This document shows, one piece after another, positions 1 through 54,600 of a stretch of 54,600 nucleotides of DNA. This stretch comes from Halorubrum lipolyticum DSM 21995 (GTDB lineage Archaea; Halobacteriota; Halobacteria; Halobacteriales; Haloferacaceae). The number at the start of each line of letters is the position of its first letter. The first letter of the stretch is position 1. The notes under the pieces were generated by a model. That model was not told where the DNA came from. It made no database searches and was given only the letters and a program-made list of their open reading frames with translations. The DNA is taken from the NCBI RefSeq assembly GCF_000337375.1, contig NZ_AOJG01000041.1, positions 55,606 through 110,205 of the forward strand, given 5' to 3'. Made by a program: the position numbers and the translations under genes.

Positions 1-180
1 GCCGCGCGAGTCCCGCGAGCAACGCGAGCGGGACCACGAACGTCGCAGCCCGCGCAGCGAAGCGAGCAGGAACGACGTTCGGAGGTCCTCGCGGCTGGGG
101 CTTTGGAGGTGTTCCCCATCGATCCACAATCAACCACATATAAACAGCCGACAGCAACACCACTTGATCGCTTATAAATA
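1..180 (-). repeat. Dispersed repeat, copy A (inverted, runs off the window edge)
   Basis: Read on the minus strand, this holds two units that begin with TTATAA or TTATAT. The second carries the core ACCTCCAAAGCCCCAGCCG, which is found again near 12850-12930, 25580-25660, 34995 and 54210. The distance from TTATAT to GAACACC is 29 nt, as in the other copies. After the core comes a long stem-loop: plus-strand 31-45 (GGACC..CGAACGTCG) pairs with 73-88 (CGACGTTCG..GGTCC). A second inverted repeat, GTCCCGC at 10-16 with GCGGGAC at 28-34, lies beyond it. The element probably continues left of position 1. No gene is visible in 1-312. Confidence 0.75.
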
Positions 181-312
181 ACCGATCGGCCACAGTGCTC
201 CACGTACTCCCGCAGTCGATCGAGAAGCGGCCCTCAGCAACCGGGCGTTTCCGGCGAGAATACGTCTGAAAAAGACGTTACGGCGGAGCGATTTCCGATT
301 TGGGAGTCCCCC

Positions 313-993
313 TCACCAGTAGGTGGTCCGATCGACGCCCTCGGCGACGAGCGCCGCGGCGGCGACGTGGGCGTACGCGCACCAGCCGAGCGCGAGGAGC
401 GCGGCGGCGCTCCGCGCGGCCGTCGCGGCGAGCGCGCTCCACGCGACGACGACGAGCACGGTGGCGCCCACCCACGCGAGGAAGTACGTGCTCGACGCGG
501 TACCGCGGAGGGCGTCCCGTCGAAGCCCGGCACGGAGCCCGTCTCGAACGCTCACGACGGCCGCCGCCGGGAAGAGGTAACTGCAGACGACCGTGACGAG
601 CAGCGCGACGGTCGCGAGGGCCGCGAGGGTCACGCCGCCCAGCGCGTCCGGAACCGTCCCGCTCGCGACGACGTAGCCGGCCGCGGCCACGGTGAGGGCC
701 GCGGGGAGGAGGTAGACGGCGGCGGCGCCGAGCAGCCGTCCGGCGAGCCGCCACGTGACGGTCCCCGCGAGCGGGAGAAATCCGTCGCCCGCGAGGACGC
801 CACCGAGGAGGCCGAGCCACGCGAGGAGGGGAACGGCGGCGAGCAGCAGCGGCGCCACCAGCGACCAATCGGGCCAGAGGCGCGCCGCGAACCGGACCAG
901 CGTCCCGCAGACGAGGAGCGCCGCCAGGCTCTTCGCGGTGCCGTCCAGCCGCGGTCGGTCCGCGAGCGGGTACCGGAGCGCGTCGAGGAACAC
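313..993 (-). CDS. DUF4013-like multi-pass membrane protein
   Basis: This 226-residue protein has about five to six hydrophobic segments rich in Ala, Leu and Val and separated by short loops. Its N-terminus (ALRYPLADRPRLDG) and the pattern of glycines in the membrane segments resemble the DUF4013 membrane proteins common in haloarchaea, whose function is unknown. The chosen start is GTG at 993; no ATG lies near the family-like N-terminus. It ends with an Arg-Thr-Thr-Tyr-Trp tail. It is followed on the same strand, further upstream, by the SHOCT and DUF192 genes, so the three may share envelope-related roles, but spacing does not prove an operon. The coding call is firm; the family call is moderate. 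Confidence 0.72.
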   Translation of the reverse strand: MFLDALRYPLADRPRLDGTAKSLAALLVCGTLVRFAARLWPDWSLVAPLLLAAVPLLAWLGLLGGVLAGDGFLPLAGTVTWRLAGRLLGAAAVYLLPAALTVAAAGYVVASGTVPDALGGVTLAALATVALLVTVVCSYLFPAAAVVSVRDGLRAGLRRDALRGTASSTYFLAWVGATVLVVVAWSALAATAARSAAALLALGWCAYAHVAAAALVAEGVDRTTYW

Positions 994-1044
994 GTCAGAA
1001 GCTCTCGCCAGCGCCGCGCAAAACGATGACGGTCGCGGCCGGGA

Positions 1045-1464
1045 TCACTCGCGGACCCGCTCGACTTCGCGCCGGAGTCCGTCGCGAACGCGCTCGGCGA
1101 GGTCCTCGGCGTCGCCGCGGTCGGCGGTCTCGGCGTCCTCGGTCGCCAACAGCCGGTCGAGTTTGCGCTCGAACTCGCGCTCGTCGATCTCGCCGCGGGC
1201 GTAGCGCTCCCGGAGCGCGCGGAGGGCGGGATCGTCGGGGCCGTCGGCGTCGTCGCCGTCGCCGTCCTCGTCGGGTACCGGCTTCGTCAGCGTGTGGAGG
1301 ACGGGCAGCGCGACGAACAGGCCGAAGAACCAGACCAGCGGCAGCGACCACCAGAGCCCGGTGACGAGCGGAGCGGCGACGCCGGCGCCGACGACGAGGA
1401 CCGCGAAGATCCGCCGCCAGCGGTGGCGGACGTTCCACGCGATCCGGCGGGAGAGGTCGGTCAT
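1045..1464 (-). CDS. SHOCT-domain membrane protein
   Basis: A 139-residue protein. Residues about 15-65 form two hydrophobic segments (FAVLVVGAGVAAPLVTGLWW, then LPLVWFFGLFVALPVL). An acidic linker follows, then a short C-terminal SHOCT motif (ALRALRERYARGEIDEREFE), the roughly 30-residue helical hairpin often attached to small membrane proteins and thought to mediate oligomerisation. An Arg/Glu-rich helix ends the protein. ATG at 1464 is preferred over an in-frame TTG at 1491, because MTDLSRRIAWNVRHRWRR reads as a normal cytoplasmic N-terminus. It lies 51 bp downstream of the DUF192 gene on the same strand, so co-transcription is plausible. No enzymatic role can be assigned. Confidence 0.8.
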   Translation of the reverse strand: MTDLSRRIAWNVRHRWRRIFAVLVVGAGVAAPLVTGLWWSLPLVWFFGLFVALPVLHTLTKPVPDEDGDGDDADGPDDPALRALRERYARGEIDEREFERKLDRLLATEDAETADRGDAEDLAERVRDGLRREVERVRE

Positions 1465-1515
1465 AGCTCGGTCGACGCCCGCGAGGGGCAAATCGGTTTC
1501 GTCGCTGGGAGAGCG

Positions 1516-2007
1516 TTAACTCGAGTATCGGTCCAGTTCGAAGACGAGCCGGTCGCCGGGCTCGACGCCGTTGCGATCGCTCCACCCGCGCGGCACCTCG
1601 AGGACGAACTGTCCCGTGCCGCGGTACCGGGTGTACGGACGCGACTCGGGCGCCGCCTCGTGGACCTCGGTGACGGTCCCGTTCGGCGCGACGAAGACGA
1701 TGTCGAGCGCGAACGCCATGTCACGCATCACGTAGGCGTACTCGCCCGGCTCGTCGTGGACGAACAGCATCCCCTCGTCGGCGGCGAGCCCGTCGGTCGC
1801 GGAGAGGCCGACGTACTGCTTCGCGAGGCCGTCGGCGACGCGCGCCTCGACGGTCGCGAGCGGCTCCCCCGTCTCGCCGTCGACCGCCTCGACGGTCGCG
1901 GTGTCGTAGCCCGCGATCAGGAGGGTCGGGTTCGCCGCGATCGCGACGGCAGACAGGAGGGCGAGGGCGACGATGACGCCGACGACCGCGAGCAGGCGGC
2001 GGTTCAC
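1516..2007 (-). CDS. DUF192 family exported or membrane-anchored protein
   Basis: A 163-residue protein with an N-terminal hydrophobic helix (residues about 4-28, a signal or anchor) followed by a DUF192 domain. The typical family core is visible: VGLSATDGLAADEGMLFVHD, then YVMRDMAFALDIVFV and RYRGTGQFVLEVPRGW. The family forms a small beta-barrel and has no agreed biochemical function; some members are secreted. Translation begins with GTG at 2007, and the sequence MNRRLLAVVGVIVAL gives a normal signal start. The gene points away from the adjacent tRNA-Val, with its start only 61 bp from the tRNA 5' end. Confidence 0.88.
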   Translation of the reverse strand: MNRRLLAVVGVIVALALLSAVAIAANPTLLIAGYDTATVEAVDGETGEPLATVEARVADGLAKQYVGLSATDGLAADEGMLFVHDEPGEYAYVMRDMAFALDIVFVAPNGTVTEVHEAAPESRPYTRYRGTGQFVLEVPRGWSDRNGVEPGDRLVFELDRYSS

Positions 2008-2068
2008 GGCCGATCCTCGCGCCGCAGAAAGAAACCGTTTTCCGCTCCCGGCGGGTTTGAAACCCTGA

Positions 2069-2142
2069 GGGCTCGTGGTCTAGCTGGTTATGACGCGGCC
2101 TTTACAAGGCTGAGATCGGCGGTTCGAACCCGCCCGAGCCCA
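2069..2142 (+). tRNA. tRNA-Val (anticodon UAC)
   Basis: A 74-nt cloverleaf. The acceptor stem is GGGCTCG (2069-2075) with CGAGCCC (2135-2141), followed by discriminator A at 2142. The anticodon arm is CGGCC-TTTACAA-GGCTG, which puts TAC in the anticodon position and reads GUA valine codons. The T-arm is GGCGG-TTCGAAC-CCGCC. CCA is not encoded. No intron is visible. Confidence 0.95.
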
Positions 2143-2173
2143 TTTCTGGGACGAACGAAGTGCGTCACAGAAA
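2143..2173 (+). terminator. Hairpin directly after tRNA-Val
   Basis: TTTCTG.GACG (2143-2153) pairs with CGTC.CAGAAA (2163-2173), an 11-bp stem with one mismatch and a 9-nt loop. It starts on the base after the discriminator. It may aid 3'-end processing or transcription termination. There is no T-run typical of an archaeal terminator, so the role is uncertain. Confidence 0.4.
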
Positions 2174-2183
2174 TGTCTGCGAG

Positions 2184-2246
2184 GGCGGGTTCGAAGCAGG
2201 GAACGGAGCGACCGAAGCGAGCGGATGAGTGAGGTTCGAACCCGCC
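2184..2246. repeat. Inverted pair of tRNA T-arm copies
   Basis: The 12-mer TTCGAACCCGCC from the tRNA-Val T-arm (2123-2134) occurs again at 2235-2246 in the same orientation, followed by AGAGCC (tRNA: CGAGCC). It also occurs inverted as GGCGGGTTCGAA at 2184-2195. The 2233-2252 copy looks like a degenerate tRNA 3' end. This fits an old attachment-site scar or a partial tRNA duplication. No integrase is adjacent. Confidence 0.55.
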
Positions 2247-2340
2247 AGAGCCGCACCTGTGACTGGTGGTTTATAAGTGACATAGAGGTAACCAGAAACA
2301 GCCATAGCGTTTTGTGCGCTCGCCGTGACGTAATTCCTGC

Positions 2341-3009
2341 ATGTCCGAAGAAACCGTCCACGAGTCGCGACAGTCACGGAGCCGACAGGCGCTCGCCACC
2401 TATTTCCGACGCATCGCGCGAGCGCTCGGTCGCGGGGAGCCGGTCCCCGTCGACGACGCCGGCACGGTGACGATCGATCCGGCGGCGGAACAGGAGGTCG
2501 AGATCGAACTCGAACGGCAGGACGGAACGGTCCACTTCGAGGTCGAGATGGAGTGGCCGGAGGCGGAGGGCGAGATCGACGAGGACGCCGCGGCGAGCAA
2601 GGGGACCTTCGAGCTGTACGCGGACAGCGCCGACGAGTGGCGCTGGCGGCTCGTCCACGACAACGGGAACATCATCGCCGACGGCGGCGGCGGGTACTCC
2701 GATAAGCGCGACGCCGAGTCCGGGATCGAGAGCGTCCAGCGGAACGCGCCCGGCGCCCACGTGATCGACGCCTCCCGCGAGGAGGAGGCGCCCGACGAGG
2801 GAGGGAGCAAGGCGGTCTTCGAGCTGTTCCGCGACAAGGCCGACGAGCACCGCTGGCGGCTCCGCCACGACAACGACAACGTCATCGCCGACAGCGGGCA
2901 GGGGTACGCCTCCAAGCAGAAGGCGAAACAGGGCCTCAACAGCGTGAAGGCGAACGCTCCCGGCGCCGCCGTCGAGGAGCCGGGCGACGAGGAGGAAACG
3001 GAGGAGTAG
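2341..3009 (+). CDS. Amphi-Trp plus tandem DUF1508 (YegP-like) protein
   Basis: A 222-residue acidic protein. The N-terminus (about residues 1-80) resembles the amphi-Trp domain of haloarchaeal proteins: a helical start, then IDPAAEQEVEIELERQDG and HFEVEMEWPE. Two DUF1508 repeats follow, at about 83-140 (KGTFELYADSADEWRWRLVH) and 156-212 (KAVFELFRDKADEHRWRLRH). Each contains the GYxxKxxAxxGIxSVxxNAP motif that marks the YegP family. YegP-type domains are small alpha/beta folds of unknown function. A TATA-like TTTATAAG near 2270 lies upstream, giving a leader of about 40 nt. The next gene starts 7 bp after the stop, so the two are probably co-transcribed. Confidence 0.88.
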   Translation: MSEETVHESRQSRSRQALATYFRRIARALGRGEPVPVDDAGTVTIDPAAEQEVEIELERQDGTVHFEVEMEWPEAEGEIDEDAAASKGTFELYADSADEWRWRLVHDNGNIIADGGGGYSDKRDAESGIESVQRNAPGAHVIDASREEEAPDEGGSKAVFELFRDKADEHRWRLRHDNDNVIADSGQGYASKQKAKQGLNSVKANAPGAAVEEPGDEEETEE

Positions 3010-3016
3010 CCGACCG

Positions 3017-3439
3017 ATGGTCCCCGACGACACCACCTCCCCGGACGCGGAAGTCGGCTCTTCGAACGACTTCCTCGCGCCCGGAGACGACGCGCCCGCG
3101 GACCTGAGCGACGTGCTCGTGTACGGGCTCGTCGGCGGGATCGCCGGCTCGGTGCTGTCGTTCGTCCCCCTCGCTACCGTCCTCGGCGGCGCGGTCGCCG
3201 GCTACCTCTGTGGCGGCCGGTCGAGCGACGCGCTCAAGACCGGCGCGGTCGCCGGCGTCGTCATGACGCTGCCGTTCGCGGCACTCGTGTTCTTCCTGCT
3301 GTTCTTCCTCGGCGTCGCGGGAGCGCCCGCGGAGTTCGGCGTCATCGCGCTGCTCGTGGTCGGCCTCGCCGCCGCCTACACCCTCGGGTCCGGGATCGTC
3401 GGCGGGTACCTCGGGTACTACCTCCGAGGGCGGCTCTGA
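3017..3439 (+). CDS. DUF5518-like small membrane protein
   Basis: A 140-residue protein with an acidic hydrophilic N-terminus (about residues 1-35) and then four hydrophobic segments with many Gly-Gly and Gly-Ala pairs (YGLVGGIAGSVLSFVPLATV, GGAVAGYLCGG, GAVAGVVMTLPFAALVFFLL, then GSGIVGGYLGYYL). This glycine-zipper layout matches haloarchaeal DUF5518 proteins, which have no known function. It starts 7 bp after the DUF1508 gene and reads as its operon partner. The call rests on the membrane topology and motif pattern only. Confidence 0.78.
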   Translation: MVPDDTTSPDAEVGSSNDFLAPGDDAPADLSDVLVYGLVGGIAGSVLSFVPLATVLGGAVAGYLCGGRSSDALKTGAVAGVVMTLPFAALVFFLLFFLGVAGAPAEFGVIALLVVGLAAAYTLGSGIVGGYLGYYLRGRL

Positions 3440-3517
3440 GGCCGCCTCCGGCGCAACCCCTACCTCGAACACGGACCGCACCGCTTATTCGCCGCCCGTT
3501 GCTACCTCGGCCCGGAC

Positions 3518-4747
3518 ATGGACGCGCTCGACGCCAAGTACCCGTTCTTCGCGACCGCCCGGGAGGCGGTCGCCGACGCCGCGGTGTCGCTGCCGGAGCT
3601 CGTCGCGGCCGACGCGCCGGCGGTCGAGCGCGCTCGCGAGCGCGTTGAGCGCGCCCTGATGGACGGGACCGTCGCGTCCGAGAGCGGCGCCTTCCCCGCC
3701 GAGTCGGCCTACGACGCGCAGGCCGAGCTGCTCTCGTACCCCGTCGCGCGGATCCTCGTCTCGCTGTTGGACTCCGAGCCCGCCATCGAGAAGTACGCCG
3801 CGGCCGAGGCCGCGACCGCGATTGACCGGATCCGCGAGGACCTCGCGACCGACGACGAGCTGCGGTCGATGTCGACTCCGACCGTCGCGTTGGACGACGT
3901 GCTCGCCGAGTTCGACCTCGCGGACGCGGTGCGACCGGAGTCGCCTCGATCGGACGCGAGGGCCGGCGGGGCGACCGGGGGCAGCGGTGCGACTGCGACG
4001 GGAGCGGGCGGCGCGCCCGGCCGCGACCCGGAGCACTACTGGATCGCCGTCGGACCGTACCTCCGGCTCACGTCGCCCTCGTGGGGCGAGTCGTGGCGAC
4101 TCGTCAACCGCGCGCTCGCCGACGGGGAGGTGCGCGTCTCCCGCGAGGAGCTGCTCGACGCGCTCGAAGCCGCCGTCGCGGACCGGGTCCGGGAGGGGCT
4201 CCCGTTCGAGCTCGCCGCCGGCGAGGGGATCGCCGCGGAACTCGAGTCGGGCGTCGCGGACCTCAAGCGGCTGCTCTCCGAGCGCACCTACGCCGGCCCG
4301 GTCGACGTGGTCGCGCCCGACCTGTTCCCGCCCTGCATGCGGAACCTGATCGACAAGGCCGAGCGCGGCACGGACCTGTCCCCGCCGGAGTCGTTCGCGT
4401 TGATGGCGTTTCTCGTCGGAATCGGCATGAGTCCCGACGAGGTGGTCGCGTTCTGCGCCGACACGAGCCTCGACGCCGAGGGGATCCGGTACCAGACCGA
4501 GTACCTGAGCGACGACCGGGGGACCCAGTACCCGCCCCCGACCTGCGAGACGCTGGCGAACTACGGGATCTGCCACAACGAGGAAGACCACATGCAGGTC
4601 GCCGCCGACCCGCTCGCGTACTACGAGACGCGCGTGGCCGAGGCCGACGAGATCACCGATTGGCGCGAGCGGAACGCGACCGCGGGAGAAGCCGAAAACG
4701 GGCCGGAAGAAGCGGGCGAGAGCGAAGCCGAAGCCGGGAGCGAGTAG
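3518..4747 (+). CDS. priL: DNA primase large subunit PriL
   Basis: A 409-residue PriL, the regulatory partner of the catalytic subunit PriS in the archaeal/eukaryal-type primase that makes RNA primers for replication. The N-terminus (DALDAKYPFFATAREAVADA) is typical of haloarchaeal PriL. The four cysteines expected to bind the 4Fe-4S cluster are present, at about residues 272 (LFPPCMRNL), 312 (VVAFCADT), 342 (PPPTCETL) and 351 (YGICHN). A Gly/Ala-rich low-complexity insert at about 147-168 and an acidic tail after about residue 375 are haloarchaeal extensions. priS is not adjacent. A weak TATA-like GCTTATTC lies about 30 bp upstream of the ATG. Confidence 0.95.
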   Translation: MDALDAKYPFFATAREAVADAAVSLPELVAADAPAVERARERVERALMDGTVASESGAFPAESAYDAQAELLSYPVARILVSLLDSEPAIEKYAAAEAATAIDRIREDLATDDELRSMSTPTVALDDVLAEFDLADAVRPESPRSDARAGGATGGSGATATGAGGAPGRDPEHYWIAVGPYLRLTSPSWGESWRLVNRALADGEVRVSREELLDALEAAVADRVREGLPFELAAGEGIAAELESGVADLKRLLSERTYAGPVDVVAPDLFPPCMRNLIDKAERGTDLSPPESFALMAFLVGIGMSPDEVVAFCADTSLDAEGIRYQTEYLSDDRGTQYPPPTCETLANYGICHNEEDHMQVAADPLAYYETRVAEADEITDWRERNATAGEAENGPEEAGESEAEAGSE

Positions 4748-4757
4748 TCGTTCCGTT

Positions 4758-4973
4758 CTAGGTGTCGTCGCCCGCGCGGATGAGGTACGCGCCGACGAGC
4801 GCCATCAACAGCACGAACGCGGCGAGCAGCGCGACGAGGGCGATCGCACCGGTCTCCGGCAGTCCGTCGGGACCGCCGAACGCGACCCCGATCCCGACCA
4901 GTCCGGCGACGAAGACCGCGGCCGCCGACAGCGAGACCGCGATCTGCCGACGGAGCTCCGCGTCGATTTCCAT
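4758..4973 (-). CDS. Small two-helix membrane protein
   Basis: A 71-residue protein with a short charged N-terminus (MEIDAELRRQ) and two clear membrane helices (residues about 11-30 and 43-65), ending in RAGDDT. It is convergent with priL, with 10 bp between the stop codons. Such tiny two-helix proteins beside priL are common among haloarchaeal hypotheticals, but I recognise no function. The start is the only good ATG and gives an acidic cytoplasmic N-terminus. Confidence 0.75.
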   Translation of the reverse strand: MEIDAELRRQIAVSLSAAAVFVAGLVGIGVAFGGPDGLPETGAIALVALLAAFVLLMALVGAYLIRAGDDT

Positions 4974-5153
4974 GCCCGCGGGTTCCCGTCGCCGCTAAAA
5001 AAGGACTTCGATGAGGGCGGCAGGGTCGAACCGCCCCGATGGCTCGGCGCGCTCCGAACTCGGATATCTCCCGCTCGCCCCGCCTCAGCGGCGATCTTAT
5101 CCGTTTCGGTCTCCTATCTCGACGCGAAGCGAGGGTCCCCCTCGCAGTCACGT

Positions 5154-5822
5154 ATGACGCACACCCGAAACACACCCGCGTCAGCAGCGCCCGAACCGTT
5201 CCCGTCGCGAGAGTCGTCCACGACGCCGCCCTCGGCGTCCGAAGAGGCGTCGCCCGGCGAGAGCGACGACCGGTCCACGCGCGCCGCCGCCGAGGCGATG
5301 ACGGTCCGCCCGCTCCGCGACCGTCGCTACGTCGTCGAGACCGACGGCGGCACCTACGTGGTCGCGCTCGACGCGGGTACCTGCACCTGCCCGGACCACG
5401 CGATCCGCGGCTCGCGCTGCAAGCATATCCGCCGCGTCGCGATGGAGGTGACCGCGGGGGCCGTCCCCGCGCCCGACGAGCGCGTCGGCGCCTGCGCGGT
5501 CTGCGGCGCGGAGACGTTCGTCCCGTTCGACGCCGGCGGCGCGCGGCTCTGTGACCGGCACGCGTTCGAACCGGGTGCCGTCGCCCGCGACCGCGAGACA
5601 GGGGAGCGGCTCGTCGTCGTCGACGTGACGGCCGAGCGCGCCGACGCCTACCGGACCGGCGAAGGTCGCACGGTCGCCGAGTACGCCACGAACGCCGACT
5701 ACGGCGCCCACGAGCCCGTCGTCGAGGCGGTGTACGCGGCGTCGGTCCGTCCAGGGCGGAGCGTCGAGGACTGCGACCGGTACGGGTTCCCGGCCTCGCG
5801 GCTCACCCGGCGAGGTGAGTGA
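5154..5822 (+). CDS. SWIM zinc-finger protein
   Basis: A 222-residue protein. A disordered Ser/Pro/Glu-rich N-terminus of about 45 residues precedes a SWIM domain at about 50-105, seen as YVVETDGGTYVVALDAG followed by the CxC..CxH ligand set CTCPDHAIRGSRCKHI. SWIM fingers bind DNA or proteins. A second metal-site candidate is CAVCGAE with CDRH (about residues 112-140), so the protein probably holds two zinc sites. The C-terminal half is a haloarchaeal extension with no recognised fold. Its 3' end overlaps the convergent zinc-ribbon gene by about 20 bp. Confidence 0.85.
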   Translation: MTHTRNTPASAAPEPFPSRESSTTPPSASEEASPGESDDRSTRAAAEAMTVRPLRDRRYVVETDGGTYVVALDAGTCTCPDHAIRGSRCKHIRRVAMEVTAGAVPAPDERVGACAVCGAETFVPFDAGGARLCDRHAFEPGAVARDRETGERLVVVDVTAERADAYRTGEGRTVAEYATNADYGAHEPVVEAVYAASVRPGRSVEDCDRYGFPASRLTRRGE

Positions 5823-5994
5823 TGTCCCGGCGGAGCGAGTAACCCTTGGGCACCCCGACGGCCCCTAAACACTCCGCGCACAGCACCCGCTCGTAGTCGC
5901 GGTTCGTCTCCTTCTCGAGCAGCGAGACGTCCGCGATCGGGAACACCGACTCGCACCGATCGCACTCGACCTTGTCGCCGTCGACGATCTTCAT
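5803..5994 (-). CDS. Small CxxC-CxxC zinc-ribbon protein
   Basis: A 63-residue protein, MKIVDGDKVECDRC at the N-terminus, with two CxxC pairs (CDRC at about 11-14 and CAEC at about 38-41) that form one zinc ribbon. The start at 5994 is chosen over an upstream in-frame ATG at 6045, because the TATA box at 6017-6025 lies about 27 bp before 5994. That predicts a leaderless transcript from this ATG. It is convergent with and slightly overlaps the SWIM gene. Its function is unknown; a regulatory or metal-sensing role would be speculation. Confidence 0.75.
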   Translation of the reverse strand: MKIVDGDKVECDRCESVFPIADVSLLEKETNRDYERVLCAECLGAVGVPKGYSLRRDITHLAG

Positions 5995-6016
5995 CAGCTC
6001 TCCGTTTCCGAGATCG

Positions 6017-6025
6017 GTATATAAA
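6017..6025 (-). promoter_or_regulatory. TATA box for the zinc-ribbon gene
   Basis: On the minus strand this reads TTTATATAC, centred about 27 bp before the ATG at 5994. This is the spacing expected for an archaeal leaderless transcript, and it decides the start of that gene. Confidence 0.6.
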
Positions 6026-6121
6026 CTCGCGGACGGCGTTATCACTCGGGATAGCGGGTTCGATAAAATTGGATGTTTAAGAGTCGGTCGACGCGGTCGA
6101 GGTCGCGGCGGTCGTCCGGCG

Positions 6122-6460
6122 TCAGCCGAAGAGCTCGCCGAGGCCCTCGCCGCCGTCGCCCTCGTCCTCGTCGTCGTCGTCCGCCGCTTCCTCGGCGGCG
6201 TCCTCCTCGTCGGCCTCGTCGTCGGCCTCGTCGGCCTCAGCGGCGTCCGCGGAGCCGCCCGCGGCGGCGCCTGCGGCGGGGGCCGCGGCGGCCGTCTCGA
6301 TGGCCTCCTCGATGTCGACGTCCTCCAGCGCGGCGACGAGCGCCTTGACGCGGGATTCCTCGACGTCGACGCCGGCGGCTTCGAGCACGCCGGTGACGTT
6401 GTCTTCGTTGATCTCTTCGCCAGTCTCGTTCAGGATGAGCGCAGCGTAAACGTATTCCAT
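6122..6460 (-). CDS. rpl12: Ribosomal protein P1/L12 (stalk)
   Basis: A 112-residue archaeal P1-type stalk protein. The N-terminal dimerisation domain is typical ([20 protein letters not shown], then [20 protein letters not shown]). An Ala/Gly hinge and a very acidic region follow, with the C-terminal GLGELFG that contacts translation factors. It is the last gene of the rpl1-rpl10-rpl12 operon, 18 bp after rpl10. Its tail is nearly the same as that of P0, as expected, because both carry the factor-binding peptide. Confidence 0.97.
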
Positions 6461-6478
6461 TGGTGTGTCCTCGTGGTG

Positions 6479-7519
6479 TTATCCGAACATCGCGCCGAGG
6501 CCCTCGCCGCCGTCGTCGCCGTCGTCATCGTCGGCGTCGTCGGCGGCCGCCTCAGCGTCGTCCGTGTCGTCTTCTTCCTCCGCCTGTTCCTCCTCGTCGG
6601 CGTCGCCCGTCTCGGGAGCCGGGGCGGCTTCGACGCCCTGCAGCTCCTCGGGGAGCGCCTCCTCGTCGTCGATCTGGGCCGCGAGCGAGCGGAGCTGGGC
6701 GTCGGCCTTCCCGATGAGGTCGGGCACGACGTCCGGGCTCTCGATCTCCGCGAACAGCCCGACGGACTTCGCCTCGCCGGACGCCTTCGCGAGAAGGGTG
6801 CCGGCGGTGGCGGCCGTCGGGTACGCGGCGTTGACCGAGAGGTTCCGCGCGGCGGCGGCCGCCGAGCGGATGTCCGCCTCGTACTCGTCGACGTCGATTT
6901 CGAGCTCGTCCGGCTCGAACAGGACGCCCTCGGAGTAGACGCCCTTGAGGTCGAGTCCGACTTCCTTCGGCTCGATGCCGAGCTCGGTCAGGACGTTCGC
7001 GAGGTCGTCGTCGACGACCTCGCCCTCCTCGAGGACCTTCGAGTCCTCGGTGACCATGATCGAGCCGTCCTGGATGCGCGCGGCCGCGCCGACCGTCTGG
7101 AGCTCGCCGACGAACGGCCCCGGGTCGACGCCCGTGTCACCCTCGGGGATGACGACGTCGTTGGGGGCGACCTCGCCCGCGTTGATCGGGGCGGGGGTCT
7201 TCGAGGCTTCCAGCTGCTTGAAGAGGCCGAACGGGTTGTCGTTCGTGCCGATGAGCGCGACCTGACCCGAGACGTACTGGGTCAGCTCTTCGACGCCGTC
7301 GTCGACCTCCTCGAGCGCGCGGACGGTGAGCGTGTTGCGACTCATCCGGACGTCCGCGGAGCCGTGCAGCTCGCGGCGCATGGCCTGGAGCTGACGGCTC
7401 GGGATGCCGGCGACGCCGACGATCCCGACGGAGTTGAACGAGTCGATGAAGTCGACGAGCTCGTCGACCTCCTCGCGCTTCCACTGCGGGATCGTCTCGG
7501 TCTTACGGACCGAGCTCAT
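6479..7519 (-). CDS. rpl10: Ribosomal protein P0/L10 (stalk base)
   Basis: A 346-residue acidic ribosomal protein P0. The N-terminal rRNA-binding domain runs to about residue 105 ([33 protein letters not shown]). The archaeal/eukaryal insertion domain, the helical spine that binds P1 dimers, and a highly acidic hinge follow. The protein ends in EGLGAMFG. The ATG overlaps the rpl1 stop codon as ATGA, a sign of translational coupling. Confidence 0.97.
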
Positions 7520-8154
7520 ACGGGCACCTCCTTGGCGGGACCCATCGTGGTCTTCACGTAGATCCCGTCGATGTTGAGCGGCCCCTTCTCGAGGCTCGCT
7601 TCGAGTCGCCGGATGATGACGTCGATGTTGTCCGAGATCGCGTCGGGGCCCATGTCCTCGGCACCGACGCGGGTGTGGAACGTGCGCCGGTCGCGCGACC
7701 GGAGCTGCACCGTGTTTTTCATCCGATTGACTGTGTCGACGACGTCGTCGTCCGGCTGCAGTGGGGTAGGCATCTTCCCGCGCGGACCGAGGACGGTACC
7801 GAGGTACCGACCGATGTCCTGCATCAGGTTGGCCTCCGCGACGAAGAAGTCGGTTTCGCCGGCCAGGTCCTTTGCGCGGTCGTCGTCGTCTCCTAACTCC
7901 TCGAGGTCGTCGCTGTCAAGCACTTGATCAGCAACTTCCTGAGCGCGGACGGCGGTTTCGCCCTCCGCGAAGACGACGATCTGTGTCTCCTGCCCCGTTC
8001 CAGCCGGCAGCACGACGGACTCGTCGATGCGGTTCGACGGATCGTTGAGGTCGAGGTCTCGCAGGTTGATCGCGATGTCCACGGTCTCGCGGAAGTTCCG
8101 CTCGGGCGCATCGTCGAGTGCGAGGGTTACGGCCTCTTGTATTGTGTCTGCCAT
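7516..8154 (-). CDS. rpl1: Ribosomal protein L1
   Basis: A 212-residue L1 that binds the L1 stalk of 23S rRNA and helps release deacylated tRNA. Family signatures include [20 protein letters not shown], the GKMPTPL motif and the C-terminal [19 protein letters not shown]. The start at 8154 (MADTIQEAV) is chosen over a longer open frame because it gives the normal family length and is preceded by GGAGGTGAAA, a strong ribosome binding site. First gene of the rpl1-rpl10-rpl12 operon; the 5' leader carries a hairpin. Confidence 0.97.
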
Positions 8155-8192
8155 TTTCACCTCCGTAGTACGCAGGTCGCTCCTACGGGTCA

Positions 8193-8217
8193 GTGAAACA
8201 GGCGAAGCCTGTCTCAC
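8193..8217 (-). promoter_or_regulatory. Hairpin in the rpl1 operon leader
   Basis: As RNA (minus strand), GUGAGACAGGC pairs with GCCUGUUUCAC around a UUC loop: 11 base pairs including one G-U. It sits near the predicted 5' end of the leader, about 40-60 nt before the rpl1 start codon. In other halophiles and in methanogens, L1 represses its own mRNA through an rRNA-like site, so this leader is the natural place for such control. I cannot show the L1-specific bases by eye. Confidence 0.45.
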
Positions 8218-8238
8218 CGGAGAGTGGTCCATCGGAGG

Positions 8239-8244
8239 TTTAAA
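8239..8244 (-). promoter_or_regulatory. TATA-like box of the rpl1 operon
   Basis: TTTAAA, palindromic, centred near 8241. It predicts transcription start near 8214 and a leader of about 60 nt carrying the hairpin and the ribosome binding site. Confidence 0.5.
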
Positions 8245-8424
8245 AGCGTCGAACCGCCGGTCCGGGTGAGAACCGGAGACAGGGTCCGTGCGCGCGGTTC
8301 CCGGCCTCGCTGCCTTCGACGCCGGTTTCGACGACCGTCGAAGGCGAAAACGTCGCATAGGGGAACCCTTTTGATGCCGCTCGCCGACCCACGAGGTAAT
8401 GACTCAGGGTGGTCCGGCGTGACG

Positions 8425-9969
8425 ATGGACGACCGTATCGAGGATCTCCGCGAGCGCCGCGAGCGGGCGGCGCTCGGCGGCGGCGAAGACCGGATCGAGT
8501 CCCAACACGACAGGGGGAAAATGACCGCGCGCGAGCGCATCGACTACTTCCTCGACGACGGGACGTTCCACGAGTTCGACCGGTTTCGCACCCACCGGAA
8601 CCACAAGTTCGGCACCGAGGAACAGCAGATCCCGGGCGACGGCGTCGTCACGGGGTACGGCGAGGTGAACGGCCGGAAGACGTTCGTCTTCGCGCACGAC
8701 TTCACCGTCTTCGGCGGGTCGCTCGGCGAGGTGTTCGCCGAGAAGATCTGCAAGGTGATGGACAAAGCGATGGACGTGGGCGCGCCCGTCGTCGGGCTCA
8801 ACGACTCCGCCGGCGCCCGCATTCAGGAGGGCGTCGCGTCGCTCGGCGGCTTCGCGGAGATCTTCCGGCGCAACACGGAGGCGTCCGGCGTGATCCCGCA
8901 GATTTCGTCGATCATGGGGCCCTGCGCCGGCGGGGCGGTGTACTCACCCGCCATCACGGACTTCACGTTCATGGTCAAGGACACCTCGCACATGTTCATC
9001 ACCGGCCCGGACGTCATCGAGACCGTCACGGGCGAGGAGGTGAGCTTCGAGGAGCTCGGCGGCGCGGTCACCCACTCGTCGACCTCCGGCGTCGCGCACT
9101 TCGCCGAGGAGAGCGAGGAGGACGCCTTGGACGACATCGCGCGGCTGCTCTCGTACCTCCCCGCCAACAACGTGGAGGACCCGCCGCGCGTCGAGCCGTG
9201 GGACGACCCCGACCGCGCCGACGAGGAGCTTGGCGACATCGTCCCCGACGCCCCGCGGAAGCCGTACGACATGAAGGAGGTCATCGGCAGCGTCGTCGAC
9301 GAGGGGTCCTTCTTCGAGGTGCAGGAGAACTTCGCGAAGAACATCGTCGTCGGGTTCGGCCGTCTCGACGGCCACTCGATCGGGATCGTCGCCAACAACC
9401 CCCGCGTGAACGCCGGCACCCTCGACATCGAGTCGAGCCAGAAGGGCGCCCGGTTCGTCCGCTTCTGTGACGCGTTCAACATCCCCATCCTCACCTTCGA
9501 GGACGTGCCCGGGTTCATGCCCGGCACGGATCAGGAGCACAACGGGATCATCCGCCACGGCGCGAAGCTGCTGTACGCCTTCTCGGAGGCGACCGTCCCC
9601 CTCCTCACCGTGATCACTCGAAAGGCGTACGGCGGCGCCTACTGCGTGATGTCCTCGAAGCACATCGGCGGCGACGTCAACTACGCGTGGCCGACCGCCG
9701 AGATCGCGGTGATGGGGCCGAAGGGCGCCGTCAACGTCCTCTACCGCGAGGAGCTGGCCGAGGCCGACGACCCCGACGCGCGCCGACAGGAGCTCATCGA
9801 CGAGTACCGCGAGGAGTTCGCGAACCCCTACACCGCCGCCGACCGCGGCTTCGTCGACGACGTGATCGAGCCCGCCGAGACCCGCGCGCGGCTGATCGAC
9901 GACCTGACCATGCTGAAGGGGAAGCGCTCGGACGCGCCCGAGAAGAAGCACGGCAACATCCCGATCTGA
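8425..9969 (+). CDS. pccB: Propionyl/acyl-CoA carboxylase carboxyltransferase subunit
   Basis: A 514-residue carboxyltransferase (beta) subunit that moves CO2 from carboxybiotin to propionyl- or acetyl-CoA. It has the two crotonase-like halves of the family, with acyl-CoA and biotin oxyanion motifs such as [34 protein letters not shown] and [20 protein letters not shown]. The start [15 protein letters not shown] at 8425 gives normal length; a longer frame upstream lacks family similarity. The stop overlaps the ATG of pccX. The substrate (propionyl- or acetyl-CoA) cannot be fixed from sequence alone. Confidence 0.95.
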
Positions 9970-10307
9970 TGGCGGCCGACGCATCCGAATCGGACGAGGC
10001 GGCGTCCGAATCGGGCGGCACCGCGCCCGCCGATGACGACGCCGTCGCCCTCGACGGGCTGTCGATCCCGGACGACGCCGACGACGCGGAGGCCGCCGCC
10101 ATCGCCGCCGCGGTCGCGGCCCACGTCCGAGACGGCGAGCGCGCCGCGGCCGCGGCGGCCGCCGCCGCGGACGACGAGCCGGACTGGGAGGGCGAGCGCT
10201 GGGCGTTCGCCGGTCGAGTCGATCGGCTGCAGAATCGGTCGGTCCGCGTCCCCGTCGGCGCGCCGACGGACCCGTGGACCGCGGCCGGCCGCGCCGACCG
10301 GTTCTGA
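9969..10307 (+). CDS. pccX: Small carboxylase subunit PccX
   Basis: A 112-residue protein whose ATG overlaps the pccB stop (TGATG), so the two are translationally coupled. An acidic N-terminus leads to an Ala-rich helix ([20 protein letters not shown]) and then a C-terminal segment ending in the motif [10 protein letters not shown]...PTDPW..AGR, like the epsilon subunits of acyl-CoA carboxylases. In Haloferax mediterranei, a small third subunit called PccX is needed for propionyl-CoA carboxylase activity, and this gene has the same size and position. The assignment rests on context plus that similarity. Confidence 0.82.
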
Positions 10308-10418
10308 GTCGGGTCGCGCGCATTCCCCCGGCGGTGGACCCGGTGAGCCCCGGTGGACCCGGTGGTCCGACCGCCACACGAACCCTTCGCAGGGCGCGGC
10401 CGAGAATACGTCTGATTG

Positions 10419-10458
10419 CCTATATAGCTATGGACAGTGTGTGTAACCGACGGGTTAC
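10419..10458. promoter_or_regulatory. Orphan TATA-like site and palindrome
   Basis: CTATATAG at about 10420-10427 is followed by the inverted repeat GTAACC-gacg-GGTTAC at 10443-10458. Read to the right, the palindrome would sit at the predicted start of transcription, but the next gene there is on the opposite strand. It may serve an unrecognised short RNA, or the palindrome may end transcripts from pccX or from the small membrane gene. Confidence 0.3.
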
Positions 10459-10476
10459 GCGTCTACGGTCGACGGG

Positions 10477-10731
10477 TCACGCTTCGCGCGACTCGTCGGT
10501 CGCGCCGTCGTCGTCGCCCTGCTCCGCCCCCTCGATCGGCTCGTCGCGCCAGTCGTCGGCCGAGCCGCCGCCGAGGAGTCGGTTGAGAACGATCGGCACG
10601 ACCCCCGCGAGGAGGGCGAGGAGACCGAGCCGAACGAGCAGCGAGGCGTCCGTCAACAGCGTCGCGGCGAGATACGCGCCCGCCGCGACCAGCACCGACG
10701 GCAGCACGTAGGGGTTTCCGGGCGAGAGCAT
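10477..10731 (-). CDS. Small membrane protein between pccX and pccA
   Basis: An 84-residue protein with two hydrophobic helices (PSVLVAAGAYLAATLLT and LVRLGLLALLAGVVPIVL) and an acidic, disordered C-terminus. A TTAA-centred TATA-like site near 10760 lies about 28 bp before the ATG at 10731, which supports a leaderless transcript. It interrupts the pcc cluster on the opposite strand, so pccA needs its own promoter. I do not recognise the family, and no role in carboxylation can be claimed. Confidence 0.7.
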   Translation of the reverse strand: MLSPGNPYVLPSVLVAAGAYLAATLLTDASLLVRLGLLALLAGVVPIVLNRLLGGGSADDWRDEPIEGAEQGDDDGATDESREA

Positions 10732-10798
10732 GTCCGGAGATGGCGGCCGGCAGGCTCTTAATCGTCTCGGGAAGATTCCGGTGACTGCCGAGGCGGTA

Positions 10799-10825
10799 CG
10801 ACGATCGTCGTCACCGATCGTCGTC
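10799..10825 (+). promoter_or_regulatory. Palindrome and direct repeat upstream of pccA
   Basis: The 12-bp perfect palindrome CGACGATCGTCG (10799-10810) overlaps a direct repeat of CGATCGTCGTC (10802-10812 and 10815-10825, 13-bp spacing). It lies 48-74 bp before the pccA ATG, a plausible place for a regulator to bind. A weak TATA-like GATAGAAT near 10833 lies between it and the gene. Confidence 0.35.
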
Positions 10826-10872
10826 GCGGACCGATAGAATGAGGTGGGTTATGGTGGAATGATGGTGTAAGA

Positions 10873-12741
10873 ATGTTCGACAAGGTTCTGGTCGCGAACC
10901 GCGGGGAGATCGCGGTACGGGTGATGCGCGCCTGTGCGGAGCTGGGTGTCGACACCGTCGCCGTGTACAGCGACGCGGACAAGCACGCGGGCCACGTCCG
11001 GTACGCCGACGAGGCGTACAACGTGGGGCCCGCCCGCGCCGCCGACTCGTACCTCGACGGGGAGGCGGTCGTCGAGGCCGCGAAGGCGGCCGACGCCGAC
11101 GCGATCCACCCGGGCTACGGCTTCCTCGCCGAGAACGCTGACTTCGCGGCCCGCGTCGAGGCGACCGACGGGATCACCTGGGTCGGTCCCGCCAGCGACG
11201 CGATGGAGCGGCTGGGCGAGAAGACGCACGCGCGCCGCGTGATGGACGACGCCGACGTGCCCATCGTCCCCGGGACGACGGAGCCCGTCACCGAGGTCGA
11301 GGCGGTGACCGAGTTCGGCGACGAGCACGGCTACCCCGTCGCGATCAAGGCCGAGGGCGGCGGCGGCGGCCGCGGGATGAAGGTCGTCGAGAGCGCCGCC
11401 GAGGCCGAGGAGGCGCTCGAGTCGGCCAAGCGCGAGGGCGAGGCGTACTTCTCGAACGACTCCGTCTACCTCGAGCGCTACCTCCAGACCCCTCGCCACG
11501 TCGAGGTGCAGATCGTCGCGGACGCCGGCGACGGCGACGACGGGGAGACCGAGGTCGTCCACCTCGGCGAGCGCGACTGCTCGCTCCAGCGCCGCCACCA
11601 GAAGGTGATCGAGGAGGGGCCGTCCCCGGCGCTCTCGGACGAGCTGCGCGAGCGGATCGGCGAGGCCGCTCGCCGGGGCGTCGCCGCCGCCGACTACACC
11701 AACGCCGGCACTGTCGAGTTCCTCGTCGAGGAGGACGTGGACCGCGACCCGGCGGAGCCGCTCGGGCCGGACACCCCCTTCTACTTCCTCGAAGTCAACA
11801 CGCGGATCCAGGTCGAACACACGGTCACGGAGGAGCTGACGGGGATCGACATCGTGAAAGAGCAGCTCCGGGTCGCCAGCGGCGAGGGGCTCTCGGTGTC
11901 GCAGGACGACGTGGAGCTGGACGGTCACGCGATCGAGTTCCGGATCAACGCCGAGAACGCCGCGAAGGACTTCCAGCCCGCCAACGAGGGGCGGCTCGAC
12001 ACGTACGACCCGCCGGGCGGGATCGGCGTCCGCGTCGACGACGCGCTCCGGCAGGGCGACGAGCTGGTGACCGACTACGACTCGATGATCGCGAAGCTGA
12101 TCGTGTGGGGGTCGGACCGCGAGGAGTGCCTCGCGCGGTCGAAGCGCGCGCTCGCGGAGTACGAGCTCGACGGCGTCGTCACCATCGTCCCGTTCCACCG
12201 GCTCATGCTCGACGACGAGCGGTTCGTCGACGGCACCCACACCACGAAGTACCTCGACGAGGAGCTCGACGACGCGCTGGTCGCGGAGGCGCAGGAGAAG
12301 TGGGGAAGCGAATCGGCGTCGGCGAGCGACGACGGGGACGAGGAGGTGTCCGAACGCGAGTTCACCGTCGAGGTGAACGGGAAGCGCTTCGAGGTCGAAC
12401 TGGAGGAGCGCGGCGCGCCCGCGATCCCGGTCCCTGAGGGCGGCGCCGGCGGGAGCGGCGGCCAGCAGCGTCCCCCGCAGGCGAAGGCCGACGACGAGGA
12501 CGACGGCGGCGTCGACGTCGCCGAGGGCGGCGAGGCGATCGCGGCCGAGATGCAGGGGACGATCCTCTCGGTCAACGTCGACGAGGGCGACGAGGTGTCC
12601 GCCGGCGACGTGGTCTGCGTGCTCGAAGCGATGAAGATGGAGAACGACGTGGTCGCCGAGCGCGGCGGCACCGTCGCGAGCGTCCACGTCGGCGAGGGCG
12701 ACAGCGTCGACATGGGCGACGTGCTGATCGTTCTGGAGTAG
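10873..12741 (+). CDS. pccA: Acyl-CoA carboxylase biotin carboxylase/BCCP subunit
   Basis: A 622-residue alpha subunit. Residues 1-450 are a biotin carboxylase: [17 protein letters not shown] at the N-terminus, [14 protein letters not shown], the Gly-rich ATP loop [10 protein letters not shown], and [15 protein letters not shown] Glu/Asp-rich linker with a Gly/Gln stretch follows, and then a biotin carboxyl carrier domain whose LEAMKMEND motif places the biotinylated lysine at about residue 588. It makes carboxybiotin with ATP and bicarbonate for PccB. It is separated from pccB-pccX by an opposite-strand gene, so the locus is split into two transcription units. Confidence 0.96.
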
Positions 12742-12767
12742 GATCGAGCGTTCTCCGGCTGCGGTCG

Positions 12768-13021
12768 TTTATAACTGATCGACGGCTCCGCGGTGAGCGG
12801 ATCCGAAGTTTCAGCCGTTTGGTTATAAATCGACACTAACGGATCGACAGCGAACACCGCCAAAGCCCCAGCCGCTCGCTTATAAGTAGCCGAGAACAAA
12901 TCTGCGGCGGACACCTCCAAAGCCCCAGCCCGTACCGCTCCGCACAGCACCTCACACCTCCCCAGCCTCGTCGGCCTCCCTTCGGTCGGCCGACTCCCTC
13001 GCGCGTGCTGCTCGGCCGCGA
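12768..13021 (+). repeat. Dispersed repeat, copy B (three TTATAA units)
   Basis: Three head-to-tail units start with TTATAA at 12769, 12823 and 12880 (54- and 57-bp periods). The second and third contain the core ACCGCCAAAGCCCCAG or ACCTCCAAAGCCCCAG, 29-30 nt after the TTATAA. The shared segment CACCTCACACCTCCCCAGCC follows at about 12948-12967. Two stems come next: GTCGGCC 12970-12976 with GGCCGAC 12988-12994, and GGCCGC-gaa-GCGGCC at 13014-13028. The right end runs into the coding sequence of a truncated BKACE gene. The stretch 12742-13021 holds no other gene. Confidence 0.8.
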
Positions 13022-13165
13022 AGCGGCCTCGCAGGCGGCCGCGGCCGCCGCGATCTCCGCGGGCATCTCCGGGAGGTCGGGGTGGGCCTCCTTCCCGTGG
13101 ACGCCGCCGGTCAGCGCCGCGGTGACGATCACCGACTTCCCGTCGAGGTAGTCGTCGTAGGTCAT
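13022..13165 (-). pseudogene. BKACE (DUF849) gene fragment, N-terminal 48 codons
   Basis: The frame starts MTYDDYLDGKSVIVTAALTG and continues GVHGKEAHPDLPEMPAEIAA. This is the opening beta-strand and loop of the BKACE family (3-keto-5-aminohexanoate cleavage enzyme and relatives), normally about 270-300 residues. Similarity stops after ACEAA at 13022. What follows is repeat sequence (copy B), not the expected metal-binding HLH motif. The ATG overlaps the stop of the upstream gene (ATGA), so this was the second gene of a working operon. I infer truncation by a rearrangement involving the repeat. Confidence 0.72.
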
Positions 13166-13452
13166 CGCTCGGCGTCGGGGCGTCCGCTTGCCCCCGACTC
13201 CGAGTCCGACGGCGTTTCTTCCTCCGACTCCGAGTCCAACTCCGGCTCTGACCCCGACTCCGGCTCGACGTAGAACCCGCAGTCCGTCGCCGGGTCGAGA
13301 CCGTACCGCGCGTTACAGATGTCGGCGCGCATGGGTTGGACGAACGACCCCGTCACGGTACAGAACGCGCGGGGTTCGTCGAAGGTGGCCCCGTCGAAGG
13401 TGGCCCTGTCGCCCGCCCCGTGATACGTCAAATGCGGACACGTCTCAACCAT
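13162..13452 (-). CDS. Conserved cysteine-containing haloarchaeal protein
   Basis: A 96-residue protein with cysteines at CPHLTYH, FCTVTGS, DICNARYGL and DCGFYVE, a spacing that suggests one metal site or disulfides. The C-terminal third is a low-complexity Glu/Ser tail. It probably formed an operon with the BKACE gene whose remnant overlaps its stop codon. I recognise it only as a haloarchaeal hypothetical. Now that its partner is broken, its upkeep may be relaxed, although the reading frame is intact. Confidence 0.7.
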   Translation of the reverse strand: MVETCPHLTYHGAGDRATFDGATFDEPRAFCTVTGSFVQPMRADICNARYGLDPATDCGFYVEPESGSEPELDSESEEETPSDSESGASGRPDAER

Positions 13453-13552
13453 GGCGAACGATGGCGAGCGAGGGGCTTGAAACCGCGCGTCGGAGCGGGA
13501 GACCGTCGTCCTGACCGACGGTGTTTAACCGAACGCCCGAAAAGGGGGCGGC

Positions 13553-13900
13553 ATGGAACCGGTCGACGACTGGCGCGCGGCGATCGCGGAGGCCGGGGAG
13601 CTGACCGGCCCGATCGCCGCGGCCGTCGTCGACGAGCACGGCGATCGCGGGAAACGCGCCATCGAGGCGGTCGGCGAGGGGCGGGTGAAACGCTACCGCG
13701 ATTTCACCGTCGTCGTCGGTCACGACGACGAGTACGTCGTCGAGGACGGGGAGTGCACCTGCGCCGACGCGACGTACAACCTCGACGCCGACGACCCCTC
13801 CGAGCGGTGCTGGCACGCGATCGCGGTCGACGTGGCGGACGCGGTGGGCGCGGTCGACCACCACGACATGTGGTACTCGGAGGTTCGGGAGTTTCTGTGA
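13553..13900 (+). CDS. Short SWIM zinc-finger protein
   Basis: A 115-residue protein that is essentially one SWIM domain: YRDFTVVVGHDDEYVVEDGE, then CTCADATYN...RCWHAIAV, which gives the CxC..CxH ligands. The second SWIM protein in the window (the other is at 5154), but without the N- and C-terminal extensions. A GTTTAACC box at 13521-13528 lies about 28 bp before the ATG, so the mRNA is probably leaderless. SWIM proteins of this size in haloarchaea have no known partner. Confidence 0.85.
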   Translation: MEPVDDWRAAIAEAGELTGPIAAAVVDEHGDRGKRAIEAVGEGRVKRYRDFTVVVGHDDEYVVEDGECTCADATYNLDADDPSERCWHAIAVDVADAVGAVDHHDMWYSEVREFL

Positions 13901-14025
13901 GTCGGGGGTGAAACGAGAGCGGTCGACCGATTCAGCAACCGTTCACCCGGATGAGACGCCGATACGCCGGATTAGGCGGACGGCCAGTCGAAAACGTTTC
14001 AACAACGGCCGGTCTCCCCTACGGT

Positions 14026-14502
14026 ATGGCGGACTGTCCACTCGCCGACGACTGCCCCAGTTTCGACGAACGAATCGAGGGGATGGGGTGTCAACACTAC
14101 GGCAACAAGGGCGGCGCGGAGTGGTGTAACCACTACGACATGCCCATCTACGAGCTGAAACAGCAGCCGGTCCAGCCCGGCGAGGAGGTCGTCGTCGAGG
14201 TCGACGACATCCACGAGAGCGGCGCCGGCGTCGGCCGCACCGACGACGGCTTCATCGTCCTCGTCGACGGGCTCCTCCCGCCGGCGCGCGCCGAGGTCCG
14301 GATCCACCGCGTGAAATCGAGCCACGCGACCGCGCGGGACGTGGTCGAGCGCCTCCCCGACGACCCCGAGGAGGAGGACGGCGACGGGCTCGCCGGCGAC
14401 GATGTCGAGGCGGCCGACGACGAAGACGACGCGGGTGACCGGCGCCGCGACCGCCCCGACCGCGAGCGGCTCGGCAGCCGCGAGAACTTCTGGGGGAAGT
14501 AG
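14026..14502 (+). CDS. TRAM-domain protein with N-terminal cysteine motif
   Basis: A 158-residue protein. The start MADCPLADDCPSFDERIEG is chosen because the N-terminal cysteine cluster (ADCP, DDCP, GCQHYG, WCNHYD) begins there; an upstream extension lacks it. A TRAM domain, the small beta-barrel that binds RNA, spans about residues 50-110 (QPGEEVVVEVDDIHESGAGV; DGFIVLVDGLLPPARAEVRI). A long acidic tail ends with ENFWGK. In haloarchaea, single TRAM-domain proteins are thought to act in RNA metabolism, possibly cold response. The next sequence downstream is the A+T-rich island. Confidence 0.88.
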   Translation: MADCPLADDCPSFDERIEGMGCQHYGNKGGAEWCNHYDMPIYELKQQPVQPGEEVVVEVDDIHESGAGVGRTDDGFIVLVDGLLPPARAEVRIHRVKSSHATARDVVERLPDDPEEEDGDGLAGDDVEAADDEDDAGDRRRDRPDRERLGSRENFWGK

Positions 14503-14544
14503 AAAGGGATGTACTTCAGAAGTAATTAAGTCGAGGGAGTGACA

Positions 14545-14919
14545 GTGCCAAGTGCGGGCGAAATCACCTACACAGTCCGTCTTGAGGAAGAACAGCGGGA
14601 CGAGTGGGCAAACTTCGTTGAGGACTCTGACTTCTCATCTACTTCGCAGTTAGTCAGAACAGCCGTCTCAGAGTATATACAGCGTGACAGCGACGAGCAC
14701 GAGTTTGAAAAAGAATTGCGAGACGTGAACAACGAAATCATCAACGAGATCTCGCAAGTGCTTGATGGAATAGAACAAACCAGAGAGATCACCGCTAACA
14801 TCGACTCGAAGACAGACCCAGACACGATTCATGAATTGACCTATCAATCTTCGCTGGAATCCTACAAGCGCATGGAATTCGAAGATTCGGACGAAGAAGG
14901 TGATAGCAGTGACGAATAG
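14545..14919 (+). CDS. Ribbon-helix-helix DNA-binding protein with coiled-coil tail
   Basis: A 124-residue protein. Residues about 5-48 fit a ribbon-helix-helix (CopG/Arc-like) fold: the strand ITYTVRLEEEQRDEW, then a helix pair ending in SSTSQLVRTAVSEYIQR. A long helix rich in Glu, Asn and Ile follows (EFEKELRDVNNEIINEISQV) and then an acidic tail. Such proteins act as plasmid- or virus-type regulators or partition helpers. GTG at 14545 is preferred over GTG at 14539, because GGGAG sits about 5 nt before it. Codon use is foreign to the neighbourhood. Confidence 0.72.
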   Translation: MPSAGEITYTVRLEEEQRDEWANFVEDSDFSSTSQLVRTAVSEYIQRDSDEHEFEKELRDVNNEIINEISQVLDGIEQTREITANIDSKTDPDTIHELTYQSSLESYKRMEFEDSDEEGDSSDE

Positions 14920-15066
14920 AGACATCTACCTGAAAGACTCAAATCAAGAACTGGTTCTGATCATACTATTGGAAACTACAAAACTGCTCTCAACTACTTT
15001 GATAGTTTCTTGGAGAAATCTTCGTTGGAGGAATCTGATGGTTCTGTTGAATTCCTTAAGAATTGA
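14900..15066 (+). pseudogene. Frameshifted remnant resembling a tyrosine-recombinase N-terminal domain
   Basis: A frame starting at 14900 gives VTNRDIYLKDSNQEL. The frame one step away then gives SDHTIGNYKTALNYFDSFLE and stops at 15066. Joined, they resemble the SAM-like core-binding domain of phage and XerC/D integrases (helix, then xxTxxNYxxxLxxFxxFL). No catalytic domain (R..H.R..Y) follows. I therefore read it as a broken integrase fragment. The evidence is a short motif match only, so the alternative that it is non-coding remains open. Confidence 0.4.
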
Positions 15067-15297
15067 TAGGATCAATGTGTGAGACACATGTGTTGTAGTG
15101 TATCATAGTACCCAAATATAAAACGATGTTCAAGAATATCTGTTTCGAAGAAAATGTGTCTGGAGAGTGGGATTTTAACAGACTTGAGCCAGTTTTCTCC
15201 CATTCTCTGGATGGTTTTGAATCGAGATCGGGTAAGTACTGAGATAGAGTTTGAAAAGTAGGCGAACTAATAAGTGTCGAGTTATTATAGTTGCCAT

Positions 15298-16251
15298 ATG
15301 AATCGTAGAGCGATACTGTCTATTTCACTCGTCAGTCTTGCTGGGTGTACAGTAAATCTTGGCGACAGTTCTGATGATTCTGATGGAGATGATGACTCTA
15401 CACCGCTCGGAACGGATGATTCTGTCAGAGCTACTATTTACTATAATGCTCAGGATGTAGGTTTAGCTTACGCATATCTCAAAGATAATGCTGAATCGGA
15501 AGCTAACACTCCGACAAACGTAGTCCTACATACTGGTGAAAATCCTGAAGACGGGGAAGTTGTGTATGAGGTAGACGATCCTCAATCCTCTGAAGATACG
15601 AAATTAGAGTTTAGCGATTTCGGAGTTGAAGAACGAGAGAATCTCCCAAATACGTCTGTCACTGTGACCTATGAAGATGGATCTACAGAAGTGATTAGTG
15701 ACCAATCTGTCGAGGGTAATAGCATACCGATTAGAGAAGAAATTATTGTAGATCAGGACTTACAAACTGGAGAAACAGTTATTACCGCACACCAGTTTGA
15801 TGCCGAGTACATTACAGTTGAATCTGATGAAGAAATTGGTCGAATTGAAGAGCCGGGTGGTTCGGTAACAATTCCGATTGAAGAGGTGTACACGATTCAA
15901 GAGGGAGATCGATTATCTGGCAGTATTATGTTCAGAGTTGTTGCACACGTTGGGGGTGAAGAGAAAATGTTAGATCTGGTTGACGCTGGGTTCCCCGAAC
16001 CAGAGTTTGAATCAACTCGGTCTTACAATGACCGACATATCACTGAATTTAAAATGTCACACTATGATGAAATTCAGGTAAGTTCAAATAATATCGCTGT
16101 TGGAACAGATAACCCTGATGCAGACTTATCTGAACAGATTGATGTTCCGATTACCGAGCCAACAACAACCGTGTCTGAGATACAGGTTATTGTAGAGGTT
16201 AAGACGGAGAATGGATATCTTGTAACATTCTTCACTTCGATAGACGAATAA
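15298..16251 (+). CDS. Putative lipoprotein of the A+T-rich island
   Basis: A 317-residue protein. MNRRAILSISLVSLAGCTVN is a signal peptide ending in the lipobox LAGC, so the protein is probably lipid-anchored at the cell surface. An acidic Ser/Asp spacer follows, and then about 280 residues of beta-rich sequence with no domain I recognise. The twin arginines at residues 3-4 are compatible with Tat export, as for many haloarchaeal lipoproteins. A CTAATAAG box centred about 27 bp before the ATG predicts a leaderless mRNA and supports the start at 15298 over an in-frame ATG 24 bp upstream. Confidence 0.78.
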   Translation: MNRRAILSISLVSLAGCTVNLGDSSDDSDGDDDSTPLGTDDSVRATIYYNAQDVGLAYAYLKDNAESEANTPTNVVLHTGENPEDGEVVYEVDDPQSSEDTKLEFSDFGVEERENLPNTSVTVTYEDGSTEVISDQSVEGNSIPIREEIIVDQDLQTGETVITAHQFDAEYITVESDEEIGRIEEPGGSVTIPIEEVYTIQEGDRLSGSIMFRVVAHVGGEEKMLDLVDAGFPEPEFESTRSYNDRHITEFKMSHYDEIQVSSNNIAVGTDNPDADLSEQIDVPITEPTTTVSEIQVIVEVKTENGYLVTFFTSIDE

Positions 16252-16474
16252 AACGAACTGTTCTTTCTATGGGAAGTAGGTCGCGTCCCGGGGACGGCCC
16301 CACCCCACGGACAGTCCGGACGCTGCCGATCCGCCGCCGACTCCGCCCCGTTTCGCTCTCTTCGCTCTGGCGTCGTCGTTCCGCTCTCCTCGTTCCGCTC
16401 TCCTCGTTCCGCTCTCCGCGCTCCGTCCTCGCCGAAACCGCCGTTTTTTGAGCGCGCGTCCCCTGAAGACGCGT

Positions 16475-16978
16475 ATGGTCGCAGACGAGGGGGCCGCCGG
16501 TCCCGATTCGGACCCCGACCCCGACGACGTCGACGCCGCGGCGCTGTTAGCGCGCGCGGGCTTCGACGCGGACGAGAGCGTTCTCACCCGCCGACAGGCC
16601 GAGGTGCTGGCCCTCCGCGAGCGGGGACTCCGCCAGTCCGACATCGCGGACCGGCTGGGCACGTCGCGCGCCAACGTCTCCAGCGTCGAGGCCAGCGCCC
16701 GCGACAACGTGGCGAGCGCCCGCGAGACGGTCGCGTTCGCCGAGGCGCTCGCCGCCCCGGTCCGCGTCGAGATCGAATCGGGGACCGACCTCTACGACGC
16801 GCCGAAGCGGGTGTACGACGCCTGCGACGAGGCGGGCGTGAAGGTGAACCAGACCGCGCCCGACCTGATGAAGACGATCGGCGACCGCGCGGGCGACGCG
16901 GTCCACGGACGCGAGGTGCGCGACCGGCTGTTCGTCACCGTCGACTCCGACGGGACGATCCGGGTGCGGCGGCCCTGA
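16475..16978 (+). CDS. Tfx family DNA-binding regulator
   Basis: A 167-residue protein. After an acidic N-terminus, residues about 36-85 hold a helix-turn-helix: VLTRRQAEVLALRERGLRQS, then DIADRLGTSRANVSSVEASA. This is the typical core of Tfx proteins, archaeal regulators first seen upstream of a formylmethanofuran dehydrogenase operon. The C-terminal part (VRVEIESGTDLYDAPKRVYD; VRDRLFVTVDSDGTIRVRR) is the conserved Tfx extension. ATG at 16475 is used; an in-frame TTG upstream is less likely. The target genes are not evident. Confidence 0.9.
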   Translation: MVADEGAAGPDSDPDPDDVDAAALLARAGFDADESVLTRRQAEVLALRERGLRQSDIADRLGTSRANVSSVEASARDNVASARETVAFAEALAAPVRVEIESGTDLYDAPKRVYDACDEAGVKVNQTAPDLMKTIGDRAGDAVHGREVRDRLFVTVDSDGTIRVRRP

Positions 16979-17010
16979 GCCGGCGGCGAAATCCGCCCGG
17001 TCGCGTCACC

Positions 17011-18036
17011 TCACTCCGCCAGCCGCTCGGCCACGCCGACGAGCGTCGACCCCGCGGTGACGGTCGCCTCGCGAGCGATCGAGTAGACGATCCCGTCGCG
17101 GTCGGCCGCGGCGGTCTGGAGCGGCTCGAACGTCGCGGGGTCGTGAACGACGCCGAGGCGGTCGCCTTCTTCGACCTCGTCGCCGACCGAGAGGTCTCGC
17201 TCGGGGGTGAACAGCCCGGAGTCCGCGGCCTCGACGCGCCCGAGGTGGTTCCGCGCGACCGTGCCGTCCCACGGCGCCGGCTCGCCGGGCAACAGGCCCT
17301 CGTGTCGGAGCACGCCGAGCAGTCCGTCGACGCCGGCGTCGACCGCCTCGGGGACGACCTCGCGGCTGTGCGCGAGCTCCGGGGTGACCGTCGGGATCCC
17401 TCGGCGGGTGGCGGCGACGCGGAGCTTGCCGGCGAAGCCGCGTTCGGCCCACTCCGCGTCCGCCTCGTCTCCCGCCGCCTCCGCGAGCAGGAGGTCGGTG
17501 CCGAACGCCTCCGCGAGCGCTCGGCAGGCCGGGTCGTCCTCCATGTACACCGCGTGCGTGAGCATCGCGGGCGACCCGGTGTGGAGGTCGACGACCGCGT
17601 CCGCCGCGCTCGCGAACCGCCACAGCCGGGCCGCCATCCGCTCGTGGAGCGTCCCGTCGGCGTCGCCGGGCCAGCAGCGGTTCATGTTCGAGTGGACCGC
17701 GTCGAGCGACTCCGGCGTGGTGTACGAGACCCGGTCGAAGGTGAGCGGGTCGGCGACCGGGACGGTGACGAGGGTCCCCGAGACCGCCGCGTCGACCGCG
17801 TCGTCGGCCGTTCCCGTCAGCCGCTCGTGGAGCCGACGGAGGGCCGCCGTCCCGTTCACCTCTCTGCCGTGCTGGGCCGCCTGCGCGTAGACGACGGGGC
17901 CGCCGTCCGTCGGCGCGTCGAGTTCGGGACCGTCCGCGCCGTCGACGAGGCGCCCCTCGCCGTAGGCGTGGACGGTCGTGCGGATCGGGCTCCCCGAGGG
18001 GAGCCGCGCGAGGACGAGTTCGCGAGCGTCGTGCAT
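17011..18036 (-). CDS. Succinylglutamate desuccinylase/aspartoacylase-family hydrolase
   Basis: A 341-residue zinc carboxypeptidase-like enzyme. The zinc ligands of the M14/AstE-AspA family are seen as QHGREVNG (His and Glu) and VDLHTG (His); a catalytic-type glutamate lies in VTPELAHS at about residue 225. The C-terminal part (LSVGDEVEEGDRLGVVHDP) is the beta-barrel typical of the family. These enzymes remove acyl groups from amino acids; the substrate cannot be told here. A TTTATAA box about 28 bp before the ATG predicts a leaderless mRNA. It is divergent from the metallo-beta-lactamase gene. Confidence 0.86.
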   Translation of the reverse strand: MHDARELVLARLPSGSPIRTTVHAYGEGRLVDGADGPELDAPTDGGPVVYAQAAQHGREVNGTAALRRLHERLTGTADDAVDAAVSGTLVTVPVADPLTFDRVSYTTPESLDAVHSNMNRCWPGDADGTLHERMAARLWRFASAADAVVDLHTGSPAMLTHAVYMEDDPACRALAEAFGTDLLLAEAAGDEADAEWAERGFAGKLRVAATRRGIPTVTPELAHSREVVPEAVDAGVDGLLGVLRHEGLLPGEPAPWDGTVARNHLGRVEAADSGLFTPERDLSVGDEVEEGDRLGVVHDPATFEPLQTAAADRDGIVYSIAREATVTAGSTLVGVAERLAE

Positions 18037-18060
18037 ACCGGAGCGTCGTCCCTAACGGGC

Positions 18061-18067
18061 TTATAAA
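18061..18067 (-). promoter_or_regulatory. TATA box for the desuccinylase-like gene
   Basis: On the minus strand this reads TTTATAA, centred about 28 bp before the ATG at 18036. This is the standard spacing for leaderless haloarchaeal transcripts. Confidence 0.6.
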
Positions 18068-18219
18068 TCGGGGCGAAGAGGCGAAGCGTCGACGGCACGC
18101 GCTTGGGTGCCGACTCGACCGGCCGACCGCGGGTACGGCTCCGACCGACCGACCACGGGAACGGCTCCGGCCGGGCGACCGCGGACGCTAAGTCCGTGGG
18201 CCGTCGACCCCGATCCGAG

Positions 18220-19047
18220 ATGCGGGTCACCCTCCTCGGCACCGGCGACACGACCGGAACGCCGACGGTCGGCTGCGACTGCGACACCTGCGCCGCGGCG
18301 CGCGAACGCGGGGTGTCGCGCTCGCGGTTCTCGGTCCACGTCGCGAACGAGCGCACGGGCGAGTCGCTGCTCGTCGACTTCAGCCCCGACTTCCGGAGCC
18401 AGTTCCTCGACAACGACGTGCCGCTGCCCGACGCCGGCATCGTGACGCACATCCACTTCGACCACCTCGACGGCCTCGGCAACGTCTACCGGCTGGTCGA
18501 CGGACTCCCGGTCCACGCGCCGAACGAGACCGACCCCGCCACCGACGAGAGCGTTGCGGAGACTATCCGCGCGAAGTACGACTACCTCGAAGACCGGATC
18601 GGCGTCCACTCGCGCGCGCCGTTCGAGCCCTTCGAGACGTGCGGGTTCGAGGTCCGGTTCGTCCCCGTCGACCACCCGCCGCTGCTGTGTTACGGCGTCG
18701 TGGTCGAGGACCCCGAGACGGGCGCGAAGCTCTCGCTGACGGGCGACACGAGCTACGACGTCCCCGAGCGCTCCCGCGAGGCGCTTTCCGACGCCGACCT
18801 CCTCCTCGCCGACGCCATCGTCCCCGCGTCGCTCTGCGAACACCACCCGATCGGCGGGCGCCACGAGGGACCCGACGGCGTCCCGCGCACGTTCGGCACG
18901 AAGCACATGACTCGGGAGGGCGCGCTCGCGCTCGCCGACGAGCTGGACGCCGACCGCACCCGGCTCGTCCACCTCGCGCACTACTACCCGCCCGACGAGG
19001 CGTTCGAGGAGCCGCTCGCGGCGGACGGGGAAGTGTACGAGCTGTGA
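18220..19047 (+). CDS. Metallo-beta-lactamase-fold phosphodiesterase (PhnP-like)
   Basis: A 275-residue MBL-fold hydrolase. The N-terminus MRVTLLGTGDTTGTPTVGCD and the following CDTC are typical of the PhnP / 1,2-cyclic phosphodiesterase group. The zinc site is seen as THIHFDHLDGLGN (HxHxDH), then VDHPPLLCYG, SLTGDTSYD and the final HLAHYYP. PhnP opens ribose 1,2-cyclic phosphate, but no other phn genes are near, so the substrate is open. The start at 18220 gives the family N-terminus and has a TAAG-type promoter box about 28 bp before it. Confidence 0.9.
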   Translation: MRVTLLGTGDTTGTPTVGCDCDTCAAARERGVSRSRFSVHVANERTGESLLVDFSPDFRSQFLDNDVPLPDAGIVTHIHFDHLDGLGNVYRLVDGLPVHAPNETDPATDESVAETIRAKYDYLEDRIGVHSRAPFEPFETCGFEVRFVPVDHPPLLCYGVVVEDPETGAKLSLTGDTSYDVPERSREALSDADLLLADAIVPASLCEHHPIGGRHEGPDGVPRTFGTKHMTREGALALADELDADRTRLVHLAHYYPPDEAFEEPLAADGEVYEL

Positions 19048-19087
19048 GCTGTATCCTTTTGTCTCGCTAGCACGTACCACGGTAGAG

Positions 19088-20191
19088 ATGAGCGTTCGAT
19101 CCCGGGTCGTCGACGCGCTCGACCGGCTGGAGCCGCCGCCGCGCGCGGTCGACTGGTCGCTGTTCGCGTTCGTCGTCGCCGAGGCAGTGACGGGACTCGT
19201 CTCGTTCACCGTGGGCGTCCCCGAGGGGTGGCCGCTCTTCTGGCTCCACCGCGCGCTCGGCGTCGGGATCGTCGCCCTCCTCGGGTGGAAGCTCGCGCGG
19301 GTCCGCCGCCGGCTCACCGATCCCGGCCTGTGGCGGCGGTCGACCGCGCTGTCGGTCCTGACGCTCGTCGCCGCGCTCGGCGCGCTCGCGACCGGGACCG
19401 CGTGGGTGTTCGGCCTCGACGTGCGGATCTCGTACTGGACGCTCCTCTCCGTCCACGTCGGGTTCGGGCTCGCCCTGGTCCCGCTCGTGGCCGCGCACGC
19501 GACGACCCGGTTCCGGCTCCCCCGGCGGGTCGACTTCGAGCGCCGTCGGACTGCAGTGCGCTACACCGTCCTGCTCGCCGCGGGGGCGGCGACGTACCGC
19601 CTCCAGCAGGGCGTCAACGACCTGCTCGACACGGCCGGCGCGGACCGGCGATTCACCGGGTCACAGCCGCGGGAGGGCGAGGGCAACGCCGCCTTCCCGA
19701 TCACCTCGTGGGTCGCCGACGACCCCGACCCGATCGACCGGGACGCGTATCGGTTGACGGTCGATGGACTCGTGAGCGACCCGTTCGAGCTCGGCGCCGA
19801 CGAACTCGACGCCGGCCACCGGACCGAGGCGCTGCTCGACTGCACGAGCGGCTGGTACACGGTACAGGAGTGGGGCGGGATCCGCGTCGGCGACCTGCTC
19901 GACGCGGCCGGCGGGACGGCGGTCGAGGACGCAGACCGCGAGCCGGCCTACGTCCGGTTCACGTCGGTCACGGGGTACCGGTGGAGCCTCCCGCTAGCGG
20001 AGGCGGAAGACGCCCTGCTGGCGACCCGCGTCGGCGGCGACCGGCTCTCGCACGGGCACGGCGCGCCGGCCCGCCTCGTCGCGCCAAACCGGCGGGGGTT
20101 CCAGTGGGTGAAGTGGGTGACCCGCGTGGAGGTCCGGGCGGAGTACGACCTCGGTCAGTGGGTCGTGACACTGGTGAGCGGGTTTGAGTGA
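19088..20191 (+). CDS. Membrane-anchored molybdopterin oxidoreductase domain protein
   Basis: A 367-residue protein. About four membrane helices cover residues 15-165 (SLFAFVVAEAVTGLVSFTVG; HRALGVGIVALLGWKLARV, and others), reminiscent of a ferric-reductase or cytochrome b-like anchor. The C-terminal half is a sulfite-oxidase/YedY-type molybdopterin domain: YRLTVDGLVSDPFEL, then ALLDCTSGWYTVQEWGGIRV with the molybdenum-ligand cysteine, and GFQWVKWVTRVEV. In YedY systems the catalytic and membrane parts are separate (MsrP and MsrQ); here they are fused. The electron donor and substrate are unknown. Confidence 0.85.
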   Translation: MSVRSRVVDALDRLEPPPRAVDWSLFAFVVAEAVTGLVSFTVGVPEGWPLFWLHRALGVGIVALLGWKLARVRRRLTDPGLWRRSTALSVLTLVAALGALATGTAWVFGLDVRISYWTLLSVHVGFGLALVPLVAAHATTRFRLPRRVDFERRRTAVRYTVLLAAGAATYRLQQGVNDLLDTAGADRRFTGSQPREGEGNAAFPITSWVADDPDPIDRDAYRLTVDGLVSDPFELGADELDAGHRTEALLDCTSGWYTVQEWGGIRVGDLLDAAGGTAVEDADREPAYVRFTSVTGYRWSLPLAEAEDALLATRVGGDRLSHGHGAPARLVAPNRRGFQWVKWVTRVEVRAEYDLGQWVVTLVSGFE

Positions 20192-20199
20192 ACCCGGAG

Positions 20200-20424
20200 T
20201 CAGGACTCCGGTCTTCGTGTATCGACTCCGGATTTCAGTTCCCGGCGCGTCTCCCGTGCGTGTTCGGGTGCGTCGCTTCCTTCCCAGAGACCGGCCCCGG
20301 ACCGACGGTCCTCGTGGTGCTCGCGGAGCAGCCGCGTGAGCAGGTTGTCGAAGGTCTCGTCGTCGCCCTTCAGCGACGCGAGGGCGGCGTGCGTCTCCTC
20401 GTCGACACGAATGCGCTTCGCCAT
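20200..20424 (-). CDS. VapB-like antitoxin, no toxin beside it
   Basis: A 74-residue protein, MAKRIRVDEETHAALASLKG followed by DDETFDNLLTRLLREHHEDR. This matches the archaeal VapB-type (DUF217/AbrB-less) antitoxin pattern: a ribbon-helix-helix-like N-terminus and an unstructured toxin-binding tail. Normally a PIN-domain VapC toxin follows within a few bases. Here the gene runs straight into the 3' end of the molybdopterin gene, so no toxin is present. It may be a domesticated regulator or an orphan antitoxin. Confidence 0.75.
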   Translation of the reverse strand: MAKRIRVDEETHAALASLKGDDETFDNLLTRLLREHHEDRRSGAGLWEGSDAPEHARETRRELKSGVDTRRPES

Positions 20425-20470
20425 GTGAACCAGTTGCCACTCGATTGCAATACCGTTTCACCGACCAAAC

Positions 20471-22954
20471 TCACTCGTACTCGCTCCCGACGACCTCGCG
20501 GATGCGCTCGGCGGTCACCGGGCCGACGCCCTCGACCTCCAAAAGGTCGTCCTCGGGCGCGGTCATCACGGCCTCGACGGTGCCGAAGTGTTCGAGGAGG
20601 GTCCGCGCCGTGACGGGGCCGATGTCGGCGATAGAGGAGACGACGTATTCCTGCTGTTCCGCGCGGGTCTTCGTCGTCTTCTCGCCGTGGACGCTCACCT
20701 CGCGGTCGCGGGTCTCCTGCTCGCGCTTGGCGATCGTCGCGAGGAGTTCCGTGGTGTCTCCCTCGTCCTCGGTCCGGAGCACGCTCACGTCGAAGTCGAC
20801 CGCGAGCGACGCGAGCGCGCCCCGGATCGCGTTGGGTTCGATGTCGCGCTGGCCGTAGAGGTTCGTCCCCTCGACGACCATCACGGGGCGGGCGTACGCC
20901 CGCGAGAGCTCGCCCACCTGCTCGAACATCGACCGGTCGGAGTCGAGCATCGAGTCGACGAAGTCGGCCGCCGACTTGCGCTCGACGGCGACGCGGTCGG
21001 AGAGCACGTAGTCGCCGACCGCGAGCGTCTCCAGCCGGGTGACGAGCCCGTCGCGCGTCGAGAGGTCCTTCGCGATGGCGGAGTCGAGCTCGCGCTGGTC
21101 GACGACGACCTCGACGCCCTCGTCGACGCCGGCGGTGGCAACGACGCCGTCGTCGTCGCTGTCGGCGCCATCGTCGCTGTCGTCCGCCTCACCTTTCGGC
21201 GTCGTCTCACGGTCGTCCCCGTCCTCATCGCTCTCCCGCGCTTCCGCGGCGAAGTCGGTGAGGCCGGCGTCGCCGTCGACGGCAGTGTCGCCGCCGTCGT
21301 CGCCATCGTCACTGCCAGCCGCGCTATCGTCGGCTTCCGCTTCGGCGTCCGCCTCGGTCGATCCCCCGGAAAACGCGTCGAGGCCGGCCTGCCCGTCGTC
21401 GCCGACGGTCTCCTCGATGTCGTCGGTGGCCTCCTTCAGCTCCGAGAGCTGGCTGGCCATCTTCTTCTCGCGCCGGCGAGAGATCCAGAAGAACGCCTCG
21501 TCGCGGGTGTCCTCGGCCATCAGGACGACCACCTTCCCCTCGGCCTGCCGGCCGGTCCGGCCCTTGCGCTGGATCGAGCGGATCGCGGTCGGGACCGGCT
21601 CGTAGAAGCAGACCAGATCGACCTCGGGGACGTCGAGCCCCTCCTCGGCGACCGACGTGGAGACGAGCACCTCGAACTCGCCGGCCTTGAACTCGTCGAG
21701 CGTCTCCTGCTGCTGTTTCTGGCTCATCCCGTCGGATCCCTCCTTGTCGCCCTGGCCGACGAACTTCCGCACGTCGAAGCTCGCGGAGAGGAACTCCACG
21801 AGCGCCTCGGCGGTGTCGCGAGATTCGGTGAAGAGGATGGCGCGCTCGCCCTCGTTGATCCCGAGGGTCTCGGCCAAGAGGATCCGGGCCTTCGAGAACT
21901 TCGGGTGGAGCCCGTCGAACGACTCGGCCTTCCGCATCGCCTCGCGCACCTTGGGGTCCGCGACCATCCGCTGGCTCGCCTTCGAGGCGCCCGACGAGCG
22001 GGCGGCCTCGCGCTGGCGCTCGAAGTAGCGTCGGACGGACTCGACGGACTGGGTCTCGACCAGTTCGGTCGCGCGCCGGAGCTTCATCACCTCGGCGTGG
22101 GTGCTCATCCCCTTGTACCCGTCCGACTGGTCGTTGTCCATCATCTTCTTGAGCTTCCCGCGCATCTCGTTGAGGTCGCGCTGGGAGAGGTCGGGACTCG
22201 TCTTGTTCGTCACGCCGAGCGACTTCAGCTTCTCCAGTCGGTCGGTGATCACCTCGTTGAGCGCGTCGCGGATCGCGAGGACCTCGTCCGGGAGCGTCAC
22301 CTGCTCCCACTGCACGTCGGTGTCGTGGGTGTACTCGTCGACGTCGGCGTCCGCCTCGGTCATCACCTCGACGTTCGAGAGCCCGAGGTTCTCACAGACC
22401 GTCTCGATCTCCTCGGTGTCGCCGCCGGGCGAGGCCGACATCCCGGTGACGAGCGGGTCGGCCGCGTCGGCGTGGTAGCGCTCCGCGATGTAGACGTACG
22501 CGTAGTCGCCGGTCGCGCGGTGGCACTCGTCGAAGGTGCAGTGGGTCACGTCGCGCAGCGAGATCCGGTTGCCGACGAGGTCGTTCTCGACGACCTGCGG
22601 GGTCGCGATCACGATCCGGGCGTCCTCCCAGAGGGCGGCCCGATCGTCGGGTTTCACGTCGCCGGTGAAGACGACGATCTCGTCGTCCGGGACCGAGAGC
22701 GCCTCGCGGTAGAAGTCGGCGTGCTGCTGGACGAGGGGTTTGGTAGGGGCTAAAAAGAGCGCCTTGCCGCCCGCCTCGTGGAGGCGTTCGGCGGTGACGA
22801 GCAGGCTGACCGTCGTCTTGCCGAGACCGGTCGGGAGGCAGACGAGCGTGTGTTCGTCGGCGGCGGCGTCGGCCAGTTGGAGCTGGTAGCGGCGCCGCTG
22901 GAGGAAGTCGTCGACGAGCAGGGGTCTATCGATACCGGCGGCCTCGGTCGCCAT
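20471..22954 (-). CDS. hef: Hef helicase/nuclease (XPF/FANCM-like)
   Basis: An 827-residue protein. An SF2 helicase spans about residues 15-500: Walker A LVCLPTGLGKTTVSLL, motif II FDECHRA, and motif VI RKGRTGRQAEG. A long acidic low-complexity linker (about 520-615) is a halophile expansion. An ERCC4 nuclease follows (VVVDQRELDSAIAKDL; VAVERKSAADFVDSML), and then a helix-hairpin-helix pair (IADIGPVTARTLLEHFGTVE). Hef processes stalled replication forks and is key to haloarchaeal crosslink tolerance. A TTTAG box about 28 bp before the ATG supports the start. A 34-residue gene precedes it on the same strand. Confidence 0.95.
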   Translation of the reverse strand: MATEAAGIDRPLLVDDFLQRRRYQLQLADAAADEHTLVCLPTGLGKTTVSLLVTAERLHEAGGKALFLAPTKPLVQQHADFYREALSVPDDEIVVFTGDVKPDDRAALWEDARIVIATPQVVENDLVGNRISLRDVTHCTFDECHRATGDYAYVYIAERYHADAADPLVTGMSASPGGDTEEIETVCENLGLSNVEVMTEADADVDEYTHDTDVQWEQVTLPDEVLAIRDALNEVITDRLEKLKSLGVTNKTSPDLSQRDLNEMRGKLKKMMDNDQSDGYKGMSTHAEVMKLRRATELVETQSVESVRRYFERQREAARSSGASKASQRMVADPKVREAMRKAESFDGLHPKFSKARILLAETLGINEGERAILFTESRDTAEALVEFLSASFDVRKFVGQGDKEGSDGMSQKQQQETLDEFKAGEFEVLVSTSVAEEGLDVPEVDLVCFYEPVPTAIRSIQRKGRTGRQAEGKVVVLMAEDTRDEAFFWISRRREKKMASQLSELKEATDDIEETVGDDGQAGLDAFSGGSTEADAEAEADDSAAGSDDGDDGGDTAVDGDAGLTDFAAEARESDEDGDDRETTPKGEADDSDDGADSDDDGVVATAGVDEGVEVVVDQRELDSAIAKDLSTRDGLVTRLETLAVGDYVLSDRVAVERKSAADFVDSMLDSDRSMFEQVGELSRAYARPVMVVEGTNLYGQRDIEPNAIRGALASLAVDFDVSVLRTEDEGDTTELLATIAKREQETRDREVSVHGEKTTKTRAEQQEYVVSSIADIGPVTARTLLEHFGTVEAVMTAPEDDLLEVEGVGPVTAERIREVVGSEYE

Positions 22955-23006
22955 CAGCGGTGCTTCGCCGCCGTCGGCCTAAAGCCTTCGCGAAGCGGGG
23001 TGAAAG

Positions 23007-23111
23007 TTATCGGTCGGCGGAGCGCTCCTCGCGGAGCTCCTCCGGTACGTCCTCGTCGACCAGCTTCGCCCACTCGACGAGTCGGTCTCCGGATGGCGTT
23101 TGGGCACTCAT
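23007..23111 (-). CDS. Conserved-looking 34-residue microprotein
   Basis: ATG at 23111 opens a 34-codon frame, starting MSAQTPSGDRLVEWAKLVDE and continuing DVPEELREERSADR before a TAA. The composition (acidic, with one Trp and regular helix periodicity) looks like a real haloarchaeal small protein. A TTAATA promoter-like box lies near 23137, about 27 bp before the ATG. It sits 52 bp upstream of hef on the same strand, so a regulatory or partner role is possible. I cannot verify conservation without a search. Confidence 0.6.
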   Translation of the reverse strand: MSAQTPSGDRLVEWAKLVDEDVPEELREERSADR

Positions 23112-23278
23112 CACGCGACGGATCTCAGTGGGACGTATTAACAGTTACTCCGATTCCACACGAACAGTCATCGAGGTCGCCCGCGATACACGCCGTCGCT
23201 CGTCGGACCGCGACGCCCACCGCCGCTCGGCCGACCGCGACTCGCACGCCTTTTACCGCTCACGCGCCTCGGGCCGGC

Positions 23279-23734
23279 ATGAGCAACCTCGACGAGTTCC
23301 TCGCGGGCGAGCGGCTCGACGACGTCGTCTTCTACCTGAGCGACGCGTACCTCGACGACGACTCCCGGCTCCGCAGCGTCGGCACCGAGACGGACGACGG
23401 GGTCCGGCTGATCCTCGACGGCGAGACCGGCCGCTCCGCGTTCGAGGCCGGCACCGGGATGGGCGCGATGGAGTTCGCGAAGACGGCGATGGGCGCCGAG
23501 GGCGAGATCGCTCGCTCGCTCGACGACGGCGCGTGCCCGTTCGCGGACGGCGATGGAGACGAGGACGGCCCCGACGACGAGCACGAGGTCCGGTTCGTCT
23601 TCGCGTTCGCGGAGGCGCAAAACGAGGAGGTCGGCGGTCTCTACGCCGAGGGCGACGTGGTCCACGCCTACGCCCACTGCACCTGCGGCGAGAGCTACTC
23701 GCACAAGTGGGTCGTCGGCGAGCGAGACGACTGA
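23279..23734 (+). CDS. DUF5807-like haloarchaeal protein
   Basis: A 151-residue acidic protein, MSNLDEFLAGERLDDVVFYL at the N-terminus. It has no membrane segment. The C-terminus contains HAYAHCTCGESYSHKWVVGE, a CxC with nearby histidines that may hold a metal. The layout matches the haloarchaea-only DUF5807 family of unknown function. The start at 23279 is preferred to longer frames because a TTTTA box (about 23250-23255) lies about 26 bp upstream. It is convergent with the acyl-CoA ligase gene. Confidence 0.82.
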   Translation: MSNLDEFLAGERLDDVVFYLSDAYLDDDSRLRSVGTETDDGVRLILDGETGRSAFEAGTGMGAMEFAKTAMGAEGEIARSLDDGACPFADGDGDEDGPDDEHEVRFVFAFAEAQNEEVGGLYAEGDVVHAYAHCTCGESYSHKWVVGERDD

Positions 23735-23756
23735 GAGACGGAACCGGAGAGACCCC

Positions 23757-25409
23757 CTACTCCTGCTCGGGCGCGTCTTCCTCCGGCACCGACCCGTCGA
23801 CGAGCGACTGGTCGGCGTACTGCTCCCGGAGGTCCTTCTTCGAGAACTTCCCGGTCGCGGTCTTGGGCACCTCGTCGATGAACTCCACCGCGTCCGGCAC
23901 CCACCACTTCGGGTACTCCTCGCGGAGGCCGGACTCGATCTCCTCGACCAGGGCCTCGCGGTCGACCCCGTCGGCCGCGACGACGAACGCGACCGGGCGC
24001 TCCTGCCAGCGCTCGTGGGGGACGCCGACCACGGTCGCCTCGCTCACGCCGTCGTAGGCCATGATCGCGTTCTCCAACTCGACGCTGGATATCCACTCGC
24101 CGCCCGACTTGATCACGTCTTTCGTCCGGTCGACGAGCTGGATGTAGCCGTCCTCGTCGACGGTGACCACGTCGCCGGTCTTCAGCCAGCCGTCGACGAA
24201 CTCCTCCTCGCTGGCCTCGGGTCGAGCGAAGTACTCCTTCGTGACCCACGGCCCGCGGATCCGGAGCTCGCCGAACGCCTCGCCGTCCCACGGGATCTCC
24301 TCGCCGTCCTCGTCGATCACCTCGAACTCCAACCCGGGGACGACGAGCCCCTGCTTCGACCGCTTGTCGACCTGCGTCTCGTAGTCGGCGTCGCGGAGGT
24401 CGCTCGTGAGGTGGGAGACGGTGCCGATCGGCGACAGCTCCGTCATCCCCCACGCGTGGAGCACCTCGACGCCCCGGTCGTCGTACCACTCGATCAGCGA
24501 CTGCGGCGCGGCCGCGCCGCCGACGATCACGGTGTCGAGCGTCGAGAGGTCGACGTCGTTCCCCTCGCCGATGTACTCCCGGAGGCCGAGCCACACCGTC
24601 GGAACGCCCGCCGAGACCGTCACGCCCTCCTCCTCGATCAGCGCGGCGAGGTCGGCCGGGTCCGGCGACGGTCCGGGGTAGACGTGTTTCGCGCCCGCCG
24701 CGGTCGCCGTGAACGGCATCCCCCACGCGTTGACGTGGAACATGGGAACGACCGGCATGACCACGTCGGAGTCCTCCATCGGGATCCCCTGCGGCGTCTG
24801 GGAGGCCATCGTGTGACTCCACAGCATCGACTGGGTGTACTCGACACCCTTCGGCTTCCCCGTCGTGCCGGAGGTGTAACAGAGCCCGGCGGGCTGGTCG
24901 CTGTCGAGCTCGGGCCAGTTGTACTCAGTCGGCTGGTCCGCGATGAACTCCTCGTAGGGCGTGGCGTCGAGCGCGTCGATCTCGGACGACCCCATGGAGA
25001 CGAAGTCCACGTCGTCGAACTCGGCGGCGCCCTCGGCCGCGCCGGCGAGTTTGGGGGCCAGCGACGCGTCGACGAAGACGATCTCGTCTTCGGCGTCGTC
25101 GACGATGTACCGGATGTGCTCGTCGGGCAGCAGGGGGTTGATCGTGTGGAGCTGCGCGCCCGTGCTCGGAACGCCGAAGTACGTCTCGAAGTGGCGGGTG
25201 TGGTTCCAACAGAAGGTCGCTACCCTGTCGCCGCGTTCGATCCCGTGCTCGTCGAGCGCGTTCGCGAGTTGAGCCGTCCGATCGGCGTACTCGGCGTAGG
25301 TGTGCCGCGTGCGACCCTCGTGCGTCCGAGAGACGATCTCGGTGTCGGGGTAGAGTCGTTCGGCGCGCCACAGGAACGGTCGAAGCGTCTGGGAGTGTCC
25401 ACCGGGCAT
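23757..25409 (-). CDS. Acyl-CoA synthetase (AMP-forming)
   Basis: A 550-residue ANL-superfamily ligase that activates a carboxylic acid with ATP to an acyl-AMP and then to acyl-CoA. The AMP-binding motif CYTSGTTGKPKGVEYTQ is at about residue 180. The others are the A5-like motif HAWGMTELSPIG, A7 with DGWLKTGDVV, A8 RTKDVIKSGGEWIS, and the catalytic lysine in PKTATGKFSKKDL near the C-terminus. The long-chain or medium-chain acid specificity cannot be read from these motifs. It stands alone between a convergent gene and the large repeat copy C. Confidence 0.93.
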   Translation of the reverse strand: MPGGHSQTLRPFLWRAERLYPDTEIVSRTHEGRTRHTYAEYADRTAQLANALDEHGIERGDRVATFCWNHTRHFETYFGVPSTGAQLHTINPLLPDEHIRYIVDDAEDEIVFVDASLAPKLAGAAEGAAEFDDVDFVSMGSSEIDALDATPYEEFIADQPTEYNWPELDSDQPAGLCYTSGTTGKPKGVEYTQSMLWSHTMASQTPQGIPMEDSDVVMPVVPMFHVNAWGMPFTATAAGAKHVYPGPSPDPADLAALIEEEGVTVSAGVPTVWLGLREYIGEGNDVDLSTLDTVIVGGAAAPQSLIEWYDDRGVEVLHAWGMTELSPIGTVSHLTSDLRDADYETQVDKRSKQGLVVPGLEFEVIDEDGEEIPWDGEAFGELRIRGPWVTKEYFARPEASEEEFVDGWLKTGDVVTVDEDGYIQLVDRTKDVIKSGGEWISSVELENAIMAYDGVSEATVVGVPHERWQERPVAFVVAADGVDREALVEEIESGLREEYPKWWVPDAVEFIDEVPKTATGKFSKKDLREQYADQSLVDGSVPEEDAPEQE

Positions 25410-25556
25410 ACCTCACACACCACGAAGTCGAGAACTATGAACATTGGCATGATTGATCGTGAGCGTCGGACGACGAGGTGACCGCGTCGAACGCTCTGGT
25501 AGATCGTTGTCGACGACGGATCAACGGTGGACCGGTCCGAGGGCTTGATCAAGCAG

Positions 25557-25934
25557 TTATCAATGGTCGTGAGCAACGCGGTGAACATCTCTAAAGCCCC
25601 AGCCGCTCGCTTATAAGACGTTGACAGCGGATCGACGGTGAACACCTCCAAAGCCCCAGCCGCGAGGACGACTTACGCTCGCTGCGCTCCTCAGTCGCTC
25701 GTTTCACTCGCTCCTTGCGGTGCTTTCGTCGCCTAAGTCGTCCTCGCGGCTGCCCCTTTGAGTCCCACCCGACCGCACAGCCTCACACCTCCCCAGCCTC
25801 GCGGTTCGCGCTCTTCGAGCGCTCACCGCGTCCAGCGAGAATCGAAGATTCTCTGGCAGCCGGCGCGTAGCGCCGGCGACCTCGCACGCGCTCTTCGCGC
25901 CCTTCGGGCGCTCAGAGGCGCGCGCCGACCGCAC
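25557..25934 (+). repeat. Dispersed repeat, copy C (longest copy)
   Basis: Two units open with TTATCA at 25557 and TTATAA at 25611 and carry the core near 25583 and 25640. The core is followed by a long inverted repeat (25657-25675 with 25734-25752). Then come TTTGAGTCCCACCC, CACACCTCCCCAGCCTCG and four hairpins: 25802-25828, 25837-25853, 25859-25877 and 25897-25911. It ends with GGCGCGCGCC. Copy E (54176-54434) has the same order. The 25410-25960 interval holds no convincing gene; two short frames inside it are explained by the repeat. Confidence 0.85.
25640..25934 (+). ncRNA. Candidate structured RNA from repeat copy C
   Basis: The predicted transcription start, 29 nt after the TTATAA at 25611, falls on the conserved GAACACC. 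Downstream are one long stem (19 bp) and four short hairpins, each closed by a three-base loop (TTC, GAA, GTA, TTC). Stem sequences differ from copy E but remain paired. Transcription is inferred, not shown. Confidence 0.35.
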
Positions 25935-25960
25935 CTGAGACATTATTTAAAAGGAGTACA

Positions 25961-27259
25961 CTACCCTCTGAAAAGGCTCGCGTGAACCGGCGCGTGGTCC
26001 GGCTCGGGGCGCGCGGACTCGTCGTCCTGGCCGCCGTCGTCGGAGACGGCGCGGCCCCCGACGCCCTCCGCGAGGAAGTCTCGGAGCGGCGGGCCGACGT
26101 GTTCGGGCTCGACGAGGAACGCGTCGTGGCCGTGGTCGGAGTCGATCACGTGGTGCGCCACCGGGGCGTCGCCCGCGCGGAAGGCGTCGGCGAGCGACGA
26201 CGACTGCTCGACCGTGAAGTGCCAGTCGGCGGTGAAGCTCAACAGGAGCGACTCGCCCTCGAAGGCGCCGAGTGCGTCGGCGTCGGTGCCGTGGCCGGCG
26301 GCGAGGTCGTACTCGTCCATCGCGCGCGTGAGGTTGAGGTAGCTGTTGGCGTCGAAGCGCTCGCTGAACCCCTCCGCCTGGTAGTCGAGGTACGACTCCA
26401 CCTCCCGGTACGGGAAGAACGCCGCCGTCGGCTCCGGCGGGAGCCCGAGGTCGCCCTCCTCGCGGGTGAGCGAGTCGCGGCCCGCCGATCGGCGGCCGAA
26501 CTTCCGCTCCATCGACGCCTTCGAGAGGTACATGATGTGGCCGATCTGACGGGCCAGAGCGAGCCCCTCGTCGGGCGAGGGCCGCCCCTCGCCGTAGTAG
26601 TCGCCCCCGTTCCAGTCGGGGTCCGCGCGGATCGCCCGTCGAGCGACCGCGTCGAGCGCGAGGCACTGCGCGTCGAGCCGCCCGGCGGTCGCGATGGCGA
26701 CCACGCGGTCGACGTCGTCCGGGTAGCGCTTCGCCCACTCCAGGGCGTTCATCCCGCCGACGCTCCCGCCGACGACGGCGCGGAGCCGCCCCACGCCGAG
26801 GTGGTCGAGCAGGCGGCGCTGCGCGCGCGCCCAATCCTCGACCTGCACCGGCGGGAAGGCGGTGCCCCACCGGTCGTGGTCGGGCTCCTCGGGGAGGTCG
26901 AGGTCGGCGGGGCGCTCGCTCGTCGGTCCGGTCGTGCCGTAACAGGAGCCGGGGACGTTCGCGCAGACGACGTAGTACTCCGTGGTGTCGATCGCCTTCC
27001 CCGGACCGACGATGTCGTCCCACCACGCGCGGGCCTGTCCGGCCTGTCCGGCCCCGCGGGTCCCCTCGTCGCGCTCGGGTGCGGGCGACCGGGCGACGTT
27101 CTGGCTACCGGTGAGCGCGTGACACACCAACACCACGTTGTCGCCGTCGAACTCGCCGTGGGTCTCGTAGGCGACCTCCAGGTCGGGGACCGACTGACCG
27201 CACTCGAAGGCGAACTCGCCGAGGGAGGCGACGCCGTGATCGGTCGGAACGGTGCTCAC
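25961..27259 (-). CDS. metX: Homoserine O-acetyltransferase
   Basis: A 432-residue alpha/beta-hydrolase of the MetX family, which acetylates homoserine with acetyl-CoA. The family motifs are [15 protein letters not shown], the oxyanion-region [10 protein letters not shown], and the nucleophile elbow [15 protein letters not shown]. The catalytic Asp and His lie in [12 protein letters not shown] and [13 protein letters not shown]. An acidic tail of about 35 residues follows the hydrolase fold. Translation starts with GTG at 27259, 4 bp after the metY stop. The two genes form a metY-metX operon for homocysteine synthesis by direct sulfhydrylation. Confidence 0.94.
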
Positions 27260-27263
27260 GGCG

Positions 27264-28586
27264 TCACACCTCCCGGTCGTCCGCGTCGTCGATATCCGTG
27301 CTGTCCGCGGCGCGCTCGCCCGCCGCCAACCCCCGGTCGAGGTCGGAAATCACGTCGTCCGCGTCCTCGATCCCGACGGAGAGCCGGAGCATCTCCGGGT
27401 AGACGCCGGCGAGTCGCTGCTGGGTCTCGTCCATCTGCGCGTGGGTGGTCGAGGCGGGGTGGATGACGAGCGTCTTCGCGTCGCCGATGTTCGCGAGGAA
27501 ACTCGTCAGGTCGACCGCCTCGCAGAACGTCTTGGCGGCCTCGTAGCCGCCGTCGACGCCGAAGGTGACCATCCCGCCGAAGCCGTCGAGGTACTCGGCG
27601 GCGTTGTCGTGGCTCCGGTGGTCCTCGAAGCCGGGGTACGCCACCCAGTCGACCCGGTCGTCGTCCCGGAGGAACTCGGCGACGGCCCGGGCGTTCTCGC
27701 AGTGGCGCTCCATCCGGAGCGGGAGCGTGTTGAGCCCCTGGATCGTCTGCCACGCGTCGAAGGGCGACTGCTGGCCGCCGGTCGGGCGCACCCCGCGCTG
27801 GCGGGCGACGTTGGCGAAGGCGGCGTCGCCGAACTGCTCGACGAAGTCGATCGGGTAGGCCGGCGACTGCCCGTCGAGCTCGCCGTAGTCGGCATCGGGG
27901 TGGTCCCACGGGAACTGGCCGCCGTCGACGACGACGCCGCCGACGGTCGTCCCGTTGCCGGTGATCCACTTCGTCGTCGACTCCCAGACGACGTCGGCGC
28001 CGTGCTCGAACGGCCGGCAGAGGTAGGGAGTCGCGAACGTGTTGTCGACGACGAGCGGGACCGCGTTGTCGTGGGCGATCTCGGCGAGCCGCTCGAAGTC
28101 GGGCGTGACGAGCGAGGGGTTCGCGATCGTCTCGACGTGGACGAACGCGGTGTCCTCGTCGATCACGTCCGCGTACGCCTCGTCGTCGAGCGTGTCGACG
28201 AGCCGCGCCTCGATCCCGCGGCGGTTCGCGATGCTCGTGAGGTACGCGGCCGTGCCGCCGTACATCTCGGAGCTGGCGACGACGTTGTCGCCCGCGCTCG
28301 CGAGCACGGTCACGATGGCGTCGAACGCGGCCATCCCCGAGCCGGTCGCGACCGCGTCGGAGCCGCCCGACAGGTCGGCGAGCCGGTCTTCGAGGACGCC
28401 CACGGTCGGGTTGGAGAGCCGAGAGTAGATGTGGCCCTCCGCCCGGAGCGCGTACATCTCCGCCGCCGTGTCCGCGTCGTCGAAGACGAACGAGGTCGTC
28501 TGGTGGATCGGGGTCGCGCGCGACCCGGTCGCCGGGTCGGCCTCGGCGCCGGCGTGGAGACTCCGGGTGTTGAACCCACGTGTCAT
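27264..28586 (-). CDS. metY: O-acetylhomoserine sulfhydrylase
   Basis: A 440-residue PLP enzyme of the Cys/Met metabolism family. The start [20 protein letters not shown] is typical of O-acetylhomoserine (thiol)-lyases. PLP contacts include [20 protein letters not shown] and the lysine in [17 protein letters not shown]. It converts the acetylhomoserine made by MetX plus sulfide into homocysteine. First gene of the operon. A TATA-like TTATAGA about 29 bp before the ATG and a nearby inverted repeat may control it. Confidence 0.94.
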
Positions 28587-28592
28587 GTGTGT

Positions 28593-28620
28593 AGTGCATA
28601 TATCTCAATGCATCTATAAC
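28593..28620 (-). promoter_or_regulatory. metY-metX promoter with inverted repeat
   Basis: The minus-strand TTATAGA at about 28613-28619 is a TATA box about 29 bp before the metY ATG. Just downstream, TGCAT-atatctca-ATGCA (28592-28609 region) forms an inverted repeat that would lie between the TATA box and the start, where a repressor could block transcription. Confidence 0.4.
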
Positions 28621-28743
28621 CGCCAGTTACGGCAAGTGATGCCTCCGCCTGCGTCGAAGCGGCGCGATCGGCGCAGTTGCGGTCGTCTCTCGCCGGCCGC
28701 CCGAAGCGTGAGTTTATCCCCGGTCGCGAGCCAACGGTCGGTA

Positions 28744-30165
28744 ATGGCAGTCGCCGATCCACCCGTCCCGGAGCTCACCGGGCGCGCGAGCGCCTGCGCC
28801 GACCGGCTCCGCGCCGCGGACCGCGTGCTACTCGCGTCCCACATCGACGCCGACGGGCTCACGAGCGGCGCGATCGCGTCGACCGCGCTCGCGCGGGCCG
28901 GGATCGACCACGAGGTCGTCTTCGAGAAACAGCTCGACGCCGAGTCGATCGCGGGGATCGCCGCGCGCGAGTTCGGCGTGGTGCTGTTCACCGACTTCGG
29001 CTCCGGCCAGCTCGACGTGATCGCCGACCACGAGGACCGCGGCGACTTCGTCCCCGTGATCGCCGATCACCACCAGCCGGCCGACCGCGAAACGACGTTC
29101 CATCTCAACCCCCTGTTGGAGGGAATAAACGGCGCGAGCGAGCTGTCTGGCGCGGGAGCGAGCTACGTGCTCGCCCGCGCGCTCGAGGGGCCGGACGGGG
29201 ACAACCGCGACCTCGCCGCGCTGGCGGTGGTCGGCGCGGTCGGAGACATGCAGGACTCCGACGGCGGACTCGTCGGCGCCAACGAAGCGATCGTCGCCGA
29301 CGGCGTCGAGGCCGGCGTCATCGAGACGCGCACCGACCTGGACCTGTACGGCAGGCAGACCCGACCCCTGCCGAAGCTCCTCGAGTACGCCTCGGACGTG
29401 AAGATCCCGGGCGTCTCGAACGACGAGGCGGGCGCGATCGCTTTTCTCACCGACCTCGACATCGACGTGAAACGCGACGGGGAGTGGCGGCGCTGGGTCG
29501 ACCTCGACGGCGAGGAGCGGCAGGTGCTCGCGTCCGGGCTGATGCGCCGCGCCGTCGCCTCCGGCGTCCCCGCCGACCGGATCGAGGCGCTCGTCGGGAC
29601 CTCCTACACCCTCGTCGACGAGGAGCCCGGCACGGAGCTACGGGACGTGAGCGAGTTCTCCACGCTGCTCAACGCCACCGCCCGGTACGAGCGGGCCGAC
29701 GTGGGGCTCGCGGTGTGTCTCGGCGACCGGGGCGACGCGCTCGCGGAGGCGCGCCGGCTCCTTCGGAATCACCGGAGAAACCTCTCCGAAGGGCTTCAGT
29801 GGGTGAAGACAGAGGGCGTCACCGAGGAGGAGCACCTCCAGTGGTTCGACGCCGGCTCGCGGATCCGCGAGACGATCGTCGGCATCGTCGCCGGGATGGC
29901 GATCGGCTCGCCGGCGGTCGACCGCTCGAAGCCCGTGATCGCGTTCGCCGAGGAGAGCGCCGAGGAGCTGAAGGTCTCTTCGCGGGGATCGCACGCGCTG
30001 GTCCGGCGGGGGCTCGACCTCTCGGCGGTGATGCGCGAGGCGAGCCAGGCCGTCGGCGGCGACGGGGGAGGCCACAACGTGGCCGCGGGCGCGACGATCC
30101 CGATCGGCGAGCGCGACGCGTTCCTCGCGGAGGCGGACCGGCTGGTCGGCGAACAGCTCTCGTAG
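28744..30165 (+). CDS. RecJ-like DHH-family nuclease
   Basis: A 473-residue DHH phosphoesterase. The N-terminal catalytic motifs are visible: LLASHIDADGLTSGAIAS (motif I), VVLFTDFGSGQLD (motif II), and VIADHHQPADRE (motif III, with the DHH triad). A DHHA1-like C-terminal domain contains the GGGHNVAAGATIP motif. In haloarchaea these are RecJ/GAN-type single-strand exonucleases linked to replication and repair. The start at 28744 follows a TTTATC box about 29 bp upstream; longer frames lack similarity. Confidence 0.92.
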   Translation: MAVADPPVPELTGRASACADRLRAADRVLLASHIDADGLTSGAIASTALARAGIDHEVVFEKQLDAESIAGIAAREFGVVLFTDFGSGQLDVIADHEDRGDFVPVIADHHQPADRETTFHLNPLLEGINGASELSGAGASYVLARALEGPDGDNRDLAALAVVGAVGDMQDSDGGLVGANEAIVADGVEAGVIETRTDLDLYGRQTRPLPKLLEYASDVKIPGVSNDEAGAIAFLTDLDIDVKRDGEWRRWVDLDGEERQVLASGLMRRAVASGVPADRIEALVGTSYTLVDEEPGTELRDVSEFSTLLNATARYERADVGLAVCLGDRGDALAEARRLLRNHRRNLSEGLQWVKTEGVTEEEHLQWFDAGSRIRETIVGIVAGMAIGSPAVDRSKPVIAFAEESAEELKVSSRGSHALVRRGLDLSAVMREASQAVGGDGGGHNVAAGATIPIGERDAFLAEADRLVGEQLS

Positions 30166-30207
30166 CGAAACGGGACAGCGGAAGAGAGACCGCGCGGTCC
30201 GGTCGCG

Positions 30208-30771
30208 TCAGGCCTCGCCGAGGTCGCGAAACATCGCGCGGTAGTCGTCGGACGACAGGGACTCGCCGAGGTCGTCGATGTCGGCGTCGAGGTCTTCGAG
30301 CCGCTCGACCAGTTCGGCGTACGACTCGTTCCCGTCGCGCTGGGCGGCCGGTTTCTGGGCGTTGAGCACGGCGCGCTTGCTCGCCAGCGCCGCCGCCTCC
30401 TGAATCAGGCCGTCGTACTCGCTGCGAGTCAACAGCGTGTCGATCGCCGCGAGCAGTTTTGAGCGGCTGACGGGTTTGGTGAGGTACAGGTCGAACCCCA
30501 TATCGATGATGTCGAAGTCGGGTTCGACCGCGGTGACCATCGCGACGCGGCAGTCGTAGCCGGCCTCGCGGATGTGTTCGAGCACGTCGTCGCCGCTTCC
30601 GTCGGGGAGCCGACGGTCGAGCAACACCACGTCGATCGCGCCGTCGACCCGATCGATAGCTTCGGCGGCGGTCTCGGCGAGGTCGACCTCGTAGCGCTCC
30701 TCGAGAAAGCCGGCGTACAGCGCGGCGATGTCGGGTTCGTCCTCGACGACGAGGACCGATGGCTCGCTCAC
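30208..30771 (-). CDS. HalX-type response regulator
   Basis: A 187-residue protein. Residues 1-115 are a receiver domain: LVVEDEPDIAALYAGFLEER, phosphorylation site in VVLLDRRLPDG, and lysine in YLTKPVSRSKLLAAID. The C-terminal part (LLTRSEYDGLIQEAAALASK; NAQKPAAQ) is the HalX domain, a helical module found almost only in haloarchaea and thought to mediate output by protein contact. GTG at 30771 is the start. No histidine kinase is adjacent, so its partner is elsewhere. It is divergent from the KaiC-like gene. Confidence 0.93.
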   Translation of the reverse strand: MSEPSVLVVEDEPDIAALYAGFLEERYEVDLAETAAEAIDRVDGAIDVVLLDRRLPDGSGDDVLEHIREAGYDCRVAMVTAVEPDFDIIDMGFDLYLTKPVSRSKLLAAIDTLLTRSEYDGLIQEAAALASKRAVLNAQKPAAQRDGNESYAELVERLEDLDADIDDLGESLSSDDYRAMFRDLGEA

Positions 30772-30882
30772 CGCCGATCACCGCCGGGGGCGACGGGGGA
30801 CGCTTCACCGGGCATACAGGAAGGGGCGGCGTGTCGAGGAATAAACCTGTCGCCGTCCGTGTGAGCGGCCCGTCGGATCGTC

Positions 30883-30890
30883 TTTTATAT
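30883..30890 (+). promoter_or_regulatory. TATA box of the KaiC-like ATPase gene
   Basis: TTTTATAT centred near 30887 predicts transcription from about 30914. That is 2 bp before the ATG at 30916 and downstream of the alternative ATG at 30904, so it favours the shorter protein. Confidence 0.6.
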
Positions 30891-30915
30891 ACTCCGGTCG
30901 CCAATGACGGGACGA

Positions 30916-31644
30916 ATGTCAGAACTCGTCTCCACTGGGGTCGAGGGGCTCGACTCGATCCTCTCCGGCGGAATCACGGAGCGATCGACGGTCCTCGTCT
31001 CCGGGAACCCCGGGACCGGCAAGAGTATCTTCGGGATCCAGTACCTCCACCACGGCGTCACCGAACACGACGAGCGAGGGGTGTACGTCTCCTTCGAGGA
31101 AGACGAGGCGGACATCCGCGGCGCCGCCGAGTCGATCGGGTTGGAGGGGTTCGGCGACCTCGTCGACAGCGGCGACATCGTCATCCTCGACAAACGCGAG
31201 ATGCTGCGCGAGACCGACTTCTCGACGGCGGTCGACAAGCTGCTAGACACGATCGAAGACGGGGAGTTCGACCGGCTGGTACTCGACTCGCTGTCGATGT
31301 TCCAGCTCTTCTTCGACGCCGAACAGGAGAAGCGGACGTACCTCCTGAAGTTCTCAGACATCCTCAAGGCGAACGGGCTAACCTCACTACTCATCAACGA
31401 GCAGGGCGCGGTGTTCCCCGACACCGAGGTCGGGTTGGAGAACTTCCTCACCGACGGGAACATCTACTTCATCCAGACGCCGACCGACTCCGGTGTCAAC
31501 CGGTACGTGTGGGTGGCGAAGATGCGGAAACAGGACATCGACACCGACATCTTCCCGATGGAAATCGGTGAGGGCGGGATCACCGTCCACGAACGAGCTG
31601 GCGGGTTCTCGATGATGGGGCGGTCCGAGAACCCCTCGTTCTGA
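30916..31644 (+). CDS. KaiC/RadA-like single-domain ATPase
   Basis: A 242-residue RecA-fold ATPase. MSELVSTGVEGLDSILSGGI starts the KaiC-type strand, followed by Walker A SGNPGTGKSIFGIQYL and Walker B RLVLDSLS. One domain only, so it is a KaiC-like regulator rather than a clock protein; haloarchaeal relatives are often signalling ATPases next to response regulators, as here. The short start is chosen on the TATA position. Autophosphorylation sites cannot be judged by eye. Confidence 0.88.
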   Translation: MSELVSTGVEGLDSILSGGITERSTVLVSGNPGTGKSIFGIQYLHHGVTEHDERGVYVSFEEDEADIRGAAESIGLEGFGDLVDSGDIVILDKREMLRETDFSTAVDKLLDTIEDGEFDRLVLDSLSMFQLFFDAEQEKRTYLLKFSDILKANGLTSLLINEQGAVFPDTEVGLENFLTDGNIYFIQTPTDSGVNRYVWVAKMRKQDIDTDIFPMEIGEGGITVHERAGGFSMMGRSENPSF

Positions 31645-31695
31645 CTCCGGACGGCCCGAGCGGGGAAAACGCGGTGTCGCGGGGACGAGCGACGG

Positions 31696-32034
31696 TTACT
31701 GACTCGACGAGAGGTCGCGCCACACGTCGTCGAGGCGGTTTTTCACCGCAGAGCGCTCCTCGACCTCCACGGTGAGTCCGTCGCGGAAGTCGACCTCGAC
31801 GCCGTCGACCTTCCGGCGGTACACCTTCACGCGGCGGTGCTCGTCCGAGAGCGGGCGGTCGTGGAGCTCGAGCAGGTCGGCCTCCTCGAGCTCGTTGATC
31901 CGACGGTAACACGTCGCGATCGGGACGTCGAGCTCGTCGCTGAGGTCCTGCGCGGACTTCGCGTCACCGGTCGCGGTCAGGATGTCCGTGTTGTACTTGT
32001 TGCCGAGCACCGTGATCAGATCGTCCCCCACCAT
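31696..32034 (-). CDS. ArsR-like winged helix regulator
   Basis: A 112-residue protein. LITVLGNKYNTDILTATGDA is the entry helix of an ArsR/MarR-type winged helix, and LSDELDVPIATCYRRINELE the recognition helix. The rest (ADLLELHDRPLSDEHRRVKV; VDGVEVDFRDGLTVEVEE) gives the wing and a short C-terminal dimer region. No metal-binding cysteines. It is transcribed divergently from the small membrane gene at 32218, so that gene is a candidate target. A TTTTAAG box precedes it by about 30 bp. Confidence 0.88.
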   Translation of the reverse strand: MVGDDLITVLGNKYNTDILTATGDAKSAQDLSDELDVPIATCYRRINELEEADLLELHDRPLSDEHRRVKVYRRKVDGVEVDFRDGLTVEVEERSAVKNRLDDVWRDLSSSQ

Positions 32035-32217
32035 TCACGTTATCGCTGTTGATTTTTTGTCTTAAAAGGATACCGGTGATCGCTCCGGCGCGAGAATCCG
32101 GTCCGGTGGCACGTCGGCCGCCCTAACGGGGTTCGCTCGCATCTACCGATTCACGCGTGTTATCGACGGTGATAGCCGCCACCGCAGATTTATAACCCGA
32201 CTCCGGCCACGGTGCGT

Positions 32218-32556
32218 ATGGAGCTCATCGAGGGGCTGTATCTCGTGACGACCACCGTGTTGGCGGGCGCGAGCGCGACGCTGCTCGCGTTCGCGGTCTC
32301 CGCGTACCGGTCGTCGGGGCGGACGGCGATGGCGTACCTCGCGGTGGGGTTCGGGCTCGTCGTCGTCGCCGCCGTGGCGACGCCCGTCGCCGCCTTCCGG
32401 ACCGCGTTCGCGAATCCGCAAGCGCTGCTGCTCGTCAACACCGGCCTGCTGGCGGCGTCGATGGCGCTGGTCGCCGGGAGCCTCGCGGTGTACGAGCCCG
32501 GCACGCAGGAGTTCGTGATCCCCGACTCGGAGCTGGCACGGATCCAGGACCGCTGA
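32218..32556 (+). CDS. Three-helix membrane protein (DUF7521-like)
   Basis: A 112-residue protein with three membrane helices (residues about 4-28, 38-60 and 72-92) and a short polar tail ending SELARIQDR. Its layout matches the small membrane partners that haloarchaea often place beside winged-helix regulators. A TTTATAAC box at 32187-32194 lies about 27 bp before the ATG, so the transcript is probably leaderless. It may act with the divergent regulator at 32034 as a membrane sensor, but this is inference. Confidence 0.8.
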   Translation: MELIEGLYLVTTTVLAGASATLLAFAVSAYRSSGRTAMAYLAVGFGLVVVAAVATPVAAFRTAFANPQALLLVNTGLLAASMALVAGSLAVYEPGTQEFVIPDSELARIQDR

Positions 32557-32700
32557 GGCGGAGCGAAACCGCCGGAGCGACCGAGTTGGTTGGGGAGTTT
32601 GAAGCGGATCATCTCGGCGAGCACGCCCGCTAGCGCCGCATATTCGTCTGCCGATCGCCGTCGATCCGACCGGTGATACCGAGCGATCAGAGATCCAGAG

Positions 32701-32723
32701 CCGATAATCGGATCGCGATATCG
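32701..32723 (+). promoter_or_regulatory. Two short palindromes upstream of the archaellins
   Basis: CCGAT-a-ATCGG (32701-32711) and CGATATCG (32716-32723) lie about 90-110 bp before the archaellin TATA box, in an unusually A+T-rich stretch. They could be operator sites for a motility regulator. The 32557-32881 gap otherwise holds only promoter elements. Confidence 0.35.
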
Positions 32724-32769
32724 TTGATATTTTCAGAAATTATGATCCTAAATAGAACCTGAAAACCGC

Positions 32770-32783
32770 AACACTGCAGTGTT
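32770..32783 (+). promoter_or_regulatory. Perfect 14-bp palindrome upstream of the archaellin TATA box
   Basis: AACACTGCAGTGTT is a perfect palindrome ending 29 bp before the TATA-like box at 32812. This is the zone where archaeal activators or repressors bind. It stands out because the surrounding genome is G+C-rich and rarely holds such an element. Confidence 0.5.
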
Positions 32784-32811
32784 TTATCAGTTCGAATAAT
32801 CGGCACGGAGT

Positions 32812-32818
32812 CTTTAAT
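32812..32818 (+). promoter_or_regulatory. Archaellin operon TATA-like box
   Basis: TTTAATA, about 70 bp before the flgA1 ATG. It predicts a leader of about 40 nt, unlike the leaderless genes around it. The leader contains GCCCGCCGGGC, a small hairpin, about 25-35 nt before the start codon. Confidence 0.55.
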
Positions 32819-32881
32819 AGGGAAATTCCACTCCCTAGCGATAACGCCCGCCGGGCAGGCCGGGGGCCAACGCAACACACA

Positions 32882-33457
32882 ATGTTCGAAACACTACTGG
32901 ACGAGGAAGAGCGCGGTCAAGTGGGGATCGGGACCCTCATCGTGTTCATCGCGATGGTGCTGGTGGCGGCGATCGCCGCCGGCGTCCTGATCAACACGGC
33001 CGGCTTCCTTCAGACGCAGGCGGAGGCGACGGGCGAGGAGAGTACGAGTCAGGTGAGCGACCGGCTGCAGGTCGTGAGCCAGTCCGGGAACGTGACCGGT
33101 GAGCCTCGAGAGGTTGATCATCTGAACATCACCGTGGCGCAGTCACCCGGTGCTGGCAACATCGATCTCAACGAGACGAGCGTCGAACTCATCGGAACGA
33201 GCGGACAGGAGACGTTCCAGCTCAGCGATGAGAACGCCAGTATCGACATTTACACCGGAGAAGAGGGTGATGTCGTGCTGACCGACGCCAGCGACCGTGC
33301 CGATATCGGGATCGACCTGACCAGCGACATTTACGAGCCGCTTGAGGGCGGCGACCGCTTGTCGGTCACCTTCACGACGGCTTCAGGAGCGACCACGTCG
33401 GCCGAACTTCGCGTCCCGACGACGCTGACCGATGAACAGACGTCTGTGAGGCTGTAA
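32882..33457 (+). CDS. flgA1: Archaellin (first of two)
   Basis: A 191-residue archaellum filament subunit. The short prepilin-type leader [12 protein letters not shown] is cut before [20 protein letters not shown], the hydrophobic assembly helix common to archaellins. The remainder is the exposed beta-rich domain, with four N-glycosylation sequons (NVT, NIT, NET, NAS), as expected for haloarchaeal filaments. It lies 2 bp before the second archaellin, so both are on one transcript. It has its own promoter with a leader of about 40 nt and palindromes upstream. Confidence 0.96.
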
Positions 33458-33459
33458 CA

Positions 33460-34167
33460 ATGTTCGAATTCATCAACAACAGTGAGGACCGCGGTCAGGT
33501 TGGTATCGGGACGCTCATCGTGTTCATCGCGATGGTCCTGGTTGCGGCGATCGCCGCCGGCGTCCTGATCAACACGGCCGGCTTCCTTCAGTCCCAAGCG
33601 GAGGCGACCGGTCAAGAGAGCACCGACCTCGTGTCGGAACGGATCGACGTGACGAGCGAGGTCGGCATCGTCGGCAACAACAGCACGGGTGAGTTGGAGT
33701 CGATCAAGATCAGCGTCTCCGGCGCTGCCGGGGCCGACCAGATTGACCTGTCGGAATCGACTCTTCAAGCGGTCGGACCGAACGGACAGGCGAACCTCGT
33801 CTTCACAGACACGAACGCTAGTGGTGGGGACACCATCGCGAACGCGAGCCAGCTCAACGCGAGCGAGTTCGGCGTTCAGGACTCGAACGGTGAGTTCGTC
33901 GACGGCGGCGATGCCGTACTCGACGACGACACGGACTACACGATCGTCGTGAACCCCGGTACGCAGCCGTTCGGGAGTATCACGGAGGGTAACGTCTACG
34001 CTGACGGTGACGGCTACACCTACGCACACAACGACAGCGCCGAGGAGGCGTTCGGTGAGGGTCAGACCTCGTCGCTCGAGATCGTCTCGCCGTCGTCGGC
34101 GACGACTTCGGTCGAACTGAACGCCCCCGACCTCTTCACCGAGGACGGCGAAGCGGTCCGGCTCTAA
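33460..34167 (+). CDS. flgA2: Archaellin (second of two)
   Basis: A 235-residue archaellin. The leader [12 protein letters not shown] precedes the same [20 protein letters not shown] helix as in the first copy, and the first 45 residues are almost the same in both proteins. The outer domain is longer and differs ([20 protein letters not shown]), with sequons NNS/NST, NAS, NAS, NAS and NDS. Two archaellins usually have distinct roles: one dominates the filament and the other modifies shape or stability. Which is the main one here is not visible. Confidence 0.96.
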
Positions 34168-34253
34168 CGAGCCTCGAACAGCCCCCTAACCACTGTCCCG
34201 GCGGAATCGGTTCGCCCGGAACACCTATTTTCTCGCATCACCACGGCTACGCC

Positions 34254-34928
34254 ATGAGTGACCACGACGCACCGACGGCCGACCCGGAGGCGACGCCGGC
34301 CGACCCCGACGAGCTCGACTTCACCGACGACGAGAGCGTCGTCGAGATCGGGGAGAGCCGGTACGTCGTCGGGACGAACGGCCGGCCCAACGTCCGCCGG
34401 TCGCAGCCGGACCCGTCCCCCGCCGACGAGACGGGCTTCACGGCGGCGGACCCAGCGAACCCGGCGGAGCGACGGCCCCCGGATCCCGGCGGCGGCCACC
34501 CGCAGGGCGGTGCGAGCGGTCGGCCGCAGGCCGACCCCGCGAGCCACCAACGAGGCGCCCGCGGCGCCTCCGAAGTCGACCGGCAGTCGGTGAGCCGGTG
34601 GCTGGCGAGCTCCTTCGACGACGACGGGTTCACCTACGGGATCGACGCGACGCTCCACGTCGACGGCGACACCACCCGCCAGCGGATGGTCTCGAACGAC
34701 GTGACGGCGACGTTCGACTCGCTCGTGTCGTGGTTCGCGTCCAACGCGGGACCGAACTCGCCGACGCCCGAGGCGCTCGGGCTCCTGCTCGTCGCGAGCG
34801 AGACGACCGTCGACATCCCGCCGGTGGCGATCAAGCGCTTCGCCGCGAGCCAGGGACTCACGGCGAGCGACAGCATCGGCGACCTCGTGCGCGCGGCGGA
34901 GGATTCGGGCGGGTTCCGGATCGAATAG
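34254..34928 (+). CDS. Conserved haloarchaeal protein of the archaellum locus
   Basis: A 224-residue protein. A disordered, acidic N-terminus contains a short conserved block (ESVVEIGESRYVVGTNGRPN) and a Pro/Gly-rich linker. The folded C-terminal part starts VDRQSVSRWLASSFDDDGFT and runs to the end, mostly helical. I recognise it as a gene often next to archaellins in haloarchaea, with no known role. The shared block at residues 25-50 looks like a short interaction motif. Confidence 0.8.
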   Translation: MSDHDAPTADPEATPADPDELDFTDDESVVEIGESRYVVGTNGRPNVRRSQPDPSPADETGFTAADPANPAERRPPDPGGGHPQGGASGRPQADPASHQRGARGASEVDRQSVSRWLASSFDDDGFTYGIDATLHVDGDTTRQRMVSNDVTATFDSLVSWFASNAGPNSPTPEALGLLLVASETTVDIPPVAIKRFAASQGLTASDSIGDLVRAAEDSGGFRIE

Positions 34929-34963
34929 CGGGAGCACGTCGGATCGCGTGTCGTTGGCGACGA

Positions 34964-35170
34964 TTTATAACTGAACGACGGTGGATCGATAGGAGCACTT
35001 CCAAAGCCTCAACGGCTGCCCTTTTGAGTCCCTCCCCGTTCCGCACCTTACCGCACCTTACCGCACCTTACCGCACCTCACGCCTCCCCAGCCTCTTCGC
35101 TCGCCTCTGGCGAGCGACTCACTCGCCGTTCTCTTCGCGCCCGCTGGGCGCTCGGCAGCGCGCGCCACCG
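34964..35170 (+). repeat. Dispersed repeat, copy D (shortened)
   Basis: One unit: TTATAA at 34965 and, 28 nt later, GAGCACTTCCAAAGCC. The segment TTTGAGTCCCTCCCC follows, and then four near-identical 10-mers CCGCACCTTA (35041-35080), CACGCCTCCCCAGCCTC, the hairpin CGCTCGCC-tct-GGCGAGCG (35098-35116) and the hairpin GCGCCC-gct-GGGCGC (35137-35151). It ends with GCGCGCGCCACCG. The two middle hairpins of copies C and E are missing, so the element is modular. No gene lies in 34929-35276. Confidence 0.75.
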
Positions 35171-35276
35171 CCGTTTGTTTATAAACAATGTCGCGCTCTC
35201 ACGAGCAGTCACATATCGCGTCGTCGTCTTCGATCGACAAGTTCCACTCCCGGCTGCACCAGAGCCGGGTACCTGC

Positions 35277-35738
35277 TTATAAAAGAACGAGCAGCGCGAC
35301 GCCGAGCAGCGCGAACACCGCGTACAGCCCGGCCATCACCTCGCGTTTCAGCGGGCTCCCGAGCGGCTCCGCGGTCAGGCGACGGATCGGCGGGAGGATC
35401 GCGATCCCGCCGAGTATCAGGGGGAAGGCGCCGATCTGCGGGACGAGCGTGAGCGCGACGACGATCGTCCCGTAGCCGAGGACGTAACAACCGCGGCGCC
35501 AGAGTTGCTCGCGGTCGGTGAGCTGATCGGTCGGGACGAACCCGGACTCGCCGCCGTCGGTCCCGTCGTTCTCGCCGCCCGCACCTCCGGAGCCGGCGGT
35601 CATCTGCTGGGCCTGCCGCTGCACGTACTCGTCGAGCTCCTCGGCGGCGTCTTCCGTCTGAGGGGCGCCGCAATCGACGCAGTAGCGGGCCTCGTCGTCG
35701 AGCGACGAGTCACACCGGGGGCAGGTCTTCATCCTCAT
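35277..35738 (-). CDS. Zinc-ribbon membrane protein
   Basis: A 153-residue protein. The N-terminal zinc ribbon is CPRCDSSLDDEARYCVDCGA (two CxxC pairs), followed by a Gly/Ser-rich linker. Two membrane helices lie at about residues 95-120 and 130-150 (VLGYGTIVVALTLVPQIGAF; LYAVFALLGVALLVLL). An in-frame start 6 bp later (35732) is equally possible; the promoter box near 35762 does not separate them. Its position inside the motility block is probably incidental, since it points the other way. Confidence 0.8.
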   Translation of the reverse strand: MRMKTCPRCDSSLDDEARYCVDCGAPQTEDAAEELDEYVQRQAQQMTAGSGGAGGENDGTDGGESGFVPTDQLTDREQLWRRGCYVLGYGTIVVALTLVPQIGAFPLILGGIAILPPIRRLTAEPLGSPLKREVMAGLYAVFALLGVALLVLL

Positions 35739-35961
35739 CGAAAGGGCACCACGGGCGGACTTAACTCTTCGGAGCTTTGCTGACGGCCAGATACCGCTGC
35801 TGTCTGTCGATTCGGTTCGTTTCACGTTCCCGGAGAGCCGGTCCGGTTCTCCGACTCGATAATCGGGAGGGTACGCTTTAGTCGCTGAGATCCCGAGGGC
35901 GTACCAACAGACGGCGGGCCGTCGAAGCGACTCGGCTCGTCGAGACGAAACGAACACCACG

Positions 35962-38478
35962 ATGACCTCCAGCTCTTCACCGGACGACGCGGATCGGTCC
36001 GGCCGGCCGACGGTAGCCAACGTCCGCGGCGGACGTGTAGATTCGCGTGCCAAGCGCGCCGGTTTACACACCAAACCGAACGGGGGGGACGCGGGAGAGG
36101 AGACGGGGGTGACGCTCCGCACTCGGCTCTCGCAGCTCCGCGTCGTGTTCGTCGCGCTCGCGGTGCTCCTCTCGTTCGTCGGTGCGGCGGCCGCGGGACC
36201 CGCCGCGGCGGCCCTCGAGAGAGGAGACGCGACGGCGACCGGAGGAGGAGACACGACGGCGACCGAAGGAGGCGAGGTGGCCCCGGCGATCGCGACCGAC
36301 GATGGGGCGGAATCGGACGGCGCCGCCCGACAAGAGATCAGCGGAGCGTTCAGCCGACCGACGTACACCGGGACCGCGGGGGATCCGGTGGAGATCAGGC
36401 ACGCGATCAGCGCGTCCGGCAACGACAGCGCGTACCTCCTGATCGGTGGGAATCGCCTCACCGATTCCGGCGGAACCGTCGGGTTCGTCGACGTCGTCAA
36501 GGCGTCCGGCGGGTCGACGACGATCAACACGCGACTTCTCGGGACGAACGAGAGCGACGTCGACAGCTGCAGCGCCTCCGGCGTCGACTGCGACCTCGAG
36601 TTCAAGAACGAGGGCGGCGACGTGATCGCGGAGAACCTCTCGGAGCTGTCCGGGGCGACCGGCGCCGGCGGCCTCGCGCGCCCCCTCGTCCCGCAGCGGT
36701 ACCGGCTCGCGGTCACGAACGGGACGTTCATCGTCCGTGACTCCGGCGCGGTGGATCCGGTCAAGGTGGCCGCGGAGTCCGACCTCGTGTTACGGGAGCC
36801 GACGTTCGACGACGACGCCGAGGTGTTCACGACCGCGGACAGCGAGGTCATCGGCGACGGCGAGGGCGGGACCGAGTCGCTCGGCGCGCTCAGGGAGAAC
36901 GGGCTCGACCGCGCGGCGGTGACGAAGGGCGACCGCGTCGTGCTCGGCTTCGAATCGACCGGGATCTGGGGAGCGCTCTCGTACTTCGCCGAGCGGCGGT
37001 CCGGCGAGTCGATCGAGCCCGGGAGCCAGATCGATCACCGCGTCCTCGCCGACCTCCTCGACGCGGAGGAGGGCGTCTCACTGCGGATCAGACAGACGAA
37101 TCCCGGGCGAAACGAGCGGAGAGCGGAGTTCGACCTCGCGAACGCCGATCCGGAGGACGTCGCGCTCTATCTCGCCGAGGGGGAGTCGCTCGAACGCGGG
37201 GACAGCGATCGGGCGCCCAGTCGGTTCTACCTCGCGATAGACACGAGCGACGGGGGTCCGTTCATCGGCGACCCCGAGCCGGGCGACGAGTTCGCAGTCG
37301 AGTTCGCCCTCGAGGGCACCGAGGGCGAGCGGTACGCGTTCCGCGACGGCCAAGAGCCGCCAGCCGCCTTCGAACCGCGTTCAGAGACGGACGACCGAGT
37401 GTCAGAGCAGTACCCCTACCACGGGAGCGCGGACGGTCGAGTGAGCGCCGAGGCGTCGTTCAGCGTCCGCGAGCGCTACCTCCGGTACGACCACGTCACC
37501 GCCGACGGCGACCTCCTCGTCGAGGCCGGCAACGAGACGGTCACCGGGACGACCTCGATCCTGCCCGTGACGGAGTTGTCGGCGACGATCGTTAGAGACG
37601 ACGACGAGGGACCGTCGCGGACCGAGTCCGAGTTGGCGATCGACGACGGGAACTTCTCCGTCGACAGCGGACTCGCCGACGCCGCGCCCGGGACGAAGGC
37701 GAGCTACCGGCTCTATCGGGGACAGTCGCTCCAGGACAGCCGGTCGATCCTCGTCGTCGACGACGCCGAAGAGCCCGCCCAGTTGCGGCTGGCGAACGGG
37801 ACGACGACGAACCTCACGGTGACGAGGGGCGAGTCGCTGTCGAACCTCACTGCCGCGGTGCGAAACGTCGGGCAGCTACAGACCCGAGAGCGGTTGTCGC
37901 TCGACATCGACGACGGGAGGATCGTCGAGGAACGCCATGTGACCGTCGGGCCGGAGGCCTCGAAAAACGAGACGTTCGCCGAGACGAATGCCGGATTGGA
38001 GCCGGACGAGTACCCGTACGAGCTGGCGATCGACGGCCACAGCGTGAACGGAACGCTGACCGTGGAGGCGGACCCGTCAGTGACGCGCGTCGACGAGCCC
38101 GGTGACGGTGAGAACGCCTCGGAAGCGGCCAATGGAGCGAGCGGGGAAGACGGAGAAGGCGGGGAAGACGGAGAAGGCGGGGAAGACGAAGAAGGGGGGG
38201 CAAATGGACCGGACGGCGACGCCGAGGCGAGCGGCGACGAGTCGGACGGCGGGGACGCGGACGACGGAGAGTCAAACGACGGAGAGTCGGACGACGGAGA
38301 GTCAAACGACGGAGAGTCGAACGACGGAGAATCGAACGAGGAGCCGTCGGGGGGCGGTGAGGAAGACGCCCCCGACGACGCGCCGGCGACGGTCCTCCCC
38401 TTCGGCATTGGGACGCGGGAGACGTTCGGGGGGACGGTCCTCGTGGGGGCGGCGTACCTCCTCGGGCACTGGGTCTGA
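35962..38478 (+). CDS. Large secreted surface protein (BGTF-like domain)
   Basis: An 838-residue protein. The signal-type helix is at about residues 55-82 (LRVVFVALAVLLSFVGAAAA), preceded by a long acidic segment, so a GTG at 36109 (about residue 50) is a fair alternative start. The mature part begins ISGAFSRPTYTGTAGDPVEI, the start of the BGTF-type surface domain seen in haloarchaeal cell-surface glycoproteins. Several Asn-X-Ser/Thr sites follow. A low-complexity acidic tail (about 720-810) leads to a C-terminal hydrophobic segment ending AAYLLGHWV, probably a membrane anchor. It lies inside the archaellum locus, so a sheath, adhesion or motor-adjacent role is possible. Confidence 0.85.
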   Translation: MTSSSSPDDADRSGRPTVANVRGGRVDSRAKRAGLHTKPNGGDAGEETGVTLRTRLSQLRVVFVALAVLLSFVGAAAAGPAAAALERGDATATGGGDTTATEGGEVAPAIATDDGAESDGAARQEISGAFSRPTYTGTAGDPVEIRHAISASGNDSAYLLIGGNRLTDSGGTVGFVDVVKASGGSTTINTRLLGTNESDVDSCSASGVDCDLEFKNEGGDVIAENLSELSGATGAGGLARPLVPQRYRLAVTNGTFIVRDSGAVDPVKVAAESDLVLREPTFDDDAEVFTTADSEVIGDGEGGTESLGALRENGLDRAAVTKGDRVVLGFESTGIWGALSYFAERRSGESIEPGSQIDHRVLADLLDAEEGVSLRIRQTNPGRNERRAEFDLANADPEDVALYLAEGESLERGDSDRAPSRFYLAIDTSDGGPFIGDPEPGDEFAVEFALEGTEGERYAFRDGQEPPAAFEPRSETDDRVSEQYPYHGSADGRVSAEASFSVRERYLRYDHVTADGDLLVEAGNETVTGTTSILPVTELSATIVRDDDEGPSRTESELAIDDGNFSVDSGLADAAPGTKASYRLYRGQSLQDSRSILVVDDAEEPAQLRLANGTTTNLTVTRGESLSNLTAAVRNVGQLQTRERLSLDIDDGRIVEERHVTVGPEASKNETFAETNAGLEPDEYPYELAIDGHSVNGTLTVEADPSVTRVDEPGDGENASEAANGASGEDGEGGEDGEGGEDEEGGANGPDGDAEASGDESDGGDADDGESNDGESDDGESNDGESNDGESNEEPSGGGEEDAPDDAPATVLPFGIGTRETFGGTVLVGAAYLLGHWV
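38141..38194 (+). repeat. Three 18-bp tandem repeats in the surface-protein tail
   Basis: Units start at 38141, 38159 and 38177; each encodes GEDGEG or a close variant. They form part of the acidic low-complexity tail and could change in number by slippage. Confidence 0.8.
38261..38335 (+). repeat. Five 15-bp tandem repeats in the surface-protein tail
   Basis: Units of 15 bp start at 38261, 38276, 38291, 38306 and 38321, encoding (N/D)DGES. Third-base differences between units show that they are not newly duplicated. In-frame gain or loss would change the length of the stalk below the surface domain. Confidence 0.8.
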
Positions 38479-38581
38479 GCGCGGTCCGCCTCGCCGGGTC
38501 CGGTCTCCCCGCGATCGGTTCTCATCGCTGAGAACCGCGGGGGAGTGGTTAAGTGAACGGTGTCCCCCCTTCCAGGTAACC

Positions 38582-38938
38582 ATGGCAACGCGCGTGCTTA
38601 TCGCGGACGACTCGGAGTTCATGCGGAACCTGCTCCGAGAGATCCTCGAAGGGGAGTTCGAGATCGTCGGCGAGGCCGAAAACGGCGTGGAGGCGGTCAA
38701 CATGTACGAGGAACACGGGCCCGACCTCGTGATGATGGACATCGTGATGCCGATCCGGGACGGCATCGAGGCGACGACGGAGATCCTGGAGGAGAACCCG
38801 GAAGCGACGGTGATCATGTGCACCAGCGTCGGGCAAGAAGAGAAGATGAAGGCGGCCATCAAGGCCGGCGCCGAGGGGTACATCACGAAGCCGTTCCAGA
38901 AGCCGAACGTGCTCGACGCCATCGGATCGGCGGTATAA
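38582..38938 (+). CDS. cheY: Chemotaxis response regulator CheY
   Basis: A 118-residue single receiver domain. VLIADDSEFMRNLLREILEG holds the acidic pocket, VMMDIVMPIRDG the phospho-acceptor aspartate (about residue 53), CTSVGQ the Thr/Ser switch and YITKPFQKPN the lysine. Phospho-CheY binds the archaellum motor through adaptor proteins such as CheF. The ATG at 38582 follows a GTTAAG promoter-like box by about 33 bp. The stop overlaps the cheC ATG by one base (TAATG), so the two are coupled. Confidence 0.95.
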   Translation: MATRVLIADDSEFMRNLLREILEGEFEIVGEAENGVEAVNMYEEHGPDLVMMDIVMPIRDGIEATTEILEENPEATVIMCTSVGQEEKMKAAIKAGAEGYITKPFQKPNVLDAIGSAV

Positions 38939-40137
38939 TGCGCGTCGACGTCCGGGCGCTCGGCGCCTGCAACCGGTTGGCTGAGCGGGGCGCCGGGCAG
39001 GCCGCCGGCGCGCTCACCGACCTGACGGGCACGGACCTCTCCGTGGAAGTCACGGGCGCCAGCGTCGCCAGCGGCGAGGACCTCGCCGAGGCGTTCGCCG
39101 GTCGGGAGTCGATCGGCGTGAGCGTCGGGCTCCGCGGCGGGCTGGAGGGCGAGGCGGTGCTCGCGTTCGACGCGGCCAACGTCGACGCCCTGCTCTCGCT
39201 CCTACCGGGCGGGGCGTCGATGGGACGTAGCGCCGTGAGCGAGGTCGGCAACATCGCGCTCGGCGGCTTCCTCGACGGGTGGGCGAACTACCTCGGGACC
39301 GCGATCGACATGACGCCGCCCCGGTACTTCGAGGCCGACGGCGCCGCCGTCCTCCCCGACGGGGCGCTCGCCGGCGACGGCGTGTTCCTCTTCGAGAGCC
39401 GGCTCGACGCGACGACGACGGACCTCGACTTCTCCATCTACATGCTCCCGGACTCCGGACAGTTCCGCGACCTCGTCGTGGGCAAGACCGCGCCGGCCGC
39501 GGCGCCGGGCGCGGAGGGCGGAGCGGGAAACGACGGCGCGGGCAGCACCGCGGTCCCCTACGAGTCGCTGTCGACGTTCGCGTCGCTGGCGAAGCGGGGC
39601 TCCGCGAACGCCGCCGACAACATCGCGATGATGACGGGCCTCGAGACGAGCGTCGACGTGAGCCGGCTGCGGTTCGTGCCGCTGGCCGACGTACCCGCCG
39701 AGGTCGGCGTCGAGCCCCACGCCGGGACCGTCTTCGAGCTGCAGGGAGAGCCGAGCGGCTACCTCGCGATCCTCTTCGAGGAGGAGTCCGCGGCGAAGAT
39801 CGCCGCCTCGATGCTCCCGAGCGAGCCGGACGAGCCGCTCGGCGGGATGGCCGAGAACGCGCTCTGCGAGCTCGGCAACGTGATGACGAGCGGGTTCATC
39901 GACGGGTGGGCGAACGTGCTCGGCACGTCGATCTCCCACTCGCCCCCGGAGTACGTCCACGACATCGGCTCGGCGGCGATCAGTCCGCTGATCGCCAAGC
40001 TGAGCCGGCGGCAGGACTACGGGTTCGTGATCGACGCCGCGATACGGACGGAGGGCGTGCAGGCGCGGTGTGACGTGTACGCGCTCCCAGACGAGCGCGA
40101 ACTGACGCGGGCGCTCGACCGGCTCTCCGAGTCGTGA
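38938..40137 (+). CDS. cheC: Double-domain CheC phosphatase
   Basis: A 399-residue protein with two CheC domains. Each half has the ExxN phosphatase motif: AVSEVGNIALGGFLDGWANY at about residue 100 and ALCELGNVMTSGFIDGWANV at about residue 305. Haloarchaea often carry several CheC proteins; here two domains are fused, and both keep Glu and Asn. They dephosphorylate CheY-P. The start overlaps cheY, and cheD starts inside its final codons (GTGA). Confidence 0.94.
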   Translation: MRVDVRALGACNRLAERGAGQAAGALTDLTGTDLSVEVTGASVASGEDLAEAFAGRESIGVSVGLRGGLEGEAVLAFDAANVDALLSLLPGGASMGRSAVSEVGNIALGGFLDGWANYLGTAIDMTPPRYFEADGAAVLPDGALAGDGVFLFESRLDATTTDLDFSIYMLPDSGQFRDLVVGKTAPAAAPGAEGGAGNDGAGSTAVPYESLSTFASLAKRGSANAADNIAMMTGLETSVDVSRLRFVPLADVPAEVGVEPHAGTVFELQGEPSGYLAILFEEESAAKIAASMLPSEPDEPLGGMAENALCELGNVMTSGFIDGWANVLGTSISHSPPEYVHDIGSAAISPLIAKLSRRQDYGFVIDAAIRTEGVQARCDVYALPDERELTRALDRLSES

Positions 40138-40652
40138 GCCACCCGCCGTCGTCCCGTGAGGGGGCCCTCTCCCGGGCTCCCGACGCCGGCCGGATCAAGG
40201 TCGGCGTCAGCGAGCTGGCGGTCGCGACCGGCGGAGAGACGCTGACGACGAGCGGTCTCGGCTCGTGCGTCGCCGTTGCGCTCGTCGACCGGTCGACCGG
40301 CGTCCGCGGGCTGTTACACGCGATGCTGCCGAACGGCACCGAGACCGATACCGGCATGGAGCGTCCGGGAAAGTACGTCGACACCGGGATCGAGACGCTG
40401 ATCGCGGAGCTAGAGGCCGCGGGCGCGGCTCCCGACCGACTCGAGGCGCGCGTCGCCGGCGGCGCGGAGATGCTCGATCTCACGGACGCGGTCGGGCCGC
40501 GGAACGTCGCGCGCGCCGAGCAGCGCCTCGACGCGGCCGGGGTCCCCGTGATCGAACGCGCGGTCGGCGACGGCGTCGGACGGACCGTCCGGTTCAGGGC
40601 CGACGGTCGGCTGGTCGTTCGCGCGGCCGACGGGTTCGAGCGGACCCTTTAA
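40134..40652 (+). CDS. cheD: Chemoreceptor deamidase CheD
   Basis: A 172-residue CheD. The catalytic pair is visible as LGSCVAVALVDRS (Cys) and VRGLLHAMLPNG (His), with the later FxxAGGAEML-type core (ARVAGGAEMLDLTD). CheD deamidates receptor glutamines and interacts with CheC, so the neighbouring pair makes functional sense. It starts with GTG at 40134, overlapping the cheC stop. It ends the che block; the arl genes start 116 bp later. Confidence 0.94.
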   Translation: MSHPPSSREGALSRAPDAGRIKVGVSELAVATGGETLTTSGLGSCVAVALVDRSTGVRGLLHAMLPNGTETDTGMERPGKYVDTGIETLIAELEAAGAAPDRLEARVAGGAEMLDLTDAVGPRNVARAEQRLDAAGVPVIERAVGDGVGRTVRFRADGRLVVRAADGFERTL

Positions 40653-40768
40653 CACCGATTCGCACGGGCGACGGCGCGGCGTCGCCGACGTTCCGCCGAA
40701 CGTGTGTGTTCTCACAGCTGATATTTTGAGGGGTGAATTGAAGTGTGTTCTGAGGGTGGTACACGGTA

Positions 40769-42502
40769 ATGGGCCTCGAACTACCGGTGTGGGGAGCTCC
40801 AACGGCCGCATGGATAGTCGCCACGCTGGGGCTCGTCGGTGCGAGCGTCCTCGACAGGTTCCTCGACGATGACGGCTCCGACGACGACGATTCCGGAGGC
40901 ATGGGCGGTAGCGACGACCCCTTCGGCGGTGGCGGGATGGGCGGTGGCAGCGGCGGCGGGATGGGCGGCGGTGACGACTTCGACGACTTCGACGGGATGG
41001 ACGAGTGGGACGACGACTTCGACGACGGCGGCGGCGGTGGCGGCGCCAACACCGACGAGCTGGAGAAGCGGCTCGACGACCTGGAGAACGAGGTCGCCTC
41101 GCTCTCGTCGACGGTCTCGACCGTCCGCTCGGAGAACGAGGAGATCTCGGCCGCCGTCGACGACATCGAGGAGGACGTGCGGAACCTGCTCGACATCTAC
41201 GAGATGGTCACCCGCGGAATCAACCCGTTCGTCGACGACTCCAGCGGCTTCGATGGAGTGGACGGCGGCGGCGAGGGGTCGTTCGGCCTCTTCGACGACG
41301 ACGAGGAGGACGCGGCCGACGACGACAACCTCGACGAAGACGTCGCGAACGCGGACGCCGACGGGTTCTTCGACGACGACCTGCTCGACGACGACTTCGA
41401 GGACGACGACGAGTTCGCCGAGCTGGACGAGGAACCGGACGACGAGCACACGGACGACGGCGACTCCGCCGACGCCGCGTCCGAGACCGCGGCGGCGGAC
41501 GACGGTGACGACATGAACGACGATGGAAAGAGCTTCAGCGAGCTGAAAGAGGAGTACGACGCCGGGGAGGCCGACTGGGCCGACGAGGACGGCGCCGAAA
41601 CGGAGGCGGACGGGCCCGGAGACGAGGACCCGTTCGACGACGGGAACGACTCGTTCGAGGAGGACCTCGGCGACGAGCCGGACCCGTTCGACGAGGGGGG
41701 CGTCGACGCCTTCGACGAGGGGGCGGACTCGTTCGACGATGGCCTCGACGACGACGGCCCGGCGACGAACGGCCACGCGCCCGAGCCGGAACCCGACCGC
41801 CCGCGGGGGCAGCAGCCCGGCGGCGACCCCGCCGAGGCGAACGGCGGCGGCTTCGAGTACGTCCAGAAGGACGACCTCTCGGGGACCCGCGGCAAGCCGT
41901 ACCTGACGGAGCTCCCCGGCGACTACGTCGGGGACCTCCTCGTGATGGAGTGGCTGGAGTTCCTCGTCTCCGAGAGCGACGTGACCGACGCGGTGCGGGC
42001 GATCAACTACTACGAGCGCATCGAGTGGGTCGGCCCCGAGGCGGCCGCTCGGCTCCGCGACTTCCTCTCCGGATTCGGCACGATCGACCGCAACCTCGTC
42101 GACCGGCCGGGGACCGACGGGCTGGTCCGGGAACACCACACCCGCAGCCTCCGATACGTGACCCAGCTCAACGGGACGAGCGGTCACCTGCTGCTGCTCG
42201 ACCGCTGGGACGACCTCGCCGGGGGGTCGCTGGTCGGCGGCGGACCGCCGCCGGTCGGTTCCGGCGGACGGGGCGGGCGTGGCGAGCGGAGGGGACGCGA
42301 GACCGGTCGGCGCGCGCCGCGGGAGGACCGCGGCGGCGACCGGAGCGGCGACGACGGTCGGCGAACGAACGGACACGCCGATCGCGACGAGCGACTCGAG
42401 GGACGCGAGCGCAACGGCGGCTCCCCGCGACCCATGAACGACCCGAACCCGCGTTCCGACCGCGCCGACCCGGCCGACGGAGGGTGGGGAGATGGGCGTT
42501 AG
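40769..42502 (+). CDS. arlCE: Archaellum motor protein ArlCE (fused)
   Basis: A 577-residue protein joining ArlC and ArlE, as in many euryarchaea. The N-terminus LELPVWGAPTAAWIVATLGL is a possible membrane-associated segment. A coiled coil at about 92-150 (LEKRLDDLENEVASLSSTVS) is the ArlC part, followed by a long Asp-rich linker (about 150-370). The folded ArlD/E-type domain is YVQKDDLSGTRGKPYLTELP, FLVSESDVTDAVRAINYYER and the following segment. Arg-rich low complexity ends the protein. It forms the cytosolic ring that links CheF/CheY to the motor. Confidence 0.93.
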   Translation: MGLELPVWGAPTAAWIVATLGLVGASVLDRFLDDDGSDDDDSGGMGGSDDPFGGGGMGGGSGGGMGGGDDFDDFDGMDEWDDDFDDGGGGGGANTDELEKRLDDLENEVASLSSTVSTVRSENEEISAAVDDIEEDVRNLLDIYEMVTRGINPFVDDSSGFDGVDGGGEGSFGLFDDDEEDAADDDNLDEDVANADADGFFDDDLLDDDFEDDDEFAELDEEPDDEHTDDGDSADAASETAAADDGDDMNDDGKSFSELKEEYDAGEADWADEDGAETEADGPGDEDPFDDGNDSFEEDLGDEPDPFDEGGVDAFDEGADSFDDGLDDDGPATNGHAPEPEPDRPRGQQPGGDPAEANGGGFEYVQKDDLSGTRGKPYLTELPGDYVGDLLVMEWLEFLVSESDVTDAVRAINYYERIEWVGPEAAARLRDFLSGFGTIDRNLVDRPGTDGLVREHHTRSLRYVTQLNGTSGHLLLLDRWDDLAGGSLVGGGPPPVGSGGRGGRGERRGRETGRRAPREDRGGDRSGDDGRRTNGHADRDERLEGRERNGGSPRPMNDPNPRSDRADPADGGWGDGR

Positions 42503-42965
42503 CGTCTCCGCGTCGACGGCCATCATCGTCGCGGGGCTGTTCTTCGCGTTCACGACGTTCTACCCCGTCGCGGCCAACGGCTTCGACCGCGTTACCGACG
42601 CGCAACACGGGATGAACGAGCGCGCCCTCGAACGCCAGAACACGGCGTTTGCGGTCTCGAACGCGACCTACGACGGGACCGACGAGACGCTGACAGTCAC
42701 CGCCACCAACGACGGTTCCGTCGGCCTCGTCGCCGGCGACGCGACGCTGCTCGTCGACAACGAGTACGTCGACGTGGGCGGAGCCGACGCGAACACGAGC
42801 GTCGACGGCGACGGGGACACCGAGCTGTGGCTCGGCGGTGAGACGCTGACCGTCGAGGTCGCACAGGCCGACACGGACGCGGACATCGGGGACGGCACCC
42901 GCGTCGTTCTCGTCGTCGAGTCCGGCGTTCGCGACGCGGCGACCGTCACGGAGGTGAGCGCGTAG
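42492..42965 (+). CDS. arlF: Archaellum anchor protein ArlF
   Basis: A 157-residue protein with one N-terminal membrane helix (VSASTAIIVAGLFFAFTTFY) and an outer beta-sandwich (VSNATYDGTDETLTVTATND), typical of ArlF, which binds the S-layer and holds the stator outside the membrane. The ATG lies 11 bp inside the end of arlCE, in another frame. It is followed immediately by arlG. Three Asn-X-Ser/Thr sites are visible outside the membrane helix. Confidence 0.94.
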   Translation: MGVSVSASTAIIVAGLFFAFTTFYPVAANGFDRVTDAQHGMNERALERQNTAFAVSNATYDGTDETLTVTATNDGSVGLVAGDATLLVDNEYVDVGGADANTSVDGDGDTELWLGGETLTVEVAQADTDADIGDGTRVVLVVESGVRDAATVTEVSA

Positions 42966-43466
42966 ATGGCGAGCGTTCCCGTCTCACACCTCATCCTGTT
43001 CATCGCGAGCCTCGTGATCGCGGCCGGCGTGGTCGGCACGATCACCACGGGGGTCGACCGCGTGAGCGCGGCGGTCGACGACGCCGGGCTGGACGCGACC
43101 GAACAGCTTCGGACCGACGTGACGATCATCTCCGACGCGAACGCGGGGGTGTACAACGCCAGCGGCGACCAGAACGTGACCCTTTTGATAAAGAACACCG
43201 GCACCTATCGGCTCGCGCCCGACGGCTCGGGGCTCGACGTCGTCTTCGACGGTCAGTACGTCCCGCCGAGCGCGATCGACGGCGAACTCGTCTCCGCCGA
43301 CGCGGGCGCGGCGTGGAGTCGCGGCGACGTGTTGCGGCTCACGATCGACGCGGAACAGCTCGACGACACCGGGACCGACGGCCTCGACGACGGCGATCAC
43401 CGGGTGTACGTCACCGCCAACGGCGACGAGGAGCTGTTCCAGTTCCGCGTGGAGGGAGGCAACTGA
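42966..43466 (+). CDS. arlG: Archaellum stator protein ArlG
   Basis: A 166-residue paralogue of ArlF: SHLILFIASLVIAAGVVGTI is the membrane helix and NVTLLIKNTGTYRLAPDGSG part of the immunoglobulin-like outer domain. ArlG forms filaments that reach ArlF at the S-layer. It starts 1 bp after arlF ends and stops 1 bp before arlH, so the four genes arlF-G-H-I are tightly packed. Confidence 0.94.
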   Translation: MASVPVSHLILFIASLVIAAGVVGTITTGVDRVSAAVDDAGLDATEQLRTDVTIISDANAGVYNASGDQNVTLLIKNTGTYRLAPDGSGLDVVFDGQYVPPSAIDGELVSADAGAAWSRGDVLRLTIDAEQLDDTGTDGLDDGDHRVYVTANGDEELFQFRVEGGN

Positions 43467-43467
43467 G

Positions 43468-44217
43468 ATGCCCCACGACAACCTCCTCTCTCTGGGCCTC
43501 GGCGAGCGCGACCGGCTGAACAAGGAGCTCGGCGGGGGGATCCCCCGCGGCAGCATCGTCCTCATGGAGGGCGACTACGGCGCCGGGAAGAGCGCCATCT
43601 CCCAGCGGTTCGCCTACGGGCTCGTCGAGGAGGGCGCGTCGGTGACGATGATGTCGACGGAGCTCACCGTGCGCGGGTTCATCGACCAGATGCACTCGCT
43701 GGAGTACGACATGGTGAAGCCGCTGTTGAACGAGGAGCTGCTCTTCCTCCACGCCGACTTCGACTCCGGCGGAGCGTTCTCCGACGACGACGGGGAGCGC
43801 AAGGAGCTGCTCAAGCGGCTGATGAACGCGGAGGCGATGTGGAACTCCGACGTGGTCTTCCTCGACACCTTCGACGCCATCTTCCGGAACGACCCGACGT
43901 TCGAGGCGCTCGTCCGGAAGAACGAGGAGCGACAGGCGGCCCTGGAGATCATCTCCTTCTTCCGCGAGATCATCTCGCAGGGGAAGGTGGTGGTGCTCAC
44001 CGTCGACCCCTCGGCCGTCGACGACGACGCGATCGGGCCGTTTCGGTCGATCGCCGACGTGTTCCTCCAGCTGGAGATGATCGAGGTCGGCAACGACATC
44101 CGCCGACAGATCAACGTGAAGCGCTTCGCGGGCATGGGCGAACAGGTCGGCGACACGATCGGCTTCTCGGTCCGGTCGGGCACCGGGATCGTCATCGAGA
44201 GCCGGAGCGTCGCCTGA
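43468..44217 (+). CDS. arlH: Archaellum nucleotide-binding switch ArlH
   Basis: A 249-residue RecA-like protein. Walker A is EGDYGAGKSAISQRFAYG (about residues 33-50), with Walker B DVVFLDTFDAI (about 127-137). ArlH binds ATP and docks on the ArlI hexamer, acting as a checkpoint for assembly. The degree of phosphorylation activity cannot be judged by eye. It ends 76 bp before arlI, with no gene between; that spacer is short and G+C-rich. Confidence 0.95.
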   Translation: MPHDNLLSLGLGERDRLNKELGGGIPRGSIVLMEGDYGAGKSAISQRFAYGLVEEGASVTMMSTELTVRGFIDQMHSLEYDMVKPLLNEELLFLHADFDSGGAFSDDDGERKELLKRLMNAEAMWNSDVVFLDTFDAIFRNDPTFEALVRKNEERQAALEIISFFREIISQGKVVVLTVDPSAVDDDAIGPFRSIADVFLQLEMIEVGNDIRRQINVKRFAGMGEQVGDTIGFSVRSGTGIVIESRSVA

Positions 44218-44293
44218 ACAGATGGGCGAACCGACGCACAGCCGTCCCGGTCGCCGGGACGCGACCGATCCGGCAGGAGGCGCGGAGTAGACC

Positions 44294-45967
44294 ATGACCG
44301 AACACGGCACAGCGAAACCGTCGGACGAGCTCCGGAAGGCGGCCATGCGGCGGCCGCACCTCCGCGAGCACCTGCGGGAGTTCAAGCAGATCACCGGGGA
44401 GTTCCCGCAGTTCATCGAGGAGCCCAAAGACGAGTACGAGTCGAACCGCCCCAACGTCATCTACCCCGTCGGCGGGCCGATCTACAGCCACATCTACGGC
44501 GACCTCGGGCAGGACACGAAGTACTACGCCATCGAACCGGAGGTCTCCGGCCCGCAGGCCGAGGTCCTCAACGAGATAAAGAACCGCCTCCTCACGGTGA
44601 GCGGCCAGCACAGCGCCCCCGACAGCGAGGCCGAGTACGACGACCTCATCGAGGAGCTGTTAGAGGAGGTCACCCACATCGACGGGCGGAACGAGGGGTT
44701 CCGCGGCAGCCTCTCGAAGGTGCTCAACATGGGGAAGCTGTCGGTCACCGAGGAGACCTACGAGAACATCCGCTACCGGCTCAACCGCGACATCGTCGGG
44801 CTCGGACCGCTCGAACCAGTGATGCGCGACCCGGCCAACGAGGACATCCACGTCATCGGTCCCAAGGAGTGTCACGTCGATCACGGCACCTTCGGCATGT
44901 TGGAGACGACCGTCGACTTCGGGACGCCGCAAGAGTTCGACAACTGGCTGCGCAACATGGGCGAGCGGATCGGCGACCCCCTCTCCGACTCCGACCCCAT
45001 CGTCGACTCCACGCTCCCGGACGGCTCGCGTATCAACATCATCTACTCCGACGACGTGTCGCTGAAGGGCTCCTCGCTCACGATCCGGCAGGGCGAGGAG
45101 GTGCCGCTGTCGATCAACCAGATCACCAACTGGGGGACGCTCTCGCCGCAGCTGGCGGCGTACCTCTGGCTCTGTCTGGAGAACGAGCAGACGGTGTTCG
45201 TCGTCGGCGAGACCGCGTCCGGGAAGACGACGACGCTGAACGCCATCCTCTCGTACATCCCCGACGACTCGAAGATATACACCGCGGAGGACACCGCCGA
45301 GGTCATCCCGCCGCACAGCACCTGGCAGCAGCTGTTGACCCGCGAGGGCGGCGGCGAGGGCTCCTCCGACGTGGACATGTTCGACCTGGTCGCCGCCGCG
45401 CTCCGGTCGCGGCCCGACTACATCATCGTGGGCGAGGTGCGGGGCGCCGAGGGACGCATGGCGTTCCAGGCGGCCCAGACGGGCCACCCCGTCATGCTGA
45501 CGTTCCACGCGTCCGACATCGTCTCGATGATCCAGCGGTTCACCTCCGAGCCGATCAACGTCCCGGAGACGTTCATGGACAACGCGGACGTGGCGTTGTT
45601 CCAGAACCGGGTGAAACAGGGCGATAAGGTGTTGCGCCGGGTGACGAGCGTCCAGGAGATCGAGGGGTACTCCAAGGAGATGGAGGGGGTCGTCACCCGC
45701 GAGGTGTTCAGCTGGGACCCCGTCGAAGACGAGATCGTCTTCCAGGGGATGAACAACTCCTACGTGTTAGAAGAGCAGATCGCGACGCTGCTGGGGTACG
45801 CCGACACCCGCGACATCTACGACGACCTGGAGTTCCGCGCGGAGCTGATCGAGCGGATGATCCAGGAGGGAATTCTGGGCTACCACGAGGTGAACGACGC
45901 GATCAACTCCTTCCAGCGCGACGGCGTCGAGGGGCTCCCCTTCGACATGCACCGGAACGTCAGATAG
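44294..45967 (+). CDS. arlI: Archaellum ATPase ArlI
   Basis: A 557-residue secretion-superfamily ATPase that powers assembly and rotation. A long N-terminal part (about 1-240) is followed by the core: Walker A VVGETASGKTTTLNAIL at about 305, the Asp box, Walker B-type PDYIIVGEVRGAEGRMAFQA, and the His box TGHPVMLTFHAS. The C-terminus (SYVLEEQIATLLGYADTRDI) is typical of ArlI. Start at 44294 ATG. The arlJ ATG follows the stop by 2 bp. Confidence 0.96.
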   Translation: MTEHGTAKPSDELRKAAMRRPHLREHLREFKQITGEFPQFIEEPKDEYESNRPNVIYPVGGPIYSHIYGDLGQDTKYYAIEPEVSGPQAEVLNEIKNRLLTVSGQHSAPDSEAEYDDLIEELLEEVTHIDGRNEGFRGSLSKVLNMGKLSVTEETYENIRYRLNRDIVGLGPLEPVMRDPANEDIHVIGPKECHVDHGTFGMLETTVDFGTPQEFDNWLRNMGERIGDPLSDSDPIVDSTLPDGSRINIIYSDDVSLKGSSLTIRQGEEVPLSINQITNWGTLSPQLAAYLWLCLENEQTVFVVGETASGKTTTLNAILSYIPDDSKIYTAEDTAEVIPPHSTWQQLLTREGGGEGSSDVDMFDLVAAALRSRPDYIIVGEVRGAEGRMAFQAAQTGHPVMLTFHASDIVSMIQRFTSEPINVPETFMDNADVALFQNRVKQGDKVLRRVTSVQEIEGYSKEMEGVVTREVFSWDPVEDEIVFQGMNNSYVLEEQIATLLGYADTRDIYDDLEFRAELIERMIQEGILGYHEVNDAINSFQRDGVEGLPFDMHRNVR

Positions 45968-45969
45968 CC

Positions 45970-47706
45970 ATGGCGGTGAAGGAGGTCGGCGACGGGCTCG
46001 CGACCGCCGCGGAGCTGACCTCGGCCGTCATGGAGTCGTACGACAAGCTCGACATCTCGAAGCGGAAGTACGTCGGGCTCGTGTTGATCCCGGCGCTCCT
46101 CGTCTTCGCCGCGAGCGTCGTCGGCCTGTTCGTCCTCCCGCTTCCGTTCGCCGCGCGGGTCCCGGTCCCGATGTTCGGCGGGCTCGTGCTGGTCGCGGCG
46201 GTGATATACCCGAAGATCTACCTCTCCAGCCTGGAGAACCAGATCGACAACCAGCTCCACCTCGTGATGACGCACATGACCGTGCTGTCGACGACGAACA
46301 TCGACCGCATGGAGGTGTTCCGAACCCTAGCGAACGAGGAGGAGTACGGCGTCGCCGCCGAGGAGATCCGCCGCGTCGTCCACCTCGTCGACACGTGGAA
46401 CCAGAGCCTCGACGACGCGTGTCGCCGGCGGGCCGAGGAGGTCCCCTCGGAGGCGATGGCCGACTTCTTCGACCGGCTCGGCTACACGATGGGGGCGGGC
46501 CAGTCGTTAGAGGAGTTCCTCGTCTCCGAGCAGGACGTCATGCTCGCGAAGTACGAGACGCTGTACGAGTCCTCGCTGTCGAACCTGGAAGTCATGAAGG
46601 ACCTGTACATGTCGATGATCCTCTCGATGACGTTCGCGCTGGTCTTCGCGATCGTCCTCCCGATCTTGACCGGGAACGACCCCACCGCGACGGTGGCCGC
46701 GGTCATCGTCCTCTTCGTCTTCGTCCAGCTCGGCTTCTACGCGATGATCCGCGCGACCTCGCCGTACGACCCGATCTGGTTCCACCCCGACGAGCGCGCG
46801 CCCGGCGATCTGAAGCTGTGGGCGTCGCTCGGGCTCGGCGGCGGGCTCTCCTTTCTCATCATCGGGATCACGGCCGCCGGAATGTTCGGGTACGGCCCGG
46901 GACTCCCGGGGCTCCTCTGGTTCCTCGACGACGTGCGGCTCCCGCTGTACCTCGCGGTGCCGATATCGCCCCTCTTCATCACCGGCGTCGTCCTCCGCAC
47001 CGAGGAGCAGGCGATCACGGCCCGCGACGGCGAGTTTCCCTCCTTCATCCGGGCGCTCGGCGCGACAGAGAGCGCGAAGCAGTCGACGACCACCGACGTG
47101 TTGACCACGCTGCGCGACAAGAACTTCGGCGACCTCTCGCCGTCCATCGAGCGGCTCTACCGCCGGCTCAACATGCGTATCAGCACCACGGGCGCGTGGG
47201 AGCAGTTCACCTACGACACCCGGTCGTACCTCATCCAGAAGTTCTCCGAGATGTACCTCGTCGGCCGGCAGATGGGCGGCGACCCGAAGATGCTCGGCGA
47301 GCTGATCTCGAAGAACATGAACGCCGTGAACCAGCTCCGCGAGCAGCGCCGGCAGGCGGCGATGACCTTCATCGGCCTGCTGTACGGGATCACGGCGGCG
47401 GCGACGTTCGCCTTTTTCATCGGGTTAGAGATCGTCGCGATCCTCGCGGACCTGACGGCCGACTTCGAGCTCGACCAGATGGACATCGGTCAGATCGTCT
47501 ACCCCGGCGCGTACGACATCCCGCTGATCGAGTACCTGCTGCTCACGGTCGTCCTTTTTAACGCGGCCCTCTCCTCGCAGATGATCCGCCGGATCGACGG
47601 CGGCAACCCCGCGAACGGGTACATCCACTTCGTGCTGTTGACGTGGCTCGGTGCGGCGACCGCGATCGCGACGCGGACGCTGGTCAACGCGATCCTGACG
47701 ATCTAG
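45970..47706 (+). CDS. arlJ: Archaellum membrane platform ArlJ
   Basis: A 578-residue polytopic protein with about nine membrane segments and a large cytosolic loop between about 90 and 210 that docks with ArlI. The first segments are LVLIPALLVFAASVVGLFVL and VPMFGGLVLVAAVIYPKIYL; the loop includes MTHMTVLSTTNIDRMEVFRT. It is the last gene of the arl operon and overlaps the 3' end of the convergent HU-domain gene by 4 bp. Confidence 0.95.
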   Translation: MAVKEVGDGLATAAELTSAVMESYDKLDISKRKYVGLVLIPALLVFAASVVGLFVLPLPFAARVPVPMFGGLVLVAAVIYPKIYLSSLENQIDNQLHLVMTHMTVLSTTNIDRMEVFRTLANEEEYGVAAEEIRRVVHLVDTWNQSLDDACRRRAEEVPSEAMADFFDRLGYTMGAGQSLEEFLVSEQDVMLAKYETLYESSLSNLEVMKDLYMSMILSMTFALVFAIVLPILTGNDPTATVAAVIVLFVFVQLGFYAMIRATSPYDPIWFHPDERAPGDLKLWASLGLGGGLSFLIIGITAAGMFGYGPGLPGLLWFLDDVRLPLYLAVPISPLFITGVVLRTEEQAITARDGEFPSFIRALGATESAKQSTTTDVLTTLRDKNFGDLSPSIERLYRRLNMRISTTGAWEQFTYDTRSYLIQKFSEMYLVGRQMGGDPKMLGELISKNMNAVNQLREQRRQAAMTFIGLLYGITAAATFAFFIGLEIVAILADLTADFELDQMDIGQIVYPGAYDIPLIEYLLLTVVLFNAALSSQMIRRIDGGNPANGYIHFVLLTWLGAATAIATRTLVNAILTI

Positions 47707-48443
47707 TTGACGGCCTTGGAGAGTTCGGCGCCCGCTTTGAATTTGACCACGTTCTTCGCCGCGATCTGGATCTCTTTTCCGGTCTGTGGGTTTCGTCCGG
47801 TTCGGGCAGACCGCTTCGAGATGCTGAACGTGCCGAACCCCCCGTTCTCGTCCTCTGTACCACCCAACGACAGCCGATCACCCTTCTTCAGGGCCTTTGT
47901 CGTCGCGTTGGTGAACGCCTCGAGCGCCCGCTTCACGTCGTTCTCCGATACCCCCTCGTGCGAGTCGCGTCCCATTTCACTCGCGATGTACTCCGCGTCG
48001 ATCACCACGTCGGCGTCCCGGTACTTGGCGCTGGCCTCGTCACCCTTTCCGGGGTTGAGATCGAGGGCGGCCGCGAATTCCGGGCAGGCGCCGAACGTCA
48101 CCGGTGAGTCGTCTACAGGGCCGTTTCGGGACCTCGGATTTCGCCCCGTCCGGGCGGAGCGCTTCGAGATACTGAACGACCCGAATCCGACCAGTACGGC
48201 GCTGTCGCCCCTCTTCAAGGCGTTCGTCGTCGCGTCGGTGAACACCTCGAGCGCCCGCTTCGCATCTGACTTGCTCAGTCCGGATTCGCTCGCCATCGAC
48301 TCGATCAGTTCCGCTTTGTTCATCGCCACCGCCTGGCCGGTCGTCGTCAACAGGGCCAGTCCGAGGGACGTCGAGAGGATAGCACCCCTCCGCAGTACGG
48401 TCCGCCGCGAGAGCTCGAGTTGGGACATGATATCTTTACTCAC
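47703..48443 (-). CDS. Predicted Tat-exported protein with two HU domains
   Basis: A 246-residue protein. Residues 1-40 are a twin-arginine signal (ELSRRTVLRRG, a hydrophobic stretch, AVA cleavage site). Two bacterial-type HU domains follow. The first (about 41-105) starts MNKAELIESMASESGLSKSD with VGFGSFSISKRSARTGRNP, the beta-arm whose proline inserts between bases. The second (about 145-246) repeats SISKRSARTGRNPQTGKEIQ and ends as complete HU proteins do. GTG at 48443 is chosen because a TTATATA box near 48468 lies about 27 bp upstream; ATG at 48428 is the alternative. Its export suggests extracellular DNA binding, but this is inferred. Confidence 0.88.
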   Translation of the reverse strand: MSKDIMSQLELSRRTVLRRGAILSTSLGLALLTTTGQAVAMNKAELIESMASESGLSKSDAKRALEVFTDATTNALKRGDSAVLVGFGSFSISKRSARTGRNPRSRNGPVDDSPVTFGACPEFAAALDLNPGKGDEASAKYRDADVVIDAEYIASEMGRDSHEGVSENDVKRALEAFTNATTKALKKGDRLSLGGTEDENGGFGTFSISKRSARTGRNPQTGKEIQIAAKNVVKFKAGAELSKAVN

Positions 48444-48459
48444 GGTGCTATATCGATTG

Positions 48460-48475
48460 GTTAATATATAAATTT
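48460..48475 (-). promoter_or_regulatory. TATA box of the HU-domain gene
   Basis: The minus strand reads TTTATATATTAACC, strongly A+T-rich and centred about 27 bp before the GTG at 48443. It predicts a leaderless mRNA and so the longer start. Confidence 0.6.
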
Positions 48476-48604
48476 AGTGTTAATTTCACCTTCAATATAT
48501 GTTCTCGTGAGATGGTCTTGATTAAAAACGGATCCCGACCGCGAGGGGGTTGGAACGCGTCTCTTGGTGCGGATAGGAACGGAGCTGCGGCGCATCCCCC
48601 GTGC

Positions 48605-49543
48605 CTACCCTTCGAACAGCGTCGGCTCGGGGACCTCCTCGTCGGCCGCGTCGCGCCACGACCGGCTCGGTCCCCACCCGAACAGCCGCTCGGCCTTCTC
48701 GATCGCGTAGGCGGTCCGGTCGTCGCCCTCGGCGAGCGCGCTCCCGTCGACAGCGCAGTCGTCGGTGATCTCGCCGTACGACTCGCGCAGGAGGTCGAGC
48801 AGGGGGCGACCGAGCGCGTTGTCGGCGGCGACGCAGTTGACCGCCTCGTGAGTCCCGGGCGCTACGGCCGGGTCCGGCCCCGCCGTTCCCGCGAGCGCGT
48901 CGACGACGAGGTCGGCGACGTCGCGGGCGTCGACGTACGACCAGAAGTTACCGGCGCCCGCGTCCAGATCGTCGACGTAGCCGTCGGTCCGGCAGGCGTA
49001 CGCGCCGGGGTACTGGATCCACGAGGGGCGGATCGAGACCGCCGATACGCCCTCGCGGCGGGCGATCGCGCCCGCGGCCGCCTCCGCGGTCACCTTCGAG
49101 AGGCCGTACGGGTCCTCCGGCCGGAGCGGGTGGTCCTCGGTGATCGGGAGCTCGTCGGGGAGCGGCGTCGGATCGGCGAAAAAGAAGCCGTAGGCGCCGT
49201 CGCTGGAGGCCTGGACGATCCGAGCGTCGGCGCGGCCGGCGGCGTCGAGGACGTTTTTCGCGGCGTGAACGTTCGTCTCGAACACCCGACCGTCGGGGTG
49301 GGTGCCGGCGACGGGGATCGCGGCCCAGTGGACGACGGCGTCGGGGTCGACGGCGGCCACCGTGTCGAGCGCCTCGCCGCGGTCGGCGAGGTCGGCCGCG
49401 CGGAACGAGACGTGCGGCGCCGGGTCGGCGTCCGGACCGGGGCGTTCGTAGTCGGCGACGACGACCTCGTAGTCGCCCGCGAGCCGGTCGACGACCCAGC
49501 GCCCGGAGGCGCCGCGGCCGCCGGTGACGAGGACGGTCTCCAT
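48605..49543 (-). CDS. NAD-dependent epimerase/dehydratase (extended SDR)
   Basis: A 312-residue extended short-chain dehydrogenase. The NAD-binding glycine motif is VTGGRGASGRWVVD (residues 6-19), the catalytic YxxxK is in DPYGLSKVTAEAAAG, with the upstream Ser in IVQASSDGAYGF. Sugar-nucleotide epimerases of this group feed cell-surface glycans. The substrate is not given by these motifs. The start at 49543 is the only good one; the gene is divergent from htpX. Confidence 0.9.
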   Translation of the reverse strand: METVLVTGGRGASGRWVVDRLAGDYEVVVADYERPGPDADPAPHVSFRAADLADRGEALDTVAAVDPDAVVHWAAIPVAGTHPDGRVFETNVHAAKNVLDAAGRADARIVQASSDGAYGFFFADPTPLPDELPITEDHPLRPEDPYGLSKVTAEAAAGAIARREGVSAVSIRPSWIQYPGAYACRTDGYVDDLDAGAGNFWSYVDARDVADLVVDALAGTAGPDPAVAPGTHEAVNCVAADNALGRPLLDLLRESYGEITDDCAVDGSALAEGDDRTAYAIEKAERLFGWGPSRSWRDAADEEVPEPTLFEG

Positions 49544-49609
49544 GCGTGCGAGTCGGCGCGACGAGGCAAAAGCGCACCGTCGTCGGGCGATCCCCCGCTC
49601 CCGGCAGCC

Positions 49610-49616
49610 TTTAATC
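49610..49616 (+). promoter_or_regulatory. TATA-like box of htpX
   Basis: TTTAATC, centred about 26 bp before the ATG at 49639, giving a leaderless transcript. Confidence 0.5.
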
Positions 49617-49638
49617 GCGCGAGCGGTAAAATACGGGT

Positions 49639-50508
49639 ATGGAATGGAAGACCGACTGGGGACTCCGTGGACGGATGGCGTTCACGATGTTCCTCCTCTT
49701 CGCCCTCTACGTCGTGTTCGTCGGCGCGCTGACCGTGTATTTCGGCGACTTCCTGTTCCCGCTGATCATGCTCGGCGGGTTCGCGATCGCCCAGTACTTC
49801 TTCAGCGACAAGCTCGCCCTGCGGAGCATGGGCGCCCGCGAGGTGAGCGCCGAGGAGTACCCCGACCTCCACCGCCGGGTCGAGCGCCTGAGCCAGCAGG
49901 CCGACCTCCCGAAGCCGACGGTCGCCGTCGCCGACACGCAGGTGCCGAACGCGTTCGCGACCGGCCGGAACAAGAAGAACGCGACCGTCGCCGTGACCAC
50001 GGGACTGCTCCGGGCGCTCGACGACGACGAGCTCGACGGCGTGCTCGCTCACGAGCTCGCACACGTGAAGAACCGCGACGTGATGGTGATGACCATCGCG
50101 TCGTTCCTCTCGACTATCGCCTTCTTCATCGTGCGGTGGGGGTGGCTGTTCAGCGGCGACAACCGGCAGGGCGCGCCCGTCATCGTCGCGATCCTCGTCT
50201 CCATCGTCGTGTGGGTGATCTCGTTCCTGCTCATCCGCGCGCTCTCGCGGTACCGCGAGTACTCCGCCGACCGCGGCGCCGCGCTGATCACGGGGAAGCC
50301 CGGCGCGCTCGCGTCCGCGCTGATGACGATCGACGGCCGGATGGACCGCGTGCCGAAGGAGGACCTCCGCGAGGAGGCGGAGATGAACGCGTTCTTCATC
50401 ATCCCGATCAAGGCGGGGTTCGTCGGCAGGATCGCCTCGACGCACCCGTCGACGGAGAACCGGATCGAGCGGCTCCGCGACCTGGAGCGCGAGATGGAGA
50501 CGGCCTGA
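49639..50508 (+). CDS. htpX: Membrane metalloprotease HtpX
   Basis: A 289-residue M48 family protease. Two N-terminal membrane helices (FTMFLLFALYVVFVGALTVY; LIMLGGFAIAQYFF) are followed by the zinc motif VLAHELAHVKNRD (HExxH) at about residue 137 and the third ligand region YREYSADRGAAL. Two further membrane helices surround it. HtpX degrades damaged membrane proteins. The AVADTQVPNAFATG motif before the active site is typical of the family. Gene order gives no further clue. Confidence 0.95.
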   Translation: MEWKTDWGLRGRMAFTMFLLFALYVVFVGALTVYFGDFLFPLIMLGGFAIAQYFFSDKLALRSMGAREVSAEEYPDLHRRVERLSQQADLPKPTVAVADTQVPNAFATGRNKKNATVAVTTGLLRALDDDELDGVLAHELAHVKNRDVMVMTIASFLSTIAFFIVRWGWLFSGDNRQGAPVIVAILVSIVVWVISFLLIRALSRYREYSADRGAALITGKPGALASALMTIDGRMDRVPKEDLREEAEMNAFFIIPIKAGFVGRIASTHPSTENRIERLRDLEREMETA

Positions 50509-50594
50509 GAACGAAGACGAAAACGAACCCGACTCCCGGAACCGCACCGCGGCGCTGCGATTGAGTCCGCTTTTTGCCGCCGACTTCGCGACCG

Positions 50595-50948
50595 CTACGC
50601 CGTCCTCTCGGCAGCGTCGTCGACCAGCTCTTCGGCGACAGTCCCGGGACCAAGTAGGCCCGGGTCGATCGCGAGGTCAGCGACGCCGGCGACGAACTGC
50701 GGGAGGGACCGGTCGGCGTACGTCACCGCGAGCACGTCCGGGTTCAGCTCCTTGGCGATCGGGATGCCGGTCGCCTCCTCCACGTCGGTGAGGACGAAGT
50801 AGGCGGCCTCGTCGATCCCGGCTTCGGAGAGCGCGTCGGCGGTGACGAGCCCCTCGATCCGGCGGATCTCGACGCCGAGCGCTTCGAGCTCCTCGCCGAG
50901 CCCGTGCTCGTCGGGGCCTGCGACGACGGCGATAGGCTGGTCCGCCAT
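50595..50948 (-). CDS. DUF7126-like small protein after guaAb
   Basis: A 117-residue protein, [20 protein letters not shown] at the N-terminus, predicted alpha/beta with a CheY-like or Rossmann-type alternation of strands (DEAAYFVLTDVEEATGIPIA). Its ATG overlaps the guaAb stop by one base, so it belongs to the pyrG-guaAb operon. No enzymatic motif is visible. The operon position suggests a link with nucleotide synthesis, but that is inference. Confidence 0.8.
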   Translation of the reverse strand: MADQPIAVVAGPDEHGLGEELEALGVEIRRIEGLVTADALSEAGIDEAAYFVLTDVEEATGIPIAKELNPDVLAVTYADRSLPQFVAGVADLAIDPGLLGPGTVAEELVDDAAERTA

Positions 50949-51865
50949 CACTCGTACTCGATCGTCGCGGGCGGCTTGTGAGTCACGTCGTAGACGACGC
51001 GTGCCACGTCCTCGTTCTCGCCCGTGATCCGGCTCTGGATGCGCTGGAGCGTGCTCCAGTCGAGCTCCTGCGCCCGGGCGGTCATCCCGTCGCGACTCTC
51101 GACCGAGCGCACGGCGACGACCCAGCCGTGCACGCGGTTGTCGCCTTTCACCCCGGTGGCCTTCCCGAGGACGGCGGCGAACGCCTGCCACGGGTCGTAC
51201 TCCTCGAGTTCCTCCTCGACGACGTGCGTCGCCTCGCGGGCGACGGCGGCCTTGTCGGGGGTGACCTCGCCGACGATCCGGACGGCGAGCCCGGGGCCGG
51301 GGAACGGCATGCGCTCGGAGATGACCTCCTCGAGCCCGAGCGCGCGGGCGACCTCGCGCACCTCGTCCTTGTAGAGGTCGCGGACGGGCTCGACGATCCC
51401 CTCGAAGTCGACGACCTCGGGGAGCCCGCCGACGTTGTGGTGCGACTTGATGTTCCCCTCCGACTCGATGCGGTCGGGGTAGATCGTCCCCTGCACGAGG
51501 TAGTCGGCGCCCACGTCGCGCGCGACCGTCTCGAACTCGTCGATGAACCCCTCGCCGATGACGTGGCGCTTCTCCTCGGGGTCAGTGACGCCGGCGAGCC
51601 GGTCGAAGAAGCGCTCCTGCGCCTCGATCACCCGCAGCGACTCCATGAAGGAGAAGGTGTCTCGGATCTCCGCGGTCTCCCCCTTCCGCATCAGCCCCGT
51701 GTCGACGTAGACGGGAGTGAGCTGGTCGCCGACCGCCTCGTACGCGAGCGTCGCCGCGACCGAGGAGTCGACGCCGCCGGACAAGGCGATCACCGCGTTC
51801 GCGTCGCCGATCGCCTCCCGGATCTCCGCTTTCGCCTCCGCGATGAATGCCTCCGTCTCGACCAT
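50948..51865 (-). CDS. guaAb: GMP synthase, ATP-pyrophosphatase subunit
   Basis: A 305-residue B subunit of archaeal GMP synthetase. The PP-loop [20 protein letters not shown] binds ATP, and the C-terminal IIGE-type region ([39 protein letters not shown]) carries the dimer/active-site segment. The glutaminase subunit is a separate gene in archaea and is not in this window. The ATG directly follows the pyrG stop, so pyrG, guaAb and the next gene form one operon. Confidence 0.95.
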
Positions 51866-53521
51866 CTATAGCCTCACGTCCGCGTTCCGCTCGGTTGTGT
51901 CCGTCGATCCCAGCGCCGCCTCGACGAGGGCGACGAACGGCGGGCTCGCCCGGTCCGGCCGCGACCGGAACTCGGGGTGCGCCTGCGTGCCGAAGAAGAA
52001 CGGGTGGTCCGGCCGCTCTAAGATCTCCATCCGGTTGTCGGCGCGCCCGGAGAAGACGAGGCCGTCGGCCTCCAGCTCGTCGATGTACTCGGGGTTCACC
52101 TCGTAGCGGTGGCGGTGGCGCTCCGTACAGGAGTCGGCGTCGTACACCCGCGCCGCCAGCGTGCCGGGCTCGATGTCGGTCTCGTGTGCGCCGAGCCGCA
52201 TCGTCCCGCCCATGTCCTCGGTCTCGTACTGGTCGGGGAGCAGATCGATGACGGGGTGAGGGGTGTCGGGGTCGATCTCGGCGGAGTGGGCGTCCTCGAG
52301 CCCGAGCACGTCGCGCGCGTGCTCGACGACCGCCATCTGGAAGCCGAGACAGAGCCCGAGGAAGGGCACGTCGTTCTCTCGGGCGTAGCGGACCGCCTCG
52401 ATCTTCCCGTCCGTGCCGCGGGAGCCGAACCCGCCGGGGACGACCACCGCGTCCGCCTCGGCGAGCCGCTGTTCGTGGCGGTCCGTGGTCTCGTCGGCGT
52501 CGACCCACAGCACGTTCACCTCTGTCTCGGTCTGGATCCCGGCGTGTTTCAGCGCCTCGTGGATCGACATGTAGGCGTCTTCGAGGGCGTACTTGCCCAC
52601 GAGCGCCACGTCGATCTCCTCCTCTCGGTCGCGGGTGACCAGCTCGCGCCACTCCGTCGACCGCTCCGCCTTCGGGAGGGCCTCGTCGGCGAGGCCGAGC
52701 CGCTCCATCACGTGCTCGTCTAACCCCTCGTCTTCGACCATCAGCGGGACGTGGTAGATGTCCTCCACGTCGGGGTTCGAGAAGACGGCGTCCGTGGGGA
52801 CGTCGCAGAATAAGGCGATCTTCTCTTTCGTCTCCGGGTCCAGCCGGTCCTCGGAGCGGCCGACCAGGATGTCGGGCTGGAGCCCGATCGACCGCAGCTC
52901 CTTCACCGAGTGCTGGGTCGGCTTCGTCTTCTGCTCGCCGTTCTTCGAGTAGGGGACCAGGGTGACGTGGGTGAAGAGGATGTCCTCGTCGTCCTCCTCG
53001 TGGGCGAACTGGCGGAGCGCCTCCAGGAAGGGCATCGACTCGATGTCGCCGACCGTCCCGCCGATCTCGATCAGGCAGACGTCGGAGCCCTCGGCGGCCT
53101 CCCGGATGCGCCGCTTGATGTCGTCGGTGACGTGCGGGATGATCTGGACGGTCTTGCCGAGGTAGTCGCCGGCGCGTTCGCGCTCGATGACGTGCTGGTA
53201 GGTCTTCCCCGTGGTGACGTTGTGGTCGAACGTCATGTCGGTGCCGAGGAAGCGCTCGTAGTTGCCCAGGTCGAGGTCGACCTCGCCGCCGTCCTTGAGG
53301 ACGTACACCTCGCCGTGCTCGTAGGGGTTCATCGTCCCGGCGTCGACGTTGAGGTAGGGATCGACTTTTACGGCGGTGACGTCGAAGCCCGCGTTCGCGA
53401 GGAGACGCCCGGTGCTGGCGGCGGTGATGCCCTTGCCCAGCCCGGACATCACCCCGCCCGTGACGAACACGAACTTCCGACCCAGCGAGGGGTCGTACCC
53501 GGTGTCGGGATCCGTTGGCAT
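51866..53521 (-). CDS. pyrG: CTP synthase
   Basis: A 551-residue CTP synthase that aminates UTP. The amidoligase domain starts [20 protein letters not shown] and has [20 protein letters not shown]. The glutaminase domain has [17 protein letters not shown] with the catalytic cysteine, and the His/Glu region near [15 protein letters not shown]. First gene of the operon with guaAb. The start is the ATG at 53521. Confidence 0.97.
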
Positions 53522-53703
53522 ATCGACCGTCCGTCAGGGGCCGGCAAAACCGTTTCGGACCCTGCGTTTCGGGTGGACGTTCGTGACGTTCCGGGGGCGA
53601 ACGCGCGGATCGGCGGCGGGCTCGGTGGAGGCGCGAGCGACGGCGGGGACGACACCGGAGCGAAAGCTACTCACGGGATCCGGACGCACGTCCCGGCCGT
53701 CCT

Positions 53704-54135
53704 ATGAACTGGTCCCCGATCCCTCCCGCGGTCGCGGCCGTCGCCGCGGCCGCGATCAGCGTCGCGCATCGCATCGCGCCAATCGTCTTGGAGTCGGCCA
53801 TCGACATCCCCGGGCCAGGCGCGCTCACGCTGTACGCCCTCGGCGGGCGTACCGTCTCGTTCGCCCTCGTCTACGGACTGCTCCTCGGCGCCGCATATCT
53901 GGTGGGCCGTCGCGGCGGCGACACGATCGACGCGGGCGCGACGACGCTGGCCACCGGCGTCGTCGGCGCGGTCGTGTACCTCGTCGGGTCCGCCGCGGTG
54001 CTGCTGTGGACCGGTCCCGAGCAGGATTGGGTCGTCGCCGCCGGCACGCTCGGATCCGCGGTCGGCGTCGGCGTCGAACTGGCGGTCGTCGCGTTCGCCG
54101 GACTCGCGCTGGGTCGATGGGGTATAAATGGGTGA
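53704..54135 (+). CDS. Four-helix membrane protein
   Basis: A 143-residue protein with about four membrane segments (VAAVAAAAISVAHRI; VSFALVYGLLLGAAYLVG; TLATGVVGAVVYLVGSAAVL; VELAVVAFAGLALG). It has no charged catalytic motif. It is divergent from pyrG. I recognise no family; it is a haloarchaeal-style hypothetical. Confidence 0.72.
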   Translation: MNWSPIPPAVAAVAAAAISVAHRIAPIVLESAIDIPGPGALTLYALGGRTVSFALVYGLLLGAAYLVGRRGGDTIDAGATTLATGVVGAVVYLVGSAAVLLWTGPEQDWVVAAGTLGSAVGVGVELAVVAFAGLALGRWGING

Positions 54136-54175
54136 TTGCGGAGTGGTGACCGTCTTCAGCGGCCTCGTTGGTCGC

Positions 54176-54434
54176 TTATAAATGGCGAACAACGGACCGA
54201 TGGGGAGCACCCCCAAAGCCCCAGTCACGACGGCTCGCGACTGCCTCTTTGAGTCCCACCCCGCACCGCACAGCACCGCACCTCACGCCTCCCCAGCCTC
54301 GCGGTTCGCGCTCTTCGAGCGCTCACCGCGTCCAGCGAGGGACCGAAGGTCCCTCTGGCAGCCGGCGCTCCGCGCCGGCGACCTCGCACGGGCTCCTCGT
54401 GGGCCGGTGGCCCACTCGGAGGCGCGCGCCACCG
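54176..54434 (+). repeat. Dispersed repeat, copy E
   Basis: TTATAA at 54176 and, 29 nt later, GAGCACCCCCAAAGCCCCAG. Then CTTTGAGTCCCACCCC, CACGCCTCCCCAGCCTCG, and hairpins at 54302-54328, 54337-54355, 54361-54379 and 54399-54415, in the same order as copy C. The last two modules end GAGGCGCGCGCCACCG. The long inverted repeat present in copies A and C is absent. The remaining gap to the tRNA contains a TTTATAAAT box near 54482 and no gene. Confidence 0.85.
54205..54434 (+). ncRNA. Candidate structured RNA from repeat copy E
   Basis: Predicted to start at GAGCACC, 29 nt after the TTATAA, then a run of four hairpins with three-base loops (TTC, GAA, TCC, GGT). Paired differences from copy C support a folded product. 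Transcription is inferred only. Confidence 0.35.
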
Positions 54435-54578
54435 GATCCGGCGGCGTGACCTCGCGGTCGAGGGAACCGATCCCGATCGCATTTATAAATAACCGTCGCT
54501 GGGCGAGTTCGAGTGAAGTGTTGCGAGGGAAGAGCGCTCCGAGAGCGTCTTCCGCATCACGGGGGTGGACCCCGGCGA

Positions 54579-54600
54579 TGCGAGGGGAGGGATTTGAACC
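54579..54600 (-). tRNA. 3' end of a tRNA running off the window
   Basis: On the minus strand the last bases read GG-TTCAAAT-CCCTC, the T-loop and the 3' T-stem, followed by CCCTCGC (the 3' acceptor strand) and discriminator A at 54579. The 5' half and anticodon lie outside, so the amino acid cannot be told. Confidence 0.8.

Follow-up and report, generated by a model that had tools for sequence, protein, structure and literature searches.

The 54,600-nucleotide stretch of the Halorubrum lipolyticum DSM 21995 genome analysed here (the window) contains a reading frame that starts as a gene of the beta-keto acid cleavage enzyme (BKACE) family and finishes in repeat sequence. The question raised by this locus is whether the repeat entered the gene, or whether the gene lost the sequence that had once separated the two.

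The truncated BKACE gene

We found that the minus-strand open reading frame from 13165 to 12836 matched the Pfam BKACE family (PF05853), with residues 12-48 aligned to positions 2-38 of the 274 in the profile. The match scored 31.2 bits, above the curated cut-off of 24.8, and was confined to the N-terminal 37 positions. The frame's ATG and the TGA stop of the preceding gene (13452 to 13162) overlap in the sequence ATGA. When the protein was aligned with its 280-residue orthologs, identity ended at codon 48 (...AACEAA); the orthologs go on with GASVLHLHAR... and the window with SRPSSTREGV..., which is repeat sequence, and the tail of the frame showed no similarity to BKACE. These results bear out a sequence-only reading of the region, which had described 48 intact codons, a start that overlapped the stop of the preceding gene, and a switch into repeat with the loss of roughly 230 codons. 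The remnant thus shares with PF05853 proteins its first 48 residues and its genome context, whereas the remaining 232 residues are gone. Among them is the HxH of the HLHAR motif (immediately past ortholog residue 52), which we take to be the metal site of BKACE enzymes, and with the frame departing from BKACE after codon 48 a full domain with this site is absent. Judged from its sequence, the remnant should not give an active enzyme. In addition, it carries P11S and T34M at two positions that are nearly invariant in orthologs, a weak sign of relaxed selection.

The same reading had expected that the missing 3′ part might lie beside another copy of the repeat. We found no copy of the 232 codons anywhere else in this genome, and the sole other BKACE gene, located on another contig, was a paralog of full length with about 50% identity. 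The features of the locus are collected in Table 1. In the small gene upstream of BKACE, the Ser/Glu-rich tail is encoded by short repeats of the GACTCCGAGTCC type (window 13185-13275).

Table 1. Features of the window that bear on the BKACE junction
Feature	Position	Strand	Basis or remark
accC, biotin carboxylase/BCCP fusion of acyl-CoA carboxylase	10873..12741	+	ORF; orthologs adjoin intact BKACE
accC 3′ flank and tandem ~58-nt TTATAA / GCCCCAGCC units	12742..12931	-	3′ side of the element on the minus strand
Structured module, two hairpins	12932..13036	-	R1 model match 12955-13043, 62.7 bits
Chimeric tail of the remnant frame	12836..13021	-	61 further codons through the repeat to the stop
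BKACE 5′ remnant, pseudogene, codons 1-48 of 280	13022..13165	-	Pfam match and ortholog alignment
GCGGCCTCGCAGGC, sole remaining direct-repeat copy at the putative deletion junction	13023..13036		common to element hairpin and BKACE codons 44-48
Small gene, 96 aa, Cys/His-containing, Ser/Glu-rich tail	13162..13452	-	kept upstream of BKACE in relatives
p115, conserved 115-aa protein, CxC...CxH motif	13553..13900	+	right synteny anchor
Further structured-element copies	25786-25926, 35081-35166, 54286-54430		R1 58, 48 and 37 bits

The repeat element beside intact BKACE genes

The locus was compared across 52 Halorubrum genomes, 32 of which contained PF05853 matches. A 280-residue BKACE ortholog was present at the same locus in about 27 distinct relatives, in the order accC, BKACE, small gene, p115, with accC and p115 reading rightwards and the two genes between them leftwards. 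The small gene and p115 adjoin BKACE in these loci, and accC lies opposite wherever the locus reaches it and the order is kept; accC, convergent to BKACE, served as the left synteny anchor. We found that the same element, in the same orientation, lies between accC and BKACE in 15 of the 27 distinct intact loci, contrary to the earlier expectation that the repeat would be absent where BKACE is full length. Within the window's own accC clade, Halorubrum sp. CSM-61 has the same-orientation element beside an intact BKACE. The distance from the end of the element to BKACE codon 48 was 807-811 bp in nine species. The element is therefore an old neighbour of the gene, and the truncation does not show, as had been proposed, that the family is mobile.

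Other loci differed at this site. In Halorubrum sp. Hd13 the element occurs there solely in the opposite orientation (L096:3380-3740), and 11 of the 27 loci had none within the stretch searched, accC being outside the locus for several of these. In H. persicum, H. saccharovorum and locus L042 the stops of accC and BKACE lie 4-6 bp apart with no element between them (L042, L093, L097). The first 30-60 bp that the window has past the accC stop (GATCGAGCGTTCTCCGG.CG.GGTCGTTTATAA) were shared with a dozen relatives from either side of the tree, indicating that the intergenic region is old. Furthermore, the accC 3′ flank together with the tandem units (12742-12931) was 84% identical to the matching stretch in H. 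xinjiangense, which adjoins an intact BKACE.

In the accC tree the window grouped with H. kocurii (100/92) and then with H. salsamenti, in a clade of ten that includes H. persicum, H. saccharovorum, H. amylolyticum and CSM-61. The sister species, H. kocurii, has completely lost BKACE and the small gene, and H. salsamenti has no BKACE at the locus and a relic of the small gene only. The BKACE locus therefore seems to have decayed gradually in this clade, and the state immediately before the loss in the window cannot be read from either species. In H. salsamenti (contig 16, 104778-106643 and 243657-244001) about 137 kb of the contig separates accC from p115, the locus having been split by rearrangement. 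Elsewhere, BKACE in genome G042 is cut to codons 208-280, its last ~73, with a TnpB gene adjacent (L215:3660-3880), which is an independent inactivation at the same locus. The BKACE of H. californiense matched as two overlapping pieces (L103:4520-4630), and a frameshift near codon 36 is therefore probable there, or else a sequencing error.

A junction sequence that fits both parents

The sequence-only reading had placed the junction within a hairpin at 13014-13028. The palindrome GGCCGC-GAA-GCGGCC does sit there. No single base can be named as the junction: repeat-type sequence extends to 13036 and BKACE-type sequence starts at 13023, so that the 14 bp GCGGCCTCGCAGGC belong to both. We found that the hairpin of the element terminates in GCGGCCTCGCAGGC and that the same 10-14 bases occur within BKACE codons 44-48. 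Copies of the same hairpin subtype elsewhere in this genome end in GCGGCCTCGCAGGCACGCGCC.

Both parental sequences could be seen in H. xinjiangense (L041). Its element ends in GGCCGCGGAGCGGCCTCGCAGGC, followed by ACGCGCCACCGC, and its BKACE reads GCGTCCTCGCAGGCGGCCGCGGCC on the same strand; the window junction reads GGCCGCGAAGCGGCCTCGCAGGC and then GGCCGCGGCC, with the element on the left and the gene on the right. The last 116 bp of the H. xinjiangense element are 94% identical to the window, ending in CGGAGCGGCCTCGCAGGC immediately before ACGCGCC, and the BKACE side matches the window at 87% from ...CCTCGCAGGCGGCC onwards. In that genome GCGGCCTCGCAGGC in the element and CCTCGCAGGC in BKACE are 810 bp apart. 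In most species the extant BKACE gene keeps 10-11 of the 14 bases, and that of Hd13 has the complete 14-mer; both 14-bp copies together were found in no extant genome examined. In the H. xinjiangense pair, BKACE has 10 bp of the sequence and the element all 14, so the extent of the original match is inferred. An overlap of 10 bp or 14 bp at 75% GC has a chance of about 9e-6 or 8e-8, respectively.

A query spanning the junction gave the same picture. Among the matches listed for other genomes, those to the repeat stopped at about 13036 or a few bases later, those to BKACE began at 13023 or within a few bases after it, and none had the two joined; the joined form was unique to the window in the 52 Halorubrum genomes.

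Probable deletion between two short direct repeats

We conclude that about 810 bp were very probably lost by deletion between two short direct repeats, with the element already neighbouring BKACE and no insertion taking place. A single short direct-repeat copy lies at the junction, where 13023-13036 fits both parents. Undeleted relatives have a copy at either end of the extra sequence, as seen in H. xinjiangense and by the 14-mer in the Hd13 BKACE, and the longer form is ancestral, with gene and element together in many species including the window's own clade.

The ancestor would have had the order accC, repeat element, BKACE, small gene, with BKACE and the small gene facing accC and the element lying between the convergent genes, some 180 bp past the BKACE stop codon. 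In this ancestor the element's outer hairpin would have ended in GCGGCCTCGCAGGC, and BKACE codons 44-48 would have carried the same sequence or a near match on the same strand. Deletion between these direct repeats would have taken one copy and the ~810 bp in between, namely BKACE codons 49-280, the stop codon, the spacer and the 5′ end of the element with its outer stem and TATA-like box, leaving one 14-bp copy at the junction. The process may have been single-strand annealing, microhomology end joining or replication slippage, and the hairpin may have helped by pausing the fork or exposing single strands.

Repeat-mediated deletions are known from Haloquadratum walsbyi and Halobacterium (Dyall-Smith et al. 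2011, PMC3119063). In those cases direct repeats of 4-20 bp stand at both ends in the undeleted genome and one copy is left in the other; where polarity is known the change is deletion, not insertion; genes are truncated; and sizes range from 10 bp to 34 kb, with 16 cases having 10-19 bp repeats between two Haloquadratum strains (PMC3119063). The window agrees with these in its truncated gene, the flanking repeats of its undeleted relatives and the one copy at its junction. It differs in the setting of its repeats, one of which forms part of a hairpin in a structured intergenic element while the other is coding sequence, and in resting on a comparison between species rather than strains.

Transposition of the element into BKACE, with later loss of the 3′ part, would account for a junction in the terminal hairpin, a common end point of IS605-like elements. 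The sites that are empty in H. persicum, H. saccharovorum and L042, together with the inverted Hd13 copy, likewise suggest that the element family may move. We nevertheless regard insertion as highly improbable and rejected it. In relatives the same element already lies between accC and an intact BKACE at fixed spacing, and the 14 bp at the junction belong to both parents. The window copy is, moreover, truncated at its own end, lacking ACGCGCC... and the TATA-like box, which is the opposite of a clean insertion, and no 3′ part of BKACE follows beyond the element. The earlier proposal that the element inserts or recombines into genes therefore survives in part: truncation at the repeat and a role for the hairpin in a recombination-like event hold, but insertion does not, the element being conserved beside intact genes.

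Dozens of similar copies in the genome could in principle have permitted ectopic recombination joining BKACE to a foreign copy. Against this, accC and its 3′ flank (GATCGAGCGTTCTCCG...), orthologous to the accC-BKACE interval of relatives, still border the element, so both sides of the junction are local, and no rearranged counterpart was seen; we give this explanation next to no weight. Equally negligible is a misjoin of repeat to BKACE by a short-read assembler, for although the assembly is a 41-contig draft in which other repeat copies have N gaps and duplicated flanks, the junction lies mid-contig without an N, its 14 bp shared stretch is far shorter than a read, the BKACE 3′ part that a misjoin would leave on another contig is absent from the 99.4% complete assembly, and the two substitutions at nearly invariant residues are as expected of a decaying gene. 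Collectively, these comparisons leave deletion between the two direct repeats as the preferred explanation.

Architecture of the repeat element

A common plan was found in 38 copies of this genome. Read on the minus strand of the window, it begins with a TATA-like TTATAA box and GGCGCGYGCC, followed by P2, stem P3 framed by GAG and CGA, P2′ and P1′. Then come GAGGGAG, stem P4 and CGAGGCTGGGGAGGYG, and after these GGGACTCAAAGGGGCAG, a long hairpin and CTGGGGCTTTGGAGGTG. One to several tandem ~58-nt units ending in TTATAAGCG complete the element. The TATA-like box is present upstream in many copies. At least 74 model matches were obtained in this genome and all 52 Halorubrum genomes had matches; in the order, six other genera gave weaker matches only. 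The copies are intergenic, none of 36 examined in this genome lying inside a predicted coding region, and a simple gene call based on codon usage gave convergent neighbours in 16 of 34.

The covariance-model match showed that the window copy has three broken pairs in the outer stem P1 and no TATA-like box, which we attribute to their removal by the deletion. The central long hairpin is absent as well; at 12921-12932 it is missing between the imperfect direct repeats AAAGCCCCAGCC and TGAGTCCCACCC, and likewise in L009 and L025. The three hairpin-free copies suggest that the central hairpin, too, has been lost recurrently. Among the other copies, stem P2 is broken at 35081, the P4 region is enlarged by extra sequence at 25786 and 54286, and tandem units also occur near window 85-180. 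A single N with duplicated flanks lies inside the repeat copies L006, L008, L009, L013 and L002 of this assembly, marking scaffold joins at repeats.

In 35 aligned copies, 93.9% of the cells in 26 pairs were paired and 15 of the 26 pairs changed on both sides, with compensatory changes in three stems. The covariation score was 0.421, against 0.142 +/- 0.011 for shuffled alignments (0/500), and was lost on sliding the partners. The tandem GA columns, which form GAG/CGA internal loops around two hairpins, were invariant in 35/35. On the minus strand, G-U exceeded A-C (35 versus 17) in 62 distinct copies, pointing to this strand as the RNA strand, and in one copy the minus strand folded better than the plus (z -3.5 versus -2.6). 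No Rfam 15 family matched at its gathering score, even when hits up to E<=1 were admitted, and no description of the element was found in the open-access literature searched. On sequence grounds, the element may represent a structured RNA family, or a REP-like one, that has yet to be described. More specifically, and at slightly less than even confidence, we put it forward as a candidate for an undescribed family of large structured noncoding RNA, with its own promoter, two covarying GAG/CGA-framed hairpins, a long third hairpin and 58-nt tails, which has spread to dozens of intergenic sites per Halorubrum genome and whose hairpins seed gene deletions.

Mobility and relation to known repeats

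The presence and orientation of the element at the accC-BKACE site differ between species, and the empty sites and the Hd13 inversion, not the junction in the window, suggest that the family is mobile over evolutionary time. The junction itself is no evidence for transposition. The variation at the site may have come about by transposition, deletion or recombination.

Palindrome-associated transposable elements (PATEs) have been described in haloarchaea (PMC3119063), and one was noted in work on an H. lacusprofundi virus and its host (PMC10544981). Like PATEs, the element is short, non-coding, palindromic and multi-copy; it has near-terminal palindromes and no terminal inverted repeats were seen, its core is recurrently lost between internal direct repeats, and it occurs in either orientation at one locus. 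The Hd13 copy, being inverted, also recalls the 'SwitchRepeats' category (PMC3119063). Unlike simple degenerate transposon ends, the element has stems that covary strongly. In further contrast to PATEs, it has no IS605/TnpB link as judged by TnpB proximity, is rare on plasmids and was not found in phage records. A strong R1 match lay within ~1.5 kb of 2 of 30 TnpB loci, about the chance level, and a tie to TnpB/IS605 was rejected. A phage origin was likewise rejected, as phage records gave no match; among plasmids, five records gave weak matches, one of them in Halorubrum.

REP/BIME (REPIN) sequences can number in the dozens in a bacterial genome; they are structured, occupy intergenic sites that frequently separate convergent genes, and are commonly truncated. 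The element resembles them in being intergenic and structured, in its dozens of copies per genome, in its share of convergent neighbours and in its truncated copies. It is, however, much larger, at ~300 nt, with several hairpins, tandem 58-nt units and a TATA-like box.

The truncation of BKACE is in itself ordinary. The loss of the gene here fits a local, gradual loss, the two nearest relatives being also without a working BKACE at the locus. What the window adds is a base-level case from Halorubrum in which short-direct-repeat deletion joined a structured intergenic element to coding sequence, and it corrects the tempting reading of a mobile repeat that jumped into a gene. The repeat family, with its strong covariation, merits a study of its own.
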